Assembly: GCA_947476195.1 (NCBI GenBank)
Contig: CANJPT010000007.1
Coordinates: 1 to 64,000, forward strand
Direction of reading: 5' to 3'
DNA: 64,000 nt
DNA from: Lewinellaceae bacterium
Lineage (GTDB): Bacteria; Bacteroidota; Bacteroidia; Chitinophagales; Saprospiraceae
Positions 1 to 64,000 of the stretch are shown here, piece by piece (the first letter of the stretch is position 1; each line of letters opens with the position of its first letter). The notes below the pieces were generated by a model, which was not told where the DNA came from, did not search any database, and worked only from the letters and a program-made list of their open reading frames with translations. A program made the translations under genes and the position numbers.

Positions 1-2708
1 GGGCGATAAAAGTAGAAGTAACCACGTGGCGTTGCTTCCCAATTGCTTGGTGGACGCTGCACGAGGATATCGTAGTGGGCAAAGAAATTTGCCTTTTCAG
101 AAATAGGGAACGAGAAGGCCATACGAGGCAACCAGTTCACCTGCGGCGTGTAGTCGTCAAAAGAGCTATTTGGATCAAAGTCAGGTGTAGTGACATCATC
201 ATTCGGGTTGAACAAGTAAGGATTTACTACCCCACCACCAAATATTACGTTTCCATCATTGGCTTGACGGCCATCAGGGAAGAACCATGTATCGCCATTG
301 CGGTAAGCCGTAACGGTAGGATCCTGCTCGCTTTCTGTGTACACTTTGAAATTGTCGCCTATAGTATTTGGACGCACATTACTTTGGGGTACGGTTGCAA
401 AAAAGGTCTTTGCATCCATGATCTTATACAGCGAATATGGATCTTTCAACACTTTGGTGTTGAGGTCAAATCGCTCCACGCGCACACCCAGACTAAATAT
501 CATCTTGTTGAACGTGAATTTGTCTTTCAACCAGGCTGCCTGGTACAAGGGGCGCAGGGGGGCATTGGGGAAATTACGGACTCCATCTACATCACGGCTT
601 TTGAAAAAGTCGTTAAAAGTGATGCCATCTTCAGTCTTATTGCCCAAATAATCGTACCCATAATAGCTTACCAGGCTTTGATCCATTAGTTCCCGGGGAG
701 AGAACATGGAAAGACTCAGCTGATCCGGATTAAGAGCATTCACATTCACCCATTCGTTGAGTGGCAAACCAAGTGATTTACGAATTTCACGGTAGAATCT
801 GTTCTCCGGCAAATCTGTAGTAGCATACGGGTGTATTGAAATTACGGCACCCGGAGGATCCACGAATGTGTCTCTCAAGTTGATCGTTGTATCCAGGCCA
901 TTGAGGTGAATATTGGCATACTGACTGCCCCAGAGGTATAGTTCATTGGGATTTACGCGGTAAAAACGCGAGCTGCGCTGTTCGTTCAGCAAGCCAAACT
1001 GGATATTGTGCGTGCCACTTTTACCCAATTTCAAGTCAAAACTAACCGTTGCATTAAGGGTTGCAATGTCATTTTCACTCTTTTCAAAACGATTGTAGGA
1101 CAAACCAACGTTTGCGTACATATCGCCCCAAACATTGTCATATACATCTGAAATATCCCCATTCCTGTTTAAATAGGTCAGGATAGCAGGGAAGAGCGAA
1201 GAGCTAATGCTCTCTTGATCTTTAATGGCAAACTCGTTATATGCCTCCAAAACAGGGTTTTGAGTGCCTGGCGTGTAGGCGGTGAAAAGGTCATTATATC
1301 CTTCGTGTACCCATTCGCCATTGTCATTTGGACCAAACGTTGGAACTTGTTTGGTTTCAAATTTTCCGATATAGCCATAATCAAACAACCTGTCTTCATG
1401 ACGTTTGTCGTAAGTCTTGTATTTATTACGCTCAAAAGCAAATTGCAAGACATAGTTGGCGTTGCTGATAGACACACGCTTACTGCTTGAAGCATCACTA
1501 TTCCCATCCGAATTGCCGAGGCGGTGACGGAAACGGAAGTTGCCCCGATAAGTATTGGTGTAATCTGTAGGGTTATTTTGTGCATTCAGCAAAAACCAAC
1601 CTCCACCGTCTACTTGGTCCTGACCATCCGTATAGGTACCTGTCAGGCTGACATCTATATTGTTTGTAATGCGAAGGTCAATCTTACCATTGAGATCCAG
1701 ATTTTTAGTTCCCTGATAAGGTCGGGCTTTCAATCGATCTACATCATTGTTGGTAATATATTGCCCTCCAGTAACGAAGTTAGTGCCCAAGCGGCGTATC
1801 GGGTGTGCTTCGATGTCCTTTATCACACTTTCTTTAGCCCTGTAGACTGGAAGTGCAGCCGGGTCATCTTCATCGCGGGTCAGATACTGACCTGAAAAAC
1901 GGAAGCCAAGTACCGTCCGGGTTTTGCCATCGGTCAATTTTTTCTTGATGATCGGGCCACTGATGTTGGCTGTTCCAAGAAAATAACCAAAAGCATCCAG
2001 ACCTTTAGAGTTTTCCACATCAATACCGCCATGGAAATCACTGGCAGGGCCTTTTGTGGTACCCGACACGATACCACCGGTTACGTCACCGATCTCAGCA
2101 CCTAAACCGCTGGTAATTACCTGCAATTGCTCCAGGTCCTGTACGGGCGGTATACCGCCAGAAACCCGGATACCATCAATGTAAGTATCCGTACCATTAG
2201 AGCGGGCGCCTTTGATATTTACCTCACCACCATCCACAGAGGAAGCACCAACGGTGGTTGCCACAATGGTATTGATGTTTCGGGTAGGCAGATTTTTGAT
2301 CTGATCAGAGGTCAGCGTTTGACCACTGGAGGTCTGGTCCTGCTGAATAAGCGGGACTTTATATGCAATGATCTCTACCTGGTCAAGCACCGTAGAATTA
2401 GATAAGATCGAATTCTGAGTCGTGATCTGTCCGCCCAACACCCGCACCCCGTTGATCCGCTGGGGCTGAGACCCTGTGTAGGAAAATTCTACATCGTAGG
2501 TACCTGGGTCAAGTTGAATACGGTAGTCACCGTTGTAATCCGTGATGGTGCCACGCACGAAATCTGTGCCTTTCAACACCTTCACGGTCGCCCCTATAAG
2601 CGCTTCTGTACCATCGGTCACATTGCCTGTCAACACCGTTGACTGAGCCAATGCGACGACGGCACCCAGCAGGAGCATCGCAAATGTTAGTAGTAAAGAA
2701 CGTACCAT
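1..2708 (-). CDS. TonB-dependent receptor with N-terminal carboxypeptidase-regulatory-like domain (3' end outside window)
   Basis: Minus-strand reading frame from ATG at ~2708 (MVRSLLLTFAMLLLGAVVALAQSTVLTGNVTDG...), signal peptide followed by CarboxypepD_reg-like and plug-like regions; open to the window edge so absent from the ORF track. Confidence 0.85.
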   Translation of the reverse strand, partial: MVRSLLLTFAMLLLGAVVALAQSTVLTGNVTDGTEALIGATVKVLKGTDFVRGTITDYNGDYRIQLDPGTYDVEFSYTGSQPQRINGVRVLGGQITTQNSILSNSTVLDQVEIIAYKVPLIQQDQTSSGQTLTSDQIKNLPTRNINTIVATTVGASSVDGGEVNIKGARSNGTDTYIDGIRVSGGIPPVQDLEQLQVITSGLGAEIGDVTGGIVSGTTKGPASDFHGGIDVENSKGLDAFGYFLGTANISGPIIKKKLTDGKTRTVLGFRFSGQYLTRDEDDPAALPVYRAKESVIKDIEAHPIRRLGTNFVTGGQYITNNDVDRLKARPYQGTKNLDLNGKIDLRITNNIDVSLTGTYTDGQDQVDGGGWFLLNAQNNPTDYTNTYRGNFRFRHRLGNSDGNSDASSSKRVSISNANYVLQFAFERNKYKTYDKRHEDRLFDYGYIGKFETKQVPTFGPNDNGEWVHEGYNDLFTAYTPGTQNPVLEAYNEFAIKDQESISSSLFPAILTYLNRNGDISDVYDNVWGDMYANVGLSYNRFEKSENDIATLNATVSFDLKLGKSGTHNIQFGLLNEQRSSRFYRVNPNELYLWGSQYANIHLNGLDTTINLRDTFVDPPGAVISIHPYATTDLPENRFYREIRKSLGLPLNEWVNVNALNPDQLSLSMFSPRELMDQSLVSYYGYDYLGNKTEDGITFNDFFKSRDVDGVRNFPNAPLRPLYQAAWLKDKFTFNKMIFSLGVRVERFDLNTKVLKDPYSLYKIMDAKTFFATVPQSNVRPNTIGDNFKVYTESEQDPTVTAYRNGDTWFFPDGRQANDGNVIFGGGVVNPYLFNPNDDVTTPDFDPNSSFDDYTPQVNWLPRMAFSFPISEKANFFAHYDILVQRPPSNWEATPRGYFYFYR

Positions 2709-2820
2709 AGAACTGAGATTGAAAAAATTTACTTGTTAGGTTTACCGATACTATTTTGTTTGATCTTGCGATCCAGAGATCACATTTCCAATTTCTAATA
2801 TTTCAATTGCAAGCTGCAAT

Positions 2821-3771
2821 TTAAAGGCCTTTTGCAATTTTTTCTAAAAGAACTTCCGCCAACAGCCGCTTAGATTCGTGTGTCCAGCCAGCAACGTGGG
2901 GCGAAAGAACGACGTTTTCGAGTAAATGCAAACGTTTATACAATGCTTTTTCATTTTCCGTGAAGGAAAAGGGCTTTTCGTTCTCAAATACGTCCAGGCA
3001 AGCCCCGCCCAACTGCCCTGATTCCAGCGCCACCACCAGATCTTCTGTACGCACACACAGCCCGCGAGCTGTATTGATCAACACTAAACCCTTTTTACAT
3101 TTTTGAAGGAACAAGGTGTCAACATAAGCCCGTGTTTCCTCCGTCAAGGGTAAATGCAAACTGATAATATCCGAACGCAATCGTATCTCTTCCAGGCTTG
3201 CTTCCTTTACCCAAGGCATCGGCGCTGAAAACCCCGATGGTTTATATTTGTCATAGGCTAATACCTCCATCTCCATCCCCGCTAATTTTCGGGCAAACTG
3301 ACTACCTGTATGGCCAAATCCGATTATTCCGAGTGTTTTTCCTTTAATCTCCCATCCTCGGTTGACCTCCCGTTGCCAGATATTTTGTTTCACTTCGCGG
3401 TCTCCCCGGATCAGGTTATTTGCCAGGGCCAACAACATCCCCAGGGCTTGTTCTGCTACTGCGTTGCGATTGCCTTCGGGACTACTCCACACTTTTACCC
3501 CTCTTTCAGCGGCACAGGTTCTATCCACAATTTCCATCCCGGAGCCCAATCTTGCTACGAACCTCAATTTATTTGCTACCTCCAAAAAAGGTCGGTTTAC
3601 TAAGATCTTGCTATTGATCACCAGTCCCTCATAATTGCCTATCGCGGCCAGGGTTTCTGCAGGTGTGATGTCTGGCAAAAAATCACAGCGCCAGCCCATT
3701 TTCTCCAGCCCTTCCTTTAATATCGGGTGGCAGTCATCTGTAATTAATACGCTTCCCATCTCGAGGTACAT
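2821..3771 (-). CDS. D-2-hydroxyacid dehydrogenase / phosphoglycerate dehydrogenase-like
   Basis: ORF 316 aa; GKTLGIIGFGHTGSQFARKLAGM NAD-binding motif, LINTARG and SPHVAGWT motifs. Confidence 0.9.
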   Translation of the reverse strand: MYLEMGSVLITDDCHPILKEGLEKMGWRCDFLPDITPAETLAAIGNYEGLVINSKILVNRPFLEVANKLRFVARLGSGMEIVDRTCAAERGVKVWSSPEGNRNAVAEQALGMLLALANNLIRGDREVKQNIWQREVNRGWEIKGKTLGIIGFGHTGSQFARKLAGMEMEVLAYDKYKPSGFSAPMPWVKEASLEEIRLRSDIISLHLPLTEETRAYVDTLFLQKCKKGLVLINTARGLCVRTEDLVVALESGQLGGACLDVFENEKPFSFTENEKALYKRLHLLENVVLSPHVAGWTHESKRLLAEVLLEKIAKGL

Positions 3772-3973
3772 TTAACAAGGTCGAAAATAGCCCCCTTCCT
3801 TATAATATAATCTAAGTAATGTGTGAATGGCAACGCTGGCAAGGCGAACGATACACCCCAGTTTGTGAAAGAAGTTGAGATTTCGGGTTTATATGCTGAA
3901 ATTTGCGCCCATCAATTTCTTCCACCAACTCAATTGTTTGCCAGGCAAGCGGCAAAGATATTCAGACAAGTAT

Positions 3974-4636
3974 ATGAAACACATCTTTTTTTCAATTCTG
4001 ACAGCTTTGGCATTTTGGCACTGTCAAGCTCCTACCCCAGCCCCTAAAGGTATCTTGAGCTGCTATGTCCGTTTCGATGCGGCTGCCCAAAAAGTGAAGG
4101 CTGAAGCCTCCCTTCATGATGGCACCACCAAGCAGGTCATTGAATTGGCTGGAGGCCTCCGTTTTCAATCTGTAGATATGAAGATCTTGCCCGTTCGGGG
4201 AATCACCTATACGGCCGAATATCCTGCGAAATACAATCCAGAGCAGGCTTTTGATTGGAAAAACAAAATTGGAGAGCCTGGAAAATTTAAGTTGATCCTG
4301 CCTTCTATTGACTCCTTTTACTTTGACAGCAAGGTGCTTTCCGTCAAAAAACCAGCAAACCTCCAGTGGACAGGGGAGGCATTGGGCAAAGGGGAGACGC
4401 TTGTTTTTATCTGGGAAAATGCAGTAGAAGGGAAAACGATCCCTATGGAGGTAAGCACGACCTTAGGGGCGCCACTCATCGAATTACCTGCTGCTAAAAT
4501 AGCTCAATTAGGCCCCGGAGACTGGTCCCTTTACCTGGTGCGCAAACGATTGGAGAAATCTGAAGGCCCCGATTTTTTCATGGAAAGCACGGCCGAGTAC
4601 TACACCAAACCTATCAAGTTGAAAGTTATTCGTTGA
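3974..4636 (+). CDS. Hypothetical lipoprotein
   Basis: ORF 3875..4636; internal ATG at 3974 gives a lipoprotein-like signal MKHIFFSILTALAFWHCQ. Confidence 0.6.
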   Translation: MKHIFFSILTALAFWHCQAPTPAPKGILSCYVRFDAAAQKVKAEASLHDGTTKQVIELAGGLRFQSVDMKILPVRGITYTAEYPAKYNPEQAFDWKNKIGEPGKFKLILPSIDSFYFDSKVLSVKKPANLQWTGEALGKGETLVFIWENAVEGKTIPMEVSTTLGAPLIELPAAKIAQLGPGDWSLYLVRKRLEKSEGPDFFMESTAEYYTKPIKLKVIR

Positions 4637-4667
4637 AAGTATCAATTTGATACTTTTAACGCTAATC

Positions 4668-6476
4668 TTATTTCTTCTTTTTTTCGACGCTGGTTTCAGT
4701 ACTAAAACTGACTTCAAGCTCCCAATTGGCTCGTAGTGGCTCGAGTTTTTTGTTAAATATCTCTTCAGGCTGTCGCTTTGTCCTGAAATCCCCGGTATCC
4801 CAACGGCCATTCCCATTGAGGTCCTCTATTAACCGGGCAGTATAGGCAGCCACTTGTAAATAGTTGAAAACCAATTTTTTACTGTCCGTTTCTGCTAAAA
4901 AGCGCCTTTCTTCTTCCAGGGCATTCCCATTCAGCAATTGAAGTACATAGCTTGTACCTGGGTGGATTTTTTCTAAGGTCAGAGACAGCGTGCCGACCTG
5001 TTTGTCGGGCAACACATTGAAAATACGACTCATGGTATCTGTATTGGGCGTTCCCCAAAAATCAGTGATCGCACCTGGCAGCAATTGGAGGGTATAAGCC
5101 TTGCCCTGTTTCCAATCGAGCGCAAGTGAAAGTCGTCGTGGGCTGGTAGAATCAGACATCACACGGAATGCCCAGGAACGGATAGTATCTATGCTGATTA
5201 GCCAGCGTGAAGTATCGTAGGCTACTATGGGGAAGTTAAAAAGTAGGTTGGATGATTTAGACGGAGCTTGGATGACTGTTTTTATGGTCTTGGGTAGGGG
5301 CGTAAGGCCCAATGTTTTGCCTCTAACTTGGGGCCCAACAGGTGCTGACACTTCATCACCAAAAGTAATCCGGTGATTTTTCAGGAATTCACTGCGTAAG
5401 ATTTTTCTTACCTCAATGGTATCAACCATCAAACCCGATGCAGAAGTAGAATCTTTATCTCGCAATTCCGTACTTGAAAAAAGCAAGGTCCAGGCGGTAT
5501 CCAGGGTAGGCAAATCATACCAGAACATCAAAGAGTCGGGCGTTTTTTCTGTAAGGGTTTTTAGCCCTTCCGGCGCAAGGGTTCTGGTTTCAAAGGTATT
5601 GACCGGGATACTAAATCCAAATTTCACCAGGCCATAGCGATTTGCATTTTGCCCTGTTAATCGGAACCGTGGACTATTTTTGAAAAGTTTTAGGTTTACC
5701 GCGCCACGCAAGGAATCATTCAGCTCCAATGCGGCCTCCCGGAAAGCGATGCGCTCGTTTTCACCATCCCATTTGAGGTTTTTGTCGCCGTCTTCTATCG
5801 CTACTACCCGAAAGTTGCCTGCTCGAAGGTTATTAAATTCGTATTGCCCGGTCTTGTCTGTTCTTGAAAAATAGTACGGACGTTCCTTGCGTACTGCGCT
5901 GTCGGCAAAGTTTTCGTACAGTAATACAGAGATATTTTCCGTCGCATCGCCTGTAAATGCATCTGTCACTTTACCTTTTAGAGACAAACTGTCAATAAAG
6001 TCGCCTGTAGAGAAAACAAAGCGAAGGTCTTTAGCAGGATTGCCTTCGTGGAGATCTTTTACCGCTGTCCCAAAGTTTATGGTGTAGGTGGTATTTGGGC
6101 GCAAAACTTCCTTTTTATCAAAGTTTACCACTACGGTTTTGCCTTCCAAAATTATTTCCGGGCGAGTGGCAAGTGGGGGAGATACCACCACCTGGGTGGT
6201 TAGATCAGACAAGACCACCCATTCATCAAACTTCAGTTCGATGCGCTTTTGATCAAACCGTGTGGAAAAATTGGGGGTAGATGCCAGTGTATCTAAACCT
6301 GGCGGCGTAGTGTCTTTGGGGCCACCCACCGGAGCACCCTGACGAGCGCAGGAGACGAGGAACGCAAGAAACAGGATAAATGATGAACGATGAACGATGA
6401 ACGATGAATAATGCCCGCCGCCGGCATGGCTTTCGCGGGCAAAAAAGATGAAATTCACTTTAAGTAGGTATTGCAT
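4668..6476 (-). CDS. Ig-like (SbsA-type) domain-containing lipoprotein; true start probably internal
   Basis: CARQGAPVGGPKDTTPP motif and following Ig-like region typical of Bacteroidota proteins; first ~30 codons run through a repeat-like stretch. Confidence 0.75.
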   Translation of the reverse strand: MQYLLKVNFIFFARESHAGGGHYSSFIVHRSSFILFLAFLVSCARQGAPVGGPKDTTPPGLDTLASTPNFSTRFDQKRIELKFDEWVVLSDLTTQVVVSPPLATRPEIILEGKTVVVNFDKKEVLRPNTTYTINFGTAVKDLHEGNPAKDLRFVFSTGDFIDSLSLKGKVTDAFTGDATENISVLLYENFADSAVRKERPYYFSRTDKTGQYEFNNLRAGNFRVVAIEDGDKNLKWDGENERIAFREAALELNDSLRGAVNLKLFKNSPRFRLTGQNANRYGLVKFGFSIPVNTFETRTLAPEGLKTLTEKTPDSLMFWYDLPTLDTAWTLLFSSTELRDKDSTSASGLMVDTIEVRKILRSEFLKNHRITFGDEVSAPVGPQVRGKTLGLTPLPKTIKTVIQAPSKSSNLLFNFPIVAYDTSRWLISIDTIRSWAFRVMSDSTSPRRLSLALDWKQGKAYTLQLLPGAITDFWGTPNTDTMSRIFNVLPDKQVGTLSLTLEKIHPGTSYVLQLLNGNALEEERRFLAETDSKKLVFNYLQVAAYTARLIEDLNGNGRWDTGDFRTKRQPEEIFNKKLEPLRANWELEVSFSTETSVEKKKK

Positions 6477-6531
6477 GGCGCGACAAAATTACAACAACGA
6501 AAACCACCCGAACCATTTTACCTTTGTTGCT

Positions 6532-7293
6532 GTGAAAATCATACTACTTGGCACAGGCACATCGCAAGGCGTTCCCGTTATTGGCTGCGATTGCCTCGTA
6601 TGCACGTCTCCCGATCCATTGGACAATCGCCTTCGCTCGGCTGCACTGGTGTCCGATGGCCATACCAATGTACTGGTTGACGCTGGCCCGGATTTCCGTC
6701 AGCAGATGCTCCGTCATCAGGTAAAGCACCTGGACGCTATTCTGCTCACCCACGAACACAATGACCATGTGATCGGGCTGGACGATATCCGCCCTTTCAA
6801 TCATCGCTCCGGCGAGGCCATGACGGTGTATACTTTGCCCCGTGTAGCGTTCGAAGTACGTCGCAGATTCGAGTATGTTTTTACAGAACGTATCCCGGGC
6901 CTTCCACGCATTGAGCTGGTCCAGATCAATAAAGACACCAGACTGCAATTCGGGCATATCGAGGTCCAGGCGCTCGAGGTTATGCATGGAAGTTTGCCTA
7001 TTTTAGGGTTCCGCATCGGTGATCTGGCCTATTTGACCGACGTAAAAACCATTTCAGAAACCGAATTGAAAAAACTGGAAGGGATAAAATATCTGATCGT
7101 TACAGCCTTGCACCATAGCGAACATCCCACGCATATGAACCTCAAAGAAAGCCTTGCTTTTATTGAAAATCTGGCTCCTGAACGCGCCTGGCTCATGCAC
7201 GTAAGTCATAGCATGGGTCTGGCAGCGAAGCTGAATCCTTTTTTGCCGGCCAATGTGCAGCTTGCTTATGATGGGTTAGTGATAGAGTGGTGA
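6532..7293 (+). CDS. MBL-fold metallo-hydrolase (PhnP-like)
   Basis: GTG start at 6532 just after TACCTTTG; LLGTGTSQGVPVIGCDC, LLTHEHNDHVIGLDDIR metal-binding motif. Confidence 0.88.
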   Translation: MKIILLGTGTSQGVPVIGCDCLVCTSPDPLDNRLRSAALVSDGHTNVLVDAGPDFRQQMLRHQVKHLDAILLTHEHNDHVIGLDDIRPFNHRSGEAMTVYTLPRVAFEVRRRFEYVFTERIPGLPRIELVQINKDTRLQFGHIEVQALEVMHGSLPILGFRIGDLAYLTDVKTISETELKKLEGIKYLIVTALHHSEHPTHMNLKESLAFIENLAPERAWLMHVSHSMGLAAKLNPFLPANVQLAYDGLVIEW

Positions 7294-7321
7294 TTTTTTT
7301 GATGATGGTTCAAAAGCATTT

Positions 7322-7425
7322 TTTTTGACAGGATTTACAGGATAAACAGGATGTGTGACTTCCATTTGTCGGCTTTGCCGACAACCCCTCTTAAATCCTG
7401 TTTATCCTGCAAATCCTGTCAAAAA
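7322..7425. repeat. Inverted repeat (31-nt arms, one mismatch) with nested hairpin in the loop
   Basis: tttttgacaggatttacaggataaacaggat (7322-7352) pairs with atcctgtttatcctgcaaatcctgtcaaaaa (7395-7425); loop contains ttgtcggctttgccgacaa. Confidence 0.9.
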
Positions 7426-7469
7426 TATTAACCTACAGAGGTCTTCTAATCTCCTAATGCTATCTTTAA

Positions 7470-9122
7470 ATGACACTCTCTGCAAACCTCGTCGACCTCC
7501 ACGAACGCCGCATCTACCCGGCCGAAATCACCCTGGAAAACGGACGAATCCTTCAGATTCGTGCTGTCGACCACCTGCCAGCGGATGCCGGTTATATCCT
7601 TCCCGGCTTTGTGGACGCCCACGTTCACATCGAAAGCAGCATGTTGCCGCCCACCGAATTTGCCAGAATGGCGGTGGTACATGGAACGGTAGCTACAGTA
7701 TCTGACCCGCATGAGATCGCTAATGTACTTGGCAATGAAGGCGTTGCGTTCATGCTAGAAGATGCGGCGCGTTCGCCGCTGAAATTTTGTTTTGGCGCAC
7801 CTTCCTGCGTCCCAGCGACTTCTTTTGAAACGGCAGGGGCGATATTAGATGCCTCCGATGTGGAGAAACTTCTCCAAAACCCAGCCATCGGTTATCTCTC
7901 AGAAATGATGAATTTTCCGGGTGTGTTGCACCAGGACGCGGAAGTGATGGCAAAGATCGCTGCCGCCCATCGCCTCGGCAAACCTGTTGACGGTCACGCA
8001 CCCGGTCTTCGGGGCGAGGAGGCCCGGCGCTATTTCGCAGCAGGAATCACGACCGATCATGAATGTTTTTCCTACGAAGAAGGCCGGGAAAAGGCCCAAC
8101 TCGGGGTAAATATCCTCATCCGCGAAGGCAGTGCCGCTCGGAATTTTGAAGCGCTGTGGCCTTTGCTAAACGAGTTTCCGGCACAGGTCATGCTCTGCTC
8201 TGACGACAAACACCCCGATGATCTTGTCAAAGGCCATATCAATCAACTTGTAGCCAGAGCGGTTGCCCTCGGTTGCGATCTATTTGACACGCTGCGGGCT
8301 GCTTGCATCCATCCGGTGGAGCATTATCGCTTACCTGTGGGACAATTGCGCGAAGGAGATCCGGCTGATTTTGTCAGGGTAGACGATTTGAAGGAATTTC
8401 ATGTCCTGGAGACCTGGATCGACGGAGAAAAGGTAGCCGAAAACGGGGCAACCTTGCTCCCCCGATTGTCTGTAGCCGCCCCCAATCAGTTTTTGGCAAA
8501 ACCGCGTAAAGCAGCTGATTTTCAATTGTTTAAACAACTGAAGGCCGCCAAACTGCGCATCATTCAAGTTTTTGACGGGGAAATTGTGACCGGCGAAGCA
8601 GAAGGTTCGGTCAGCGAAATACGAGACGGACAATACCTTCCTGACGTGTCTCAAGATATCCTCTACATCGCAGTGTTGAACCGATATACGGCCGATGCGA
8701 AACCTGCTGTAGGATTTGTTCGGGGCTTTGGCTTGAAATGTGGCGCTTTGGCCAGCAGTGTAGCCCATGACTCACACAATATCGTAGCCGTGGGCACTTC
8801 GGATGAAGCCGTAGCCGAGGCCGTAAACGCAGTCATCCAGGCCAAAGGAGGCATTGCTGCAACCAATGGTACCGGCGATACGCGGGTACTTCCCCTACCC
8901 ATCGCCGGACTGATGAGTCAAAGCGACGGCTGGCAATTGGCCGGGGAATATTCCCGACTGGATGGCTGGGTGAAAGCTGAGCTGGGGTGTTTGCTGCGGG
9001 CGCCGTTTATGTCCTTGTCGTTTTTGGCTTTGCCGGTGATTCCGAAGTTGAAGATCACGGATCTGGGGCTGTTTGATGTGGATCGATTTGGGTTTGTGGG
9101 GGTGGAATTGGGGGAGGGGTGA
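7470..9122 (+). CDS. ade: Adenine deaminase
   Basis: 550 aa; GFVDAHVHIESSMLPPTEFARMAVVHGTVATVSDPHEIANVLG is characteristic. Confidence 0.93.
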   Translation: MTLSANLVDLHERRIYPAEITLENGRILQIRAVDHLPADAGYILPGFVDAHVHIESSMLPPTEFARMAVVHGTVATVSDPHEIANVLGNEGVAFMLEDAARSPLKFCFGAPSCVPATSFETAGAILDASDVEKLLQNPAIGYLSEMMNFPGVLHQDAEVMAKIAAAHRLGKPVDGHAPGLRGEEARRYFAAGITTDHECFSYEEGREKAQLGVNILIREGSAARNFEALWPLLNEFPAQVMLCSDDKHPDDLVKGHINQLVARAVALGCDLFDTLRAACIHPVEHYRLPVGQLREGDPADFVRVDDLKEFHVLETWIDGEKVAENGATLLPRLSVAAPNQFLAKPRKAADFQLFKQLKAAKLRIIQVFDGEIVTGEAEGSVSEIRDGQYLPDVSQDILYIAVLNRYTADAKPAVGFVRGFGLKCGALASSVAHDSHNIVAVGTSDEAVAEAVNAVIQAKGGIAATNGTGDTRVLPLPIAGLMSQSDGWQLAGEYSRLDGWVKAELGCLLRAPFMSLSFLALPVIPKLKITDLGLFDVDRFGFVGVELGEG

Positions 9123-9173
9123 GTGTCAATTTGTAAAAGAAAAAACTTATCTTTGTAACAAAAACAATCCATA

Positions 9174-9428
9174 ATGACGGTTCAAAGCAATGTCTACGAC
9201 GAACTGGCCGAGTTTCTGGCCAGCCTTGCCCCTGAGAAGGTCTTGGCTTTCAAACCTTCTGAAAAAAAACAGCATCGACTAAGCGAACTTTTGTCGTTCC
9301 AACAATCGCGCGATCTCACCCTCGCTGAAAAGATGGAAATGGATCACTTTTTCACGCTCGAACGCATCATTAGGGTTGCAAAAGCGCACGCCTTGACGCT
9401 CATATCCCATGAGCCGGCACATTCCTGA
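9174..9428 (+). CDS. Small protein preceding HNH endonuclease
   Basis: 84 aa; TATCTTTG box upstream; 3' end overlaps the HNH ORF by 20 nt. Confidence 0.65.
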   Translation: MTVQSNVYDELAEFLASLAPEKVLAFKPSEKKQHRLSELLSFQQSRDLTLAEKMEMDHFFTLERIIRVAKAHALTLISHEPAHS

Positions 9429-9813
9429 GTCAGTTCGCCGTTTTGTCGCGACTCGGGCAGAATTCAAGTGCGAATACTGCCGTCTACCCCAAGAGATAGG
9501 AGGCTTTTCTTTTGAAATTGACCATATTATTAGTCTCAAACATGGTGGAGATTCCAAACATGAGAACCTGGCCTATTGCTGCCCGATTTGCAACGGTTAT
9601 AAAGGTAGCGATGTGGGTTCTTATGTGGAAGGGCAGTTGGTGCGCTTTTTCAATCCTCGCACGGACAATTGGTTTGCTCACTTTACAATAGAAAATGGCT
9701 GGATCAAAGGCTTGACTCCTATTGGAGAAGCGACTGTTGGCATATTTGGCTTCAATCAAATTGAAGATGTGGTTCAACGTCAAAAACTTGCTAGTATTGG
9801 AATGTACCCTTGA
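9409..9813 (+). CDS. HNH endonuclease family protein
   Basis: CEYCRLP...FEIDHIISLKHGGDSKHENLAYCCPICNGYKGSDV HNH motif. Confidence 0.88.
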   Translation: MSRHIPESVRRFVATRAEFKCEYCRLPQEIGGFSFEIDHIISLKHGGDSKHENLAYCCPICNGYKGSDVGSYVEGQLVRFFNPRTDNWFAHFTIENGWIKGLTPIGEATVGIFGFNQIEDVVQRQKLASIGMYP

Positions 9814-9830
9814 TTAAGGTTGGAATTTAC

Positions 9831-10225
9831 TTACTCCACTAAGACAAACCCCGCCCAGTGATACGGCGCATCCGGATACTTCAGCTTCATATCCCCCCTT
9901 GCGCCTTGCGAAATGCTTCAGGGGTAGTAAGCCCTGCACTGAGCCATTGATGATAAAAATCGGTCATCAGCTCCCGACTAGACTGGTCGCTGACTTTCCA
10001 CAAACTCATGATCAGATATTTTGCCCCGGCGATCTTGAACGCTCGCTGCAACCCGTAAACCCCCTCGTTGCCTTCGATCTCGCCCAAACCCGTTTCGCAG
10101 GCAGAAAGCACCACCCGTTCCGTGTTGGAGAGGTTCATTTGACTGATCTCGTAGGCCGTTAGGATTCCGTCTTCTCTGCCTTCAGGTGGACCAGGCCTGT
10201 TGTGCCCCGGCGAGAATCAACCATG
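9831..10225 (-). pseudogene. CHAT-domain protein C-terminal remnant, truncated and frameshifted
   Basis: Minus frame [80 protein letters not shown]...FRKAQ then, after a G6 tract (9893-9898), [19 protein letters not shown] in another frame. Confidence 0.85.
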
Positions 10226-10335
10226 ACCGTATCATTGGATGCATATTCCTTACTTCAGTTTCCCCACCTTCGGTAACTTTGCAGCCGCTTTCATGTTGTA
10301 GCTAATCTGTACGACCTGTTCGGCCATCCAACACA

Positions 10336-11145
10336 GTGGAAATCAAAGGCAAAATACTCTGCGGCATCGCCGGCATCTTTCTGTTCGACCTCCTGGGAAT
10401 ACCCTTTGGAGGGCTGATCGGCTTTTTTGTAGGGTCCTGGCTGGGGCATTATTTTTTTGACCAACCCAAAGAGAACACAACCTCGGACACCGAATTTAAG
10501 GCCTATCAGCGGCGGCAAGGAGAGTTTATTTTCCATGTATTCAGGCTTTGCGCCAAACTGGCCAAGGCAGATGGCCCCATCAACGAACGCGAAGTATCGC
10601 ATATGGAAAGGCTCATGCGTCATCAATTCAGGATGAACGAACGGGGCCGGTTGCAAGCCGTTAAAATCTGGAAGAACGCCAAGGAATCCAATGATACTTT
10701 TGAGCAGTATGCCCGCGCTTTCTTCGAGGGTTTTGGCCGGGACCGCCATCATGTCCTGAATATGCTGGATCTGCTGTTTGCAACCGCTGCTGCCGATGGT
10801 GGGCTACACCCAAGAGAAGAAGAAATGCTGCTCCGGGCTGCCGGAATTTTCCAGGTCGGTCGGCTGCAGTACGAGCGTGTAAAGTCCCGCTTCTACCAAA
10901 CGCGGGCGAGCGGAGGCATGCAACAGCCTCGTTGGGATCCACTCGATCCGCACTACGCCATTCTCGGCGCAGAAATGACTGACAGCCTCGATACCATCAA
11001 GAAAAAATACCGTGCCCTGGCTATGACGTGGCACCCTGATAAAATGGCAAGCAAAGGGGTATCAACAGACGCGATCCGCCATGCCAAGGAAAAATTTCAA
11101 CAGATCAATGAGGCGTATGAGAAGATCACGGAAGCACGAAAGTGA
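10336..11145 (+). CDS. TerB/DnaJ-domain protein (DjlA-like co-chaperone)
   Basis: GTG start; N-terminal glycine-rich TM, TerB-like region, C-terminal J-domain with HPD (YRALAMTWHPDKMASKG). Confidence 0.88.
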   Translation: MEIKGKILCGIAGIFLFDLLGIPFGGLIGFFVGSWLGHYFFDQPKENTTSDTEFKAYQRRQGEFIFHVFRLCAKLAKADGPINEREVSHMERLMRHQFRMNERGRLQAVKIWKNAKESNDTFEQYARAFFEGFGRDRHHVLNMLDLLFATAAADGGLHPREEEMLLRAAGIFQVGRLQYERVKSRFYQTRASGGMQQPRWDPLDPHYAILGAEMTDSLDTIKKKYRALAMTWHPDKMASKGVSTDAIRHAKEKFQQINEAYEKITEARK

Positions 11146-11185
11146 GTGCTTAAATTTTTTGCTAAGGAACATGTGAGTCTTACCC

Positions 11186-11276
11186 CACACTACTGGACAT
11201 TTTCTAAAATCGAGACTTATAAGATTTTTGGAAACCTTATAGGTCTGGGGGCAAAACAAAAATGTCCAGTAGTATG
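11186..11276 (+). mobile_element. MITE-like 91-bp element, copy 1, flanked by 9-bp TSD gtcttaccc (11177-11185 / 11277-11285)
   Basis: cacactactggacattttctaaaatcgag...caaaacaaaaatgtccagtagtatg; terminal inverted repeats; perfect 9-bp direct repeat at both edges. Confidence 0.9.
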
Positions 11277-11315
11277 GTCTTACCCACCCAATGATGGAGC
11301 AGAATAAACCATGGG

Positions 11316-12932
11316 TTAATTATGACTTGTAGCGTAGGTTTTTTCTACTTTTTGACTGAATTGGTCATAAATTTCATCCGGGATTTTGTGCCGCATAGAC
11401 TGGAGGAGTTGCTTGAGCTTCAGGTATTCTCCCTCAGTCAATACATCATCTTCCATAAAAGCACCGAAGAGTTCAAGGAAATTTTCACTAATGCTTCGGG
11501 CGAATTCGATCCGCTTCACCATATCTTCAATAAAAGCCAAAAAGTAGAGCCCCTCGATATAACCCAACTTCCTTTTTAGTACCAAGCTATCCACTTCGTA
11601 TTTTATTGCTTCAAGGCTCCGCGTGGCTGCTTCTGCCGTAGTTTGTTGGTTTTCAAAACCACTGAATACCAACCGGGCTTGATCGCCGTAACGGCGGATA
11701 ATCTGCTCGCGACGGCGGAACATCCAATAGCCCGCCAAAGCAGTAAGCAGTGCTGTGATGCCCACCATCGTTATTTCTACAAAATAGCCTGTTTCTTTTA
11801 GTATCTGAACAACCTGAGCAAAATAACTTGAACCTGCTTCCATTCCATTGTTCCGGATGGTATACTCAATTGGATCAAAATCCTTTTCCGTAATAGGAGC
11901 AACCGGCTGAAGCGCATTCAAATGGCTCATTACAGCCATTTTGTATTTTTCGCGTTCAGCGTCCATGTAAAGGGGACGAATGTTGGCTCCCTGCCCCAAC
12001 TGATGTCCTTCTGAATATTTTTTCCGGAGTAACTGGTTGGTTTTCAGGAAACAAAAAAGGAATCGCTGCATTTGCGCCGTATCACGCAAGGCGGCGAGTC
12101 TGGCGGGATCTGTTTCGGCGCCACGTTCCTGCATACGGAGCCATGCGACCAGATCCCGGGGACTGATATCCAGTGGAACCCGATCGCCCAGACGTTTGAA
12201 ATGCTCGCCATTAAATTCAACGACGGCCCCGGGGCCGAAGTGCGTAATGGAAATCAGGTAGAAATTTTCAGGCATTTCCACTTGTTTCCCGCCCACTTCT
12301 GCCACTGTTTTTTTTGCACTGAGGGCCTCCCACAAAGCAGGCCCAAAAAAGGTTTCGGGGTTGATCTTATCAAAATTATCCACCACCGCCACAAATTTCT
12401 GATTGGGATTTTGGCGACAGCGTTCCCAAAAAAGGAGCAGTTCTCCAGGGTGAAATACCCCCATCTCATCCTCCCGGCCAATATATTTTTTATGGTATTC
12501 AAGGTCAAACCAAGGCGCACAATCAATCTGCAAAACCCGGTCATAACTCCCGGCTAATAGGTTAGCGACGCGTTTACCCTGCTTGGTAGCTCCTACCCCG
12601 GTCACTCCGGAGACGACGATGCGCCGCAAAGGGGATATGGCTACCGCCCGTGCAAGTTTTTGAAAAGAGGTCCACTCAATATTCGCCACGGAGGGCTGCA
12701 TTGCAAGCCGGAATGCGGTGCTGTCGCCGCCCTTAAAAGGGAGATTATGTATCTGGCAATAAAGGGCTTGCAAAGAATCCGGCACTTCAGAAATAAGTAT
12801 TGCCGGTTGTTGAAGCAAGCTGGCCGACTCAGACCACAGCGGGTCGGGCCGGTTGCGAGTGCCTAGCCAGATAAGCACAAGCACTATCACTGCGAACGAT
12901 AGAACGCGGGAAAACGGGAGCTGGGAGGCCAA
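11316..12932 (-). CDS. Membrane-associated AAA/P-loop ATPase-like protein of unknown function
   Basis: 538 aa; N-terminal TM, degenerate Walker A (GVTGVGATKQGKR), Walker B-like KFVAVVDNFDKI, internal TM and coiled-coil C-terminus. Confidence 0.6.
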   Translation of the reverse strand: MASQLPFSRVLSFAVIVLVLIWLGTRNRPDPLWSESASLLQQPAILISEVPDSLQALYCQIHNLPFKGGDSTAFRLAMQPSVANIEWTSFQKLARAVAISPLRRIVVSGVTGVGATKQGKRVANLLAGSYDRVLQIDCAPWFDLEYHKKYIGREDEMGVFHPGELLLFWERCRQNPNQKFVAVVDNFDKINPETFFGPALWEALSAKKTVAEVGGKQVEMPENFYLISITHFGPGAVVEFNGEHFKRLGDRVPLDISPRDLVAWLRMQERGAETDPARLAALRDTAQMQRFLFCFLKTNQLLRKKYSEGHQLGQGANIRPLYMDAEREKYKMAVMSHLNALQPVAPITEKDFDPIEYTIRNNGMEAGSSYFAQVVQILKETGYFVEITMVGITALLTALAGYWMFRRREQIIRRYGDQARLVFSGFENQQTTAEAATRSLEAIKYEVDSLVLKRKLGYIEGLYFLAFIEDMVKRIEFARSISENFLELFGAFMEDDVLTEGEYLKLKQLLQSMRHKIPDEIYDQFSQKVEKTYATSHN

Positions 12933-12969
12933 TTATTAAAGGTTTGGTGCAAGGCGAAGGTAGTCATCC

Positions 12970-13827
12970 TCAACGTTTTGCCTCAAAAGGAAATTTCAGA
13001 CCCCAATATTCTTTGAGTACCATTTTTACAGATCCGACCGAAACCGGCGATTCGATGAGCAGCGGAATTCGATTCTTATCATCCGAAACCCATACCGTCA
13101 TTTGAGCATCCTCTTTAAAAACATTCCCTGCGATAACCTCTGGATGAAACTTGAGTGTTTTGTAATGCCCCATTTTGTACAGTTTCTTATCCTCATCCTT
13201 GCCCATGTAATTCATTTTCAGTGGATATTCCGCTTTATCCATAAAGACGCTAAAGGGCACCGTGTAGCCAGCTTGTTGACTCTCGTAGTCAACTAACCGC
13301 AGTTTGTAAAGGCTGGAAAGCACATCATTGCAATCAGATTTAACTGTGTGTTCTGTTTTTTCTTCCGTACCACCGCGCCAGGGCGCACGCCAAACGGTCA
13401 TTTTCCGGGCCGTTTGATTAAAGGATATTTTTTCAAAAATATGGTAATTCCCCTCGTTTACACATCGTTCGGAATAGTTGGGGAGAAAGGTATTTTTGTC
13501 TACCCAGGAGTCATACTCATCTTTTGCACTAAAAAACCAATTGTAAGAATCGTAGGTCTCACCGGTTGCCTTGTAGTGATATTGGTTGCCTTCATCAAAT
13601 ATCTGAAAGGTAACTTCGCCTGCAGGTACCCAGATAAAGTTGAGGTTATAGTAAATCTTATAGCTCAGCCGTTCTCCATGTTGGAAAGCTACATCAATAG
13701 CTTGTGCTTCGGTAGGTTCTTGAATTTTCTGTAGGTTGTCACTTTTAGGCAAAGCATAGCCCATCATTGTGAAAATCAGAACGGCAAAAATTCCAAAAGT
13801 TGAATTTTTCATGGCTTTCGTTTTCAT
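12970..13827 (-). CDS. DUF3108-like domain protein
   Basis: FQHGERLSYKIYYNLNFIWVPAGEVTFQI; internal start MKTKAMKNSTFGIFAVL likely (ORF extends to 13911). Confidence 0.75.
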   Translation of the reverse strand: MKTKAMKNSTFGIFAVLIFTMMGYALPKSDNLQKIQEPTEAQAIDVAFQHGERLSYKIYYNLNFIWVPAGEVTFQIFDEGNQYHYKATGETYDSYNWFFSAKDEYDSWVDKNTFLPNYSERCVNEGNYHIFEKISFNQTARKMTVWRAPWRGGTEEKTEHTVKSDCNDVLSSLYKLRLVDYESQQAGYTVPFSVFMDKAEYPLKMNYMGKDEDKKLYKMGHYKTLKFHPEVIAGNVFKEDAQMTVWVSDDKNRIPLLIESPVSVGSVKMVLKEYWGLKFPFEAKR

Positions 13828-13921
13828 ACACACATGTTTTGGAAGATAGACGTAGGAAATTAAATAAGTACCAACCAACGTGGACAAAATCAGGTTTATT
13901 ATCCCCCTCATTATTTGTTAT

Positions 13922-13958
13922 AAAAAATGGGCAACCCCTGAATCAAGGATTGCCCATC
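13922..13958 (-). terminator. Rho-independent terminator of the OmpA gene
   Basis: minus strand gggcaatccttgattcaggggttgccc followed by attttttata. Confidence 0.75.
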
Positions 13959-13979
13959 GTATTAGCTGAAGACTATCAA

Positions 13980-15422
13980 TTAATAGCCAGCATCTTTGTT
14001 GCCTTTGAAGCTGCCTTTGCCTGCCTCTTTGCCTGCTGGGCGAGCCATTTCTGTTTCGCCTTTTACTACGCGAAATTCCACGCGACGGTTGATCGAGCTA
14101 GTACCTTTTTCAGGAACGAGGTTGGTTGTTTCGCCAGCCCAGTTCAGGATAAGACGCTTACGGTCAACACCGTACTGCGAAACGAGCATATCGATTGCGG
14201 CTTTTGCACGGTTGTAAGAAAGTACAGCATTGTAACCTTCAGAACCACGATCGTCAGTGTGACCTACAGCCACCACTTTGATATTTGGGTTGTTTTTCAA
14301 CACCGTAGCCACTTGGTAAAGTTTTTCGTACTCGTTGTAACGCACATCGAAGCTGTTGTCAGCAAAGCTTACCATTGGGAAGAACCACTCATTGGACTGA
14401 GGCGTTGGGAACTTGATCGCAGCGATTTTTGCATCCACGATACGGTTCACGTCGCTTTCAGTGATTGGTTTTGGCACTTGAGCTACGCCGTCTTTGTTCA
14501 CGGTGTAACCTGGAGGAGAGAAAGGCTCTTTGTCCATGTAGTTAGGCACTTTGTCACCATCAGAGTCAAGGGTAACACCTTTGGTATCAACACGTGCACC
14601 AGCAGGGCTGTTGTCTTCGTCGTCGATTGTGTCGATGATACCATCACCGTCTGTATCGGTTGGATCGTAGATTGGGCGTTTTTCGAGATCCGAAATAGCC
14701 TTTCCAGCAGACGCCATCGGGTCAGCCCAGTAAAGTGGCTCAGATTTTTTGTTACCAGCTTTGTCTTTGCCGCCAATGTTGAAATTCAACGAAAGGTGTG
14801 GCCAGTGAAATGCGTCACGGTAAGTGGTGCGGTTGTCGCCAACGTTTTGGTCGCCGTCGAGCAAGTCACCGTTAGAGCCAAGTACTTGTGCTACTGTGTA
14901 CTCCAGACCAAGGTTGAATTTTGAGTTGAAGCGAAAAGCAAGACCAGCGCCTACTTCGACAGTTGCTCCGGAATACTTTTCTGAGGTAGCAGCACCACTA
15001 GGGTTTGTTACATCAAAAGAAGAGTAGCCCAGGCCACCAAATACATTAAGACCTACTTTGCGGTAAGGCTTGTCGAAACGCAGGTTGTTTACGGTCATGA
15101 CCAATTGGCCGCTTCCAGAGAACCAATTAGTTTCAGAAGTGCGGGAATCTGGTGCAGCGTTTTCATTTTTCATGGCACCGTACACACCTCCTGCGCGAAC
15201 AGAAAATACATGTCCAAGTGATTTACGTACGTGCAAGCCACCGCCAAAGCCAGGGAATTTAGCGTCGATGTCACCAAGCACCATCGGGGTGCCAAGGTCA
15301 ACACCTATTTCCCATTGGTCGGCAGGGGTGAATGAACGATAGGTTGAGCCTGCTTCTTGAGCAGCCAAACCAAGTCCAAAAAAGGTTAAAAGGAGCGCAA
15401 AGGTGAATTTCCGAACCGTCAT
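13980..15422 (-). CDS. OmpA family protein with thrombospondin type 3-like Ca-binding linker
   Basis: DTDGDGIIDTIDDEDNSP linker and OmpA C-terminal VVAVGHTDDRGSEGYNAVLSYNRAKAAIDML. Confidence 0.93.
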   Translation of the reverse strand: MTVRKFTFALLLTFFGLGLAAQEAGSTYRSFTPADQWEIGVDLGTPMVLGDIDAKFPGFGGGLHVRKSLGHVFSVRAGGVYGAMKNENAAPDSRTSETNWFSGSGQLVMTVNNLRFDKPYRKVGLNVFGGLGYSSFDVTNPSGAATSEKYSGATVEVGAGLAFRFNSKFNLGLEYTVAQVLGSNGDLLDGDQNVGDNRTTYRDAFHWPHLSLNFNIGGKDKAGNKKSEPLYWADPMASAGKAISDLEKRPIYDPTDTDGDGIIDTIDDEDNSPAGARVDTKGVTLDSDGDKVPNYMDKEPFSPPGYTVNKDGVAQVPKPITESDVNRIVDAKIAAIKFPTPQSNEWFFPMVSFADNSFDVRYNEYEKLYQVATVLKNNPNIKVVAVGHTDDRGSEGYNAVLSYNRAKAAIDMLVSQYGVDRKRLILNWAGETTNLVPEKGTSSINRRVEFRVVKGETEMARPAGKEAGKGSFKGNKDAGY

Positions 15423-15556
15423 AAGGTTGCTGAATTTTTAATGAAATGAATGTTACAGTTTTGTTCGTTTTCCGTTGTCTTGGGGAAATATTCTTCGAAA
15501 ATCAGAATCTTAACCAGATATGATGATAAAAACAGAGCAATGGTAAGCAGAAAAAA

Positions 15557-16792
15557 TCAAATGCCCAGCTTTTTCAAGGCCAAAAATAGGGCGGTGGTGG
15601 ATATTTTTCGGTTAGAATCGTTATTTTTTCTTACTTCTTCTAAAGCGCGGCGAATAGTGACCGATGTATCTGAGAAAATAGCACGGTCAGTTATGACTGC
15701 ATCGGGCTGCATCAGGTAGGCAAAAACACGCGCCATCCCACAATTGGAGATGAAATCCGGAATCACAGCTGTATGCTCATCAGTAAAGCGCGCAGTAGGG
15801 CCAAAGAACACCTGGTCGTCTACAAATGGAACATTTGCACCACAAGCGACCACTTCGAGACCGCCTTCCAACATAGCATCTACCTGCGCTCTGGTCACGA
15901 GTTTGGAAGCTGCGCCCGGGATAAAAATATCCGCGCCCATTTTCCAGATCTTCTCATTTATTTCCTCGAACGGCAACAAGTTGTGGGCAGTGATCTTGTT
16001 CCCTATTTTTTCGTTGAATAAGTGTTTGACCTCCTCCAAAGGGAGACCTTCCGGAGCCAGGATACCTCCAACACGGTCGATGATCCCAACGATCTTTACG
16101 CCTTCTTTGGCCAGATAACAAGCGGCAGCAGATGCCACATTGCCCCAACCCTGTATGATGGCGGTTTTGCCGCTCACAGAACCATGATGGAAAATATCGT
16201 AATAATGCCGTACTGATTCGGCCACCCCGTACCCTGTGATCAGGTCAGCTACTGCATACTTGTGCTGACCACCTTCGGGCACATATTCAGGATCTTCTAC
16301 AATTTTCGTGCAGCCGTAGCGAAGTTGACCAATAATATTGATCTGTTGGCCTTCAGTGGGTTTTAGGTGCCCACGCACTATACCTTCCTGCGGATGCCAA
16401 AGGCCCAAGGCCTCGGTAATAGGCACCACGTCTTTGATCTCGTCGACGTTGAGGTCGCCGCCTGTGCCGTAATAATTTTTTAAAAGAGGGAGTACGGCGC
16501 GATACCAACGTTCCAACACCTCTACACGACGAGGGTCAGATGGGTCGAAATTGATGCCGCTTTTTGCGCCGCCAATAGCAGGACCGCATACACTAAACTT
16601 GATCTCCATCACTTTTGCAAGTGAAACGACTTCCTCGCAAGTCAGACCTTTGCGCATCCGGGTTCCGCCACCTGCCGCGCCATTGCGCAGCGAATTTATG
16701 ACGATCCAGCCTTCCGCGCCCGTTTCTTCATCATGCCATTCAAAAATGATCTCGGGCTTTTTCTCCTTGTACTTTTGTAGGAGGCTTTCCAT
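15557..16792 (-). CDS. Glu/Leu/Phe/Val dehydrogenase
   Basis: GGAKSGINFDPSDPRRVEVLERW, GYGVAESVRHYYD, IIQGWGNVASAAA. Confidence 0.92.
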   Translation of the reverse strand: MESLLQKYKEKKPEIIFEWHDEETGAEGWIVINSLRNGAAGGGTRMRKGLTCEEVVSLAKVMEIKFSVCGPAIGGAKSGINFDPSDPRRVEVLERWYRAVLPLLKNYYGTGGDLNVDEIKDVVPITEALGLWHPQEGIVRGHLKPTEGQQINIIGQLRYGCTKIVEDPEYVPEGGQHKYAVADLITGYGVAESVRHYYDIFHHGSVSGKTAIIQGWGNVASAAACYLAKEGVKIVGIIDRVGGILAPEGLPLEEVKHLFNEKIGNKITAHNLLPFEEINEKIWKMGADIFIPGAASKLVTRAQVDAMLEGGLEVVACGANVPFVDDQVFFGPTARFTDEHTAVIPDFISNCGMARVFAYLMQPDAVITDRAIFSDTSVTIRRALEEVRKNNDSNRKISTTALFLALKKLGI

Positions 16793-16921
16793 ACTTTATG
16801 TGGTCTATAAATTGATCAGAGCAAAATTAGGGTGCAAAAGTAGCGAAAGGTGAAGCGAAATTTATGCTACCTTTTTCAAACGTTTAAATTCATTTTATTT
16901 TTGAGGAACGCAAAATGAATT

Positions 16922-17347
16922 TCAATCCACCTGAATCCCCCGTACTGTTTCTCCCAATATCTCGATTTTCACCCGTACCAAATTGTCAGGGAACAAATGC
17001 TCCGCCAATTGCGGCCATTCGATCACGCAGTACCAGGGATCATACAGCAAATCCTCCAAACCAATATCGAAAGCCTCCGGTGCCGAACGCAACCGGTAAA
17101 GGTCAAGATGGTGAAAAAGGCTGACGGAGCCGTCAACTTCGACATAACTATATTGATTCACCAGCGAAAACGTGGGACTGGCGGTATTTTCCCTTACGCC
17201 AAGGTACTTGCAAATGGCTTTAACCAGGGTGGTTTTGCCAGCACCCATATCGCCGTAAAGTGCGATCTTACGTCGGCTGGCAAGGGTTTGCAAAATTTTT
17301 GGCACCAGGATCTCTAAATCATCCGGGGAATTTAATATCCATTCCAT
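16922..17347 (-). CDS. tsaE: tRNA threonylcarbamoyladenosine biosynthesis ATPase TsaE
   Basis: LYGDMGAGKTTLVKAICKYLG...ASPTFSLVNQY...HHLDLYRL. Confidence 0.93.
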   Translation of the reverse strand: MEWILNSPDDLEILVPKILQTLASRRKIALYGDMGAGKTTLVKAICKYLGVRENTASPTFSLVNQYSYVEVDGSVSLFHHLDLYRLRSAPEAFDIGLEDLLYDPWYCVIEWPQLAEHLFPDNLVRVKIEILGETVRGIQVD

Positions 17348-17352
17348 GGAGG

Positions 17353-17410
17353 CAAAGGTAGATAGAGCCCCGAGGTTTTCAAAAACCTCGGGGCTCTATT
17401 CTACCTTTGT
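17353..17410. promoter_or_regulatory. Divergent promoter palindrome between tsaE and murF-alr
   Basis: caaaggtaga-tagagccccgaggtttt / aaaacctcggggctcta-ttctacctttg; outward TACCTTTG -7 boxes at both ends (17353-17360 minus, 17402-17409 plus). Confidence 0.75.
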
Positions 17411-17413
17411 GCT

Positions 17414-19912
17414 GTGACCTACACCATTTCCGACATTCAAATCATTCTTCAAGCCCAATGGCTGCAAAAGACTGAGCCCCAATCCAGGGTTGAGCACCTG
17501 CTGTTCGACAGTCGTTCAGTGGCCGCACCTGCCGTTTCGTTGTTTTTTGCACTGCCTGGAAAAAACCGCGACGGACATCGTTTCCTCCAGGAATTGTATG
17601 CGCAGGGCGTTCGCCAATTTGTAGTAAGTCAGATGGTGGACACCCAAAAAATGCCTGAAGCAAATGTCCTTCAGGCAGAAAATACGCTGGAGGCGCTACA
17701 GCATCTGGCGGCGCAGCATCGTTCAAAGTTTAAGATCCCGGTTATCGGAATAACCGGCAGTAACGGCAAAACTGTTGTGAAAGAATGGCTCGCGCAACTC
17801 CTTTCGCCAGACTTTGATATTGTGCGCAGTCCAAAAAGCTATAATTCTCAAATCGGCGTTCCGATCTCAGTCTGGCAGATGCAGGAGCGCAATACGCTCG
17901 CCATTTTTGAAGCAGGCATTTCACAACCCGGTGAAATGGATCGGTTAGAACAGATCATTCGCCCAAGTATTGGTGTATTTACCAACCTGGGTCCGGCACA
18001 CCAGGAAGGTTTTTCTGCTGATGCTCAAAAATTAACAGAGAAGATGCGGCTCTTTCATCAGGTGGATACCCTGGTCTGCGAAACGCGGTGGGCGCCTGCG
18101 GAGCTCCACGCCAGGCTTTTTTCCTGGTCGAAAAACGGAGATCCCGCTGATCTACAGGTTACCAGGATCGAAAAACTGGAACCTGCAGGCGTTCAAATTT
18201 CGGCGACCGTCAGTAACCGGGCGAACCAAGCCCGGGAACAGCACAATTTGCCTGTACAAGGATCGACCTTCACCATTACCATTCCTTTTTCCGACCCGGC
18301 CAGCATAGAAAACGCCCTTCATTGTTGGGCGGTCATGCTCCTGCTTGGTATCGATCAGGAAGAGATAGAAAAACGGATGCTGGGGCTGGAACCCGTGGAA
18401 ATGCGTCTGGAAATGAAGGCTGCCATACATGGATGTACCCTCATCAACGATGCTTACAGCAATGACCTCGCATCGCTCCGACTTGCGCTTCAATTCGCCC
18501 GACAACAAGCGGGAACCGGAAAACTGACCCTCATTCTCTCTGATATCCTTCAAAGCGGTCAATCCGGAAAGGCACTTTGGAGGGAAGTCGCGGAGATTAT
18601 ACGGGTACAAAAGGTAAGCCGTTTCTTTGGAATTGGCGCGGACATTCAAACCATCCAGCCTAAACTCGATGCTTCGGTTGACGCCTCCTTTTACCCGGAT
18701 ACGGAGCATTTTTTGGAAAAAATTTCGGAACAGGATTTCCGCGAGGAAACGATCTTGTTGAAAGGCGCAAGATCTTTTGCCTTCGAGCGGATCGCACGAC
18801 GACTGGAGCAAAAAGCACATAAGACGGTGATGGAAGTCAATCTCTCTGCCCTTTCCCACAACCTGAAAATGTATCATCGACTGCTACAGCCCGGCACCAA
18901 AATGATGGTGATGGTCAAGGCGGAGGGCTATGGCGCCGGCTCTGCTCAGGTGGCAAAATTGCTGGAATTTCATTCCGTGGACTATCTTGGAGTAGCCTAT
19001 GCTGATGAAGGGATTGCCTTGCGCCAATCCGGGGTAAATTTACCCATATTAGTCCTCAATCCGGAACCCGCCAGCTTTGATGCTTTGTGGCGTTTCAGAC
19101 TGGAACCAGAGGTGTACAGCCTGCCCATGCTGGAGGAGATCGCAATGTTTTCCGGTCCTGGAAAACCACTTGCCATCCATTTAAAATTGGATACCGGAAT
19201 GCATCGCCTGGGTTTTGAGCCTGCTGACATTCCTGCATTGGCTGAAAAACTCCGCGCACTTCCCCATTTGCACGTAGCGTCTGTGTTTTCCCATCTTGCA
19301 GCCAGTGATGCTACCCTGCACGATGATTTTACCAGAAGACAGGGTACGGTTTTTACTGAAATGTACGATCAGATCAGTGCCGCAATAGGTTACGCTCCTT
19401 TGCGGCATATCTGCAATACAGGCGGCATTGAACGTTGGCCGGAATTCCATTTTGATATGGTTCGGCTGGGCATCGGGCTGTATGGGATCGGCGGGAAATA
19501 CATTGCACCCCTACTCCACACAGTCAACTCCTTAAAGGCTACGATCAGCCAGATCAAAACCCTTCAGCCCGGTGAAACGGTTGGTTATAACCGAAATAGT
19601 GGTCCGCTTACCATTCCTAAACGGATCGCCACCATCAGTATCGGATATGCTGACGGCTTGTTGCGATTGGCCGGTGGTGGCCGGTATTCAGTATTTCTGC
19701 GTGGACAATCAGCCCCAACGCTGGGAAATATCTGCATGGATATGACGATGATTGATGTGACCCGGATCCCCGAAGCACAGGTGGGGGATGAAGTAACTAT
19801 CTTTGGCGAAAATCCACCGGTTCAGGAGCTGGCAGCATGCTTAAAGACCATTGCTTATGAGGTGTTTACGAATATTTCGGAACGGGTGAAACGGGTTTAT
19901 TGGACGGAGTGA
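17414..19912 (+). CDS. Bifunctional UDP-N-acetylmuramoyl-tripeptide:D-Ala-D-Ala ligase / alanine racemase
   Basis: 832 aa; N-terminal MurF-like (GITGSNGKTVVKEWL), C-terminal Alr (MVMVKAEGYGAGSAQVAKLL, GIERWPEFHFDMVRLGIGLYGI, GYNRNSG). Confidence 0.93.
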   Translation: MTYTISDIQIILQAQWLQKTEPQSRVEHLLFDSRSVAAPAVSLFFALPGKNRDGHRFLQELYAQGVRQFVVSQMVDTQKMPEANVLQAENTLEALQHLAAQHRSKFKIPVIGITGSNGKTVVKEWLAQLLSPDFDIVRSPKSYNSQIGVPISVWQMQERNTLAIFEAGISQPGEMDRLEQIIRPSIGVFTNLGPAHQEGFSADAQKLTEKMRLFHQVDTLVCETRWAPAELHARLFSWSKNGDPADLQVTRIEKLEPAGVQISATVSNRANQAREQHNLPVQGSTFTITIPFSDPASIENALHCWAVMLLLGIDQEEIEKRMLGLEPVEMRLEMKAAIHGCTLINDAYSNDLASLRLALQFARQQAGTGKLTLILSDILQSGQSGKALWREVAEIIRVQKVSRFFGIGADIQTIQPKLDASVDASFYPDTEHFLEKISEQDFREETILLKGARSFAFERIARRLEQKAHKTVMEVNLSALSHNLKMYHRLLQPGTKMMVMVKAEGYGAGSAQVAKLLEFHSVDYLGVAYADEGIALRQSGVNLPILVLNPEPASFDALWRFRLEPEVYSLPMLEEIAMFSGPGKPLAIHLKLDTGMHRLGFEPADIPALAEKLRALPHLHVASVFSHLAASDATLHDDFTRRQGTVFTEMYDQISAAIGYAPLRHICNTGGIERWPEFHFDMVRLGIGLYGIGGKYIAPLLHTVNSLKATISQIKTLQPGETVGYNRNSGPLTIPKRIATISIGYADGLLRLAGGGRYSVFLRGQSAPTLGNICMDMTMIDVTRIPEAQVGDEVTIFGENPPVQELAACLKTIAYEVFTNISERVKRVYWTE

Positions 19913-19919
19913 CGGATTG

Positions 19920-20365
19920 GGTTATTAGTCATTTAGTCATTAGGGGTCATTAAGTCATTAGTCATTAGGGGTCATTAGTCATTAGTCATTAGGGGTCATT
20001 AGTCATTAGGGGTCATTAGTCATTAGGGGTCATTAGTCATTAGTCATTAGGGGTCATTAGTCATTAGTCATTAGGGGTCATTAGTCATTAGGGGTCATTA
20101 GTCATTAGTCATTAGGGGTCATTAGTCATTAGTCATTAGGGGTCATTAGTCATTAATGCCCAATGACCAAATGACTAATGACCCAATGACCCCTAATGAC
20201 CCAATAGCAATTGACCAAATGACTAATGACCCAATGACCCAATGACCCCTAATGACCCAATGACCCCTAATGACCCAATAGCAATTGACCAAATGACTAA
20301 TGACCCAATGACCCCTAATGACCCAATGACTTAATGACCCAATGACCTTCAATGACTTAATGATT
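19920..20365. repeat. Simple-repeat array GTCATTA/GGGGTCATTA (left half) facing TAATGACC/CCAATGAC (right half): one large inverted repeat
   Basis: direct reading: attagtcattaggggtcattagtcatt... up to ~20155, then ...caatgacccaatgacccctaatgaccc... to ~20365. Confidence 0.95.
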
Positions 20366-20371
20366 GACAAA

Positions 20372-21682
20372 ATGACAAGCATCCAAACACTTTATTCCAT
20401 TTTTCAGGAGCATCCTGTAGTGAGCACCGATACCCGACAATTACCGTCGGGCTGCATCTTCTTTGCGCTCAAAGGGAGCAATTTTGATGGCAACCAATTT
20501 GCGGAGCAGGCCCTGAAAGACGGCGCTGCCTATGCGGTGGTCGATGACCCGGCCTGTAGTTCGGATAAACGTTGCCTGCTGGTACAGGATGTATTGAAAG
20601 CATTACAGGATCTGGCCAACCACCATCGCCGGCAGTTTGATATCCCGGTCATTGGCATTGGCGGCTCCAATGGAAAAACGACTACCAAAGAATTGGTTTC
20701 CAGCGTTTTATCAGTGCATTACCCCTGTCATTTTACGAAAGGAAATTTAAACAACCACATCGGCGTACCGCTTACCTTGCTGGCCATGCCGCGCGGAACG
20801 GAGGTAGCGATCATTGAAATCGGCACCAACCAGCCCGGAGATATTGAAGAACTCTGCCGGATCGTTCAGCCTACCCATGGGCTGCTCACTAATATCGGCA
20901 AAGAGCATCTGGAGGGTTTTGGGAGCCTGGCCGGGGTAAAAAAAGCAGAGGCCGAGCTGTATGACTACCTCGCTAAGAACCATGGCTGTGCTTTCGTAAA
21001 TCTATCGGAAAAGTATCTGCCTGCTATGTCCAAAAAAGTGCCCATGCGGGTAAGCTATCAGCGCGTCGAAGTGCTTCGCCCGAACTCCGGTGTCATTGAA
21101 GTGCAAATGCTTGCCGATATGCCTTTTGTACTGGCGGCGTTTCTTTCAGATGATGGCCCAAGGGTAGAGCTGAGTACCCAGATCTTTGGATACCACAATT
21201 TTCATAATGTAATGACAGCCATTGCATTGGGCGTTTATTTTAAAGTCCCTGCAGGAAGGATCAAAGAAGCCCTGGAAGCATATACTCCCAGAAACAACCG
21301 CTCTCAATTGATCCAGCAAAACGGGGCCACTATATTGCTGGATGCCTACAATGCCAATCCTTCGAGCATGCAGCCTGCACTTCAGAGTCTCATGGCCATG
21401 CCCGCTTCCCGTCGGATCGCTATACTAGGTGATATGCTGGAACTGGGGGAAGATTCCCACAAAGAGCATGAGGCTCTGCTTCGTTTTGCCGCAAAACTAA
21501 AAGTCGATCAGATCGTATTGGTGGGGAAAGAATTCGGGAAGACTCCTTATTCAAAATTCGGGGCCTTGCATTTTGACGACAACCAAGCAGCAAAACGTTG
21601 GTTTGACACACAAAAGCTGGAAGGAGCGGCTGTTTTGATCAAGGGATCGCGGGGAGTTCGGCTGGAGGTGGTGATTGGGTGA
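20372..21682 (+). CDS. murF: Stand-alone UDP-N-acetylmuramoyl-tripeptide--D-alanyl-D-alanine ligase
   Basis: GIGGSNGKTTTKELVSSVL, NNHIGVPLTLL, DAYNANPSSMQPAL; ORF 20342..21682, M at 20372 likely. Confidence 0.92.
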   Translation: MTSIQTLYSIFQEHPVVSTDTRQLPSGCIFFALKGSNFDGNQFAEQALKDGAAYAVVDDPACSSDKRCLLVQDVLKALQDLANHHRRQFDIPVIGIGGSNGKTTTKELVSSVLSVHYPCHFTKGNLNNHIGVPLTLLAMPRGTEVAIIEIGTNQPGDIEELCRIVQPTHGLLTNIGKEHLEGFGSLAGVKKAEAELYDYLAKNHGCAFVNLSEKYLPAMSKKVPMRVSYQRVEVLRPNSGVIEVQMLADMPFVLAAFLSDDGPRVELSTQIFGYHNFHNVMTAIALGVYFKVPAGRIKEALEAYTPRNNRSQLIQQNGATILLDAYNANPSSMQPALQSLMAMPASRRIAILGDMLELGEDSHKEHEALLRFAAKLKVDQIVLVGKEFGKTPYSKFGALHFDDNQAAKRWFDTQKLEGAAVLIKGSRGVRLEVVIG

Positions 21683-21803
21683 GGTGTTGCCTGCAATACC
21701 ACTTCGCACTAACAGGCGCAAAATCTGAAACTTGAGCATTGAGACTGGACAACGTTGCAAAAAAGCTGAGCAGGAGGATTGAGTATTTCATGGTTTATGA
21801 AAT

Positions 21804-23341
21804 TTAGTGCTGTATAATGACTTTTTGAGTCGTGCGTGTGCCTGTATCGGCGCAGAAAGAAATGAAGTAAACACCGGAAGGCACTTCTGCCGTTTTTAGC
21901 AATACTTGCTCCAGCCCAGCGGTTTTAACCTGTTCTGCCCATGTTTTACCTGCGACATCCATCAGGGTGATCCGACCCGACGCCTCCGGTTCGAGGTAGA
22001 CCGTAAGCAGATCGAAGGCTGGATTGGGAAACAGTACCATTTTCGGCGCTCTAACAGATTTAGGCTCTTTTACCGCAACCATTGGGCCATCTATCCCCAA
22101 CGAATCACACACACTGCCCGGCACGTCGTAGAGCCGATAATGTGGTACATTGGGCATTGTAAAGGCATGATAGACGGGTAATTTCAGCCCGTGCTGTTCC
22201 ACCTCACAGGCCAGGCCCGGTTGGTCAGGTTGATGGATAATATGCAATACATCTGTGCCAAAGTGTGAAGACCCATAAATTTTACCATTCGGTGCAAGGT
22301 CAAGTTGGAAAAAAGTAGTGGGTAGCTGTGATTCAAAGCCATCGTACTGCGCCACATTTACCTTGCTGGCCGCCACATCCGCAGCCTCCATATCATACTG
22401 TAAGATCCAAAGCCCCGTGGTGACGTACAGGTAGCGCGAGTTGGGTGAAAAGGCAATGCCCATAGCTACCACCGAGTCCGCCATCAGATCGAGGTGCCCA
22501 GGGTTGGAAAGCATACCTGTACAGCGGTCGAAGTCAAAAAAATTGACCCCGTTGTGGATGTTTCCACTGGCATAGCGTGTACCATCTGGGGAAAAGCAAG
22601 CCTGTCCAACCCAACTTTGATAGGACGAAAGGCGACCTATTTGTTGCTCGCCCTCATAATGCACTCCATAGGGATCAAACAGGTAAACATGATATTTTGC
22701 CTTACCGTCGGGGGGAGTGTTACAAAGCGGTGGTTTTCTTCTAACAAAATCCACCAGTCACGGCCATTGGCGTGGCGGCAGGCGGTAACCATGGGTGTAA
22801 AAGTATCAGTCTGCAAGGGCTGGTTTTTGGTTGTAACTTTGCCAAGACCCTCATTAGCAGATGCGTCTATAATGGAGTAGAGCAAGTCCTTGACAATAGA
22901 TCCTCCTGGCCACCAACGTATGTGGAAAAGGGCATAGAGTGAATCGCTACTAGGAATAGGCAAAAATAAAGCACCTTGGTCATTCAGATAAGCACTCACT
23001 ACACTCTCACAGTATTGTTCATGCAAAGGGCCTTCATTGATATTGTCTCCGTTATCCATTTGTTCATACAACTTGTTCTGAATCTCACAACCATTGGAAA
23101 GGGCAATTTTATTGCCCTTTCCATCACTTATACTGGCATTATCCCAATCCAAGCCAAGTGAAATATCGAAAAAAGAGAGAATAGGAGTATTTGTATTAAA
23201 ATCTATCAACGTCCCACCATAGTGTAATATTGAGTCACTTGGGCCATAGCCTAACACCCAGTTATAGTCATGTTTATCTTGAGCTGAACCCTTGAAAAAA
23301 AGTAACACACCCAAAATCAAAAGAAATGCTCTCATAGCCAA
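21804..23341 (-). pseudogene. T9SS type A sorting-domain protein, paralog of 23402..24934, frameshifted
   Basis: N-part in ORF 22637..23341 and C-part in ORF 21804..22754; frame changes at G6 tract 22710-22715 relative to the intact neighbour (VTLPPDGKAKYH). Confidence 0.85.
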
Positions 23342-23347
23342 ATTAAA

Positions 23348-23390
23348 AAGTCTGTTGCCCTTGACACATGGCCAAGGGCAACAGGTGGGT
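23348..23390 (-). terminator. Rho-independent terminator of the 23402..24934 gene
   Basis: minus: cctgttgcccttggccatgtgtcaagggcaacagactttttaattt. Confidence 0.7.
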
Positions 23391-23401
23391 GAACTAAAAT
23401 A

Positions 23402-24934
23402 TTAGTGTTGTACTATGACCTTTTGGGTCGTGCGTGTGCCTGTATCGGCGCAGAAAGAAATGACGTAAACGCCAGAGGGCATTTCTGTCGTTTTTAGCGT
23501 CACCTGCTCCAGCCCAACGGTTTTAACCTGTTCTGCCCATGTTTTGCCTGTGACATCCATCAGGGTGATTCGACCTGACACCTCCGGTTCGAGGTAGACC
23601 GTAAGCAGATCGAAGGCCGGATTGGGAAACAGTACCATTTTCGGCTCTCTCAAAGCTTTAGGCTCTTTTACTGCAACCATAGGCGCATTGATCCCCAGCG
23701 AGTCGCAAACGCTGCCCGGCACATCATAAAGGCGGTAGTGCGGCACGTTAGGCATGGTGAAGGCGTGGTATGCGGGCATTTTCAGCCCGTGCTGTTCCAC
23801 CTCGCAAGCCAACCCTGGTTGGTCGGGTTGATGAATGATGTGCAGCACGTCTGTGCCAAAGTGTGAAGACCCATAAATTTTACCATTCGGTGCAAGATCA
23901 AGTTGGAAAAAAGTAGTGGGTAGCTGTGATTCAAAGCCATCGTACTGCGCCACATTTACCTTACTGGCCACCACATCCGCAGCCTCCATATCATACTGTA
24001 GGATCCAGAGCCCCGTAGTGACGTACAGGTAGCGCGAGTTGGGCGAAAAAGCCAGACCCATGGCTACCACAGAATCTGCCATAAGGTCGAGGTGCCCGGG
24101 ATTGGAAAGCTGGCCCGTACATCGGTCGAAGTCAAAAAAATTGACCCCATTGTGGATGTTTCCGCTCGCATACCGTGTGCCATCGGGCGAAAAACAAGTC
24201 TGGCCTACAAAACTCTGATACGATGACAGCCGGCCTATCTTCTGCTCCCCATGGTAGTGGACGCCATCTGGGTCGAGCAGGTAAAAATGGTATTTTGCCT
24301 TTCCATCGGGCGGAAGGGTGACAAAACGATGGTTTTCTTCCACTACAATCCACCAATCTCGCCCATTGGCGTGACGACAGGCTGTGACATTAGCCGTAAA
24401 TGTGTCTGTCCGCAGTGGTAGGTTTTTGGAAACGACTCTTCCCAACCCGTCATTAGCAGAAGCATCAACAATAGAATAAAGAAAATCTTTCACAATGGAA
24501 GAGGGGGACCACCAACGCAAATGAAAAAGGGCATAAAGCGAATCACTGCCTGGCATGGGCAGAAAAAGGACCCCTTGATCGTTTAAATAACCACCTAAAC
24601 TATCAGCACAATATTGTTCATGAGCCGGTCCTTCATTAATATTATCACCATTTTCTATCAACTTATGTTCCCGGTTTCTAATCTCGCATCCATTTGTGTA
24701 ACAAATAAGCTGGCCACTTCGATCACTTATACTTGCTTTATCCCACAAAAAGCCTATCTCTGTCTCAAAATAAGTAAGTATGGGCTCTTCTGTTTCAAAA
24801 TTGACAAGTGTTCCTCCATAATGCAAGTCTGGATTACTGGGGCCATAGCCGAATATCCAGTTGTAGTCGTATTTGTCTTGGGCTGAAACTCTTATCATCA
24901 ACAGAACACCCAAAATAGTAAGGTATCTTCTCAT
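23402..24934 (-). CDS. T9SS type A sorting-domain secreted protein (beta-propeller-like)
   Basis: start MRRYLTILGVLLMIRVSAQ; C-terminal MVLFPNPAFDLLTVYLEPE...SGVYVISFCADTGTRTTQKVIVQH. Confidence 0.85.
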   Translation of the reverse strand: MRRYLTILGVLLMIRVSAQDKYDYNWIFGYGPSNPDLHYGGTLVNFETEEPILTYFETEIGFLWDKASISDRSGQLICYTNGCEIRNREHKLIENGDNINEGPAHEQYCADSLGGYLNDQGVLFLPMPGSDSLYALFHLRWWSPSSIVKDFLYSIVDASANDGLGRVVSKNLPLRTDTFTANVTACRHANGRDWWIVVEENHRFVTLPPDGKAKYHFYLLDPDGVHYHGEQKIGRLSSYQSFVGQTCFSPDGTRYASGNIHNGVNFFDFDRCTGQLSNPGHLDLMADSVVAMGLAFSPNSRYLYVTTGLWILQYDMEAADVVASKVNVAQYDGFESQLPTTFFQLDLAPNGKIYGSSHFGTDVLHIIHQPDQPGLACEVEQHGLKMPAYHAFTMPNVPHYRLYDVPGSVCDSLGINAPMVAVKEPKALREPKMVLFPNPAFDLLTVYLEPEVSGRITLMDVTGKTWAEQVKTVGLEQVTLKTTEMPSGVYVISFCADTGTRTTQKVIVQH

Positions 24935-24947
24935 TTCAAAACAAAAG

Positions 24948-24983
24948 GCCTCCTGCACTTAACCGAGGTTAAGTGCAGGAGGT
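24948..24983 (-). terminator. Rho-independent terminator downstream of the beta-helix gene
   Basis: minus: cctcctgcacttaacctcggttaagtgcaggaggccttttgtttt. Confidence 0.75.
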
Positions 24984-24998
24984 GGGTGAAAAGAATAA

Positions 24999-27900
24999 TT
25001 AGTGTTGGATTATAACTTTCTGAACCAGGTTTTTACCTGCATTAGAACGGAAAGAAAGGAAATATACTCCTGAAGGTATCTCTTCTGTCCTAATTGTTAA
25101 CTGCTCAACCCCAGCTTTTTTCACCTCTTCAACCCAAGCTTTTCCCGCTAAATCCATCAATACTATACTACCAGATAACTCTGGGTCGAAATAGACTGAA
25201 AGCAGATCGCTTACCGGGTTGGGCTGCAAAGACATTTGGCCTTGAAGCGTGGAAATTTGTTTGCCACTAATTCCATTATCCGAACGATCTGGCACCTTGC
25301 TAGTCCTTGGAGCAGCATTCGGGCCACACTTTGGCAGTAATATCTTTGCCTCTTCTACGGCAAGACCGCCATTGGTCTGGCCGCTGGCCGTCAGCGCGAG
25401 GAGTTGCGCCTCTTGTGTAGCGTTAAGCGTACCGTTTAGGAAAAGCGTAATGCTCAATTGATTGAACATACGGCGGTTTTGCTCCTGTAAAGTGCTTGAA
25501 GGGAGCAGCGCGTTGGCCGTTAGCACATTTTGCAGTTTAGTCACTTGTTTTTGGCTGATCTGCGCTTTCAGCGCAACCTCCTGCTGGTGCAACGGACGCA
25601 ATTGGGCCAGAAGTACTTCTGTTGCCGCCATCAAGGAAGGGTTGGTGGTAGGGGTTTGAGGCAGGGTCTGCCCGTTTTGCAGGGAGATCAACTGTAGTTG
25701 GATGCTGCTGCGCTGGCTTTCGATATTGTCCATGCTGCTCTGGTCTGCAGTCTCTATGGCATAGGCAGATCGGATCTGGTTTTCCACCTGTGCAAATTTG
25801 CCAGGGCTACTGTTGAACCATGTGCTGTAAAACCCAGTAGTTGCGGCATTTCCGCTTATTATAGAGGGGTAACGCAATACTTTGTCAATCAACAGGCGGC
25901 GAGCCTCCCATTGGGATACTGCGCTGAGCGAGGCAAAAACACCAGTTCCTCCTGCCACCTCCTGGTCATAAATACTCAATCGAGGCATACCAGGAGGTGC
26001 TGCCATCGGAGCGCACCAATCAGAATTAATGTTTTGGTTGACAAACCAGCCGCTTGATGGCGCAAGCAAGATAGTAGCCGGAAAATGAGAAGTGCCGGGA
26101 GCAAATTGCTGCTCAATAAAAAATCTGGAAGAGCTTGCACTATTTTCGCACTGACCAGCCTTATCAACATAAGACCCGGCAGCAGTCAGCCAGGTATTCC
26201 CTCTGCCACTTTGGGTGCCTATAGTACCTGTGATAGGCGTACCATTTTGCGTAAAAGCATCTGCGATACTCAGGCCTACATCGTGCTTGCCAAAGTTGTT
26301 GCTGCTGAAATCACTCTGGCCGTTGTTGCCCCGGAGGCGGATACCAAGGGTCATTTCGTCCACCGTGTTGTCGCACATGGTCACCCCGGAGGTGGCATTG
26401 AGAATGTCGATGGCGGTATTATCAAAGCTTGCGTCCAGGAGAAAGCGTTTTCCATTGACGGTGTTGTGACTCACCTCAAGACCAGCGCCAAGCTGGTCGG
26501 ACAGAAGAATGCCGAACTGCAAGAATGCTTTATTTACATCAACTGTGTTGCCTATGATACGGGTGTTGTCAAATGCAGCGGGTGTATTGACATATATCGC
26601 GGCCTCTACCAGCCCGGAAGGGTTTCCCGCTGCATCAGGGATGTTGAAAAGAAAATGGTTGTCGCTTATATCTGTCTGGTCAGCCACATGGATGTTGAAT
26701 TCACTTTCGATATAGACACCACGATAACCATAAAAAGAGTGGTCTTCGTTGTCAATCTGGTTAAAATGGTTGCCGGTGATGTCTACATGCTTACCGCTGC
26801 TGGCGATGGGCCGTTCCGCCCATATAGCATTTACTTCGTGCCCGGTCAAAATGTTGAAGGTGCTGTTCTTGACTTTTATCAGTTCGCTAGCATGGTTTTC
26901 ATACGATTCGAGGCCCCGAAGCAGCCTGCCATTAAATGTGCAGCCATCTATATCAACATCAGAGCGCTGGGCAAATATCGCAGACTGTGCCTGACTCTCA
27001 AAAGTACAGTTTCGTGCCGTAATGTGGCTTCCTGCGTATGATGGGCCCCATTCTGTATAAATGGCGTGTCCATATTGATCAGAAGAGGCTACGGTACCAA
27101 ACCGTTTAAATTCCGCCCCTAGAATGGTCAAATCAGCATCTTCCAGGTATATGGATGTCGGGTAGTGGGTATCAAAAAAATGATTCGTCACAGCGTTGAT
27201 ATGGCCTAATGAGGTGGCGCAATGATCCAGATGGACATGGTATTTTGTCCATTGCTCTCCTGTATTATTAATGCCGTTGCCGTGTACTGTCTTAGAAGTG
27301 CACTCAAAGGTATTATCAAAAAAGAATGGAAAATTGAGTGTTCCATTGCCCGGCGATGTGGTCCCGTTGCTGATGTTGACGTGGTTCCTATTGAAGGTGT
27401 TACCAGCCAGATATACGCCCTGCACCACATCATCAATCTGAAGGGTGCGCCGGGCATCCTCGAGTTCGCACCACCAAAGTGCCACGGTACTATTACCCTT
27501 TGCCTCGATCCCTTTCCACATGTTCGCACAGCAGAAAAACTTCGTAAAGTAGGCTGTGAATGGGTTGTCATCGGTCGTTCTGATCACTACATCACCTGAC
27601 ATTACGAACTTGCAGTTTAGAAAAGTTAAGGGGATGTCCATGATGAGGTCACCGTTGGTGAGGGCGATGTTCTTGTTTTGAACAAAGCCATTGACCGCGC
27701 CCCAGTTGACCGACGATGCAAAGGTAATCGAGCCGCCATTCGGAGGAGTAGGCACGACCGGTATGGTAATATCAATTGGTACAGACCCGTACTGTTGGCA
27801 CAAAGTCGGGCGACCTTTAGGGTTTCCTTCCCACTGTGGAGGGGCTGGGTGACAATTTTGGAAAAACCAGTTAAAAGACGAAGGACTCTGGGCTTCAGAA

Positions 27901-28022
27901 ACAAGGGGGGAAGCCAAGGTCGAAATTAGCAAAATACCGAGCCACACTAATGGACTAAATGTATTCGGCATGTTTAGAAATCTTGGAAATTTCATACTTT
28001 TGTAAAGTTTTAGTAATCCCAA
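24999..28022 (-). CDS. Right-handed beta-helix secreted protein with T9SS type A sorting domain
   Basis: 1007 aa; repeated NTF/GNTVDVN-like rungs; C-terminal LQPNPVSDLLSVYFDPE...SGVYFLSFRSNAGKNLVQKVIIQH. Confidence 0.85.
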   Translation of the reverse strand: MGLLKLYKSMKFPRFLNMPNTFSPLVWLGILLISTLASPLVSEAQSPSSFNWFFQNCHPAPPQWEGNPKGRPTLCQQYGSVPIDITIPVVPTPPNGGSITFASSVNWGAVNGFVQNKNIALTNGDLIMDIPLTFLNCKFVMSGDVVIRTTDDNPFTAYFTKFFCCANMWKGIEAKGNSTVALWWCELEDARRTLQIDDVVQGVYLAGNTFNRNHVNISNGTTSPGNGTLNFPFFFDNTFECTSKTVHGNGINNTGEQWTKYHVHLDHCATSLGHINAVTNHFFDTHYPTSIYLEDADLTILGAEFKRFGTVASSDQYGHAIYTEWGPSYAGSHITARNCTFESQAQSAIFAQRSDVDIDGCTFNGRLLRGLESYENHASELIKVKNSTFNILTGHEVNAIWAERPIASSGKHVDITGNHFNQIDNEDHSFYGYRGVYIESEFNIHVADQTDISDNHFLFNIPDAAGNPSGLVEAAIYVNTPAAFDNTRIIGNTVDVNKAFLQFGILLSDQLGAGLEVSHNTVNGKRFLLDASFDNTAIDILNATSGVTMCDNTVDEMTLGIRLRGNNGQSDFSSNNFGKHDVGLSIADAFTQNGTPITGTIGTQSGRGNTWLTAAGSYVDKAGQCENSASSSRFFIEQQFAPGTSHFPATILLAPSSGWFVNQNINSDWCAPMAAPPGMPRLSIYDQEVAGGTGVFASLSAVSQWEARRLLIDKVLRYPSIISGNAATTGFYSTWFNSSPGKFAQVENQIRSAYAIETADQSSMDNIESQRSSIQLQLISLQNGQTLPQTPTTNPSLMAATEVLLAQLRPLHQQEVALKAQISQKQVTKLQNVLTANALLPSSTLQEQNRRMFNQLSITLFLNGTLNATQEAQLLALTASGQTNGGLAVEEAKILLPKCGPNAAPRTSKVPDRSDNGISGKQISTLQGQMSLQPNPVSDLLSVYFDPELSGSIVLMDLAGKAWVEEVKKAGVEQLTIRTEEIPSGVYFLSFRSNAGKNLVQKVIIQH

Positions 28023-28584
28023 CTCTGATTTTTACCCGGCCATTTCAGGATGAGCACCGGGGGCTTTCGGGGTTGATCGGGCGGCGGCGGCTGCAACCGC
28101 TGCCTCTTTTTTTATAATCGCCATAACCTTGGCGGAGGAGGTTGAATAAGTGAACTGAAAAAGTGATTGGAAGCCTAATTCCCACGAGCAATATGCACCA
28201 ATAGCATTGCCCAATGGACATTAGCCCACAGCAAACCATAATGAAAAAAGCCTCGCTTGAAGCGAGACTAAGTCAGGCAGTGCAACATCCGGTTGGATGT
28301 TCAGCAAAAAACAACAGCAGGAATGGTTTGGAAAAATGGTTTTGAGTGGGACAAATGGCAGCGTTGTATAGAGAAAGGCTCATTTGGAGGAAGCAGTTTA
28401 ATAAGGGTGAATTCAAAGCGTTAGCAAAAATAGGCTTATGTTTTCAGACTTTTCTTTTTTAGGGTCGCTATTTTTAGTTAAATTCTGCATTCAAGCGATA
28501 ATTTGGTAGCGGGTAGATTACCCCCCCCCAATTTACAAATAAAATTTTGACAATTAGCTTTAAATACCTTTGCTTATAGTGCAA

Positions 28585-28677
28585 AACCCGGGTTTTGTCT
28601 TCTTGTCGAGACCCGTCCACCCTAAATGCGCGTACTTAGGGTGGACGGGTCTCGTCAAGATGACAAAACTTGGGGGC
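28585..28677. repeat. Palindromic ~92-bp element, copy B
   Basis: gggttttgtcttcttgtcgagacccgtccaccctaaatgcg / cgtacttagggtggacgggtctcgtcaagatgacaaaactt. Confidence 0.9.
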
Positions 28678-28719
28678 TCGAGAGGGGATGGCAAAACGGT
28701 GAATAAGGCAAACCCCTAC

Positions 28720-29163
28720 CGCTGCAGCATCACATCCCCAAAAAACACCTCTTCCTTCCCGTCCACAAATTCCACTACCGCCTGCCAGACAAACACGGCC
28801 GGATTCAATTTTTCACCGTGTGAGGTACCGTCCCAGCCAAGATTGGTATCGCCTACGGTAAAGTCCAGCAGCTCAAATACTTCTTAGCCCCAGCGGGAGA
28901 AGATCTGCAAAGACTGGATCTTCACCACGGTAAAGGGATCCGCAAAAATGGCGAACACGTCGTCTTTGCCGTCATCGTCCGGAGAGAAGTTATTTGGACC
29001 ATAGATCTTGTGGGTTCTGTCCACCAAAAGGGTCCGGTTGCCACGGGCTTCGCATCAGGCAGTTGACACCACTAAAACCTGATAATACTGGGTGTAGAAA
29101 GGCGTGGCCGTTGTATTTAAACAAGTATCACACAGTAGCCCAGTTGAAGGCGTCCAGGTGACC
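28720..29163 (-). pseudogene. Decayed duplicate of the gliding-motility-associated (T9SS type B) C-terminal domain of the 31101..38264 gene
   Basis: Near-identical to 31105-31547 with in-frame stops (TAA at 28884-28886, TGA at 29055-29057 on minus). Confidence 0.9.
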
Positions 29164-29166
29164 GTA

Positions 29167-29215
29167 GTTTTGATCAAGGGATCGCGGGGAGTTCGGCTGG
29201 AGGTGGTGATTGGGT
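29167..29215 (+). repeat. 49-bp exact duplicate of the murF 3' end (21632-21680)
   Basis: gttttgatcaagggatcgcggggagttcggctggaggtggtgattgggt present at both places. Confidence 0.97.
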
Positions 29216-29319
29216 AATGGATTGATTATGGGACTTTTTACAGTGAGAATGGCCGTGTAAATAAACAAAATGTCAGGTAACACGTTGAGTGTAGCCCTGA
29301 CTTATCACGCCTGCATCAG

Positions 29320-29456
29320 CACACTACTGGACATTTTTGTTTTGCCCAAAGACCTATAAGGCATACTACTGGACATTTTTGTTTTGTCCCCAGACCTATA
29401 AGGTTTCCAAAAACCTTATAGGTCTGTCTCGATTTTAGAAAATGTCCAATAGTGTG
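29320..29456 (-). mobile_element. MITE-like element, copy 2 (137 bp, tandemly duplicated arm), flanked by 9-bp TSD ctgcatcag (29311-29319 / 29457-29465)
   Basis: cacactactggacatttttgttttgcccaaagacctataagg + catactactggacatttttgttttgtcccc...aatgtccaatagtgtg; reverse orientation. Confidence 0.9.
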
Positions 29457-29481
29457 CTGCATCAGTTCAATTAATACATAA

Positions 29482-30261
29482 ATGCGTCTATTCTTTTTTC
29501 TGGCGGCGTTCCTCCTTTCTTCCGCCACTGCTACTGCTCAAAACACCCGGATCAAAGACCCCAATCAAGTGGGTTGGTGGGCCGGTTTTGCCACCTTTAA
29601 ACTCAATAACAAATGGGGTATTCACAGTGAATATCAGTGGCGTCGTGAAAATTTTGTAAAGGATTGGCAGCAAAGTCTGCTGCGGGGAGGCCTCAACTAT
29701 CAGTTGTCGCCCAAAATTCAGTTCCGGCTCGGCTATGCCTGGATCGAAACATTCAATTACGGCGCCTATGCTATCAATGGGCTGGGAAAAGACTTTACTG
29801 AGCATCGGATCTTCCAAATGGCTACCCTGGCCGACAAGGTTAGCTCTCTGGATGTAGCACATCGATTTATTCTGGAACAACGCTGGATCGGCCGTTATAC
29901 CTCCCCGGAACTCACCCGTGAGGACGAGTTTTTTTTCGCAAACCGACTGCGATATATGTTCCGGATGCAATGCCCCTTAAAAGGCAAAACGCTGGATTCC
30001 AAAGAATTTTATGCCGCCGCATACGATGAGGTTTTCATTGGCTTCGGCAAAAATGTAAATGAAAACGTATTCGACCAAAATCGTATTGGCCTTTTGATCG
30101 GATACCGCTTCAGTAAAGAATTACGTATTGAAGGGGGCTTTTTCAGCCAGATTCTCCAACTACCACGGGAAATCACCCTGCCTGACAGCCCAAATGGCCG
30201 GAATGTTTTCCAGTACAATACCGGCTTTATCCTCAATACTTTTTTTACCTTCGAGCGCTGA
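29482..30261 (+). CDS. DUF2490-like outer membrane protein
   Basis: 259 aa; signal peptide, WWAGFATFKLNNKWGIHSEYQWRRENFVKDWQQSLLRGGLNYQLSPKIQFRLGYAWIETF, C-terminal aromatic FTFER. Confidence 0.85.
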   Translation: MRLFFFLAAFLLSSATATAQNTRIKDPNQVGWWAGFATFKLNNKWGIHSEYQWRRENFVKDWQQSLLRGGLNYQLSPKIQFRLGYAWIETFNYGAYAINGLGKDFTEHRIFQMATLADKVSSLDVAHRFILEQRWIGRYTSPELTREDEFFFANRLRYMFRMQCPLKGKTLDSKEFYAAAYDEVFIGFGKNVNENVFDQNRIGLLIGYRFSKELRIEGGFFSQILQLPREITLPDSPNGRNVFQYNTGFILNTFFTFER

Positions 30262-30290
30262 GCTTATTTCAATAAACAGGTTTTTCTATT

Positions 30291-30376
30291 AGCGCAAAAA
30301 ATATTTTAATAACCGGCGGCTCTCAAGGCATTGGAAGAGCTGCCGCAATCATGGCTGCCCAAAAAGGGCATTTCTT
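30291..30376 (+). pseudogene. N-terminal fragment of a short-chain dehydrogenase/reductase
   Basis: frame reads SAKNILITGGSQGIGRAAAIMAAQKGHFF then diverges; Rossmann TGGSQGIG motif. Confidence 0.75.
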
Positions 30377-30377
30377 T

Positions 30378-30422
30378 AATTGCCTAATTTGTTCATTTTG
30401 AGCAAATTAGGCATTTTTTTTG
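30378..30422 (+). terminator. Rho-independent terminator
   Basis: tgcctaatttgttcattttgagcaaattaggcatttttttt. Confidence 0.85.
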
Positions 30423-30621
30423 GTGAAAAAAGCGCAAAAAAGCTAAGTTCGGTGCGACAAAAATATTGTATCACTAAAAGTAAAAAATAAAAAGATTAAG
30501 CTGCATCTTTTTAGACCAGGTGCTTATGAGCGTTACATCAAGTTTCCTACTGATGTGAAATTGTTATAGGATTGTGTAGAATGAGTTCCGGGTCAAATCA
30601 CCAGTATTTGGAATCGTCATC

Positions 30622-30712
30622 CATACTACTGGACATTTTCTAAAATCGAGACCTATAAGGCTTCCAAAAACCTTATAGGTCTTGGGGTAAAACAAAAATG
30701 TCCAGTAGTATG
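30622..30712 (+). mobile_element. MITE-like 91-bp element, copy 3, flanked by 9-bp TSD atcgtcatc (30613-30621 / 30713-30721)
   Basis: catactactggacattttctaaaatcgagacctataaggcttccaaaaaccttataggtcttggggtaaaacaaaaatgtccagtagtatg. Confidence 0.92.
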
Positions 30713-30895
30713 ATCGTCATCATTTGCTACAACTATGATCAGCCAGAGAAATCCATCCCAAATCGGATCGTAAGCTTATATAAGCTCTCCTATTGGTCGA
30801 GGTAAAGAGAACAAACCAGTAGAATTTGGAGCCAAGATCCATCAATTGCAGATTGGAGGCTGCAATTCCATCGAACACCTTTGCTTATAGTACTT

Positions 30896-30988
30896 GCCCC
30901 AAGTTTTGTCATCTTGTCGAGACTTGACCACCCTAAGTGCGTGCACGTAGGGTGAACAAGTCTCGACAAGATGACAAGGCTTGGGGGC
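30896..30988. repeat. Palindromic ~93-bp element, copy A
   Basis: gccccaagttttgtcatcttgtcgagacttgaccaccctaagtgc / gtgcacgtagggtgaacaagtctcgacaagatgacaaggcttgggggc. Confidence 0.9.
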
Positions 30989-31100
30989 TCGAGTTGGAAT
31001 GGCAGGACCGTGAAAGGCCCGAGACGTTTTCAGTCGGCCGTAACTTAAGACCGCTTAATTAGATCGCATTAGACTTTGCGTCACCTGGTGAAACGAAGCC

Positions 31101-34100
31101 TTACCGTTGCAACATCACATCCCCAAAAAACACTTCTTCCTTCCCGTCCACAAATTCCACTACCGCCTGCCAGACAAACACGGCCGGATTCAGCTTTTCA
31201 CCGTGTAAGGTGCCGTCCCAACCAAGATTGGTATCGCCTGCGGTAAAGTCCAGCAGCTCAAATACCTCTTCGCCCCAGCGGGAGAAGATCTGCAAAGACT
31301 TGATCTTCACCACGGTAAAGGGATCCGCAAAAATGGTGAATACGTCGTCTTTGCCGTCATCGTCCGGAGAGAAGATGTTTGGACCATAGACCTTGTGATT
31401 TCTGTCCACCAAAAGGGTCAGGTTGCCACGGGCTTCGCACCCGGCAGTTGACACCACCAAAACCTGATAATACTGGGTGTAGAAAGGCGTGGCCGTTGTA
31501 TTCAAACAAGTATCACATAGCAGCCCGGTTGAAGGCGTCCAGGTGACGGAGGCAATTTCTGAATTGGGTATGTTGACCGTCGCATCGATCTGATAGCTAT
31601 AACCCTGGGCTATTTCAGCCGATGGCGTCAGCGTTACCGCTACCTGGGTTGGAAAATTCACGGTAACCGTTGTTGAAGCGTTGCAGCCGGCGTTGCCCAG
31701 TGCCTGGATCGTGTAGCTGCCCGGAACAAGGTCGGTAAACTCATCCTGTACGCTCGGTTGGCTGTTGTTCAGGCTGTACAAAATGTTGCCCGATAAGCCC
31801 GTTACAGAATCGACTTGTATGGCTCCCGTTGTTTGTTGACAGGTCGGCTGGATCACGGAAGCATAGGCCACCGGAGTTTCAGGAACGATGATGATCTGAT
31901 CGATATCTACACAACCATTGGCTGCATTGGTCACAGATAGTACATACGTACCGGCTTTGTCAATTAGTGGCGTTTGTGAGGCCGGGTTGGACGCAAAATG
32001 GCCGTTCTGGGTACTCCAGAAGTAGCTCAGGTTTGCCGCACCCGTGCCGCTGCCATTCAGTGGGGCCGTTTCTCCCGCACAATCCAGGGTGAATGGTGTA
32101 CCTGCATCTGCTGTTGGCGGGGTTTGGTCAGCCGTCACATTTACGGAAATAACATTGGCGCAGTTGTTGGCCGGATTCACTCCGATCAGGTAATAGATGC
32201 CTGGGGTTGAAACAGGATGCGTCGGACCGTTGCCTATTATTGTGGTGTCTGTACCGATAATGGTCGCCCAGCCAAACTGTACGCCACCAACCGTCGAACT
32301 ACCGCTAAGCGTCTGAGCAGTGGTGATACAGGTTAATACGCCAGGGGTTGCCACCAAAAGTGCCGGCGGATTCAGATTTTGAGTAACTGTGATACTGGCC
32401 GTGGCTGTACAGAAGGTTACATTGTCCTGTACGATCAGATTGTATAAACCAGGGGCATTCACCACGAGATTGTTGCCAGTGGCCAGTGGTGTACCATTTT
32501 GCAGCCACTGGAAACTGCTTGGATTGGGCGTACCTGTCACATTGCCATTGAGGGTCGTGGTGGTAATACTACAGTCCAAAACAAGGTTGGCTGAATTAAT
32601 ACTGGCCACGGGCTGAGTAGTTTGGTCAGCGACCACAAAACTGGCCGTGCCGGTACAAGCTCCGCCGCCATTCACGGTAACCGTGTAACTACCTGCTGGG
32701 ATATTCATAAGGTCTTCGGTAATGGCCGCGTTCGACCAGCTAAAGAGGTAGCCGGTAGCAGGCCCTACTGTCAGGTTGATCGCCCCGTTGATGGCCACAC
32801 AAGAATTGTCGGCCGTGGGTACCCCACTGATAACAGGTAGGATGACATTCTCCGGGACAGTAAAGTTGCCAACGGAAGTACAACCGTTTGCAGCCGTAAC
32901 CGTAACTGTAAACGCCCCTGAAAGAATATTCGCCAGATCCTCTGTGGTAGCGTTATTCGACCAATTATAGATGTATGGTGCTGGACCCGTTGCAACGCTA
33001 AGGTTGATACTGCCACTTGCCTGAGCACAGGAAGCCGCAGAGATGATGTTGGAAAGTGCCGGGGGTGGCGCATTGCTGGTCACGACAAAACTGGCAGTAT
33101 TGGTGCAAGCTCCACCGCCATTCACCGTGACATTGTAGGTTCCGACCGCGATATTCAATAGATCTTCGGTGGTGGCAGCATTAGACCAGTTAAAGAGGTA
33201 GCCAGTAGCAGGCCCTACCGTCAGGTTGATTGCACCGTTATTGACCACACATGAAGTAACCGTTGTTGGCGTGCCCGAAATCTGGGGAATAATCACGGTT
33301 TCAGGAATCGTAAAATCCCCTACAGAGGTACAACCATTGGCGGCTGTAACTGTCACGGTATAGTTCCCTGAAAGAACTGCGTTCAGGTCCTGATTGGTTA
33401 CAGCGTTCGACCAGAAATATTGGTAAGGCGCCGGGCTGCCCGTCACGCTCAGATCAATACTGCCACTCGCCTGTCCGCAGGTAGCGGCCGCAATATTGTT
33501 GGAAAGTGCAGGCAAAGGAAGGTTACTCACGATCACCACTGCTGCGGTGCTGCTGCAGGCGCCGCCTGCACTTACCGTTACAGTATAAGTACCTGCGGCA
33601 AGGTTAGACTGGTCTTCGGTATTGACCCCGTTCGACCAGGTAAACGAATAGCCTGGTGCGGGAGGGGTAATGGTCAGATCGATGACTCCATTGTTAACGA
33701 TACAGGAACTCGCCGGGCTTAGTACGCTACCGATGGCCGGAGAAAATGAGTTCTCCGGCACCACAAAGTTGTCCACGGTCGTGCAGCCATTGGCCGCTGT
33801 GACCGTCACGGAATAAGTACCGGAAATGATGGAGGTAAGGTCCTGATTGGTGACCGCATTTGACCAAAAATACTGGTAAGGCGCCGGGCTACCGGAAACA
33901 CTCAGGTCAATACTGCCAATGGCTTGTCCGCAAAAAGCTGCTGTGATGCTCTGGGTAAGCAACGGCGTTGGGACATTGCTGGCGACCGTAAAGACGGCTG
34001 TATTGATGCAGTTACCACCGGCGCTTACCGTCACCGTATAGGTTCCGGAGGGCAGGTTGGACAGATCTTCGCTGTTCTGCCCACTCGACCAGGCAAACGT

Positions 34101-37100
34101 ATAGCCAGGCGGGGCGGGGTTGACGCTGAGGTCAATGGCTCCGTTATTTTGAATACAGGAACTATTCGCACTAGGTGTACCTGCAAGTGCAAATGGAATG
34201 GTATTCCCCGGTACAGTAGCACTGACCGTAGCAGAACAGTTATTTACATCTGTGACGGTTACCGTATAAGTGCCTGCTGCGATATTGGTCAGATCCTGAC
34301 TGATCTGTCCACTGGTCCATTGGTATCCGAAAGGTCCGGTGCCGCCGCTGACGCCCAGATCAATGCTCCCGTTGGCCAGGCCACAAACCTCCGGGGCAAC
34401 GGATTGTGAGGCGATCGGACTGGTGCGTTGATCCATTACAAAATACGAAGCGGTGGCGGTACAACTGCCTGATTCTGTGACCGAAACGGTATACGTTCCG
34501 GGAGGCAATGCGCTTAGGTCTTCGGTAGTGGCCGCATTCGACCAGAGATAAGTATAGGCTCCGGCAGGAGTAATATTCAGGTTGATTGCGCCGTTGTTGG
34601 CAACACAATCTGTCAGCGGAATCGAGGCGGCAGCCAGGCTAAAGGTCGTGGCGTTATTCGGAACATTATAGGTCGCCAAATCGGTGCAGCCGTTTGATGC
34701 CGTAACGGTTACGGAATAGTTGCCAGGCAAGAGGCTGCCAATATCCTGGGTAGTGGCCATATTGGACCACTCATAGACATAGGGGCCAGCCGGTCCGCTC
34801 ACATTTAGATCGATCGCGCCGTTGTTCACACTGCAGATAGAGGCGGTTATATTAGTACCCAGAACCGGAGTACTGGTATTATCTGCCACCACAAATGTAT
34901 TGGCAGACTGGCAGGTACCAAGGCTTACGGTCACCGTATAGATACCTGAATTGAGGTTACTCAGGTCTTCGGTCGTAGCAGTATTCGACCAAATATAGTT
35001 GTAGGTTCCGGCTGGAACAACACTAAGGTCAAGGCTACCGTTCGATATGGTGCAGGAACTATTCCCCAGAGGTGTAGCGTTGAGGTTTAGTGCGATATTG
35101 TTGTTCAAGACGGTGACTGAACTCACGGCAGTACAGCTATTTCCACCAGTCACCGTAACTGAATAGCTGCCGGGAGGCAGCGCAGTAAGGTCTTCCGAGG
35201 TGGCCATATTTGACCAAATAAATGAGAATGGACCTGTCCCGCCGCTCACATTGAGGTCCGCTGCACCATTGCTGAAATCACAGCTGGCAGGGCTGCCGGA
35301 AGTCGATAAGTTGGGCGGCAAAGCATTGTCAATGAGTGAAAATGAGTTGGTGGAAAAGCAAGTGCCGAGACTCACCGTGACGGTATAGGTACCGGCCGGG
35401 AGGTTATTCAAGTCTTCGCTTGTCGCTGTATTCGACCAGAGGTAGTTGTACACCCCGACTGGTATCACGCTGATATCCAGCGCACCGTTCGAAGCAGCAC
35501 AAGAGGTGTTCTCTACGGGCGTGCCGTTAACGCTGATTGCGATATTGTTATTCAAAACAGTCACTGAACTCTCGGCAGTACAGCTATTACCCCCTGTCAC
35601 CGTAACGGAATAGCTGCCGGGAGGCAGGGCCGTAAGGTCTTCCGTGGTGGCCGCATTTGACCAAATAAATGAGAGTGGACTAGTCCCGCCGCTCACATTG
35701 AGGTCTGCAGCGCCATTGCTAAAATCACAGCTGGCAGGACTGCCAGAGATCGATAAGTTGGGCGGCAAGGCATTATCCGCAATGGAAAATGTATTGGAGG
35801 TAAGGCAAGTACCCAGGCTCACCGTCACAGTATAAGTGCCAGCTGGGAGATTGTTCAGGTCTTCGCTTGTAGCCGTGTTCGACCAAAGGTAGTTGTACAC
35901 CCCGACAGGCGATACACTGATATCCAATGCACCATTCGAGGCAGCACAAGAGGTATTCTCTACGGGCGCACCGCTGACGCTGAGTGCAATGTTGTTATTT
36001 AAAACCGTTGAAGCAATCACAGCAGTGCAACCATTTATCCCGGTGACCGTGACTGAATAGATACCGGGGGGCAGATTGACAAGGTCTTCTGTGGTAGCTG
36101 CATTCGACCAAAGGTAAGTAAATGGCCCTGCTCCGGCACTGACGTTGAGGTTCACTGCACCGTTGCTGAAATCACAATTGGTCGAGGTAGCGGAGGCTGA
36201 TAAATTGGGCGGAAAAGCCGTATTCGCGACGGCAAAAGTATCCATATCGATACAACTAAGCCCATAAGTGACTGTTACAAGGTAATCTCCGCCAGTCAGG
36301 TTAAACAGACTATCCGTGGTTTGACCACTCGACCAATTGTACGTCAGCAATGTGTCTGACCAAATGGTCAAAAGCGAGGAGTCTGAAGTCACAACATCCA
36401 AAAAGACCGACCCTGTAGGTATGGCGCAGGAAATATTATCCGTCGCATTCCCAAGGATGTTAATGGCCGGATTGAGATTTTTGACGATAGCTGCATTGCG
36501 TGAAGTACAACCAGCCGAGTTTGTTACCGTGACAAAGAACGTATCTGCCAGCAAATGGCTAACGTCTTGTGAGGTATCCCCAGTGGACCATAATACCGTA
36601 AAAGGAGATTGTCCTCCGGTTATGGTCATGTTGATCGAACCATTTGGCAACCCACAATAGCTTGGGGATGGAACCGCAGGAATATTGGGAAAGTCTCTTA
36701 GATCTGAAACAGTGTAGGTTTCTATCGTAATACATGTCCCTCCGGCCGTTACTGTGACCGTATAATCCCCAGGGACCAGGTTTTTGATCGTTTTGGTCGT
36801 AGCACCATTAGACCACATAAAAGGGAGATTCGAAGGACTTATAGTTAGGACCACCTTGCCATTCAGAATGGTATCACAGGAAGTTTGATCTGTAACCGTT
36901 CCAAAGACACTAAAGACTATTGGGACGTCCTGAACTGTGGCACTTCCGGTTATTGTACAACCATTACTGGCGGTAACGGTCACCACATAATCTCCGGGGG
37001 GAACATTGGTAAGGGATTGGGTTGTTTGGCCTGAAGACCAAATATAGGTATTCGCCCCAGGTGGACCTCCGGAATTATGATTCAAGTTCACGGAACCATT

Positions 37101-38264
37101 GCTCATCCCGCAGGTAGCGTTTACGGGAAAAAGACTGATTGTGGGCAAATTTGGTATATCAGACAATAAGAAATCAATGGTATCTGCACAGGACCCTAAT
37201 CGCGTGACAATAACGGTATAATATCCACCGGTAAGATTGGTAATATCTTGGGTAGTAGCACCATTCGACCAAGCATAGGTAGCCGTAGCCAGCGCTGCCG
37301 GTGGGGAAACATCTATGTTAAGGCTGCCATTCCCACCAATACAAATGGTATTGTTTACCATAAGATTTAAGTCCACCATTACCGCAAGCGTACCGGCATT
37401 CACTGGCCCCTCGTAGGTTTCACTACAACCATTCGAACCGCTTACAGTAACCGTATAATCACCCGCAACAAGGTTATTGATTGAAAGTGTGGTGGCGCCA
37501 TTTGACCAGGTGTAGGTGTAAGGTGGAACACCACCGATTGCTTGTATGGCAGCTGTACCGCTACCTGTTCCACAAAAATCCAATCCAAAGCCACCAATAG
37601 GAGGAATCAAGGTTGGGGCGTTGGTGAGATTGAGTACCGTAAACTCAGCAGTCGTAGTACACGTTACACCATAGGTGACAGATACCGTATAAGTCCCCGG
37701 TGGCAAATTGATAATGTCCATCGTAGTTGCGCCATTCGACCATTCGTATGTCCAGGTGGATGGTGGCGTAACCGACAAGTCGATTTCACCATTGGCCATG
37801 CCATTACAAAGTGAGTTTCCAGTCGTGACAGCCGTTATAGTCAAAGGAGCTATAGGGGGTAAACTTCCTACCATAGTTGATCCCGTGGCTTTAGTTCCGT
37901 TGATATCCGTAATAGTTACCGTATAGGTGTCTGGGGTCAGGTTCATGAGGTCTTGGGTTGTTGCACCGTTTGACCATTCATAAGTATAGGGGCCGCAGCA
38001 AGGATCAGGGGTAAGGTCTATTTGCCCGATACCATTTCCGCACAGGTCCGGGAAAACATCCAGCGTTGGAAAAATATTTACCAAATGACCTGCTGCCGTA
38101 TCCAATTCCACTTTATTAGCAACATTACACTCCTCAGTTGCAGGAATTTTTGTTTCATAAAACGTATTTATGGGCTCAAAAAAAGTGGGGAGTGTCGATT
38201 TTGCTGAAATGGTTGAGCAAAAAAGGAAACACAAACAGGCGAGCAGAAAGGTAGAAACCTTCAT
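31101..38264 (-). CDS. Giant SprB-repeat protein with gliding-motility-associated C-terminal (T9SS type B) domain
   Basis: ORF 31101..38381 (2426 aa); likely start MKVSTFLLACLCFLFC at 38264; 24 repeats of the type YxWSNxATTxDLxNLPxGxYTVTV; C-terminal VYGPNIFSPDDDGKDDVFTIF...IFSRWGEEVFEL...VFFGDVMLQR. Confidence 0.92.
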   Translation of the reverse strand: MKVSTFLLACLCFLFCSTISAKSTLPTFFEPINTFYETKIPATEECNVANKVELDTAAGHLVNIFPTLDVFPDLCGNGIGQIDLTPDPCCGPYTYEWSNGATTQDLMNLTPDTYTVTITDINGTKATGSTMVGSLPPIAPLTITAVTTGNSLCNGMANGEIDLSVTPPSTWTYEWSNGATTMDIINLPPGTYTVSVTYGVTCTTTAEFTVLNLTNAPTLIPPIGGFGLDFCGTGSGTAAIQAIGGVPPYTYTWSNGATTLSINNLVAGDYTVTVSGSNGCSETYEGPVNAGTLAVMVDLNLMVNNTICIGGNGSLNIDVSPPAALATATYAWSNGATTQDITNLTGGYYTVIVTRLGSCADTIDFLLSDIPNLPTISLFPVNATCGMSNGSVNLNHNSGGPPGANTYIWSSGQTTQSLTNVPPGDYVVTVTASNGCTITGSATVQDVPIVFSVFGTVTDQTSCDTILNGKVVLTISPSNLPFMWSNGATTKTIKNLVPGDYTVTVTAGGTCITIETYTVSDLRDFPNIPAVPSPSYCGLPNGSINMTITGGQSPFTVLWSTGDTSQDVSHLLADTFFVTVTNSAGCTSRNAAIVKNLNPAINILGNATDNISCAIPTGSVFLDVVTSDSSLLTIWSDTLLTYNWSSGQTTDSLFNLTGGDYLVTVTYGLSCIDMDTFAVANTAFPPNLSASATSTNCDFSNGAVNLNVSAGAGPFTYLWSNAATTEDLVNLPPGIYSVTVTGINGCTAVIASTVLNNNIALSVSGAPVENTSCAASNGALDISVSPVGVYNYLWSNTATSEDLNNLPAGTYTVTVSLGTCLTSNTFSIADNALPPNLSISGSPASCDFSNGAADLNVSGGTSPLSFIWSNAATTEDLTALPPGSYSVTVTGGNSCTAESSVTVLNNNIAISVNGTPVENTSCAASNGALDISVIPVGVYNYLWSNTATSEDLNNLPAGTYTVTVSLGTCFSTNSFSLIDNALPPNLSTSGSPASCDFSNGAADLNVSGGTGPFSFIWSNMATSEDLTALPPGSYSVTVTGGNSCTAVSSVTVLNNNIALNLNATPLGNSSCTISNGSLDLSVVPAGTYNYIWSNTATTEDLSNLNSGIYTVTVSLGTCQSANTFVVADNTSTPVLGTNITASICSVNNGAIDLNVSGPAGPYVYEWSNMATTQDIGSLLPGNYSVTVTASNGCTDLATYNVPNNATTFSLAAASIPLTDCVANNGAINLNITPAGAYTYLWSNAATTEDLSALPPGTYTVSVTESGSCTATASYFVMDQRTSPIASQSVAPEVCGLANGSIDLGVSGGTGPFGYQWTSGQISQDLTNIAAGTYTVTVTDVNNCSATVSATVPGNTIPFALAGTPSANSSCIQNNGAIDLSVNPAPPGYTFAWSSGQNSEDLSNLPSGTYTVTVSAGGNCINTAVFTVASNVPTPLLTQSITAAFCGQAIGSIDLSVSGSPAPYQYFWSNAVTNQDLTSIISGTYSVTVTAANGCTTVDNFVVPENSFSPAIGSVLSPASSCIVNNGVIDLTITPPAPGYSFTWSNGVNTEDQSNLAAGTYTVTVSAGGACSSTAAVVIVSNLPLPALSNNIAAATCGQASGSIDLSVTGSPAPYQYFWSNAVTNQDLNAVLSGNYTVTVTAANGCTSVGDFTIPETVIIPQISGTPTTVTSCVVNNGAINLTVGPATGYLFNWSNAATTEDLLNIAVGTYNVTVNGGGACTNTASFVVTSNAPPPALSNIISAASCAQASGSINLSVATGPAPYIYNWSNNATTEDLANILSGAFTVTVTAANGCTSVGNFTVPENVILPVISGVPTADNSCVAINGAINLTVGPATGYLFSWSNAAITEDLMNIPAGSYTVTVNGGGACTGTASFVVADQTTQPVASINSANLVLDCSITTTTLNGNVTGTPNPSSFQWLQNGTPLATGNNLVVNAPGLYNLIVQDNVTFCTATASITVTQNLNPPALLVATPGVLTCITTAQTLSGSSTVGGVQFGWATIIGTDTTIIGNGPTHPVSTPGIYYLIGVNPANNCANVISVNVTADQTPPTADAGTPFTLDCAGETAPLNGSGTGAANLSYFWSTQNGHFASNPASQTPLIDKAGTYVLSVTNAANGCVDIDQIIIVPETPVAYASVIQPTCQQTTGAIQVDSVTGLSGNILYSLNNSQPSVQDEFTDLVPGSYTIQALGNAGCNASTTVTVNFPTQVAVTLTPSAEIAQGYSYQIDATVNIPNSEIASVTWTPSTGLLCDTCLNTTATPFYTQYYQVLVVSTAGCEARGNLTLLVDRNHKVYGPNIFSPDDDGKDDVFTIFADPFTVVKIKSLQIFSRWGEEVFELLDFTAGDTNLGWDGTLHGEKLNPAVFVWQAVVEFVDGKEEVFFGDVMLQR

Positions 38265-38467
38265 AAAAATAGAGTTTTTGTGTTGCTGTCCAGCATAAAA
38301 TCCAGACAACATATGTGGAATATTTCGTAACTTATGTAGCGAACATGATGGACAAAGATAGGCGTAGCACCCAATTTGCATCCAGTTAGGGCAGAAAAAA
38401 AGGTTGGTGCAATTAAAATGCTAAACGAAATAAATACATCGGGACAAACACCCTGATCCCCGATCCA

Positions 38468-40051
38468 TTAGTGCGCTTCGTCCATAGATGCCTTTGCTGC
38501 CGGGCTCTGAATTTCTCTTTTTTTGATCCGAATGAAAAATACCAGCGGAAAAACAGCCATAAAAAATAGGGAAATCAGTCGAAATGTATCCAGATAGGTC
38601 ATAAGGTATGCCTGTTTTTCGATAACGAAATTCATCTGTTTATAAGCCATAGCCGTCGCATCGTTGAATGCCGCACCAGTTCGACTCATCATTCCTTGAA
38701 CCATAGTATTCAGGCGTTCATCAAAGGCCGGATTACCCGGCACGGTGTTGATTAAAAGGTCGGCTTTGTGTTGGGCAAACTGACGAGCTACGTAGTTATT
38801 TGCCATAGCGATACCAAAGGCGCCGCCAATCTGGCGAATCATGTTATTCAAAGCAATTCCAGTAGGATAATCCTTGGGCTGCAACCCCGCTACTGCCTGG
38901 TTGATAAGCGGCAATTGTACCATGCTGATGCCCAAAGCACGAAGGGCCAATGGCCAGAAAAAGTCCCATTTGCCCGCCTCTGCATTTACGCCACCACTCA
39001 TCCAGCCGAACACGATGAACAAAATAAAGCCCATCACTACAAAAGGTACGGGCGAGGCGCCTGAGGCCATTCGTCGCCCTATGATGGGCATCATGATTAC
39101 CCCGATGGCGGTAGCTGGCAACAAGGAAAGCCCTGTTTCAAGTGGAGTCATTCCCAGGACACGTTGGGCAAGCACAGGGTAAACAAACACAGAAGTGAAC
39201 AATCCTAAACCAATAACAAAAGTAAATATCGTGGTGAGCGCCAGGGTTCGATTACCCAATACCCGGAGGTTGACCACAGGGTTTGGTATAGTCAATTCAC
39301 GCCAAATGAATCCGATTACCCCAATGGCTGCCGTAAAGGAAAGTATCTGAATATTGGTACTGGCAAACCAGTCTTCCGATTGTCCGCGCTCAAGTACATA
39401 TTGCAAAGAACCAATACCAACAGCCAGCAGCACAATTCCAAGATAGTCGATATCAAAACCTTTCTTTTGCTTTCCTTCTCCTTCTTTGCGTTCTACAAAC
39501 AGGATGGACAAGATTGTGGCTACGATACCAATTGGGATGTTCACGGTAAAAATCAACGGCCATTGTGCCGAATCTAGGATATACCCTCCAATAGTAGGAC
39601 CTAAGGTCGGGCCGAGGACAATACCCATCCCGAATAACCCGCTTGCCATGGGGCGGTCTTTTTCAGAAAATGAGTCAAATAAAATCCCTTGTGAAGTGGA
39701 CAATAGCGCACCACCGCCAATACCTTGGACAAAGCGCCAGAACACCAATTCCCACAACCCGGTAGAGGTTCCGCAGAGGTAGGAAGCAAGGGTAAAAAGG
39801 ATCATTGAAAAAACGTAATAGTTCTTTCGGCCAAAATATGCTGCTAAAAAACCCGTCATCGGAATGATGATGACGTTTGCGATGGCATAGGATGTTATGA
39901 CCCACGAAATGTCTTCGATGGTAACCCCCAGACTGCCCGCCATTTGCGACAGCCCTACATTCACGATGGAAATATCGACCAGTTCCATAATCGCCGCAGA
40001 CACTGTGGTTATGACAATTATCGTTCGGGCAAAACGTTTAAGAAAAGACAT
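38468..40051 (-). CDS. DHA2-family MFS multidrug efflux permease (EmrB-like)
   Basis: 527 aa, multiple TMs, AAYFGRKNYYVFSM, RFVQGIGGGALLSTSQGILFDSF. Confidence 0.92.
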   Translation of the reverse strand: MSFLKRFARTIIVITTVSAAIMELVDISIVNVGLSQMAGSLGVTIEDISWVITSYAIANVIIIPMTGFLAAYFGRKNYYVFSMILFTLASYLCGTSTGLWELVFWRFVQGIGGGALLSTSQGILFDSFSEKDRPMASGLFGMGIVLGPTLGPTIGGYILDSAQWPLIFTVNIPIGIVATILSILFVERKEGEGKQKKGFDIDYLGIVLLAVGIGSLQYVLERGQSEDWFASTNIQILSFTAAIGVIGFIWRELTIPNPVVNLRVLGNRTLALTTIFTFVIGLGLFTSVFVYPVLAQRVLGMTPLETGLSLLPATAIGVIMMPIIGRRMASGASPVPFVVMGFILFIVFGWMSGGVNAEAGKWDFFWPLALRALGISMVQLPLINQAVAGLQPKDYPTGIALNNMIRQIGGAFGIAMANNYVARQFAQHKADLLINTVPGNPAFDERLNTMVQGMMSRTGAAFNDATAMAYKQMNFVIEKQAYLMTYLDTFRLISLFFMAVFPLVFFIRIKKREIQSPAAKASMDEAH

Positions 40052-40160
40052 TTTTTGAAGGAAAAACGGTTAAATTGGTGAATTGGTGATAGGTCCGGCT
40101 CACAGTGTACTTCTATCTTAGATCCTGAAAGGACTTGGGAGCAATCATCTGGATAAAGTC

Positions 40161-41321
40161 TTATTTTGTCGGTACGATCACTGCGGCGCTCATGCCTGCC
40201 CGTAATGGCTTTGCGGGATTTGGGGCATCCGTCAATACCACCCGAACGGCTATCCGCTGTACAACTTTTACAAAGTTTCCACTGGCATTGTCAGGCGGTA
40301 ACAAACTGAATTTCGCACCTGTAGCTGGTGCAATACTCTCAATATTACCATGAAAGGTTTCTTCTTTATAGGCGTCTACCTGCACCTGTACGGCTTGCCC
40401 AGCTTGCATTTTACTCACCTGGGTTTCTTTAAAGTTGGCTGTAATCCACAAGCTTTTGTCGCTCACAAGGCTGCACAGAGGGCTGCCAATATTGGCCAAT
40501 TGTCCTACCTGGGCAGATTTCTTTGCAATAAATCCATCCACAGGCGCAATGATAACCGTATAAGAAAGGTTCAGTTTTGCAGTCTCCACATCCAATCGGC
40601 GTTGATCTGCAACCGTACGTGCTACAGCCACATTCTTGCCAGCAGCATCGACCTGAGTCTGAAAAACGGCCTTTTGGCTCTGTACTGCATCGCTTTGGCG
40701 ACGACTTACCTCCACCTGCCGTTTGGCCGTTTCCAACTGACTTTGCGCTGCCTGTAACTGCGCATCGGCATATTCTTTGGTGGCTTTAGCTGCATCGTAT
40801 TGCTGTTGGGTGATGGCGCGCTGGGGCAACAACGCTGCATACCGATCAAAATCCTGCATCGCCTGCCGGACCCGCGCTTGAGCAGCGTCCACATTTGCCT
40901 GTGCAGTTTGTACATTGCTTGCAGTGGTTTCAATACCTGCTGCTGAAGTGCGGTTATTGGCATCAGCAGTGCCCACATTCGCCCCCGCAGAAGAGGCGTT
41001 AGAAGCTACAAAACCAACGTTAGCTTCAGCATTTAGTAGTGCTGCTTCGGCTTGTTGCAACCGCAACAGGTAGTCCCGGTTGTCGAGTACGAACAGGGTA
41101 TCGCCTGCTTTCACGTGTTGATTCTCCGAAATGTATATTTTTGAAATATAGCCTTGCAATTTAGGAGATATCGTCACAATATCCGCTTCCAGATATGAAT
41201 TTTCAGTCTCCTCATGGCCCATGAGGTAGCGAATCTTTGTGAATCCAAAATATCCACCAATCAGGAGTACACCTCCCAAAATGAAGGGCAGGGTTCTATT
41301 TTTCTTTTTTGTATTTTCCAT
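40161..41321 (-). CDS. HlyD-family secretion protein (EmrA-like membrane fusion protein)
   Basis: 386 aa; N-terminal TM, ISENQHVKAGDTLFVLDNRDY, long coiled coil, APVDGFIAKKSAQVGQLA. Confidence 0.92.
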   Translation of the reverse strand: MENTKKKNRTLPFILGGVLLIGGYFGFTKIRYLMGHEETENSYLEADIVTISPKLQGYISKIYISENQHVKAGDTLFVLDNRDYLLRLQQAEAALLNAEANVGFVASNASSAGANVGTADANNRTSAAGIETTASNVQTAQANVDAAQARVRQAMQDFDRYAALLPQRAITQQQYDAAKATKEYADAQLQAAQSQLETAKRQVEVSRRQSDAVQSQKAVFQTQVDAAGKNVAVARTVADQRRLDVETAKLNLSYTVIIAPVDGFIAKKSAQVGQLANIGSPLCSLVSDKSLWITANFKETQVSKMQAGQAVQVQVDAYKEETFHGNIESIAPATGAKFSLLPPDNASGNFVKVVQRIAVRVVLTDAPNPAKPLRAGMSAAVIVPTK

Positions 41322-41383
41322 GTTGCGATGTAGAATTTAAAACCTCGGAGCCAATAAACCACCGAGGTCTGAAAGAAAGTGAT

Positions 41384-42694
41384 TTAAAGTTTACCTGCGC
41401 TTTTAAGCAGTTTGAAGTAGGATAGTTGCGCATCAGCTTTGGTACTTAGCTGGTTGATCTGGCTTTGAAGCAACAAAAGGTCTGCGTCCAACAAGTCTGT
41501 CGTAGAAGCGATTTGCTGCTTGTTTCTAAGCGCTATGATTCGTTGATTTTCAATAGATTGCGTAACAGATTTTTCGGTTAAAGCAATTTTTTGTAGAGCC
41601 GTCTGCCAGGAATAGTAATTGGACACAATCTCCGTGCGGGCAGCATCTGCCATCTGATCCCGAAGGATATTGGCTTGTACCAGATTTAGTTTGGATTCTT
41701 GCACGGAAAATCTGGAGGTATAAAGTCCGCTCAAATTCCAAGAGAGCTGTACCCCGGCATCCCAGACTGTAATGAATCGGTCTTCTACCGGGAACTGACG
41801 TTGATTAGGATTTGAAGAATACAGGTTTGCGCCCACGTTAACGAAAGGGAAGTAGGCTCCTTTACTAATAGCTACCTGTTTGGCAGATGCGAATGCTCGC
41901 TGTGTGGCAGCCTGATAATCAGCCCGTTGGGTAGCATTTTCTAAAAAATTATCCAGTGATCCGGGCATCACAGCAGCGGTTGCCGCGACCAGGTCGATCT
42001 GAAGTGGCTGCTCTGTTGGCAATCCAAGTAAGGTTGCCAGCGCATACTGGCTTGAAGTCACTGCATTATCCGTCTCAAGTCGTGCGGTCTCGATCTGAGT
42101 CACTGCAAGATCCGCACGCAAGACATCGTTATCGAGTGTAATACCTTGCTTGTTTAGATTTTGAATGTCCGTCATTCGGTTTTTGGCAGTAACAAGGCTG
42201 CGGTCAAGTGCCTGGAGGGCTTCCTGCAATTTGTACAGGTTAAGGGCTGCAGTCAGCAGGTTGAGCTGCACCTCTTTTTTGTCCTTCTCAAGATCAAACC
42301 GAGCGGCTTTCTCCAAAAATTCTGTAGCATGGATACTGTTGAACGCCCTAAGCCCCGTGAATATGGGCTCCGAAAGGGACACCCGGCTAATTGTTTGATT
42401 GAGCAATACTGGCACAACGAAAAGTGGCGTCTCGAACGGCTCAACATTATCGCTAAGGCGGTAATATGATCCAGAATAGGTCAATGAAGGGATGGTTGTT
42501 GCCCGTACCTGCCGGGTTTTGGAATGCGCCACCTCGGCTTTGGCCATGCTGATTTGCAGCGATTTACTGTTCGCCATGCCGAGTTGAACCACCTCGTCTA
42601 GTGTAAGGGTACGCGGCGCGGTAGCTGTCTGACCTCGCCCGAAAAGGGGTAGCAGAAGTAGCCACAAGAGCAGCGCTTTAGAAATGATATTCAT
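41384..42694 (-). CDS. TolC-family outer membrane protein
   Basis: 436 aa; signal peptide, TLDEVVQLGMANSKSLQI, GAYFPFVNVGANLY. Confidence 0.9.
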   Translation of the reverse strand: MNIISKALLLWLLLLPLFGRGQTATAPRTLTLDEVVQLGMANSKSLQISMAKAEVAHSKTRQVRATTIPSLTYSGSYYRLSDNVEPFETPLFVVPVLLNQTISRVSLSEPIFTGLRAFNSIHATEFLEKAARFDLEKDKKEVQLNLLTAALNLYKLQEALQALDRSLVTAKNRMTDIQNLNKQGITLDNDVLRADLAVTQIETARLETDNAVTSSQYALATLLGLPTEQPLQIDLVAATAAVMPGSLDNFLENATQRADYQAATQRAFASAKQVAISKGAYFPFVNVGANLYSSNPNQRQFPVEDRFITVWDAGVQLSWNLSGLYTSRFSVQESKLNLVQANILRDQMADAARTEIVSNYYSWQTALQKIALTEKSVTQSIENQRIIALRNKQQIASTTDLLDADLLLLQSQINQLSTKADAQLSYFKLLKSAGKL

Positions 42695-42716
42695 GTTTAA
42701 AAATGATATTATTGAG

Positions 42717-42730
42717 CAAACGTTTGTTTG
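42717..42730. promoter_or_regulatory. Putative TetR operator upstream of tolC-emrA-emrB
   Basis: caaacgtttgtttg, exact reverse complement of 43492-43505. Confidence 0.7.
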
Positions 42731-42795
42731 AAAATAAGATAAAAAAAATGCACCATCACAAAATTTTCACCTAACGCGATGAGTCAAGTAAAGGA

Positions 42796-43431
42796 TCATA
42801 CGCCAGCAGTCATCAAATGAGCGTGTAACAAAGCCTTCAGATGCTGCTTATACCGCTCCCGGTTTTGGTCCGAATACAAGGCTTCGAGGTTTGTTTCCTT
42901 GAGCATACTACAGGTCAGTGCGCCTTGATTTATAGCAGACGAAAGGGTTCCAAATAAGGTAGCAATGGTCAGTTCGACATCCACATATCTAAACAGACCT
43001 TTTTTCTGGCCTTCATGTATGAAGCCCCGGATAAGTTCCTGACTTCGGGCCATGTGCTCCCGGATTAAGTTTACGTGTTCCGGGCGCTGCTGTAACGACA
43101 TTTCGCGCATAATGACCCTGTGAAAAGCACGTCCAAGAAAAAATTTGTCCACATACATATCAATTGTAATGGTCAGTTTTTCCCAGGGATGTATATCTGA
43201 TTGAGCCAAATCTTCCAGAACACTCCGCGTCTGTGGAAACTTTGATTTAATCATCTCTTGAAACAAGCCATCTTTAGAACCAAAATAATAACTCACCATA
43301 GACAGATTTACATCTGCTTCTGCGGCCAATTGCCGAACAGATACCGCCTCAAAACCATGTTTTGCAAAGAGAGACTCGGCAACTTCCAGAAGTTTTTGAC
43401 GTTTGTCTGCTTTGTCACAAGTATCAGACAT
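42796..43431 (-). CDS. TetR/AcrR-family transcriptional regulator
   Basis: KLLEVAESLFAKHGFEAVSVRQLAAEADVNLSMVSYYFGSKDGLF. Confidence 0.92.
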   Translation of the reverse strand: MSDTCDKADKRQKLLEVAESLFAKHGFEAVSVRQLAAEADVNLSMVSYYFGSKDGLFQEMIKSKFPQTRSVLEDLAQSDIHPWEKLTITIDMYVDKFFLGRAFHRVIMREMSLQQRPEHVNLIREHMARSQELIRGFIHEGQKKGLFRYVDVELTIATLFGTLSSAINQGALTCSMLKETNLEALYSDQNRERYKQHLKALLHAHLMTAGV

Positions 43432-43478
43432 AGTTGGATATGATTTTAATGGTTAGGGAGGGCGAAGATAAATAGATG

Positions 43479-43518
43479 CCCCAATAAAAATCAAACAAAC
43501 GTTTGATTTTTATTGGGG
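43479..43518. promoter_or_regulatory. Perfect palindrome upstream of tetR (candidate operator)
   Basis: ccccaataaaaatcaaac-aaac-gtttgatttttattgggg, 18-bp perfect arms containing caaacaaacgtttg. Confidence 0.75.
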
Positions 43519-43745
43519 TCTAAAAAACTGAACTACATAAGCTTCCCAAGCTAAACACCTGCGGCACGGATGCTGCCGACTATGTCAGCTACACAATAAG
43601 CTACCCAATGGGCGCACAGGCAGCCATTGGGTAGCGACTTCGCAAAGCAATTCCAGACAGCTGGTAAGGTAGCGTGAAACGAAGCAATTATAAACTCTGA
43701 TAATAACGCCTGGCCTATTTGCGTAGCATTTCATTCAGTCAGAGT

Positions 43746-46034
43746 TCACTTACTCATTTGTGCGTCTACGACTGCAATTGCAATCATATTTACAATTTCG
43801 CGGGTAGTACTACCCAACTGCAAGACGTGAATTGGTTTTTTAAGCCCCAGGAGTATCGGGCCTGTTTTTTCGATATTGGCTACTTCCTTCACCAGGTTGT
43901 AAGCGATGTTGGAAGCTGAAAGATTGGGAAAGATAAGAATATTTGCACTGCCTTCAGCCAGCCCACAGAAAGGATGGTTTTCTTTCATCAACGCTGGTTG
44001 GAATGGTAAGTGTGCCTGCATTTCACCGTCCACAATCATGTTTGGGTGCTTGGCTTTTAGCATTTCAACGGCTTTGCGCATCTTAATCGCATCGTCTCCT
44101 TCTGCACTACCGAAATTGGAATAAGTCAGCAAAGCGATGCGTGGTTTGATATTGAATTTCTCCACTTCCTTTGCGGCGAGTTCAGCAATTTCGACAATCT
44201 CTTCTGCGGTTGGGTTAAAATTGACACTGGTATCAGCCAAAAAAAGCGGCCCAAACCGACTCATCAGGATGTACATTCCAGACACTTTTTTCACCCCATC
44301 CTGTCTGCCTACCGCTTGCAAGGCTGGCAAAATCGTCTCCGGGTAATTGCGGGTCATCCCTCCAATCATCGCATCAGCCTCCCCTGTTTCGACCATCATA
44401 CTACCAAAGTAATTCCTCCGACGGACGATATTGTGCGCTTCTTTAGGGTTGTATCCTTTGCGTTTGCGTTTTTCGAAAAACAAGTCGCCAAAATTGGAAA
44501 GTCTTGCAACATCAGCTTCATCCTGGGGCGCCATGGGATCTAAGATCTCGATATGGCCCAAATCCAGTTGATGCTCTTGAATCAACTGTTTGATCCGCTT
44601 TATATTACCCAGTAAGATTGGCACTGCAATTTTTTCTTCCATCGCCTGCTGTGCCGCTTTTAACACGGCCAGGTTTTCGGCATCAGCCAAAACGACCCGC
44701 TTGGGGCTTTGCTTCGCTTTGTTTAGAATCGCCCGCGTCAGGGTATTGTCCTGCCCCAATCGTTTGGATAATTGGGTTTCGTAATCTTCCCAGTTTTTGA
44801 TCGGAAACTTCGCCACTCCAGTCTCCATGGCCGCCCTTGCGACTGCCGAAGCAACAGTAGTCAGCAAACGTGGATCCACAGGTTTGGGAATAATATATTC
44901 TCTGCCAAACACCATATTATCTTTCCCATAAGCAAGGTTTACTATATCAGGAACAGACTTTTTTGCCAGACCAGCCAAAGCACGCACTGCAGCCAGTTTC
45001 ATTTCTTCATTGATTACTTTCGAGCGAACATCCAATGCGCCCCTGAAAATGTACGGGAAACCCAATACATTGTTCACCTGATTGGGATAATCACTGCGTC
45101 CTGTAGCAAAAATAATGTCTTTACGCGCCGCCATGGCTTCTTCGTATGCAATTTCTGGAGTCGGGTTCGCCATCGCAAACACGATACAGTCTTTTGCCAT
45201 TCCCTGTACCATCTTCTGGTTCAGGACATTACCTTTTGAGAGTCCAACGAAAACATCCGCGCCTACCATGGCCTCCTCTAAGGTAATACTTGCAGGGACT
45301 TTTGAGTTGGCAAACTCCGATTTTTTTCCGTCAAGATTGGTCCGACTCGGGTGAATCAATCCTTTGGAATCAAACATGAATATGTTTTCTTTTTTCGCGC
45401 CCAGACTAAAGTAAAGTCGGGTGCAGGAAATGGCTGAAGCCCCGGCACCATTGATCACGATCTTCACGTTCGCAATATCTTTTTCGACAATTTCCAGCGC
45501 ATTGAGCAAGGCAGCAGAACTGATGATAGCCGTGCCGTGCTGGTCATCATGCATGACGGGAATGTTCAGTTCTGCTTTTAGACGTTCTTCGATCTCAAAG
45601 CATTCAGGAGCAGAGATGTCCTCCAGATTCACCCCGCCAAAAGTCGGTTCGAGAATCTTAACTGTTCTGACAAACTCATCCACGTTTTTAGTGTCAAGTT
45701 CAAGATCAAATACGTCGATATCTGCGTAAATCTTAAACAAGAGTCCCTTTCCTTCCATAACAGGCTTACTTGCCAACGGGCCAATGTCGCCCAAACCTAA
45801 AACTGCCGTCCCGTTGGAAATAACAGCTACCAGATTGGATTTGGCTGTGTATTTATAAACATCTTCCGGGTTTTCAGCAATAGCCAGACAAGGTTCTGCC
45901 ACCCCAGGGGAATAGGCTAAGGTCAGGTCTCTCTGGGTGGCCGTTTCTTTGGAGGGGATTACCTCAATTTTGCCTGGCCGGCCTTTAGCGTGGTATTCCA
46001 GGGCTTCTTGTCGTAGTGTCTTTTTCCTAGGCAT
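43746..46034 (-). CDS. maeB: NADP-dependent malic enzyme with phosphotransacetylase-like domain
   Basis: 762 aa; [33 protein letters not shown]-terminal PTA-like region. Confidence 0.93.
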
Positions 46035-46359
46035 CGTTTTCCAGTATTAAGCAGCTCAGCGCAGTTATAAGGAAGCGCTAAGGGGATGCGAAGGTATTTT
46101 TTTTCGGGGAATTGAGGGCGAAAAAGGCATGGTTATGGAGGAGAAGTAGCCTAAATACCTAATATTCACAATAATTTCGAAGGATGGTATGTCAACTTTA
46201 TGCCCCATCCATCCCCGCCCAATCCTCCAGACACTGCTTTTTTACCAACTCCAGATCGGCTAATATTTTATCCGAAACCGTACCGCGTTTCTTTACCTCC
46301 TTGAATTAGTCAATCAGGTTGTCGCTTCTACAAATTACGGGGAAATTTTGAGGATATCC

Positions 46360-46395
46360 AACAAAAAAGCCCCAACTTTTTCAAGTTGAGGCTTC
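46360..46395 (-). terminator. Rho-independent terminator of tRNA-Ala
   Basis: minus: gaagcctcaacttgaaaaagttggggcttttttg. Confidence 0.85.
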
Positions 46396-46396
46396 G

Positions 46397-46469
<73 letters not shown>

Positions 46470-46528
46470 AAAACGGGACGCAAATGTAAAACGCTAAAGT
46501 CCAAAATCACAAAGTTTTCTCAAAAAAC

Positions 46529-47380
46529 CTAAAAATCGCCCAACCCACTCCCCGTCAATTGCCCCAAAGCGCTATCCAGTTGCTCCTGATTCGGTGCTTT
46601 GCCATGCCATTTGTGGGTGCCTTGCATAAAATCCACTCCATACCCCATTTCGGTTTTCATCAGGATTACCACGGGTTTGCCTTTCCCTGTGCGCCGTTTG
46701 GCTTTGCGCAGCATAGCGATCACAGCGTCCATATCATTTCCTTTTTCCAGAATCAGTACATCCCAGCCAAAGGCCTTCCACTTGGCGGGCAGGTTACCGA
46801 GACTCATCACGGCACTGGTGGGACCATCAATTTGCTGGCCATTCCAGTCCACAGTAACAATCAGATTGTCTATTTTGAGGTGTGCTGCCGACATGATGGC
46901 TTCCCAACATTGGCCTTCTTCGAGTTCTCCATCGCCTGTGAGGCAAAAAATCCATCGGTTGTCACCATCGAGTTTTTTGGCAAGGGCTGCACCAATAGAT
47001 GCAGAGATCCCCTGGCCCAGCGAGCCGGATGCAATTCGAATGCCTGGCAGGCCCTCATGGGTGGCCGGGTGACCTTGCAAACGGGTATTTAGTTTGCGGA
47101 AAGTTTTTAGTTCTGCCACGGGAAAATAGCCCGTACGCGCCAATACCGAGTACCATACCGGTGAAATGTGTCCATTGGAAAGAAAGAACATGTCCTGGCC
47201 TTTGCCTTCCATTTTGAAGGATTTAGGCGTGTGCTTCAACACATTGCCATAAAGTGCTACGAAATATTCAACGCAACCCAGTGAGCCGCCAGGGTGTCCG
47301 CTTTGGCAGTTAAATACCATGCGCACGATATCGCGGCGCGTTTGCACCGCTTGTTCTTTTAGTTTGGAAAAATCAGCCAT
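46529..47380 (-). CDS. Transketolase, N-terminal subunit
   Basis: 283 aa; GHPGGSLGCVEYFVALYG, GSLGQGISASIGAALAKKLDG, GDGELEEGQCWEAIMSA. Confidence 0.92.
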   Translation of the reverse strand: MADFSKLKEQAVQTRRDIVRMVFNCQSGHPGGSLGCVEYFVALYGNVLKHTPKSFKMEGKGQDMFFLSNGHISPVWYSVLARTGYFPVAELKTFRKLNTRLQGHPATHEGLPGIRIASGSLGQGISASIGAALAKKLDGDNRWIFCLTGDGELEEGQCWEAIMSAAHLKIDNLIVTVDWNGQQIDGPTSAVMSLGNLPAKWKAFGWDVLILEKGNDMDAVIAMLRKAKRRTGKGKPVVILMKTEMGYGVDFMQGTHKWHGKAPNQEQLDSALGQLTGSGLGDF

Positions 47381-47474
47381 GAAAAATAGATGGTAGGAGC
47401 CTCGGTAAAATCCTGATCTTAAGAAGCCTCTGTTAAAAGGTTGTGCCGCAAAGATAGAAACTTGCTGAAAAGAA

Positions 47475-47506
47475 AAAAGGCTGCCTCACTTGTTGCGAGA
47501 CAGCCT
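47475..47506 (-). terminator. Rho-independent terminator of the LysM gene
   Basis: minus: aaaggctgtctcgcaacaagtgaggcagccttttttcttttc. Confidence 0.8.
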
Positions 47507-47577
47507 TTGGTATACATGGCTAAGTTACAGACGCTAATGTTGAAAAATGATCGCCAAGGTGCCCCATTCAGGATAGA

Positions 47578-47973
47578 TTAGCTCCAGATATTCGGAATAA
47601 TAAGTTCCTGGCCAACTTCTATCTCGTCAGGATCATTGAGGGTGCCGCGATTGGCTTCAAAGATCTCTTTGTATTTCATCATGTTCTCCTTTCCGTAGTA
47701 ATGGATAGCCATTTTGCTGAGACTGTCCCCTTTTACAACCGTGTGCTTGGTGTAGTAGTCCGTATTGGCCACTTGGATGTCGGCAAGCATATCTGAAGGA
47801 CTTGCCCCACCAATTGCTTTGATTGCATCCCAAAGTTGGTCTTTTTCATAAGTAGTTTCAGCGGTACCCCATACTCGGAGTATGCCGTCTGCGCCTTCTT
47901 CAACTTTGCCGTCGCGAATTCCAATTTTTTCGCCCAAGGCGAGTACGCTGGCGTATTTGTCTTTTAATGACAT
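47578..47973 (-). CDS. LysM-domain protein (YgaU-like)
   Basis: 131 aa; YTKHTVVKGDSLSKMAIHYYGKENMMKYKEIFEANRGTLNDPDEIEVGQELIIP. Confidence 0.9.
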   Translation of the reverse strand: MSLKDKYASVLALGEKIGIRDGKVEEGADGILRVWGTAETTYEKDQLWDAIKAIGGASPSDMLADIQVANTDYYTKHTVVKGDSLSKMAIHYYGKENMMKYKEIFEANRGTLNDPDEIEVGQELIIPNIWS

Positions 47974-48260
47974 GATTTGAATGAAATTTTTAGTGTGGTG
48001 TATGTTTTTTTTTGCAGAATTGCAGAGTATAGACGGAAGGTTCTATACAGGTTACTTTTTCGGTGCGAAAGATAGGTGTTTTTGAAAAAAGCAAGGGGGG
48101 CGGGACCAGTAATTTTTCTTAATTTATCATTGGATACTATATGATTCCGGCCGAACCAAATGGATGATCTGTTCAGTTTTTGCTACAACCATAGCGTGCA
48201 CATAAATTAAGAACAATCAATTCTGTATCCGCCACATGATTCAAAACAACATCATGACGA

Positions 48261-49484
48261 CTATTCCGCTCTCAAAAATGCAGGGACTTTCGCGGCTCGC
48301 CTGGCTGGCAAAAGCGAAGCCAATAAACCAATACCCAGCACCGTAAGCGTCACAGGCAAAAAATCAGATGCCCGCATAGCAATGGGATAACTTTCCACCA
48401 AAAAACCTTCTGGAATGGTGACAATCCCCCAGTATTTCTGGGCAAAATAAAGCACGATGGCCAGAATCAGACCAATCCCCATGCCGAACAGGGTAAGCAA
48501 AAAGCCTTCAAGCAGGAAAATACGATATACCATAGCATCCGTTGCACCCATACTTTTAAGGGTGCTAATGTCGCGTTGCTTGTCTAACACAATCATCCAC
48601 AAGGCACCAACAGTATTGAATGCCATGAGCAGTAGCATAAGGCTGGTGATAGCAAAGCCCATCCATTTTTCCAACTGCATGACTTTGAAAAATGCCTCGT
48701 TTTGTTCGTAACGATCCTTCATTGTAAAACCCTCGCCTAGCAAGGCTCTGGCCTGGGCTTTGACCTCCAAGATATTGACGCCAGGACTGCATTTTAGCTC
48801 TAAAGCAGATACCATGGTAGGAGGAGCTTCTAAAAGTTCTCGTACGAAGCCGAGATTCGTCAGCACATATTCATTATCAAACTCCTGCTGGATGGCAAAA
48901 GTGCCTACAGGACTGGCTTGTCTGGTTTTAAACGGCTTATCAAGTATGCCGGTCTGCTGTTCCGGCATATAAACTGTGATGACCGATAGCGGATTGCTAA
49001 TATTGACGCTCAATTTGTTGCGAACACCCGCGCCCAACACCAGGCAATTACGCACACCGTCTTTCAACAGGTATTGTCCCTCGCGCAGTGTTGTATCTGA
49101 GTCAATTCCATTTACCCGGGCAAAGAGAGAATCTACACCTTTCAGCACACCAAAATCCTGAGAACCATCATGTTCAAAAAAGGCGATCTCTTCCAGTGTC
49201 TCACTCACGATTTCTACACCTGGCAACTCTCGCATTTTCACCAGCACAAAACTGTCTACCTCGAAGGTTTTCCCTTTAGAAGGGGTAATTTTTAGTTCCG
49301 GGTTAAAATGCCCGAACAGGTTGGACAGTAAATCCTCAAAACCGTTGAAAACTGAAAGCACCAGGATAAGTGCGGCGGTACCAATGGCCACACCCAGCAC
49401 CGAAATACCCGTAATGATATTGATGGCATTGGTGCTACGCTTTGCAAAAAGATAGCGTCGAGAGATTAGAAGTGGAAGGTTCAT
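48261..49484 (-). CDS. FtsX-like ABC transporter permease (LolC/LolE-like)
   Basis: start MNLPLLISRRYLFAKRSTNAINIITGISVLGVAIGTAALILVLSVFNGFEDL; ORF extends to 49574. Confidence 0.92.
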   Translation of the reverse strand: MNLPLLISRRYLFAKRSTNAINIITGISVLGVAIGTAALILVLSVFNGFEDLLSNLFGHFNPELKITPSKGKTFEVDSFVLVKMRELPGVEIVSETLEEIAFFEHDGSQDFGVLKGVDSLFARVNGIDSDTTLREGQYLLKDGVRNCLVLGAGVRNKLSVNISNPLSVITVYMPEQQTGILDKPFKTRQASPVGTFAIQQEFDNEYVLTNLGFVRELLEAPPTMVSALELKCSPGVNILEVKAQARALLGEGFTMKDRYEQNEAFFKVMQLEKWMGFAITSLMLLLMAFNTVGALWMIVLDKQRDISTLKSMGATDAMVYRIFLLEGFLLTLFGMGIGLILAIVLYFAQKYWGIVTIPEGFLVESYPIAMRASDFLPVTLTVLGIGLLASLLPARRAAKVPAFLRAE

Positions 49485-49563
49485 GCGGGGGCGAAGATAG
49501 GGGGATTTGGTTGAGTGTTGCGTGATAAGGATGATCCAAGGCGGTAGCTTTAATAATTTCCTG

Positions 49564-50598
49564 TCACCAACCAACCATACTCAAAACCCGCATAGCAGCA
49601 TCCGTCGGAGACATCCGCCCGGCGAGTACTTCTGTCTGCACTTCAGCTAATTTGTCTTTTATGGATGGAAGTTTGTAAAACCTGGATTTCAGACCCGTGT
49701 CAAGGGCATCGTCCAGCCAGTAAAGGGCTTGTTGATGACGGTTTTCCAATAAAAACCCATTTGCCATAATCTCGCTTTGGAAGGCTGAAATTACTTCCCA
49801 AAGTTCGGCGATACCGGAATTTTCCAAGGCACTACAAGCCATTACCCGGGGTTGCCAGCCGCTGGGCTTGAGCGGTAAAAGATGGGTAGCATTGAGATAA
49901 TGCACACGGGCCTGATTTGCCAACCTGACACGATCGCCATCCGCTTTGTTCACGACCAATAAGTCGGCCATCTCCACGATACCGCGCTTGATGCCCTGTA
50001 ATTCATCTCCTGCGCCAGGCAGTAATAATAGTAAAAACAGATCGGTCATACGTTGCGCTGCGATTTCCGACTGTCCAACGCCGACAGTTTCGACGAAAAT
50101 GGTATCAAATCCCGCAGCCTCCACCAAAACAATGGCTTCCCGGGTTTTGCGTGCCACTCCGCCCAGTGAATCGCCTGAAGGAGAAGGCCTTATAAACGCC
50201 TTTTCGGAAGTGGAAAGCCGCTCCATCCGGGTTTTATCCCCCAAAATGCTGCCTCTGCTCACTGAACTTGATGGATCAATTGCCAGCACGGCAGGACGTT
50301 TCCCTTGCTCTACCAGATGCATCCCCAATGCTTCGATAAAGGTACTTTTGCCGACGCCTGGTGCGCCCGTGACTGCAATTCTGAGACTCCTTGAGGTCCT
50401 GGAAGTCAAATTTTCGCTGTCGAAAATGGGTGATTCGGCTGGCAATGAGCTGAGTAATTGAGCTATGATCTCACGCGCCAGAGTCTGATGATCCTCCCGC
50501 GCACTTTCCACGAGGGTGATTGCCTGGCCAAGCAATACGCGATCGCAGGCACGAATGCCTTGTACAAATTGTTCGACATTTGGAAGTGGATGGCGCAT
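49564..50598 (-). CDS. meaB: Methylmalonyl-CoA mutase-associated GTPase MeaB
   Basis: RIAVTGAPGVGKSTFIEALG, VLAIDPSSSVSRGSILGDKTRM, FIRPSPSGDSLGGVARKTREA. Confidence 0.94.
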   Translation of the reverse strand: MRHPLPNVEQFVQGIRACDRVLLGQAITLVESAREDHQTLAREIIAQLLSSLPAESPIFDSENLTSRTSRSLRIAVTGAPGVGKSTFIEALGMHLVEQGKRPAVLAIDPSSSVSRGSILGDKTRMERLSTSEKAFIRPSPSGDSLGGVARKTREAIVLVEAAGFDTIFVETVGVGQSEIAAQRMTDLFLLLLLPGAGDELQGIKRGIVEMADLLVVNKADGDRVRLANQARVHYLNATHLLPLKPSGWQPRVMACSALENSGIAELWEVISAFQSEIMANGFLLENRHQQALYWLDDALDTGLKSRFYKLPSIKDKLAEVQTEVLAGRMSPTDAAMRVLSMVGW

Positions 50599-50723
50599 GG
50601 AGCAAAGGTAGGAACACAGGCACATACAGCGCCCTTAAAGCGCGCAGCACCCAATATTTTTTAACCCTCTTTTCTGGTGCGCGGTGTGTTGCTGTGATTT
50701 ATTTACAATCTTCACCCGGCTCT

Positions 50724-50768
50724 AAAAAGCAGCGCGGTTCAGGGGACATTCCCCTGAACCGCGCTTTA
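50724..50768 (-). terminator. Rho-independent terminator
   Basis: minus: aaagcgcggttcaggggaatgtcccctgaaccgcgctgcttttta. Confidence 0.85.
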
Positions 50769-50790
50769 TGATTCAATTCGTCGAACGAAT

Positions 50791-53700
50791 TTATTCTGTC
50801 ACAATCATCTTCTTAGTAGCACTATGTGTAGGTGTATCGAGTTGATAGAACAAGATACCAGCTTCTAAATCAGCACGTTGGAGTGCAATGGTACTAAAGC
50901 CTTTTGCAAATTCACCTTTGAACATTTTGATCACACGGCCTTCGGCATTGACAATCGTCAATGTAGCCTGAGTTGCTTCTGGCAGGTAGAAGGAAATATT
51001 GGTATAATCCTTGGCTGGGTTTGGTGCGTTTTGCAACAATTCAAACCCTACACCATTCAGAGTGCTGCCATTCGCACCATTAAAACGTAGTGTCAAGTCT
51101 TTTTTTGCAATCTCACCATTGACCATGGCATAACCCTCGGTGCGTGTGATGCTGTTGCCAAGACCAATCATTTGACTCAGCAGGCCAGAGCGGGTAGCAC
51201 GGAAACGGAAGCCAAATTCACCTGCTTCAACGTTTACAGAAGCTGTGATAGCACCCTCAAACATGGCGAAATTATCTCTCCCCATGTTGTCGCCAGGCAG
51301 CACTTCCAGAGCTTCCAATCCATTGAGATTCATGGTGAACTGATAGCCCGCTACTTTTTCAGAGGCCGTCATTTTAACTTCTACAATATCCCCGGCCTTC
51401 ACACTGCGGTCTGCTACATCAAAATATAGGGTGCCTACATTGCGCTCATCACTGCTTACAAGTCCATTGGGAATCACCGTATTATTTACGTCACCGATCT
51501 TAACCCCAACAAAATTATCGTTGAAGTTTGCCAACTCCATGTCCTGAATAGATTTTGTTTCCGGGAACGAATCCTGGAACGGATTTGACGAATTCTGAAA
51601 AACGTAGTCCTTGTCAACAAAGCGCCATGATGTATTGCCCGGCATTTCGTTGTAAATACCCAAAATGAGTTTGCGGAATTCAACAATGTCAAAAGTCGTT
51701 ATACTGCCACTCCTGTTTCCGTCTGCTGCGATCATTTTGTACGGGCTATCAAATGGTTCGATACCCAGGATGTGCTTGGAGATCAACACGAGGTCATACG
51801 TAGTTACGCCATTCAGTGGATTGTCATCTTTTTCTGGTGCAAGTGTATAAGTAGACCCAACTGGCAAAGCATCCACAAACAGGAAGTTGCCTGAATTGTT
51901 GGTCATAACAGATACTGAAGGGACGGAAAGTCCACTTGACAAAACACCATATAGCACAACAGTAGCTTCTTCCACCCCTTCATGCATAGTGGTCTTCAAA
52001 GCACCTGCAACAACAGGTTTTGGATTCCCACTGCAGGTGCCAATATTATCCTGAACTATGACGTAGGTTTCGCAGTAATCTGCATTCCCAGCGGCATCCA
52101 TTGACCAAAGTTCTACGCACTGCGAGCCAACTTCGGTACAATCGAACACGACCGAAGTATTCGGTTGTCCGGTAACAGGGTCTACTGGGAAACCAGCACC
52201 TGCTCCACATTTCCGGATACCGATCTTAAGCTGATTGGTAGGAGTACAGTTGTCATCCGTGTATTGCAAGAAGTCAGATGCCCACAATTGTATCATGCCT
52301 GTTGGCATGATATTGACTGAAAGGCCATTGAGACAAACCACCGTAGGCGCTTTGCAATCTTTCACCGTGAAAGAATACTCGTATTCTTTATTATTACCAC
52401 AGCCATCTGTAATGAACCACTTAATCTTGTGGGTACCATAGGGCAGTTCCGGAACAGCGAAGGTATTTTGTTGCTGCTGCGTGTTCCAACGAAGCGAAGC
52501 TATTTTATTGTTGCCATTCACTGTCTCCTGAATTGTAAAGCCCCATTTTTGGTTGGCAGGAACTGCACGCTCGTCAAATTGACGCGATGTGCCACCAGCG
52601 AAATTCAGCGTATTCAGGTTATTGTACAGCACATTGTTCCAGCCAAGGCCTGCGATACCTGTGTTTACCGAATTTATAACAGTCTCCATGATGCCATCTC
52701 CATCCAGATCAAGGAAAAGGAGGTATTCAACATTTACGTTTGAACCAGAGCAAGCATCTGTTGCGGTAATGCTCAGGTCGGTTGGCTCCTCGCAGAGGTC
52801 GTGTGTTTGAAGGCCATTGTCCCACCAGTAAGACTCGTTCCACAATTGATTGTTATTGGTCGTCTTCCAGTTCTGATTGGCACAGGTAGGTGCAACGTAA
52901 GTGCCCGTAGGTGCCTGTCCGTCAATAATCTTGATGATCTGCTTATACTTGTAGCAGTTCACGTTCGCATCCCAGAGAGTGCAGTAGTTGGTGGCTTGTG
53001 GATCCGTTGGATTAATCTTCACAACGGTTGGAGCCCATGGAGCTAAAGTACCGCAAGCTGACACTATCGGACCCGGAAGATTGGCCGGATGATTAACGGT
53101 CGGGTTCGGATTCGGGTTCGGAATATAGGTACTGCCAAGGTTTGGATTGTACGTACACCAGTTGATAATCTGCCAAGTACGATCTATCTTGAAACAAGCG
53201 TCCGGCACTACCGTAAAAATTTCATCTTGGAACGAAACGCCCAGTAATTCGCAGTCTTTCCCAAAGAACGTTGGCTCCCCATAAATACCTGAACCGTTGC
53301 AAACCGTCACGATTGCGTCGTTCGGGAATTTAACAAAGTAGTCCTGCTTGTACGTCACGACTACGCGTTGGGTACACTGGCTGCTGAAACCATGGCAGTC
53401 GAATGCACGAAAGGTACGGGTGATAGTGCCTTTGTTACAAACTGTGTCAAACAAACTGTAATTCGCGGAATGTGTCAGGCCACACTGGCCCTGATATACT
53501 TTAGACGTGTCGAGACAACAGTTGTCAGAGATCTGCGCCTTCCCATATACCCAGAGGCTTGGATCAAAGTTCTCGCAGTTAACCGTAACATTGGCCGGAG
53601 GCGTGCAGGTAGGCTTCAACTTGTCCTGTACTTCCACCTGAATCATGCACTCATTATAAATTGGATCGCCATTGTCATCAAACATGATGACTCCGTACGG

Positions 53701-55329
53701 ATCCGTTTGATATACACGAAGGATAACGGTTTGAGTTGTACCTACTTCACCGCAATAGAACTTGATAGAATCGAGTTCCATTTTTGCAATATCCTGTTCG
53801 CTAAAGACAGGATTCCCAAAGGAGTCCAGATAACAGGGGTTCGAGCTAAGGTGATTGATGACGTCAGAATATGGCTCCATGCGACGGATTGTAAATTTCA
53901 CACCGTTGCAATTGTCATAAGAACCGTCATTAAAGGTCGAGGCTTTTACCCAGGTTACCCCACCAAAACCACAGCCATTTGCAGCTGTATAGCAGTCAAG
54001 CGGATCGTCTACACCTATGGCAACCGTTGTGGTCTGGTCGCAGGAAGCTACCGGGGGATCGTAATCGCGTACCGTCACGTCAAAGGAACAAACCGTAGTG
54101 TTGCCGCAATTATCTTTTACAATGTACTTTACCTCTGTAACGCCGATTCCGAGATTTTCGGCTAAGCCCAGCACCGCAAGTGTATCGTGATCCCAGGGGT
54201 TGTTGCCAGGGAACGTGGTGAAGCTTCCGAAAATCGAATGCCCGATACCGTTAAAGTCCAGCCATTGTGCTTCAATGGAAGCAAGGCGTGAGCAGTTGTC
54301 CGTGACAATAATATCGGGAAGATTAAAATCAAGTTGGCAATCGTTCGGATTGATGCTTAAGGTCATATCTGCCGGGCAATCCACTTCCGGACCCTGGTCA
54401 TCCAACACCATAACGAGTTGAACGTGCGTCAGAGGGTTTGTCGGACTGGTAGGCTTACACCAATCGTAAATGGTCCAGGTACGGAGAATCTTATAAGAAC
54501 CATCACAGATACCAATTGGCAGATCCTGATAGGTGCCGTTGAGTTCGCAGAAAGTTCCATTGGGCCAGACGTCAAAGTGTACACCAAAATTCAATACATA
54601 GGGTGCTCCTGTTGCAGATGGGCTGGTAACAGGGTTTGAGCAATCTACCGTAACATCGGCAGGAAAAAGTACATCTGCAGTATGGCGACGTTCGAAGTAA
54701 ATATATTGGTTGCAGGTAGCAGAATTTCCACTTTCATCCACAACAGTCCATTTGCGGAGCACATACGCACTAATGTCACTCTGACCATTGATGCTACCAT
54801 TGCATCCAAGGTCAGACCAGGTATCAAGGTAGGTTAGTGTGGTCGCAGTACAATTTTCGTCCACCGAAGGATAAGCCTGCGAAATATTGAGTACGTCAAA
54901 TAAATAAGCTGGCGTGTAATTCGTGATAGCGCAGTTCAGGAATAGATCTTCGCACCCAATTTCAGGTGGAAGCTTGTCTTCTATATGCGCAAAGCCAATA
55001 CAGGAGTTGCCCGAAGTAAGGTCTTTTACACGAATTTGAAGGGTAAGGTTTATGTGCGCCGCGGTAGCTACAAAATTACCCGATGCAGGAGTCCACACGC
55101 CGCTGATCTTTGCCTGTACCTGGAAATTTCCATTGGGACAACCATTGCCCTCTAAAATCATGTCCGGCAGGATTTCCGTAGAGCAATCTTCGTCCAGGGA
55201 GATTTGTACCAGATCATTGCAGATCATGTTACATTGGGCGGTCGTGATATTATTTACTGAAAGCGATAAAACAAATACCAGGATCAATCCAGGTAAATTA
55301 AAAAGACGTGTAGTATTCGTTCTTTTCAT
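50791..55329 (-). CDS. Large secreted multi-domain protein with dockerin/cohesin-like segments and T9SS type A sorting domain
   Basis: 1512 aa; repeated VxCPADxTLSINPNDC-like modules; C-terminal ELLQNAPNPAKDYTNISFYLPEATQATLTIVNAEGRVIKMFKGEFAKG. Confidence 0.88.
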   Translation of the reverse strand: MKRTNTTRLFNLPGLILVFVLSLSVNNITTAQCNMICNDLVQISLDEDCSTEILPDMILEGNGCPNGNFQVQAKISGVWTPASGNFVATAAHINLTLQIRVKDLTSGNSCIGFAHIEDKLPPEIGCEDLFLNCAITNYTPAYLFDVLNISQAYPSVDENCTATTLTYLDTWSDLGCNGSINGQSDISAYVLRKWTVVDESGNSATCNQYIYFERRHTADVLFPADVTVDCSNPVTSPSATGAPYVLNFGVHFDVWPNGTFCELNGTYQDLPIGICDGSYKILRTWTIYDWCKPTSPTNPLTHVQLVMVLDDQGPEVDCPADMTLSINPNDCQLDFNLPDIIVTDNCSRLASIEAQWLDFNGIGHSIFGSFTTFPGNNPWDHDTLAVLGLAENLGIGVTEVKYIVKDNCGNTTVCSFDVTVRDYDPPVASCDQTTTVAIGVDDPLDCYTAANGCGFGGVTWVKASTFNDGSYDNCNGVKFTIRRMEPYSDVINHLSSNPCYLDSFGNPVFSEQDIAKMELDSIKFYCGEVGTTQTVILRVYQTDPYGVIMFDDNGDPIYNECMIQVEVQDKLKPTCTPPANVTVNCENFDPSLWVYGKAQISDNCCLDTSKVYQGQCGLTHSANYSLFDTVCNKGTITRTFRAFDCHGFSSQCTQRVVVTYKQDYFVKFPNDAIVTVCNGSGIYGEPTFFGKDCELLGVSFQDEIFTVVPDACFKIDRTWQIINWCTYNPNLGSTYIPNPNPNPTVNHPANLPGPIVSACGTLAPWAPTVVKINPTDPQATNYCTLWDANVNCYKYKQIIKIIDGQAPTGTYVAPTCANQNWKTTNNNQLWNESYWWDNGLQTHDLCEEPTDLSITATDACSGSNVNVEYLLFLDLDGDGIMETVINSVNTGIAGLGWNNVLYNNLNTLNFAGGTSRQFDERAVPANQKWGFTIQETVNGNNKIASLRWNTQQQQNTFAVPELPYGTHKIKWFITDGCGNNKEYEYSFTVKDCKAPTVVCLNGLSVNIMPTGMIQLWASDFLQYTDDNCTPTNQLKIGIRKCGAGAGFPVDPVTGQPNTSVVFDCTEVGSQCVELWSMDAAGNADYCETYVIVQDNIGTCSGNPKPVVAGALKTTMHEGVEEATVVLYGVLSSGLSVPSVSVMTNNSGNFLFVDALPVGSTYTLAPEKDDNPLNGVTTYDLVLISKHILGIEPFDSPYKMIAADGNRSGSITTFDIVEFRKLILGIYNEMPGNTSWRFVDKDYVFQNSSNPFQDSFPETKSIQDMELANFNDNFVGVKIGDVNNTVIPNGLVSSDERNVGTLYFDVADRSVKAGDIVEVKMTASEKVAGYQFTMNLNGLEALEVLPGDNMGRDNFAMFEGAITASVNVEAGEFGFRFRATRSGLLSQMIGLGNSITRTEGYAMVNGEIAKKDLTLRFNGANGSTLNGVGFELLQNAPNPAKDYTNISFYLPEATQATLTIVNAEGRVIKMFKGEFAKGFSTIALQRADLEAGILFYQLDTPTHSATKKMIVTE

Positions 55330-55625
55330 GGAGAAAGTATGTTTAAGCGAAAATGTAATCGGTCGTATGTGTGCTTCTTTGAAAGAATGCTTCTTTGGTA
55401 GAAGCTTTTCGAAAAGCGGGACAAAGTTAAAAAAGTCGTTCTATGGCATCCAAGTTTTATAAAAAAATCTTGCAACAATTACTTACCATTGCAAAAACAA
55501 TGCCCAACCAAAGAGATCGGACAAATTATAAAAAATAATTTCATGTAAACGAGCGCTCAAAAAACAAGAACAGTAGCGCTGCAAAGGTAGCTGTTTTTAT
55601 TTTAATAGTAATACTATTAAAACTA

Positions 55626-56336
55626 TCAGACTAAATGATTTTCAAATGCCATTTTGATGAGGGTTCCGGAACTGTTTACGCCCAACTTGCGCATGATGTT
55701 TTTGCGGTGCACACTGGCTGTCTGATCACTGATGAAAATGCGGTCAGAGATTTCCTTGTTGGTAAGCGCGTGGCCAATTAATTTGAAAATTTCCAGCTCA
55801 CGAGGCGTAAGACCATTTTTTTTGGCAAACCGAAGATCTGGAGTAAGATCATCTATTCCATTTTGCAAATCCATGGCCATCAAGCCCCTGCCTACGAATG
55901 TGCGCCCTTCGGCAAGTTCGCCCATGGCTTGCAAAAGCTCATCCTGAGAGCCTGATTTGAGCATATAGCCATCTGCTCCCGCTCTAAAGGCTGCCTGAAT
56001 ATGACCTGGATCACCCGAGCCATTTAAAATGAGGATGCGTGTTTTGGCGCCATTCTGCTTGACTGAAGAAACAATTTTCAGGCCTTCCGCATTCGGAAGA
56101 TCCGGATCAAGCAAGAACAGGTCCGGCTGTGCGTTGCTAAGGTATTCCGTTATCTGAGCACCATTGATGGCAACCCCTTTGATTTGGTATAAAAACTGAT
56201 TACTGCCTGTTTCAGACAGCATAGACCTCAATCCAGCTACAAAAATTGGGTTGTGGTCGGCTACTAGAATATCAATATGGCGGAGCATGACGTGCAGAGA
56301 ATTATTAAAGCACATCCAACAACTTTTATACCACAA
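55626..56336 (-). CDS. LuxR/NarL-family response regulator
   Basis: receiver domain (DLFLLDPDLPNAEGLKIVSSVKQNG) and HTH LTPRELEIFKLIGHALTNKEISDRIFISDQTASVHRKNIMRKLGV; true start likely internal (MLRHIDILVADHNP). Confidence 0.92.
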   Translation of the reverse strand: MWYKSCWMCFNNSLHVMLRHIDILVADHNPIFVAGLRSMLSETGSNQFLYQIKGVAINGAQITEYLSNAQPDLFLLDPDLPNAEGLKIVSSVKQNGAKTRILILNGSGDPGHIQAAFRAGADGYMLKSGSQDELLQAMGELAEGRTFVGRGLMAMDLQNGIDDLTPDLRFAKKNGLTPRELEIFKLIGHALTNKEISDRIFISDQTASVHRKNIMRKLGVNSSGTLIKMAFENHLV

Positions 56337-56367
56337 CAGAAACTTGTAAGGTCAAAGACAATTTTCC

Positions 56368-56940
56368 TTATCGCCCGTTATAAAACCTCATTTTATAATC
56401 TGTCTTTACCCTTCCGGCACGTATGGCCTCTAACCTGCGCTGAATGAGGCGTTTTTTGAGGGGTTTCAGCTTTTCCGTAAAAAGGATACCCTCAATATGA
56501 TCATATTCGTGCAGTATGACCCGGGCGTTGATCCCGGTGAATTCTGCCTCGTGTTCCTGAAAGTTTTCATCCTGCCAACGGATACGAATACCCTCTGGCC
56601 TTTCCACATCTCCCCGAATGTCCGGGATGCTCAGACAGCCTTCCTCATAGGTCCAGGGGGTGTCCGTTTCAGCTAATATTTGAGCATTGATGAACACTTG
56701 TTTGAAAGGTATGTCGGTCGCAGAAACAGCTCCTTCCTTACGATCCACCTGCTCAGTGTCGATCACAAAAAGTCGGATACTATGTCCGATCTGAGGTGCT
56801 GCAATACCTACCCCATCGGCATGGTACATGGTGTCCCACATATTGGCAATAAGACCCTGAATATCTGGGTATTCCGGGTCAATAAAAATAGATACTTTTT
56901 TCAGTACCGGCTGCCCGTAGGCGTAAACTGGAAGTAGCAT
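56368..56940 (-). CDS. def: Peptide deformylase
   Basis: GVGIAAPQIGHSIRLFVID, EEGCLSIPDIRGDVERP, LHEYDHIEGILFTEKL. Confidence 0.94.
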   Translation of the reverse strand: MLLPVYAYGQPVLKKVSIFIDPEYPDIQGLIANMWDTMYHADGVGIAAPQIGHSIRLFVIDTEQVDRKEGAVSATDIPFKQVFINAQILAETDTPWTYEEGCLSIPDIRGDVERPEGIRIRWQDENFQEHEAEFTGINARVILHEYDHIEGILFTEKLKPLKKRLIQRRLEAIRAGRVKTDYKMRFYNGR

Positions 56941-57031
56941 TGATGCAAATTAATGATTGAATCGAGTCTTTGATTGACTCTTTTTTAGTGCTTTTGGGGT
57001 ATCCATTCATCAAATCATTACCCGCCATGAA

Positions 57032-57454
57032 TCAATCCCGCCAATAGGTTTCCTCCATATATTGCTCCAAAATAAGTGCCGCAGCAATTTTGTCTACCAG
57101 CATTTTGTCCCGACGCTTTTGTTTTTTGATGCCACTCTGGAGGATGATTTTTTTAGCATCATTAGAAGTATTACGTTCGTCCTGACGAATAACTTGTTTT
57201 TCCGGGAAAAGTTTTTTCAAGCGTTCCGCAAAAGCGTCGGCCTGAGGCGCTATCTGAGCAGGATTCCCATCCAGATGAAGCGGAAGCCCCAGTACAAAAT
57301 GATCCACTTCCTCTGCAGCACAATATTTTTGAAGAAAATCCAGCACTTCGTGCGTGGGTACCGTCGTCAGTGCGCTGGCAATAATTTTCAAAGGATCGGT
57401 CACTGCGATACCAGTGCGCTTTAATCCAAAATCTATTGCTAATATACGTCCCAT
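57032..57454 (-). CDS. ruvX: Putative pre-16S rRNA nuclease (YqgF/RuvX)
   Basis: MGRILAIDFGLKRTGIAVTDPLKIIA, GLPLHLDGNPAQIAPQADAFAERL, RNTSNDAK. Confidence 0.92.
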   Translation of the reverse strand: MGRILAIDFGLKRTGIAVTDPLKIIASALTTVPTHEVLDFLQKYCAAEEVDHFVLGLPLHLDGNPAQIAPQADAFAERLKKLFPEKQVIRQDERNTSNDAKKIILQSGIKKQKRRDKMLVDKIAAALILEQYMEETYWRD

Positions 57455-57529
57455 ATTTGGTGCAAAGGTAGGAAAAGAAAAAAGTAAGTAGGCAAGTTGA
57501 AAGTTTCAAGTTGAACGTGGGCGAAAGGG

Positions 57530-57620
57530 CACACGACTGGACATTTTCTAAAATCGAGACCTGTAAGGTTTTTGGAAACATTATAGGTCTTTGAGCAAAA
57601 CAAAAATGTCCAGTAGTGTG
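57530..57620 (+). mobile_element. MITE-like 91-bp element, copy 4, flanked by 9-bp TSD gcgaaaggg (57521-57529 / 57621-57629)
   Basis: cacacgactggacattttctaaaatcgagacctgtaaggtttttggaaacattataggtctttgagcaaaacaaaaatgtccagtagtgtg. Confidence 0.92.
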
Positions 57621-57695
57621 GCGAAAGGGACATGCCTTAATCTACTCGCTGTAATTTGCTTCTTACCTACGAACCTACTTTTCTACCTTCGCCCT

Positions 57696-60471
57696 ATGAC
57701 AAATCTTCAATGGGACACCTGCCGCCACAGAGCCGAAGCCTTCATCATGGATTATCTCCATGTTCGGGATGAAAAAGGGGAGGCACACTCTTTCCGGGAT
57801 CGCTTTTTTGGTATTTTTTGGACTTCAGCGCATCCGCTACGCCAACCATGGAGCACGCGTAAAACGCGACGGCAACCGACAGGGATTCATCGACCTGCTT
57901 TGGAAAGGCAAACTGCTCGTGGAACACAAATCCGCCAGCAAAGACCGCCCCGAAGACTTCGATGATGCCCTACGACAAGCGGAAGAATACATCGCCGGGC
58001 TTTCAAAGGAAGACCGGCCGCGGACGCTGGTGGTCTGTAATTTCAAACGGTTTCGGGTTTATGATCTGGGGAACCCAAATGTATTCACGGAGGTATTGCT
58101 CTCCGAACTCCCCCGGCATCTCGAGGTTTTCGCCTTCATGCCCGAATACGCTGACCTGGCGCGTGAACAGGAGGAAAAAGCCAATCTTGAAGCCGTATTG
58201 CGCATCAGCAATGTGTACAAAACCCTGCATAGCGCTGGCTATCGCGGCCACGACCTTGAACTGCTGCTCGTCCGTATCCTGTTCTGCGTTTTTGCGAAAG
58301 ACACCGGAATCTTTGAACCGAAGCAATTTTCAAACTTTATTGAAAAACATACCCTCGACAATGGCTCAGACATTGGAGAAAGCCTGGAACAGATTTTCGA
58401 GGTGCTTAATACGCCTTTCCGCTTACAACAACACGATCCTGCCGATCCGATTCGTCAATTCCCCTATGTCAATGGTGGCCTGTTTGCAGAAAAATTAACC
58501 CGAACGCCCCCTTCACTATCTGGTATCCGCAACGCCGTACTTGGCTGTGGTGATCTGTTCGATTGGGCACAAATTAGTCCTGAAATCTTTGGTTCACTGT
58601 TCCAGGCCGCGCTTGAAGAAACCGAGCGGCGCAGCTTGGGAGCACACTACACTTCGGAACGGAACATCTTGCGTCTGTTGGAACCATTGTTTCTCGATGA
58701 TTTGCGCGAAGAATTCCGCCTGGCTCGCCGGGACCGCAAAAAACTGGAAGCCTTTCGACAAAAAATCAGCCGACTCCAATTTCTCGACCCCGCATGTGGC
58801 TGCGGCAACTTCCTGGTGGTTACCTACCGGGAACTCCGCTTGCTCGACCTCGAAACCGCACGCCTCCTGCAAGGCGACCAGCAGGTGCTCGACATCTCAA
58901 TGCTTGAAAATGTGCGGCTCGAAAATTTCAGCGGCATAGAAATAAAACCGGTTTCTGCCCTCATTGCACAAGTAGCGCTCTGGCTCACCAAACACCAATG
59001 CAACCGGCTGCTGAATACGGCTTTTCACACGCATCTAAAATCTGTTCCAATAAATGAGGCGGCTAAAGTGGTGACGGGGAATGCGCTGACAACGGACTGG
59101 CTGGACTTGTGTAAGTCAGGCGGTGATTTCGAATCACCGCCTGACTCAGCCCGGCCCTTTGATTTCATCATCGGAAATCCACCCTTTTCCGGCTCAAAAA
59201 TTATGAGCGACGAACAGCGGGAAGAGATTAAAACGCTATTTGGCAACGAAGCAGGCTCTGGCACACTGGATTACGTGACGGGCTGGTATTTAAAGGCCGC
59301 TCAATATTTAAATACCCATCCTAATACGCGCGCAGCTTTCGTAAGTACCAATTCCATCGCACAGGGCGAGCAAGTCGGGATGTTGTGGGGTACACTGCTG
59401 GAAAAATACGGAGTAAAAATCCACTTCGCGCACCAGACTTTTAAATGGTTGAACGAAGCCCCCGGCGTGGCTGCGGTAAACTGCATCATTGTTGGGTTTG
59501 GAAAACAAAAAATCACGAGAAAACTGCTTTTCGAATATGTGGATATTAAAGCAGAACCAACGGTAACGGCAGTCAAAAACATTAACCCTTATCTTGTGGA
59601 AGCAGGAGATGTGGTGGTTCGTTCGCGCCAAAAACCGTTGTGTGATGTGCCCGAGATCAGTATTGGATGTCAGCAAATTGATGGAGGCAATTTTCTTTTT
59701 ACCATTGAAGCCAGAGATGTGTTTGTTAAAAAAGAGCCTCGCGCAGAAAAATATTTCCGTCGATGGCTTGGCTCTGATGAGTTTATTAATGGATGGGAAC
59801 GTTGGTGTTTATTTCTAAGAGACGAAAAAATTGAAATTTTGAAAGAAATTCCAACAGTCTGGGAACGGGTTGAGGCGGTCAAGAATTTTCGGTTATCCAG
59901 TAAAAGAATCCAAACATTAAAAGCCGCTGAGTACCCTCACAGATTGGGATTAGAGAGTATTTCTGAATCAGATTACCTTATTATCCCAAAAGTCTCTTCT
60001 GAACGCCGCGATTACATCCCCATTGGTTTTGAAACTCCTACAACAATTTGTAGTGACCTCGTTTTTATCATTCCCAATGCCACTCTTTTCCACTTCGGCA
60101 TATTGCATTCAAAAATGCACATGGCCTGGGTCCGTTCAGTCTGTGGGCGCTTAAAAAGTGACTATCGCTATTCTAAAGACATTGTCTACAACAACTTCCC
60201 CTTCCCGACCGCAGTCACGTCCGAGCAACAATCAGGAGTAGAATCTGCCGCACAAGCCGTACTTGACATCCGCAAGACCTATCAAGACAAAGGGGCTTCC
60301 TTAGCTAAACTATACGACCCCAATCTCATGCCCACAGATTTACTGGCTGCCCACGAGGCCTTGGACCAGGCTGTGGATGCTTGCTATGGGGTGACCAAGC
60401 CTTTCGAGACCGAGGCTAAGCGGGTGGCCTGGTTGTTTGGGTTGTATGAAGGGCTGGTGGGGAAGGGGTGA
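57696..60471 (+). pseudogene. MmeI-like restriction-modification protein (PD-(D/E)XK + N6-adenine methyltransferase), frameshifted at T6 tract 57814-57819
   Basis: N-term MTNLQWDTCRHRAEAFIMDYLHVRDEKGEAHSFRDRFFGIF in ORF 57591..57965; the rest (GLQRIRYANHGARVKRDGNRQGFIDLLWKGKLLVEHKSASKD... FLDPACGCGNFLVVTYREL ... DFIIGNPPFSGSKI) in ORF 57760..60471. Confidence 0.88.
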
Positions 60472-60528
60472 TGTTTTTGTTTTAAAAAACAAAAAGTTGT
60501 TTACTTTTGTATTGCAAATCAATTTTCA

Positions 60529-61203
60529 ATGATCACTTTTTCAAACAAACCCAAACTTGGATATGGGATTTACACAGTGGCTGATGTAGCCAAAGTGTTA
60601 GCCATGCCTATTGAGAAAGTCAGATATTGGCTAAAGGAATACTGGGATTTGCGGCTTTCACCAGATTCAGGCGAGCGAAGCTCTTGGGGAGAACGGCTTG
60701 ATAAAACTGTAAATTTTTATACGCTGGTTGAGTTTTATGTTTTTTACCAACTCCGCCAACATAAGGTTTCTGTCAACCAGATTTTAAAAAGCCATCGTTT
60801 ATTACGCGAAAAATTCAGTACCCCGTACCCCTTTGCATCCCATCGAATCATGACGGATGGCAAGGCGATTTTCTTTTCGCCAGACGGCGAAAGCATCGTA
60901 AACGCAACCCCAGCACTCCAATACAACCTGAAGGAAGTAATCGAAGATTTTCTGGAGAAAATGGAATTTGGAGATGAGGACCAAATTGCACTCCGCCTAT
61001 ATCCTAGTGGGAAAAATCGAACTATTGTTGTTGACCCCCACCATCAATTTGGCCAACCTGTCATTAAGGGTACCAATATTCAAGCAGGCACCCTGTTTGC
61101 CCTGTATATGGGTGGCGAAAAACCTGATTTTATTGCGTCCATCTACGATTTGAAAAAGGAGGAGGTAGAAGATGCCATCCGATTTTACCAAAAAGCAGCC
61201 TGA
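60529..61203 (+). CDS. DUF433-domain protein with N-terminal MerR-like HTH (putative antitoxin)
   Basis: YTVADVAKVLAMPIEKVRYWLKEYW; C-term HHQFGQPVIKGTNIQAGTLFALYMGGEKPDFIASIYDLKKEEVEDAIRFY. Confidence 0.82.
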   Translation: MITFSNKPKLGYGIYTVADVAKVLAMPIEKVRYWLKEYWDLRLSPDSGERSSWGERLDKTVNFYTLVEFYVFYQLRQHKVSVNQILKSHRLLREKFSTPYPFASHRIMTDGKAIFFSPDGESIVNATPALQYNLKEVIEDFLEKMEFGDEDQIALRLYPSGKNRTIVVDPHHQFGQPVIKGTNIQAGTLFALYMGGEKPDFIASIYDLKKEEVEDAIRFYQKAA

Positions 61204-61622
61204 TGAAAATTTATTTTGATGAAAACACAAACCTCCATTTAGTCCGAGGCCTCCAGCATTTACAGGAAGGAATGAGCAAAAAGGAGGATGAGCTTTTTGA
61301 GGTAGTTTTTCTCCCGGATATTTTTGGGAAAGGAGCGCAAGATGAAGATTGGATTCCCGTGTTGGGAGCAGAAGGCTCTGTTATTATCACACATGATCTA
61401 AACACCCACCGAACTCGTAGTCAACGAGAATTATATAAAGAGAATGGCTTGGGCGCATTCTTCTTTACGCCACCTTCCTTAAAAAACGGGTTTGGATATT
61501 GGGATCTTGTCCAACTAGTCATAAAACGTTGGGATGAGATTAAAAAACTCTCCTCCAAAAGAGCAAAACGCCCGTTTGCTTTTCGATACACCACCCGTGG
61601 TGCCAAGGCAGAGTCGATGTAA
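61203..61622 (+). CDS. DUF5615/PIN-like protein (putative toxin)
   Basis: MKIYFDENTNLHLVRGLQ...SVIITHDLNTHRTRSQ; start overlaps the DUF433 stop (TGATG). Confidence 0.78.
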   Translation: MKIYFDENTNLHLVRGLQHLQEGMSKKEDELFEVVFLPDIFGKGAQDEDWIPVLGAEGSVIITHDLNTHRTRSQRELYKENGLGAFFFTPPSLKNGFGYWDLVQLVIKRWDEIKKLSSKRAKRPFAFRYTTRGAKAESM

Positions 61623-61833
61623 TAACTGAGATCAGGTCTTTCGCCGAGATATCAGGTTAATGACTGACTGACTGGAAGAGCAGGATGCCCGGACTTTTGG
61701 AAAAAAGAAATTTTTACTTACCTTTACTGTAACATGCTTACCCCGCTTCCCATCAGAACAGCGCGCTTAGGGTGAGCTTTCTTTTTTAACCCTTGAGCAT
61801 CCATGCCACAAAAATAGTAATTTTTTGGCCCCG

Positions 61834-63402
61834 CTATATCTTCACCACGCTCAGCACCTGTACGCCCCCTTTCCCATTCGAAGCCTGAAGCAAATAAGTA
61901 CCGGAAGGCAACTTTTTCAGACCGTCCAAAACGGTGACACCTGCAGCATTTGCATGCTTTTCCAAAATGGTCTTTCCGGAAAGGTCGATCAAACGTAGCG
62001 TCGTGATTTCACTGCTAAACGGACTTCCATGCTGCAATTCCACCCTCAAAAAGTCTTCAAACGGGGAAGGGGAAACCTGCATCAAAGTTGCTTTTTCTAC
62101 CTCTTCGGTGCCAACCAGGGGCGACAAGGAAAAGTTGACCGAAGCGATCACGCCGCTTACGAGCGGTATATTGGTTTTGACCTGCGGCTGATAGCCGACC
62201 CGTTCGGCCTTCATCGCATAAGCACCGGTAGCGGGAGCTCCGGTCTTATATACTCCATCTGCTCCTGTGGTGTCTGCATTCGGCGTATTCAGCACAAAAA
62301 CCTTTGCATCAGCAAGTGGGAAACCGGTCACAGCGTCCGTTACATTGCCCTCTATCCAGGCAGCATGGGTGTAAGTAGGTTTATAAACAAAAAGCCCCTC
62401 GTTTTTAGCCGTAGCGAATACAATCCCCGAAGGAAGATAAGGATCAGCATCCCATACCAGCGAATTGCCCAGGGAATCCCAGGCGATCTCGATCAGGTTA
62501 TCCGGTTTAGAGCCATCCACAATGGTCAGTTGGCCGCGGTAACTGGGGCAAACCAAAAAATCGCCCGGCATCACCCGAACGTTATGGACCTCTCCGGTTG
62601 GTTTTTTACTCGGCAAATACTTGTCCAGCAGCCGGATATTGCTCAAATCAGAAACATCAAAAGCTCCAAGGGGCGCACTAGCCACTTCGTCGGTCGTGAA
62701 CAAGGTTTTGCTGTTGGTAGAAAGCCCCGTATTATGATTGAACGCCCCGGGGGTCGGCTGTGTGGTAAGCAATACAGGGTTGCTCCTGTCTGAGATATCG
62801 ACCACTCCGAATTGACCCTGATATACCTCACTGGTCCACATGGTATCGCCCCGAATAAAGGCATCATGGACATAATTAGCTGCATATTTGCTTAAAATAT
62901 GGGGATTCCAAGGGTCAACCAGGTCTGCAATGACCACTCCGTTCGAAACATTTCCCCCTCCACAGATATAAAGATACCCAGCTTCCGCCTGCAAGGCGTG
63001 GCTCCTAACTACCTTATCCACAAAAAAACCATCCCCGCGCCAAACTTTCCATTGAATACTGTCGGGGAGATAATTCAGATTAACAATGGTGATGCCGCTT
63101 TCAGGGGCCTCTGAACCGAAATAGGCATAGCCTGACCAGGACTTCACTTCCCGCCAAGTATTGGTAAGGCTGGGTACTGTAAATCGTTCTACTGGCTGGG
63201 TCGGGTCGTCCAGATCCACCAGACTAAGTCCGGCACTAGTGCCTACAAGGGCCCATTCCCCTCCTGAATTATCCACGTGATGCCAGCACCCTGCAAGGGA
63301 TAGCGGGGCGTAGGAAAGATGGCCGACCAGCTGAAGATTTTGCGCACTGAGCTGATCAAAAAGCCCAAAAACAACCAGTAACAAAATTGCTTTTTTTGAC
63401 AT
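61834..63402 (-). CDS. LVIVD-repeat / choice-of-anchor B-like secreted protein with T9SS type A sorting domain
   Basis: start MSKKAILLLVVFGLFDQLSAQ; VGTSAGLSLVDLDDPTQPVE, FGVVDISDRSNPVLL, carboxypeptidase-like region, C-terminal LMQVSPSPFEDFLRVELQ...SGTYLLQASNGKGGVQVLSVVKI. Confidence 0.85.
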   Translation of the reverse strand: MSKKAILLLVVFGLFDQLSAQNLQLVGHLSYAPLSLAGCWHHVDNSGGEWALVGTSAGLSLVDLDDPTQPVERFTVPSLTNTWREVKSWSGYAYFGSEAPESGITIVNLNYLPDSIQWKVWRGDGFFVDKVVRSHALQAEAGYLYICGGGNVSNGVVIADLVDPWNPHILSKYAANYVHDAFIRGDTMWTSEVYQGQFGVVDISDRSNPVLLTTQPTPGAFNHNTGLSTNSKTLFTTDEVASAPLGAFDVSDLSNIRLLDKYLPSKKPTGEVHNVRVMPGDFLVCPSYRGQLTIVDGSKPDNLIEIAWDSLGNSLVWDADPYLPSGIVFATAKNEGLFVYKPTYTHAAWIEGNVTDAVTGFPLADAKVFVLNTPNADTTGADGVYKTGAPATGAYAMKAERVGYQPQVKTNIPLVSGVIASVNFSLSPLVGTEEVEKATLMQVSPSPFEDFLRVELQHGSPFSSEITTLRLIDLSGKTILEKHANAAGVTVLDGLKKLPSGTYLLQASNGKGGVQVLSVVKI

Positions 63403-63498
63403 AACACCTTGAAATTGCAATGGTTTTTTGAGCATCTTTTTACTTTAGGGCCTCGTCATTGACTTAACTCTATTTTGTCACTTTAAACTCCCCTCCAT

Positions 63499-64000
63499 TC
63501 AAATACCACTAAGCGCATTATCCAGATCCTCCAAAAGATCCTCTACGTCTTCTACCCCAACGCTCAATCGAATAAGTGTATCCGTCAGGCCCACTTTGAG
63601 CCGATCTTCGCGTGGAATGCTTGCATGTGTCATACTCGCCGGGTGACCAATGAGCGATTCTACTCCACCCAGTGACTCTGCCAAAGTAAACAATTCTGTG
63701 CTGCTCATCACCTTGGTGGCATCTTCCAAAGAGTTGCTTTTCAAATCAAAAGCCACCATTCCTCCAAACATGCGCATCTGTTTTTTAGCAATTTCATGCC
63801 CGGGATGCATCGGAAATCCTGGCCAGTATACCTTTCCGACCTTTGGATGTTCTGCCAGGTATTGAGCAATGACCGCTGCATTCTCGCAAGCGCGCTGAAC
63901 ACGCAGGTGTAGGGTTTTGATTCCACGTAAAATGAGGAAACAATCCTGGGGACCAGGCACTGCACCACAGGCATTTTGCAGGAAATGCAAGCGCTGGGCA
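63499..64000 (-). CDS. Cystathionine gamma-synthase/lyase family PLP-dependent enzyme (partial, 5' end outside window)
   Basis: QNACGAVPGPQDCFLILRGIKTLHLRVQRACENAAVIAQYL...AESLGGVESLIGHPASMTHASIPREDRLKVGLTDTLIRLSVGVEDVEDLLEDL. Confidence 0.92.
   Translation of the reverse strand, partial: AQRLHFLQNACGAVPGPQDCFLILRGIKTLHLRVQRACENAAVIAQYLAEHPKVGKVYWPGFPMHPGHEIAKKQMRMFGGMVAFDLKSNSLEDATKVMSSTELFTLAESLGGVESLIGHPASMTHASIPREDRLKVGLTDTLIRLSVGVEDVEDLLEDLDNALSGI

Follow-up and report, generated by a model that had tools for sequence, protein, structure and literature searches.

The 91-bp repeat at positions 11186-11276 of the window, the 64,000-nucleotide part of contig C7 analysed here, is very probably a non-autonomous IS4-family mini-transposon, the ends of which form a shell that has acquired different local hairpins on many independent occasions. 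Sequence comparison indicates that such elements spread by transposition with 9-bp duplications, that they have their ends in common with an IS4-family insertion sequence (IS), and that the interior is in at least two cases an independent repeat. We rate a MITE with an IS4 parent as a known kind of element, of which this is a new member, and the exchangeable hairpin interior as the new part. The origin of bacterial MITE interiors has been little studied, the usual account being the decay of one parent IS. Here, a single set of ends with a parent of known type surrounds about twenty interiors that are unrelated to one another and for the most part palindromic, and two or more of the hairpins exist without the ends. 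How MITE interiors originate and how REP-like hairpins spread thereby become questions that can be tested within one bacterial family, and a repeat of high copy number, which annotation would otherwise list just as an unknown intergenic repeat, gains a name and a parent.

From left to right, copy 1 consists of a left terminal inverted repeat CACACTACTGGACATTTT (11186-11203, plus strand), found also at the ends of the IS4-family parent; a putative left subterminal stretch CTAAAATCGA (11204-11213, plus strand); a hairpin core GACTTATAAGATTTTTGGAAACCTTATAGGTC (11214-11245), read as captured cargo, with the family consensus GACCTATAAGGTTT-loop-AAACCTTATAGGTC; a right subterminal stretch TGGGGGCAAAACA (11246-11258, plus strand); and a right terminal inverted repeat (11259-11276, minus strand; AAAATGTCCAGTAGTATG as read on the plus strand). 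By eye, the TAAAAT within the left subterminal stretch is similar to the parent IS at the inner side of its right end, CATTTTGTAAAATTG. Identical 9-mers, gtcttaccc, abut the element at 11177-11185 and 11277-11285, exactly where an earlier reading of the sequence alone (the sequence-only reading) had placed them. The element is short, carries no transposase gene and has 18-bp terminal inverted repeats, as expected of a MITE, and the 91-mer folds much more strongly than its dinucleotide shuffles (z -7.2). Two sub-threshold Rfam matches to plant-type microRNA precursors were taken as artefacts of the palindrome.

The same architecture, each time with its own 9-mer in place of the target-site duplication GTCTTACCC of copy 1, had been reported at 29320, 30622 and 57530. 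All of these duplications are present, as are the 91-bp elements of copy 3 (30622-30712, plus strand; ATCGTCATC at 30613-30621 and 30713-30721) and copy 4 (57530-57620, plus strand; GCGAAAGGG at 57521-57529 and 57621-57629). Copy 2 (29320-29456, minus strand; outer duplication CTGCATCAG at 29311-29319 and 29457-29465) departs from that description, since its 137 bp are a composite: a truncated copy (29320-29361) comes first and an almost complete one (29362-29456) second. The composite probably arose by a nested insertion and then deletion or recombination. The inner stem exists as described, but the sequence-only reading missed that it is a separate repeat and that other hairpins occupy the same ends elsewhere.

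The home genome, of a member of the Saprospiraceae, is a 4.76-Mb draft of 224 contigs, in which a probe for one element end (at most 2 mismatches) found at least 77 copies. Both ends could be resolved in 66 non-overlapping copies. Of these, 52 had a 9-bp duplication with up to 2 mismatches (39 perfect, 11 with 1 mismatch and 2 with 2 mismatches), and duplication lengths other than 9 gave 0-1 matches. When left and right flanks of different copies were paired crosswise, none of the 4290 combinations fell below 2 mismatches (the best value, reached by 25 pairs), so these duplications are not due to chance. About one-fifth of the home copies have no matching duplication, for which decay or recombination would be the expected cause. 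Exactly 91 bp were counted in 57 home copies, with a mean identity of 94% to their own consensus, and the target 9-mers tend to begin with G and to end with C, in the home genome as in others. A simple ORF test placed 48 of 53 copies between ORFs, compared with 21% of points drawn at random from the same DNA, and the median distance to the nearest ORF was 30 bp. One copy (L293) splits a dispersed repeat that is unbroken at the corresponding point in the paralogues L272 (82% identical over 142 bp) and L260, and the filled site carries the duplication AAATCAGGA.

An origin by transposition, as first proposed from the window, is thus upheld by the genome-wide 9-bp duplications, the mostly intergenic placement and the uninterrupted paralogous empty site. 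The term MITE is equally justified by the small, gene-free structure, the fixed duplication length, the high copy number, the empty sites and a parent with the same ends. Flanking duplications accompany the copies genome-wide, and the uninterrupted paralogues of one site within the same genome argue against the element being a fixed part of conserved sequence.

The parent was found in relatives. Exact CACACTACTGGACATTTT, scanned against 85,488 species genomes, occurred among the matches listed mostly in Saprospiraceae and Neolewinella, and an IS of approximately 1.2 kb (1.19-1.26 kb) in relatives has the same ends, CAYACTACTGGACAT(TTT), as the 91-bp element. One such IS (L135, 4434-5628) is 1195 bp long, has both ends exact and a single ORF for a 372-aa transposase, and is flanked by no recognisable 9-bp duplication. 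Another, of 1255 bp (L211, ends CATACTACTGGACAT), is the one full autonomous copy that is cleanly testable for a target duplication, and it has a perfect one of 9 bp, CCTTCTAAT, on both sides. A 1191-bp contig of Neolewinella antarctica (L312) runs almost exactly from end repeat to end repeat, as expected of a collapsed multicopy IS. The transposases of L211 and L312 are 52% and 39% identical to that of L135. For all three proteins, NCBIfam NF033591 (IS4) was the best match, with 146, 127 and 140 bits for L135, L312 and L211 (E-values 1e-42 to 1e-36), all slightly below the curated cut-off of 152 bits; Pfam DDE_Tnp_1 scored above its cut-off for the L135 transposase. In four proteins, D100, D164 and E269 are invariant, as are the residues of the IS4 signature Y(2)R(3)E(6)K (Y262, R265, E269 and K276). 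Searching the PDB by sequence with the transposase gave nothing useful. The parent, to which the sequence-only reading had given no family name, accordingly appears to be an IS4-family IS: like IS10, IS50/Tn5 and ISLpn9-like elements, it combines a DDE transposase bearing this signature with terminal inverted repeats of about 18 bp. IS10 and IS50 generate a 9-bp target duplication, in which the 91-bp element resembles the IS4 family, while differing from it in being gene-free. The exact 18-bp end sequence is also present in six IMG/VR viral contigs (L202-L207), in which a pair scan recognised no short paired element.

No intact transposase of the parent type was found in the home assembly, a 224-contig draft, which together with the parent IS in relatives agrees with the earlier view that the element encodes no transposase and is non-autonomous. 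The assembly does contain a 205-bp deletion derivative of the parent IS (G000:C215, L008 1046-1250), flanked twice by GTTACCGTG and 87% identical to the left end of the L135 IS; the home genome therefore once held the parent. The transposase may since have been lost from this strain, or it may lie in an assembly gap. Matches to PF01609 in the home genome (L031-L035) were rejected as parents since none carries these ends, and an end-like site with 3 mismatches in L031 belongs to another repeat.

The interior of the home element has an existence of its own. Its core, GACCTATAAGGTTT-loop-AAACCTTATAGGTC, has no match to IS interiors, whereas the 205-bp home element does match, and the 91-bp element thus lacks the parent-derived interior of a classical internal deletion. 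Of 150 genomes of the order, 26 contain the general hairpin ACCTNNNAGGTTT...AAACCTNNNAGGT (reversed-pattern control, 0) and two contain the exact 15-bp end, namely the home genome and that of N. persica (G189), the latter without the hairpin. The other 25 genomes with the hairpin have no exact 15-bp end, nor a shell in the contexts viewed, and the hairpin is accordingly free-standing in other families of the order. Within the home genome, almost every hairpin copy seen is part of an element, full or decayed. Among home copies, the loop (element positions 40-49) faces either way with respect to the asymmetric backbone and has at least four sequence variants, including the orientation pairs TTTTTGGAAA and TTTCCAAAAA and TTTTCAAAAA and TTTTTGAAAA; this suggests that the hairpin flips within the element or was inserted both ways. 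Within the same 26 genomes, loci L233-L258 represent a free-standing intergenic hairpin family, RACCTNNNAGGTTT-loop-AAACCTN'N'N'AGGTY, whose middle triplet tends to be genome-specific (ATA, TAT, GAC, TCA, GAA, CGC and others) and is complementary on both arms, each arm being itself a small dyad.

Interiors in other genomes were surveyed in a sample chosen solely by end sequence, in which 60 elements have duplications (0-2 mismatches). Together with four added genomes, these were assigned by BLASTN to 20 interior groups, of which one is masked or unreadable and one a bare 20-bp remnant. Most interiors are palindromic and fold far beyond mononucleotide shuffles, a coarse control (z about -4 to -20), while a minority, among them those of L109, L128 and L166, are weakly palindromic. 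Compared with the three IS sequences, the interiors gave chance-level short matches alone, except for the 205-bp home remnant. Examples include palindromes GGACGCTTGGAGG in N. antarctica, CGCTGGAACGCTGTTCCGGC in SJ208, CACGCAAAGACGCAAAG in JPNG_metabat.63 and AACACATAGGCACATAG in KLAP56. Among the loci inspected, a REP-like core, CCCTCTCCG...CGGAGAGGG, lies within the ends at 2 loci in N. persica and at 4 each in N. aurantiaca and Co_bin.246. It lies outside the ends at 2, 4 and 4 loci, respectively, and one more copy in Co_bin.246 is cut by a contig end. The flanking context of the free cores differs from that of the shell-enclosed ones. Independence of the core from the ends was checked for ACCTNNNAGGT, for the REP type and for a few single cases, and partly for most of the others; a GACGCAAAG hairpin occurs in just 2 of 150 genomes. 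The ACCTATAAGGT hairpin of the shell contains another long palindromic element, with ends GGTATGTACACAAGTT, at L097, L133, L187 and L124, and the resulting composites measure 387-436 bp.

In KLAP56 (L116, L137 and L142), shells of the kind described here have the CACATAG hairpin as their interior, and a home copy (L267 1446-1536, G000:C12) sits in one arm of a CACATAG hairpin that is free of ends. A Saprospiraceae-type end with a CACATAG core was also seen in another phylum, in Thermoanaerobaculia bacterium MAG.385 (L119), where it is probably a binning error.

We propose that an IS4-type transposase acting in trans would recognise the 18-bp ends CAYACTACTGGACATTTT, excise the element and reinsert it at a new, mostly intergenic site, where a 9-bp staggered cut in the target would leave the 9-bp duplication. 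Mobilisation would follow the cut-and-paste chemistry of IS10 and Tn5. As a shell, the IS4 ends would take up various local palindromic repeats many independent times, and single combinations of shell and hairpin would then be amplified within a genome. A hairpin could be acquired by inserting into the shell or by being copied in during faulty repair of the excision gap. The chances seem evenly balanced that the IS4-type ends of Saprospiraceae are, more broadly, a modular carrier that repeatedly captures mobile hairpin repeats of differing origin, two selfish layers spreading jointly as a bacterial counterpart of cargo-capturing MITEs.

The 91-bp element might instead be an ordinary deletion MITE, the two ends of one IS with the middle deleted and an inner palindrome that arose by drift. 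The TAAAAT beside the left end, with its likeness to the right end of the parent IS, would fit such an origin, and the home genome does hold one true deletion derivative in the 205-bp element. However, the interior of that derivative matches the IS and the interior of the 91-bp element does not, the hairpin of the 91-bp element is free-standing in other families of the order, and further elements with these ends contain unrelated palindromes, all of which makes simple deletion improbable. Far more remote still is the idea that these are fixed REP- or BIME-type repeats of intergenic regions without transposon ends. A hairpin core and intergenic placement are what such repeats would present, but the target duplications already refute this reading, and the exact ends, the empty site and an autonomous IS with the same ends are equally at odds with it.

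Capture of hairpins by IS4 ends could have proceeded by secondary invasion, in which a minimal two-end shell came first and REP-type hairpins with an enzyme of their own inserted later. This is one route within the preferred explanation, and we consider it tenable though somewhat short of an even chance. It would account for the short shells of 49-56 bp (L114, L120 and L144), the two loop orientations relative to the flanking backbone, the REP-like hairpin that is both free-standing and shell-enclosed in the same genomes, and the second palindromes nested inside the first (L097, L133 and L187). Nevertheless, we did not retain the short shells as ancestral empty ones, since they can equally be read as later deletions of longer elements (compare the 49-mer of L144 with L130), and neither a filled and unfilled pair at the same position nor a hairpin insertion footprint was found. 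Selection may also have shaped what is seen: hairpins acting as terminators or insulators could reduce the cost of insertion near genes, with hairpin-free shells being lost. Strong folding of most cores and the location of copies between genes, at a median of 30 bp from the nearest ORF, are in line with this functional retention, yet convergent genes flank just 10 of the 43 copies scored and no T run follows the stem, and we regard it as unlikely.

Searches of the open-access literature found neither the end sequence ACTACTGGACATTTT nor a description of MITEs in Saprospiraceae. Bacterial MITEs have been described as remnants of one parent (review PMC10969869), as has the Cardinium MITE with its IS982 parent (PMC9769881). 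These MITEs resemble the 91-bp element in being short, gene-free and intergenic, with inverted repeats and target duplications, and in being moved in trans; they differ in deriving from a single parent, whereas the present end family encloses about twenty unrelated interiors (PMC10969869, PMC9769881). BrickBuilt of Porphyromonas gingivalis (PMC4596501) is likewise a MITE of the Bacteroidota that is always intergenic and has a repeat, a 23-bp minisatellite, as its interior. It has, however, a single tandem-repeat interior in one species, and the abstract of that report mentions no 9-bp duplication, in contrast to the range of palindromic interiors within the present ends (PMC4596501). An exchangeable hairpin interior is described neither in the review (PMC10969869) or the abstracts of the two reports (PMC4596501 and PMC9769881) nor in the open-access literature searched. 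The cargo hairpins themselves are short dispersed palindromes, as are the REP repeats associated with REP-associated transposases, but REPs are without the IS4 ends and 9-bp duplications that accompany the shell-enclosed hairpins (PMC3733652, PMC2817692).

Follow-up and report, generated by a model that had tools for sequence, protein, structure and literature searches.

The MmeI-family gene and its surroundings

The window, that is the whole 64,000-nucleotide stretch of DNA analysed here, contains a phage-defence gene, a restriction–modification (RM) gene of the MmeI family (Type IIL, also Type IIG), which spans 57696-60471 of the plus strand across two reading frames. Its main open reading frame (ORF) starts at ATG 57760 and extends to 60471 on the same strand (903 aa). 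The features of the locus are as follows.

57530-57620, no strand assigned: MITE-like repeat of 91 bp in the interval separating ruvX from the RM gene; it has nested inverted repeats, and the 9-bp direct repeat GCGAAAGGG stands on each side of it
57696-57965, plus strand: frame-1 ORF opening at the conserved start; its codons 1-41 encode the genuine N-terminus with two nuclease-domain helices, and the remainder is out of frame
57804-57819, plus strand: pair of T6 tracts at which the frame changes; the second tract (57814-57819) is favoured by the FFxIFG of homologs
57820-60471, plus strand: rest of the gene in the other frame (Pfam PF20464/20465/20473/20466/20467; PADLOC REase_MTase_IIG, 1025 bits)
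57850-57852, plus strand: codon GGA, giving Gly at the E52 position of the family alignment, in the first strand of the nuclease core
59114-59146, plus strand: palindrome in frame with the gene (arms of 15, loop of 3), placed in a variable protein loop immediately 5' of NPPF
Sister species G327, contig C216, 2825-3015 (L132): what is left of the RM gene, a degenerate 3' part adjoining ruvX

The large segment at 57820-60471 encodes the rest of MmeI_N, a helical spacer, a gamma-type N6-adenine methyltransferase, a target recognition domain (TRD) and a C-terminal domain. A search with MmeI domain profiles, as proposed in the initial annotation, places MmeI_N, MmeI_hel, MmeI_Mtase, MmeI_TRD and MmeI_C in the correct order within one gene, each above its curated Pfam cut-off, and the PADLOC assignment was obtained on the main ORF. 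The EHK, PACGCGNF and NPPF motifs described there were also recovered, at E76-H-K78, at residue 364 (DPACGCGNF, motif I) and at residue 494, the latter two being motifs of gamma-class N6-adenine methyltransferases. The PD-(D/E)XK nuclease residues D66, E76 and K78 are present, and are invariant in the family alignment. Enzymes of this family methylate one strand of an asymmetric site and cut ~20 nt from it.

The five-domain order and the length class are common to the window gene and MmeI (Type IIL, PDB 5HR4), whose D70, E80 and K82 (D-x9-E-x-K) correspond to D66, E76 and K78. The closest homolog, L039, aligns with MmeI across residues 4-910, and 5HR4 is its only PDB sequence match. The nuclease domain of L039 was modelled with a pLDDT of 91.6; the best structural match of this model is DrdV (PDB 7LO5 and 7LVV, E 1.3e-4), with 15% identity and thus a likeness by fold only. 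The proteins of L039, L040 and L041 (Saprospiraceae, same genus) are 61-73% identical to that of the window, all intact and devoid of the T6 pair. In contrast to MmeI, the window frame is broken after codon 41, at 57804-57819, where the family has a single uninterrupted ORF, and Gly replaces the near-invariant Glu 52. By its descent and its domains, the window gene belongs to the MmeI family; it does not qualify as a functional Type IIL system, for want of an open frame and of E52.

Several observations concern the neighbourhood and the coding sequence itself. The MITE-like repeat, present in ~40 copies in the genome, immediately precedes the RM gene, and the perfect 9-bp repeat that flanks it (57521-57529 and 57621-57629) is read as a target duplication. 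Directly downstream of the gene, at 60529-61622, DUF433 and PIN_10 proteins with overlapping stop and start codons form a toxin–antitoxin-like pair. L040 and L041 carry perfect in-frame palindromes of other sequences in the same methyltransferase-domain loop as the palindrome at 59114-59146, while L039 has none; among the four closest members of the genus, three carry a palindrome at the variable loop preceding NPPF. Similar palindromes, for example of the GTCAGGCGGTGA family, recur within other ORFs of the genus. With arms of at least 12, there are 13 in-ORF palindromes in 0.86 Mb of the window's genome and 12 in 1.59 Mb of G312, a genome of the same genus, compared with 0 and 2, respectively, in the shuffled whole sequence. 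They may represent small palindromic elements that are mobile and can be tolerated within coding regions. Elsewhere, at L157 (G000, contig C18, near 6558, minus strand), the ATG that precedes a long A run is in a frame different from that of the 400-codon ORF downstream, possibly an A-tract frameshift at the start of a gene.

The frame break and the downstream start

The initial annotation described an MmeI-like gene out of frame at a T6 tract. Both T6 runs, at 57804-57809 and 57814-57819, are confirmed, and the intact protein of L041 (from G312) matches the window by tblastn in two pieces, in frames 3 and 1, with a junction at 57802-57818. Frame 1 from ATG 57696 reads MTNLQWDTCRHRAEAFIMDYLHVRDEKGEAHSFRDRFFGIF and then departs from the family sequence; its translation stops at 57965, which gives a ~90-residue peptide. 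The other frame carries ~880 codons and all five MmeI domains, on to 60471. In L039, a single 912-aa ORF without interruption, 73% identical, spans both window frames. The shift lies inside 57804-57819, and the FFxIFG of the homologs favours the second T6.

Over the 37 codons 5' of the break, 27 of the 37 residues are identical between the window and L039, with a dN of 0.23 and a dS of 1.25 (dN/dS ~0.19), which argues that frame 1 has been under purifying selection. The same ratio is unusable across most of the gene, where dS is saturated. None of the 87 other homologs spanning the site is broken there. None of these 87 starts downstream of the break either, their conserved N-termini lying upstream, and the homolog alignments to the 903-aa ORF begin at about residue 15, which is the position of the frame change. 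A conserved downstream start, which would have spoken against a broken gene, was therefore rejected. On these alignments, the assembled sequence is truly broken, and the downstream ORF lacks a conserved start of its own. The broken frame is beyond chance; the T6 tract by itself is not.

The downstream ORF could be translated alone from ATG 57760, as a 903-aa protein lacking the first two nuclease helices and acting as a methyltransferase without restriction. The L039 model makes such a product conceivable, as helices 3-20 and 26-40 precede the break and strands 50-56 (E52), 62-69 (D66) and 73-78 (E76, K78) of the beta core follow it. The start is also in the correct frame, the methyltransferase, TRD and C-terminal domains are intact, and the E52G substitution would be consistent with the loss of the nuclease alone. 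However, this start is used by no homolog, the first ~20 residues would be an out-of-frame peptide, and no promoter-like site was detected in a scan which does not model Bacteroidota promoters, so that this origin of a methylation-only enzyme looks improbable. Programmed frameshifting or transcriptional slippage at TTTTTT, restoring some full-length protein, would be another way to use the broken gene. Slippage at such T/U runs has general precedent and a run stands at the site, but it is short, no relative needs recoding and the frame break is not conserved; of all the readings considered, this appears to be the least probable. A combined scheme, in which the break and E52G would reflect conversion to a methylation-only protein made from ATG 57760, with rare T-run slippage giving the full-length form, is extremely unlikely.

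The T6 tracts and the quality of the assembly

The plus strand of the window contains 71 T runs of at least six, and the two at the break, which stand 4 nt apart, form the only pair within 15 nt of each other. A T6 or longer run is found at the break site in 31 of the 87 homologs, in frame in every case, because two Phe codons stand there. L039, L040 and L041 have no T6 or comparable tract at the site. The PhasomeIt cut-off for A/T tracts is at least 10 (PMC6321876), and in H. pylori reactivation was considered likely for tracts longer than 8 bp (PMC3936762). The T6 falls short of the A/T length of at least 10 used for phase-variable genes, and a tract kept in orthologs with both on and off states is not observed. 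From the tract counts, the Phe codons and the published cut-offs, the T6 therefore appears to be an ordinary slip site and not a contingency locus.

Phase variation, in which slippage at T6 would reversibly toggle the RM system, was one of the two readings initially put forward. It draws on the fact that RM genes, including H. pylori Type IIG genes with MmeI-like target recognition, phase-vary through homopolymers (PMC3936762), and on the singular spacing of the T6 pair in the window. The H. pylori system JHP1272 / HP1353-HP1354 indeed resembles the window gene in its homopolymer-associated frameshift. It has longer C tracts, both states have been observed and its specificity changes (PMC3936762), whereas the window gene has a T6, a single state and a break near the N-terminus. 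A T6 shorter than the accepted lengths, its absence from L039-L041, the Phe codons behind the 31 in-frame homolog runs and the 71 similar runs in the window all weigh against a switch, and E52G would leave its ON state nuclease-impaired. Reversible switching is thus very unlikely, and these comparisons do not support it.

The initial annotation also offered a sequencing error as the alternative, and this is still a live reading: the organism would have an intact frame and an enzyme either working or nuclease-weakened. The downstream ORF is long and intact, the change is a single base within a run and every relative is intact. Singleton frameshifts with homology support were mostly attributed to sequencing errors by Antonov et al. 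(PMC3711429). The same contig also holds a second frame-broken gene, at 21804-23341 (minus strand), where one base is missing near 22712 relative to an intact tandem paralog at 23402-24958 (77% identical), a possible hint that the contig contains errors.

Against this, 0.86 Mb of the window's genome was compared at the protein level with 1.59 Mb of G312; across the ~128 kb of coding sequence that could be aligned, no frameshift other than the break studied here came to light. In a stricter 108-kb subset, 216 A/T runs of at least six show no further event. The assembly is thus not generally indel-prone, and a generally poor assembly was rejected on this comparison; the low indel rate makes an error at the break less likely without eliminating it. 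The G312 comparison was relied on here, the sensitivity of a coding-potential scan for other frameshifts being only ~64% and its matches being mostly ordinary adjacent genes. Moreover, E52G and the other losses at conserved sites are substitutions, which an indel error does not explain. A bare assembly error is hence possible, though not favoured.

E52G, related genomes and the fate of the gene

Of the 83 aligned sequences, 80 have Glu at position 52, as does MmeI; two have Gln, and the window has Gly. Given the two sequences with Gln, E52G is not necessarily fatal. The window alone departs from seven columns that are at least 90% conserved, versus two for L039 alone, and Tajima relative-rate tests against L039 are mostly not significant. 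The ~880 codons 3' of the break are stop-free with their motifs intact, so that any decay would be recent at most. A lineage-specific break accompanied by relaxed constraint or by loss in relatives, the pattern of a pseudogene made by an indel, is found here, with a modest constraint signal.

In the sister species G327, all that is left of the RM gene at this locus is its final ~195 nt, which stand immediately after ruvX and contain frame-breaking gaps. This remnant is 75% identical to the window, versus 74% for the flanking genes, which indicates that the RM gene was resident in the common ancestor and later lost in G327. Downstream of the remnant, homology resumes with sequence corresponding to window 61684-61787, so that G327 has lost the DUF433/PIN pair as well as the RM gene. 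No RM match was found in the fetched parts of the locus in G321 and G303, and L039 occupies a different genomic site. Compensation by a second MmeI-type gene was also considered and rejected, the search of the window's genome having returned just two weak methyltransferase-domain matches.

The best explanation, to which we give a probability of a little under 60%, is a real and recent loss-of-function frameshift in a gene that was already losing restriction. A T6 run that follows codon 41 would have gained one base, so that ribosomes beginning at the conserved start would make nothing but a useless peptide of ~90 residues. As nuclease, methyltransferase and target recognition lie on one polypeptide, the frameshift would silence all of them simultaneously, and this sharing of one chain would avoid the hazard of restriction without methylation. 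The nuclease core carries a separate lesion, E52G, and the sister species has already deleted nearly the whole gene at the same site. Under this loss-of-function reading, the break would be present in the cells and no functional protein would be made. The nuclease-domain substitution and the remnant in the sister species argue for decay rather than a switch, and the gene looks to be on its way to loss.

Frameshifted RM genes are common and easily mistaken for switches. Decay and switching can be told apart, as in this case, by comparison with relatives, by tract statistics, by counting frameshifts genome-wide and by the presence of a second lesion. Should reads reveal a mixture of tract lengths, the gene would instead encode a Bacteroidota Type IIL enzyme that phase-varies through an unusually short tract. 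The in-frame palindromes found at one loop of several relatives may outweigh the frame break itself in worth.
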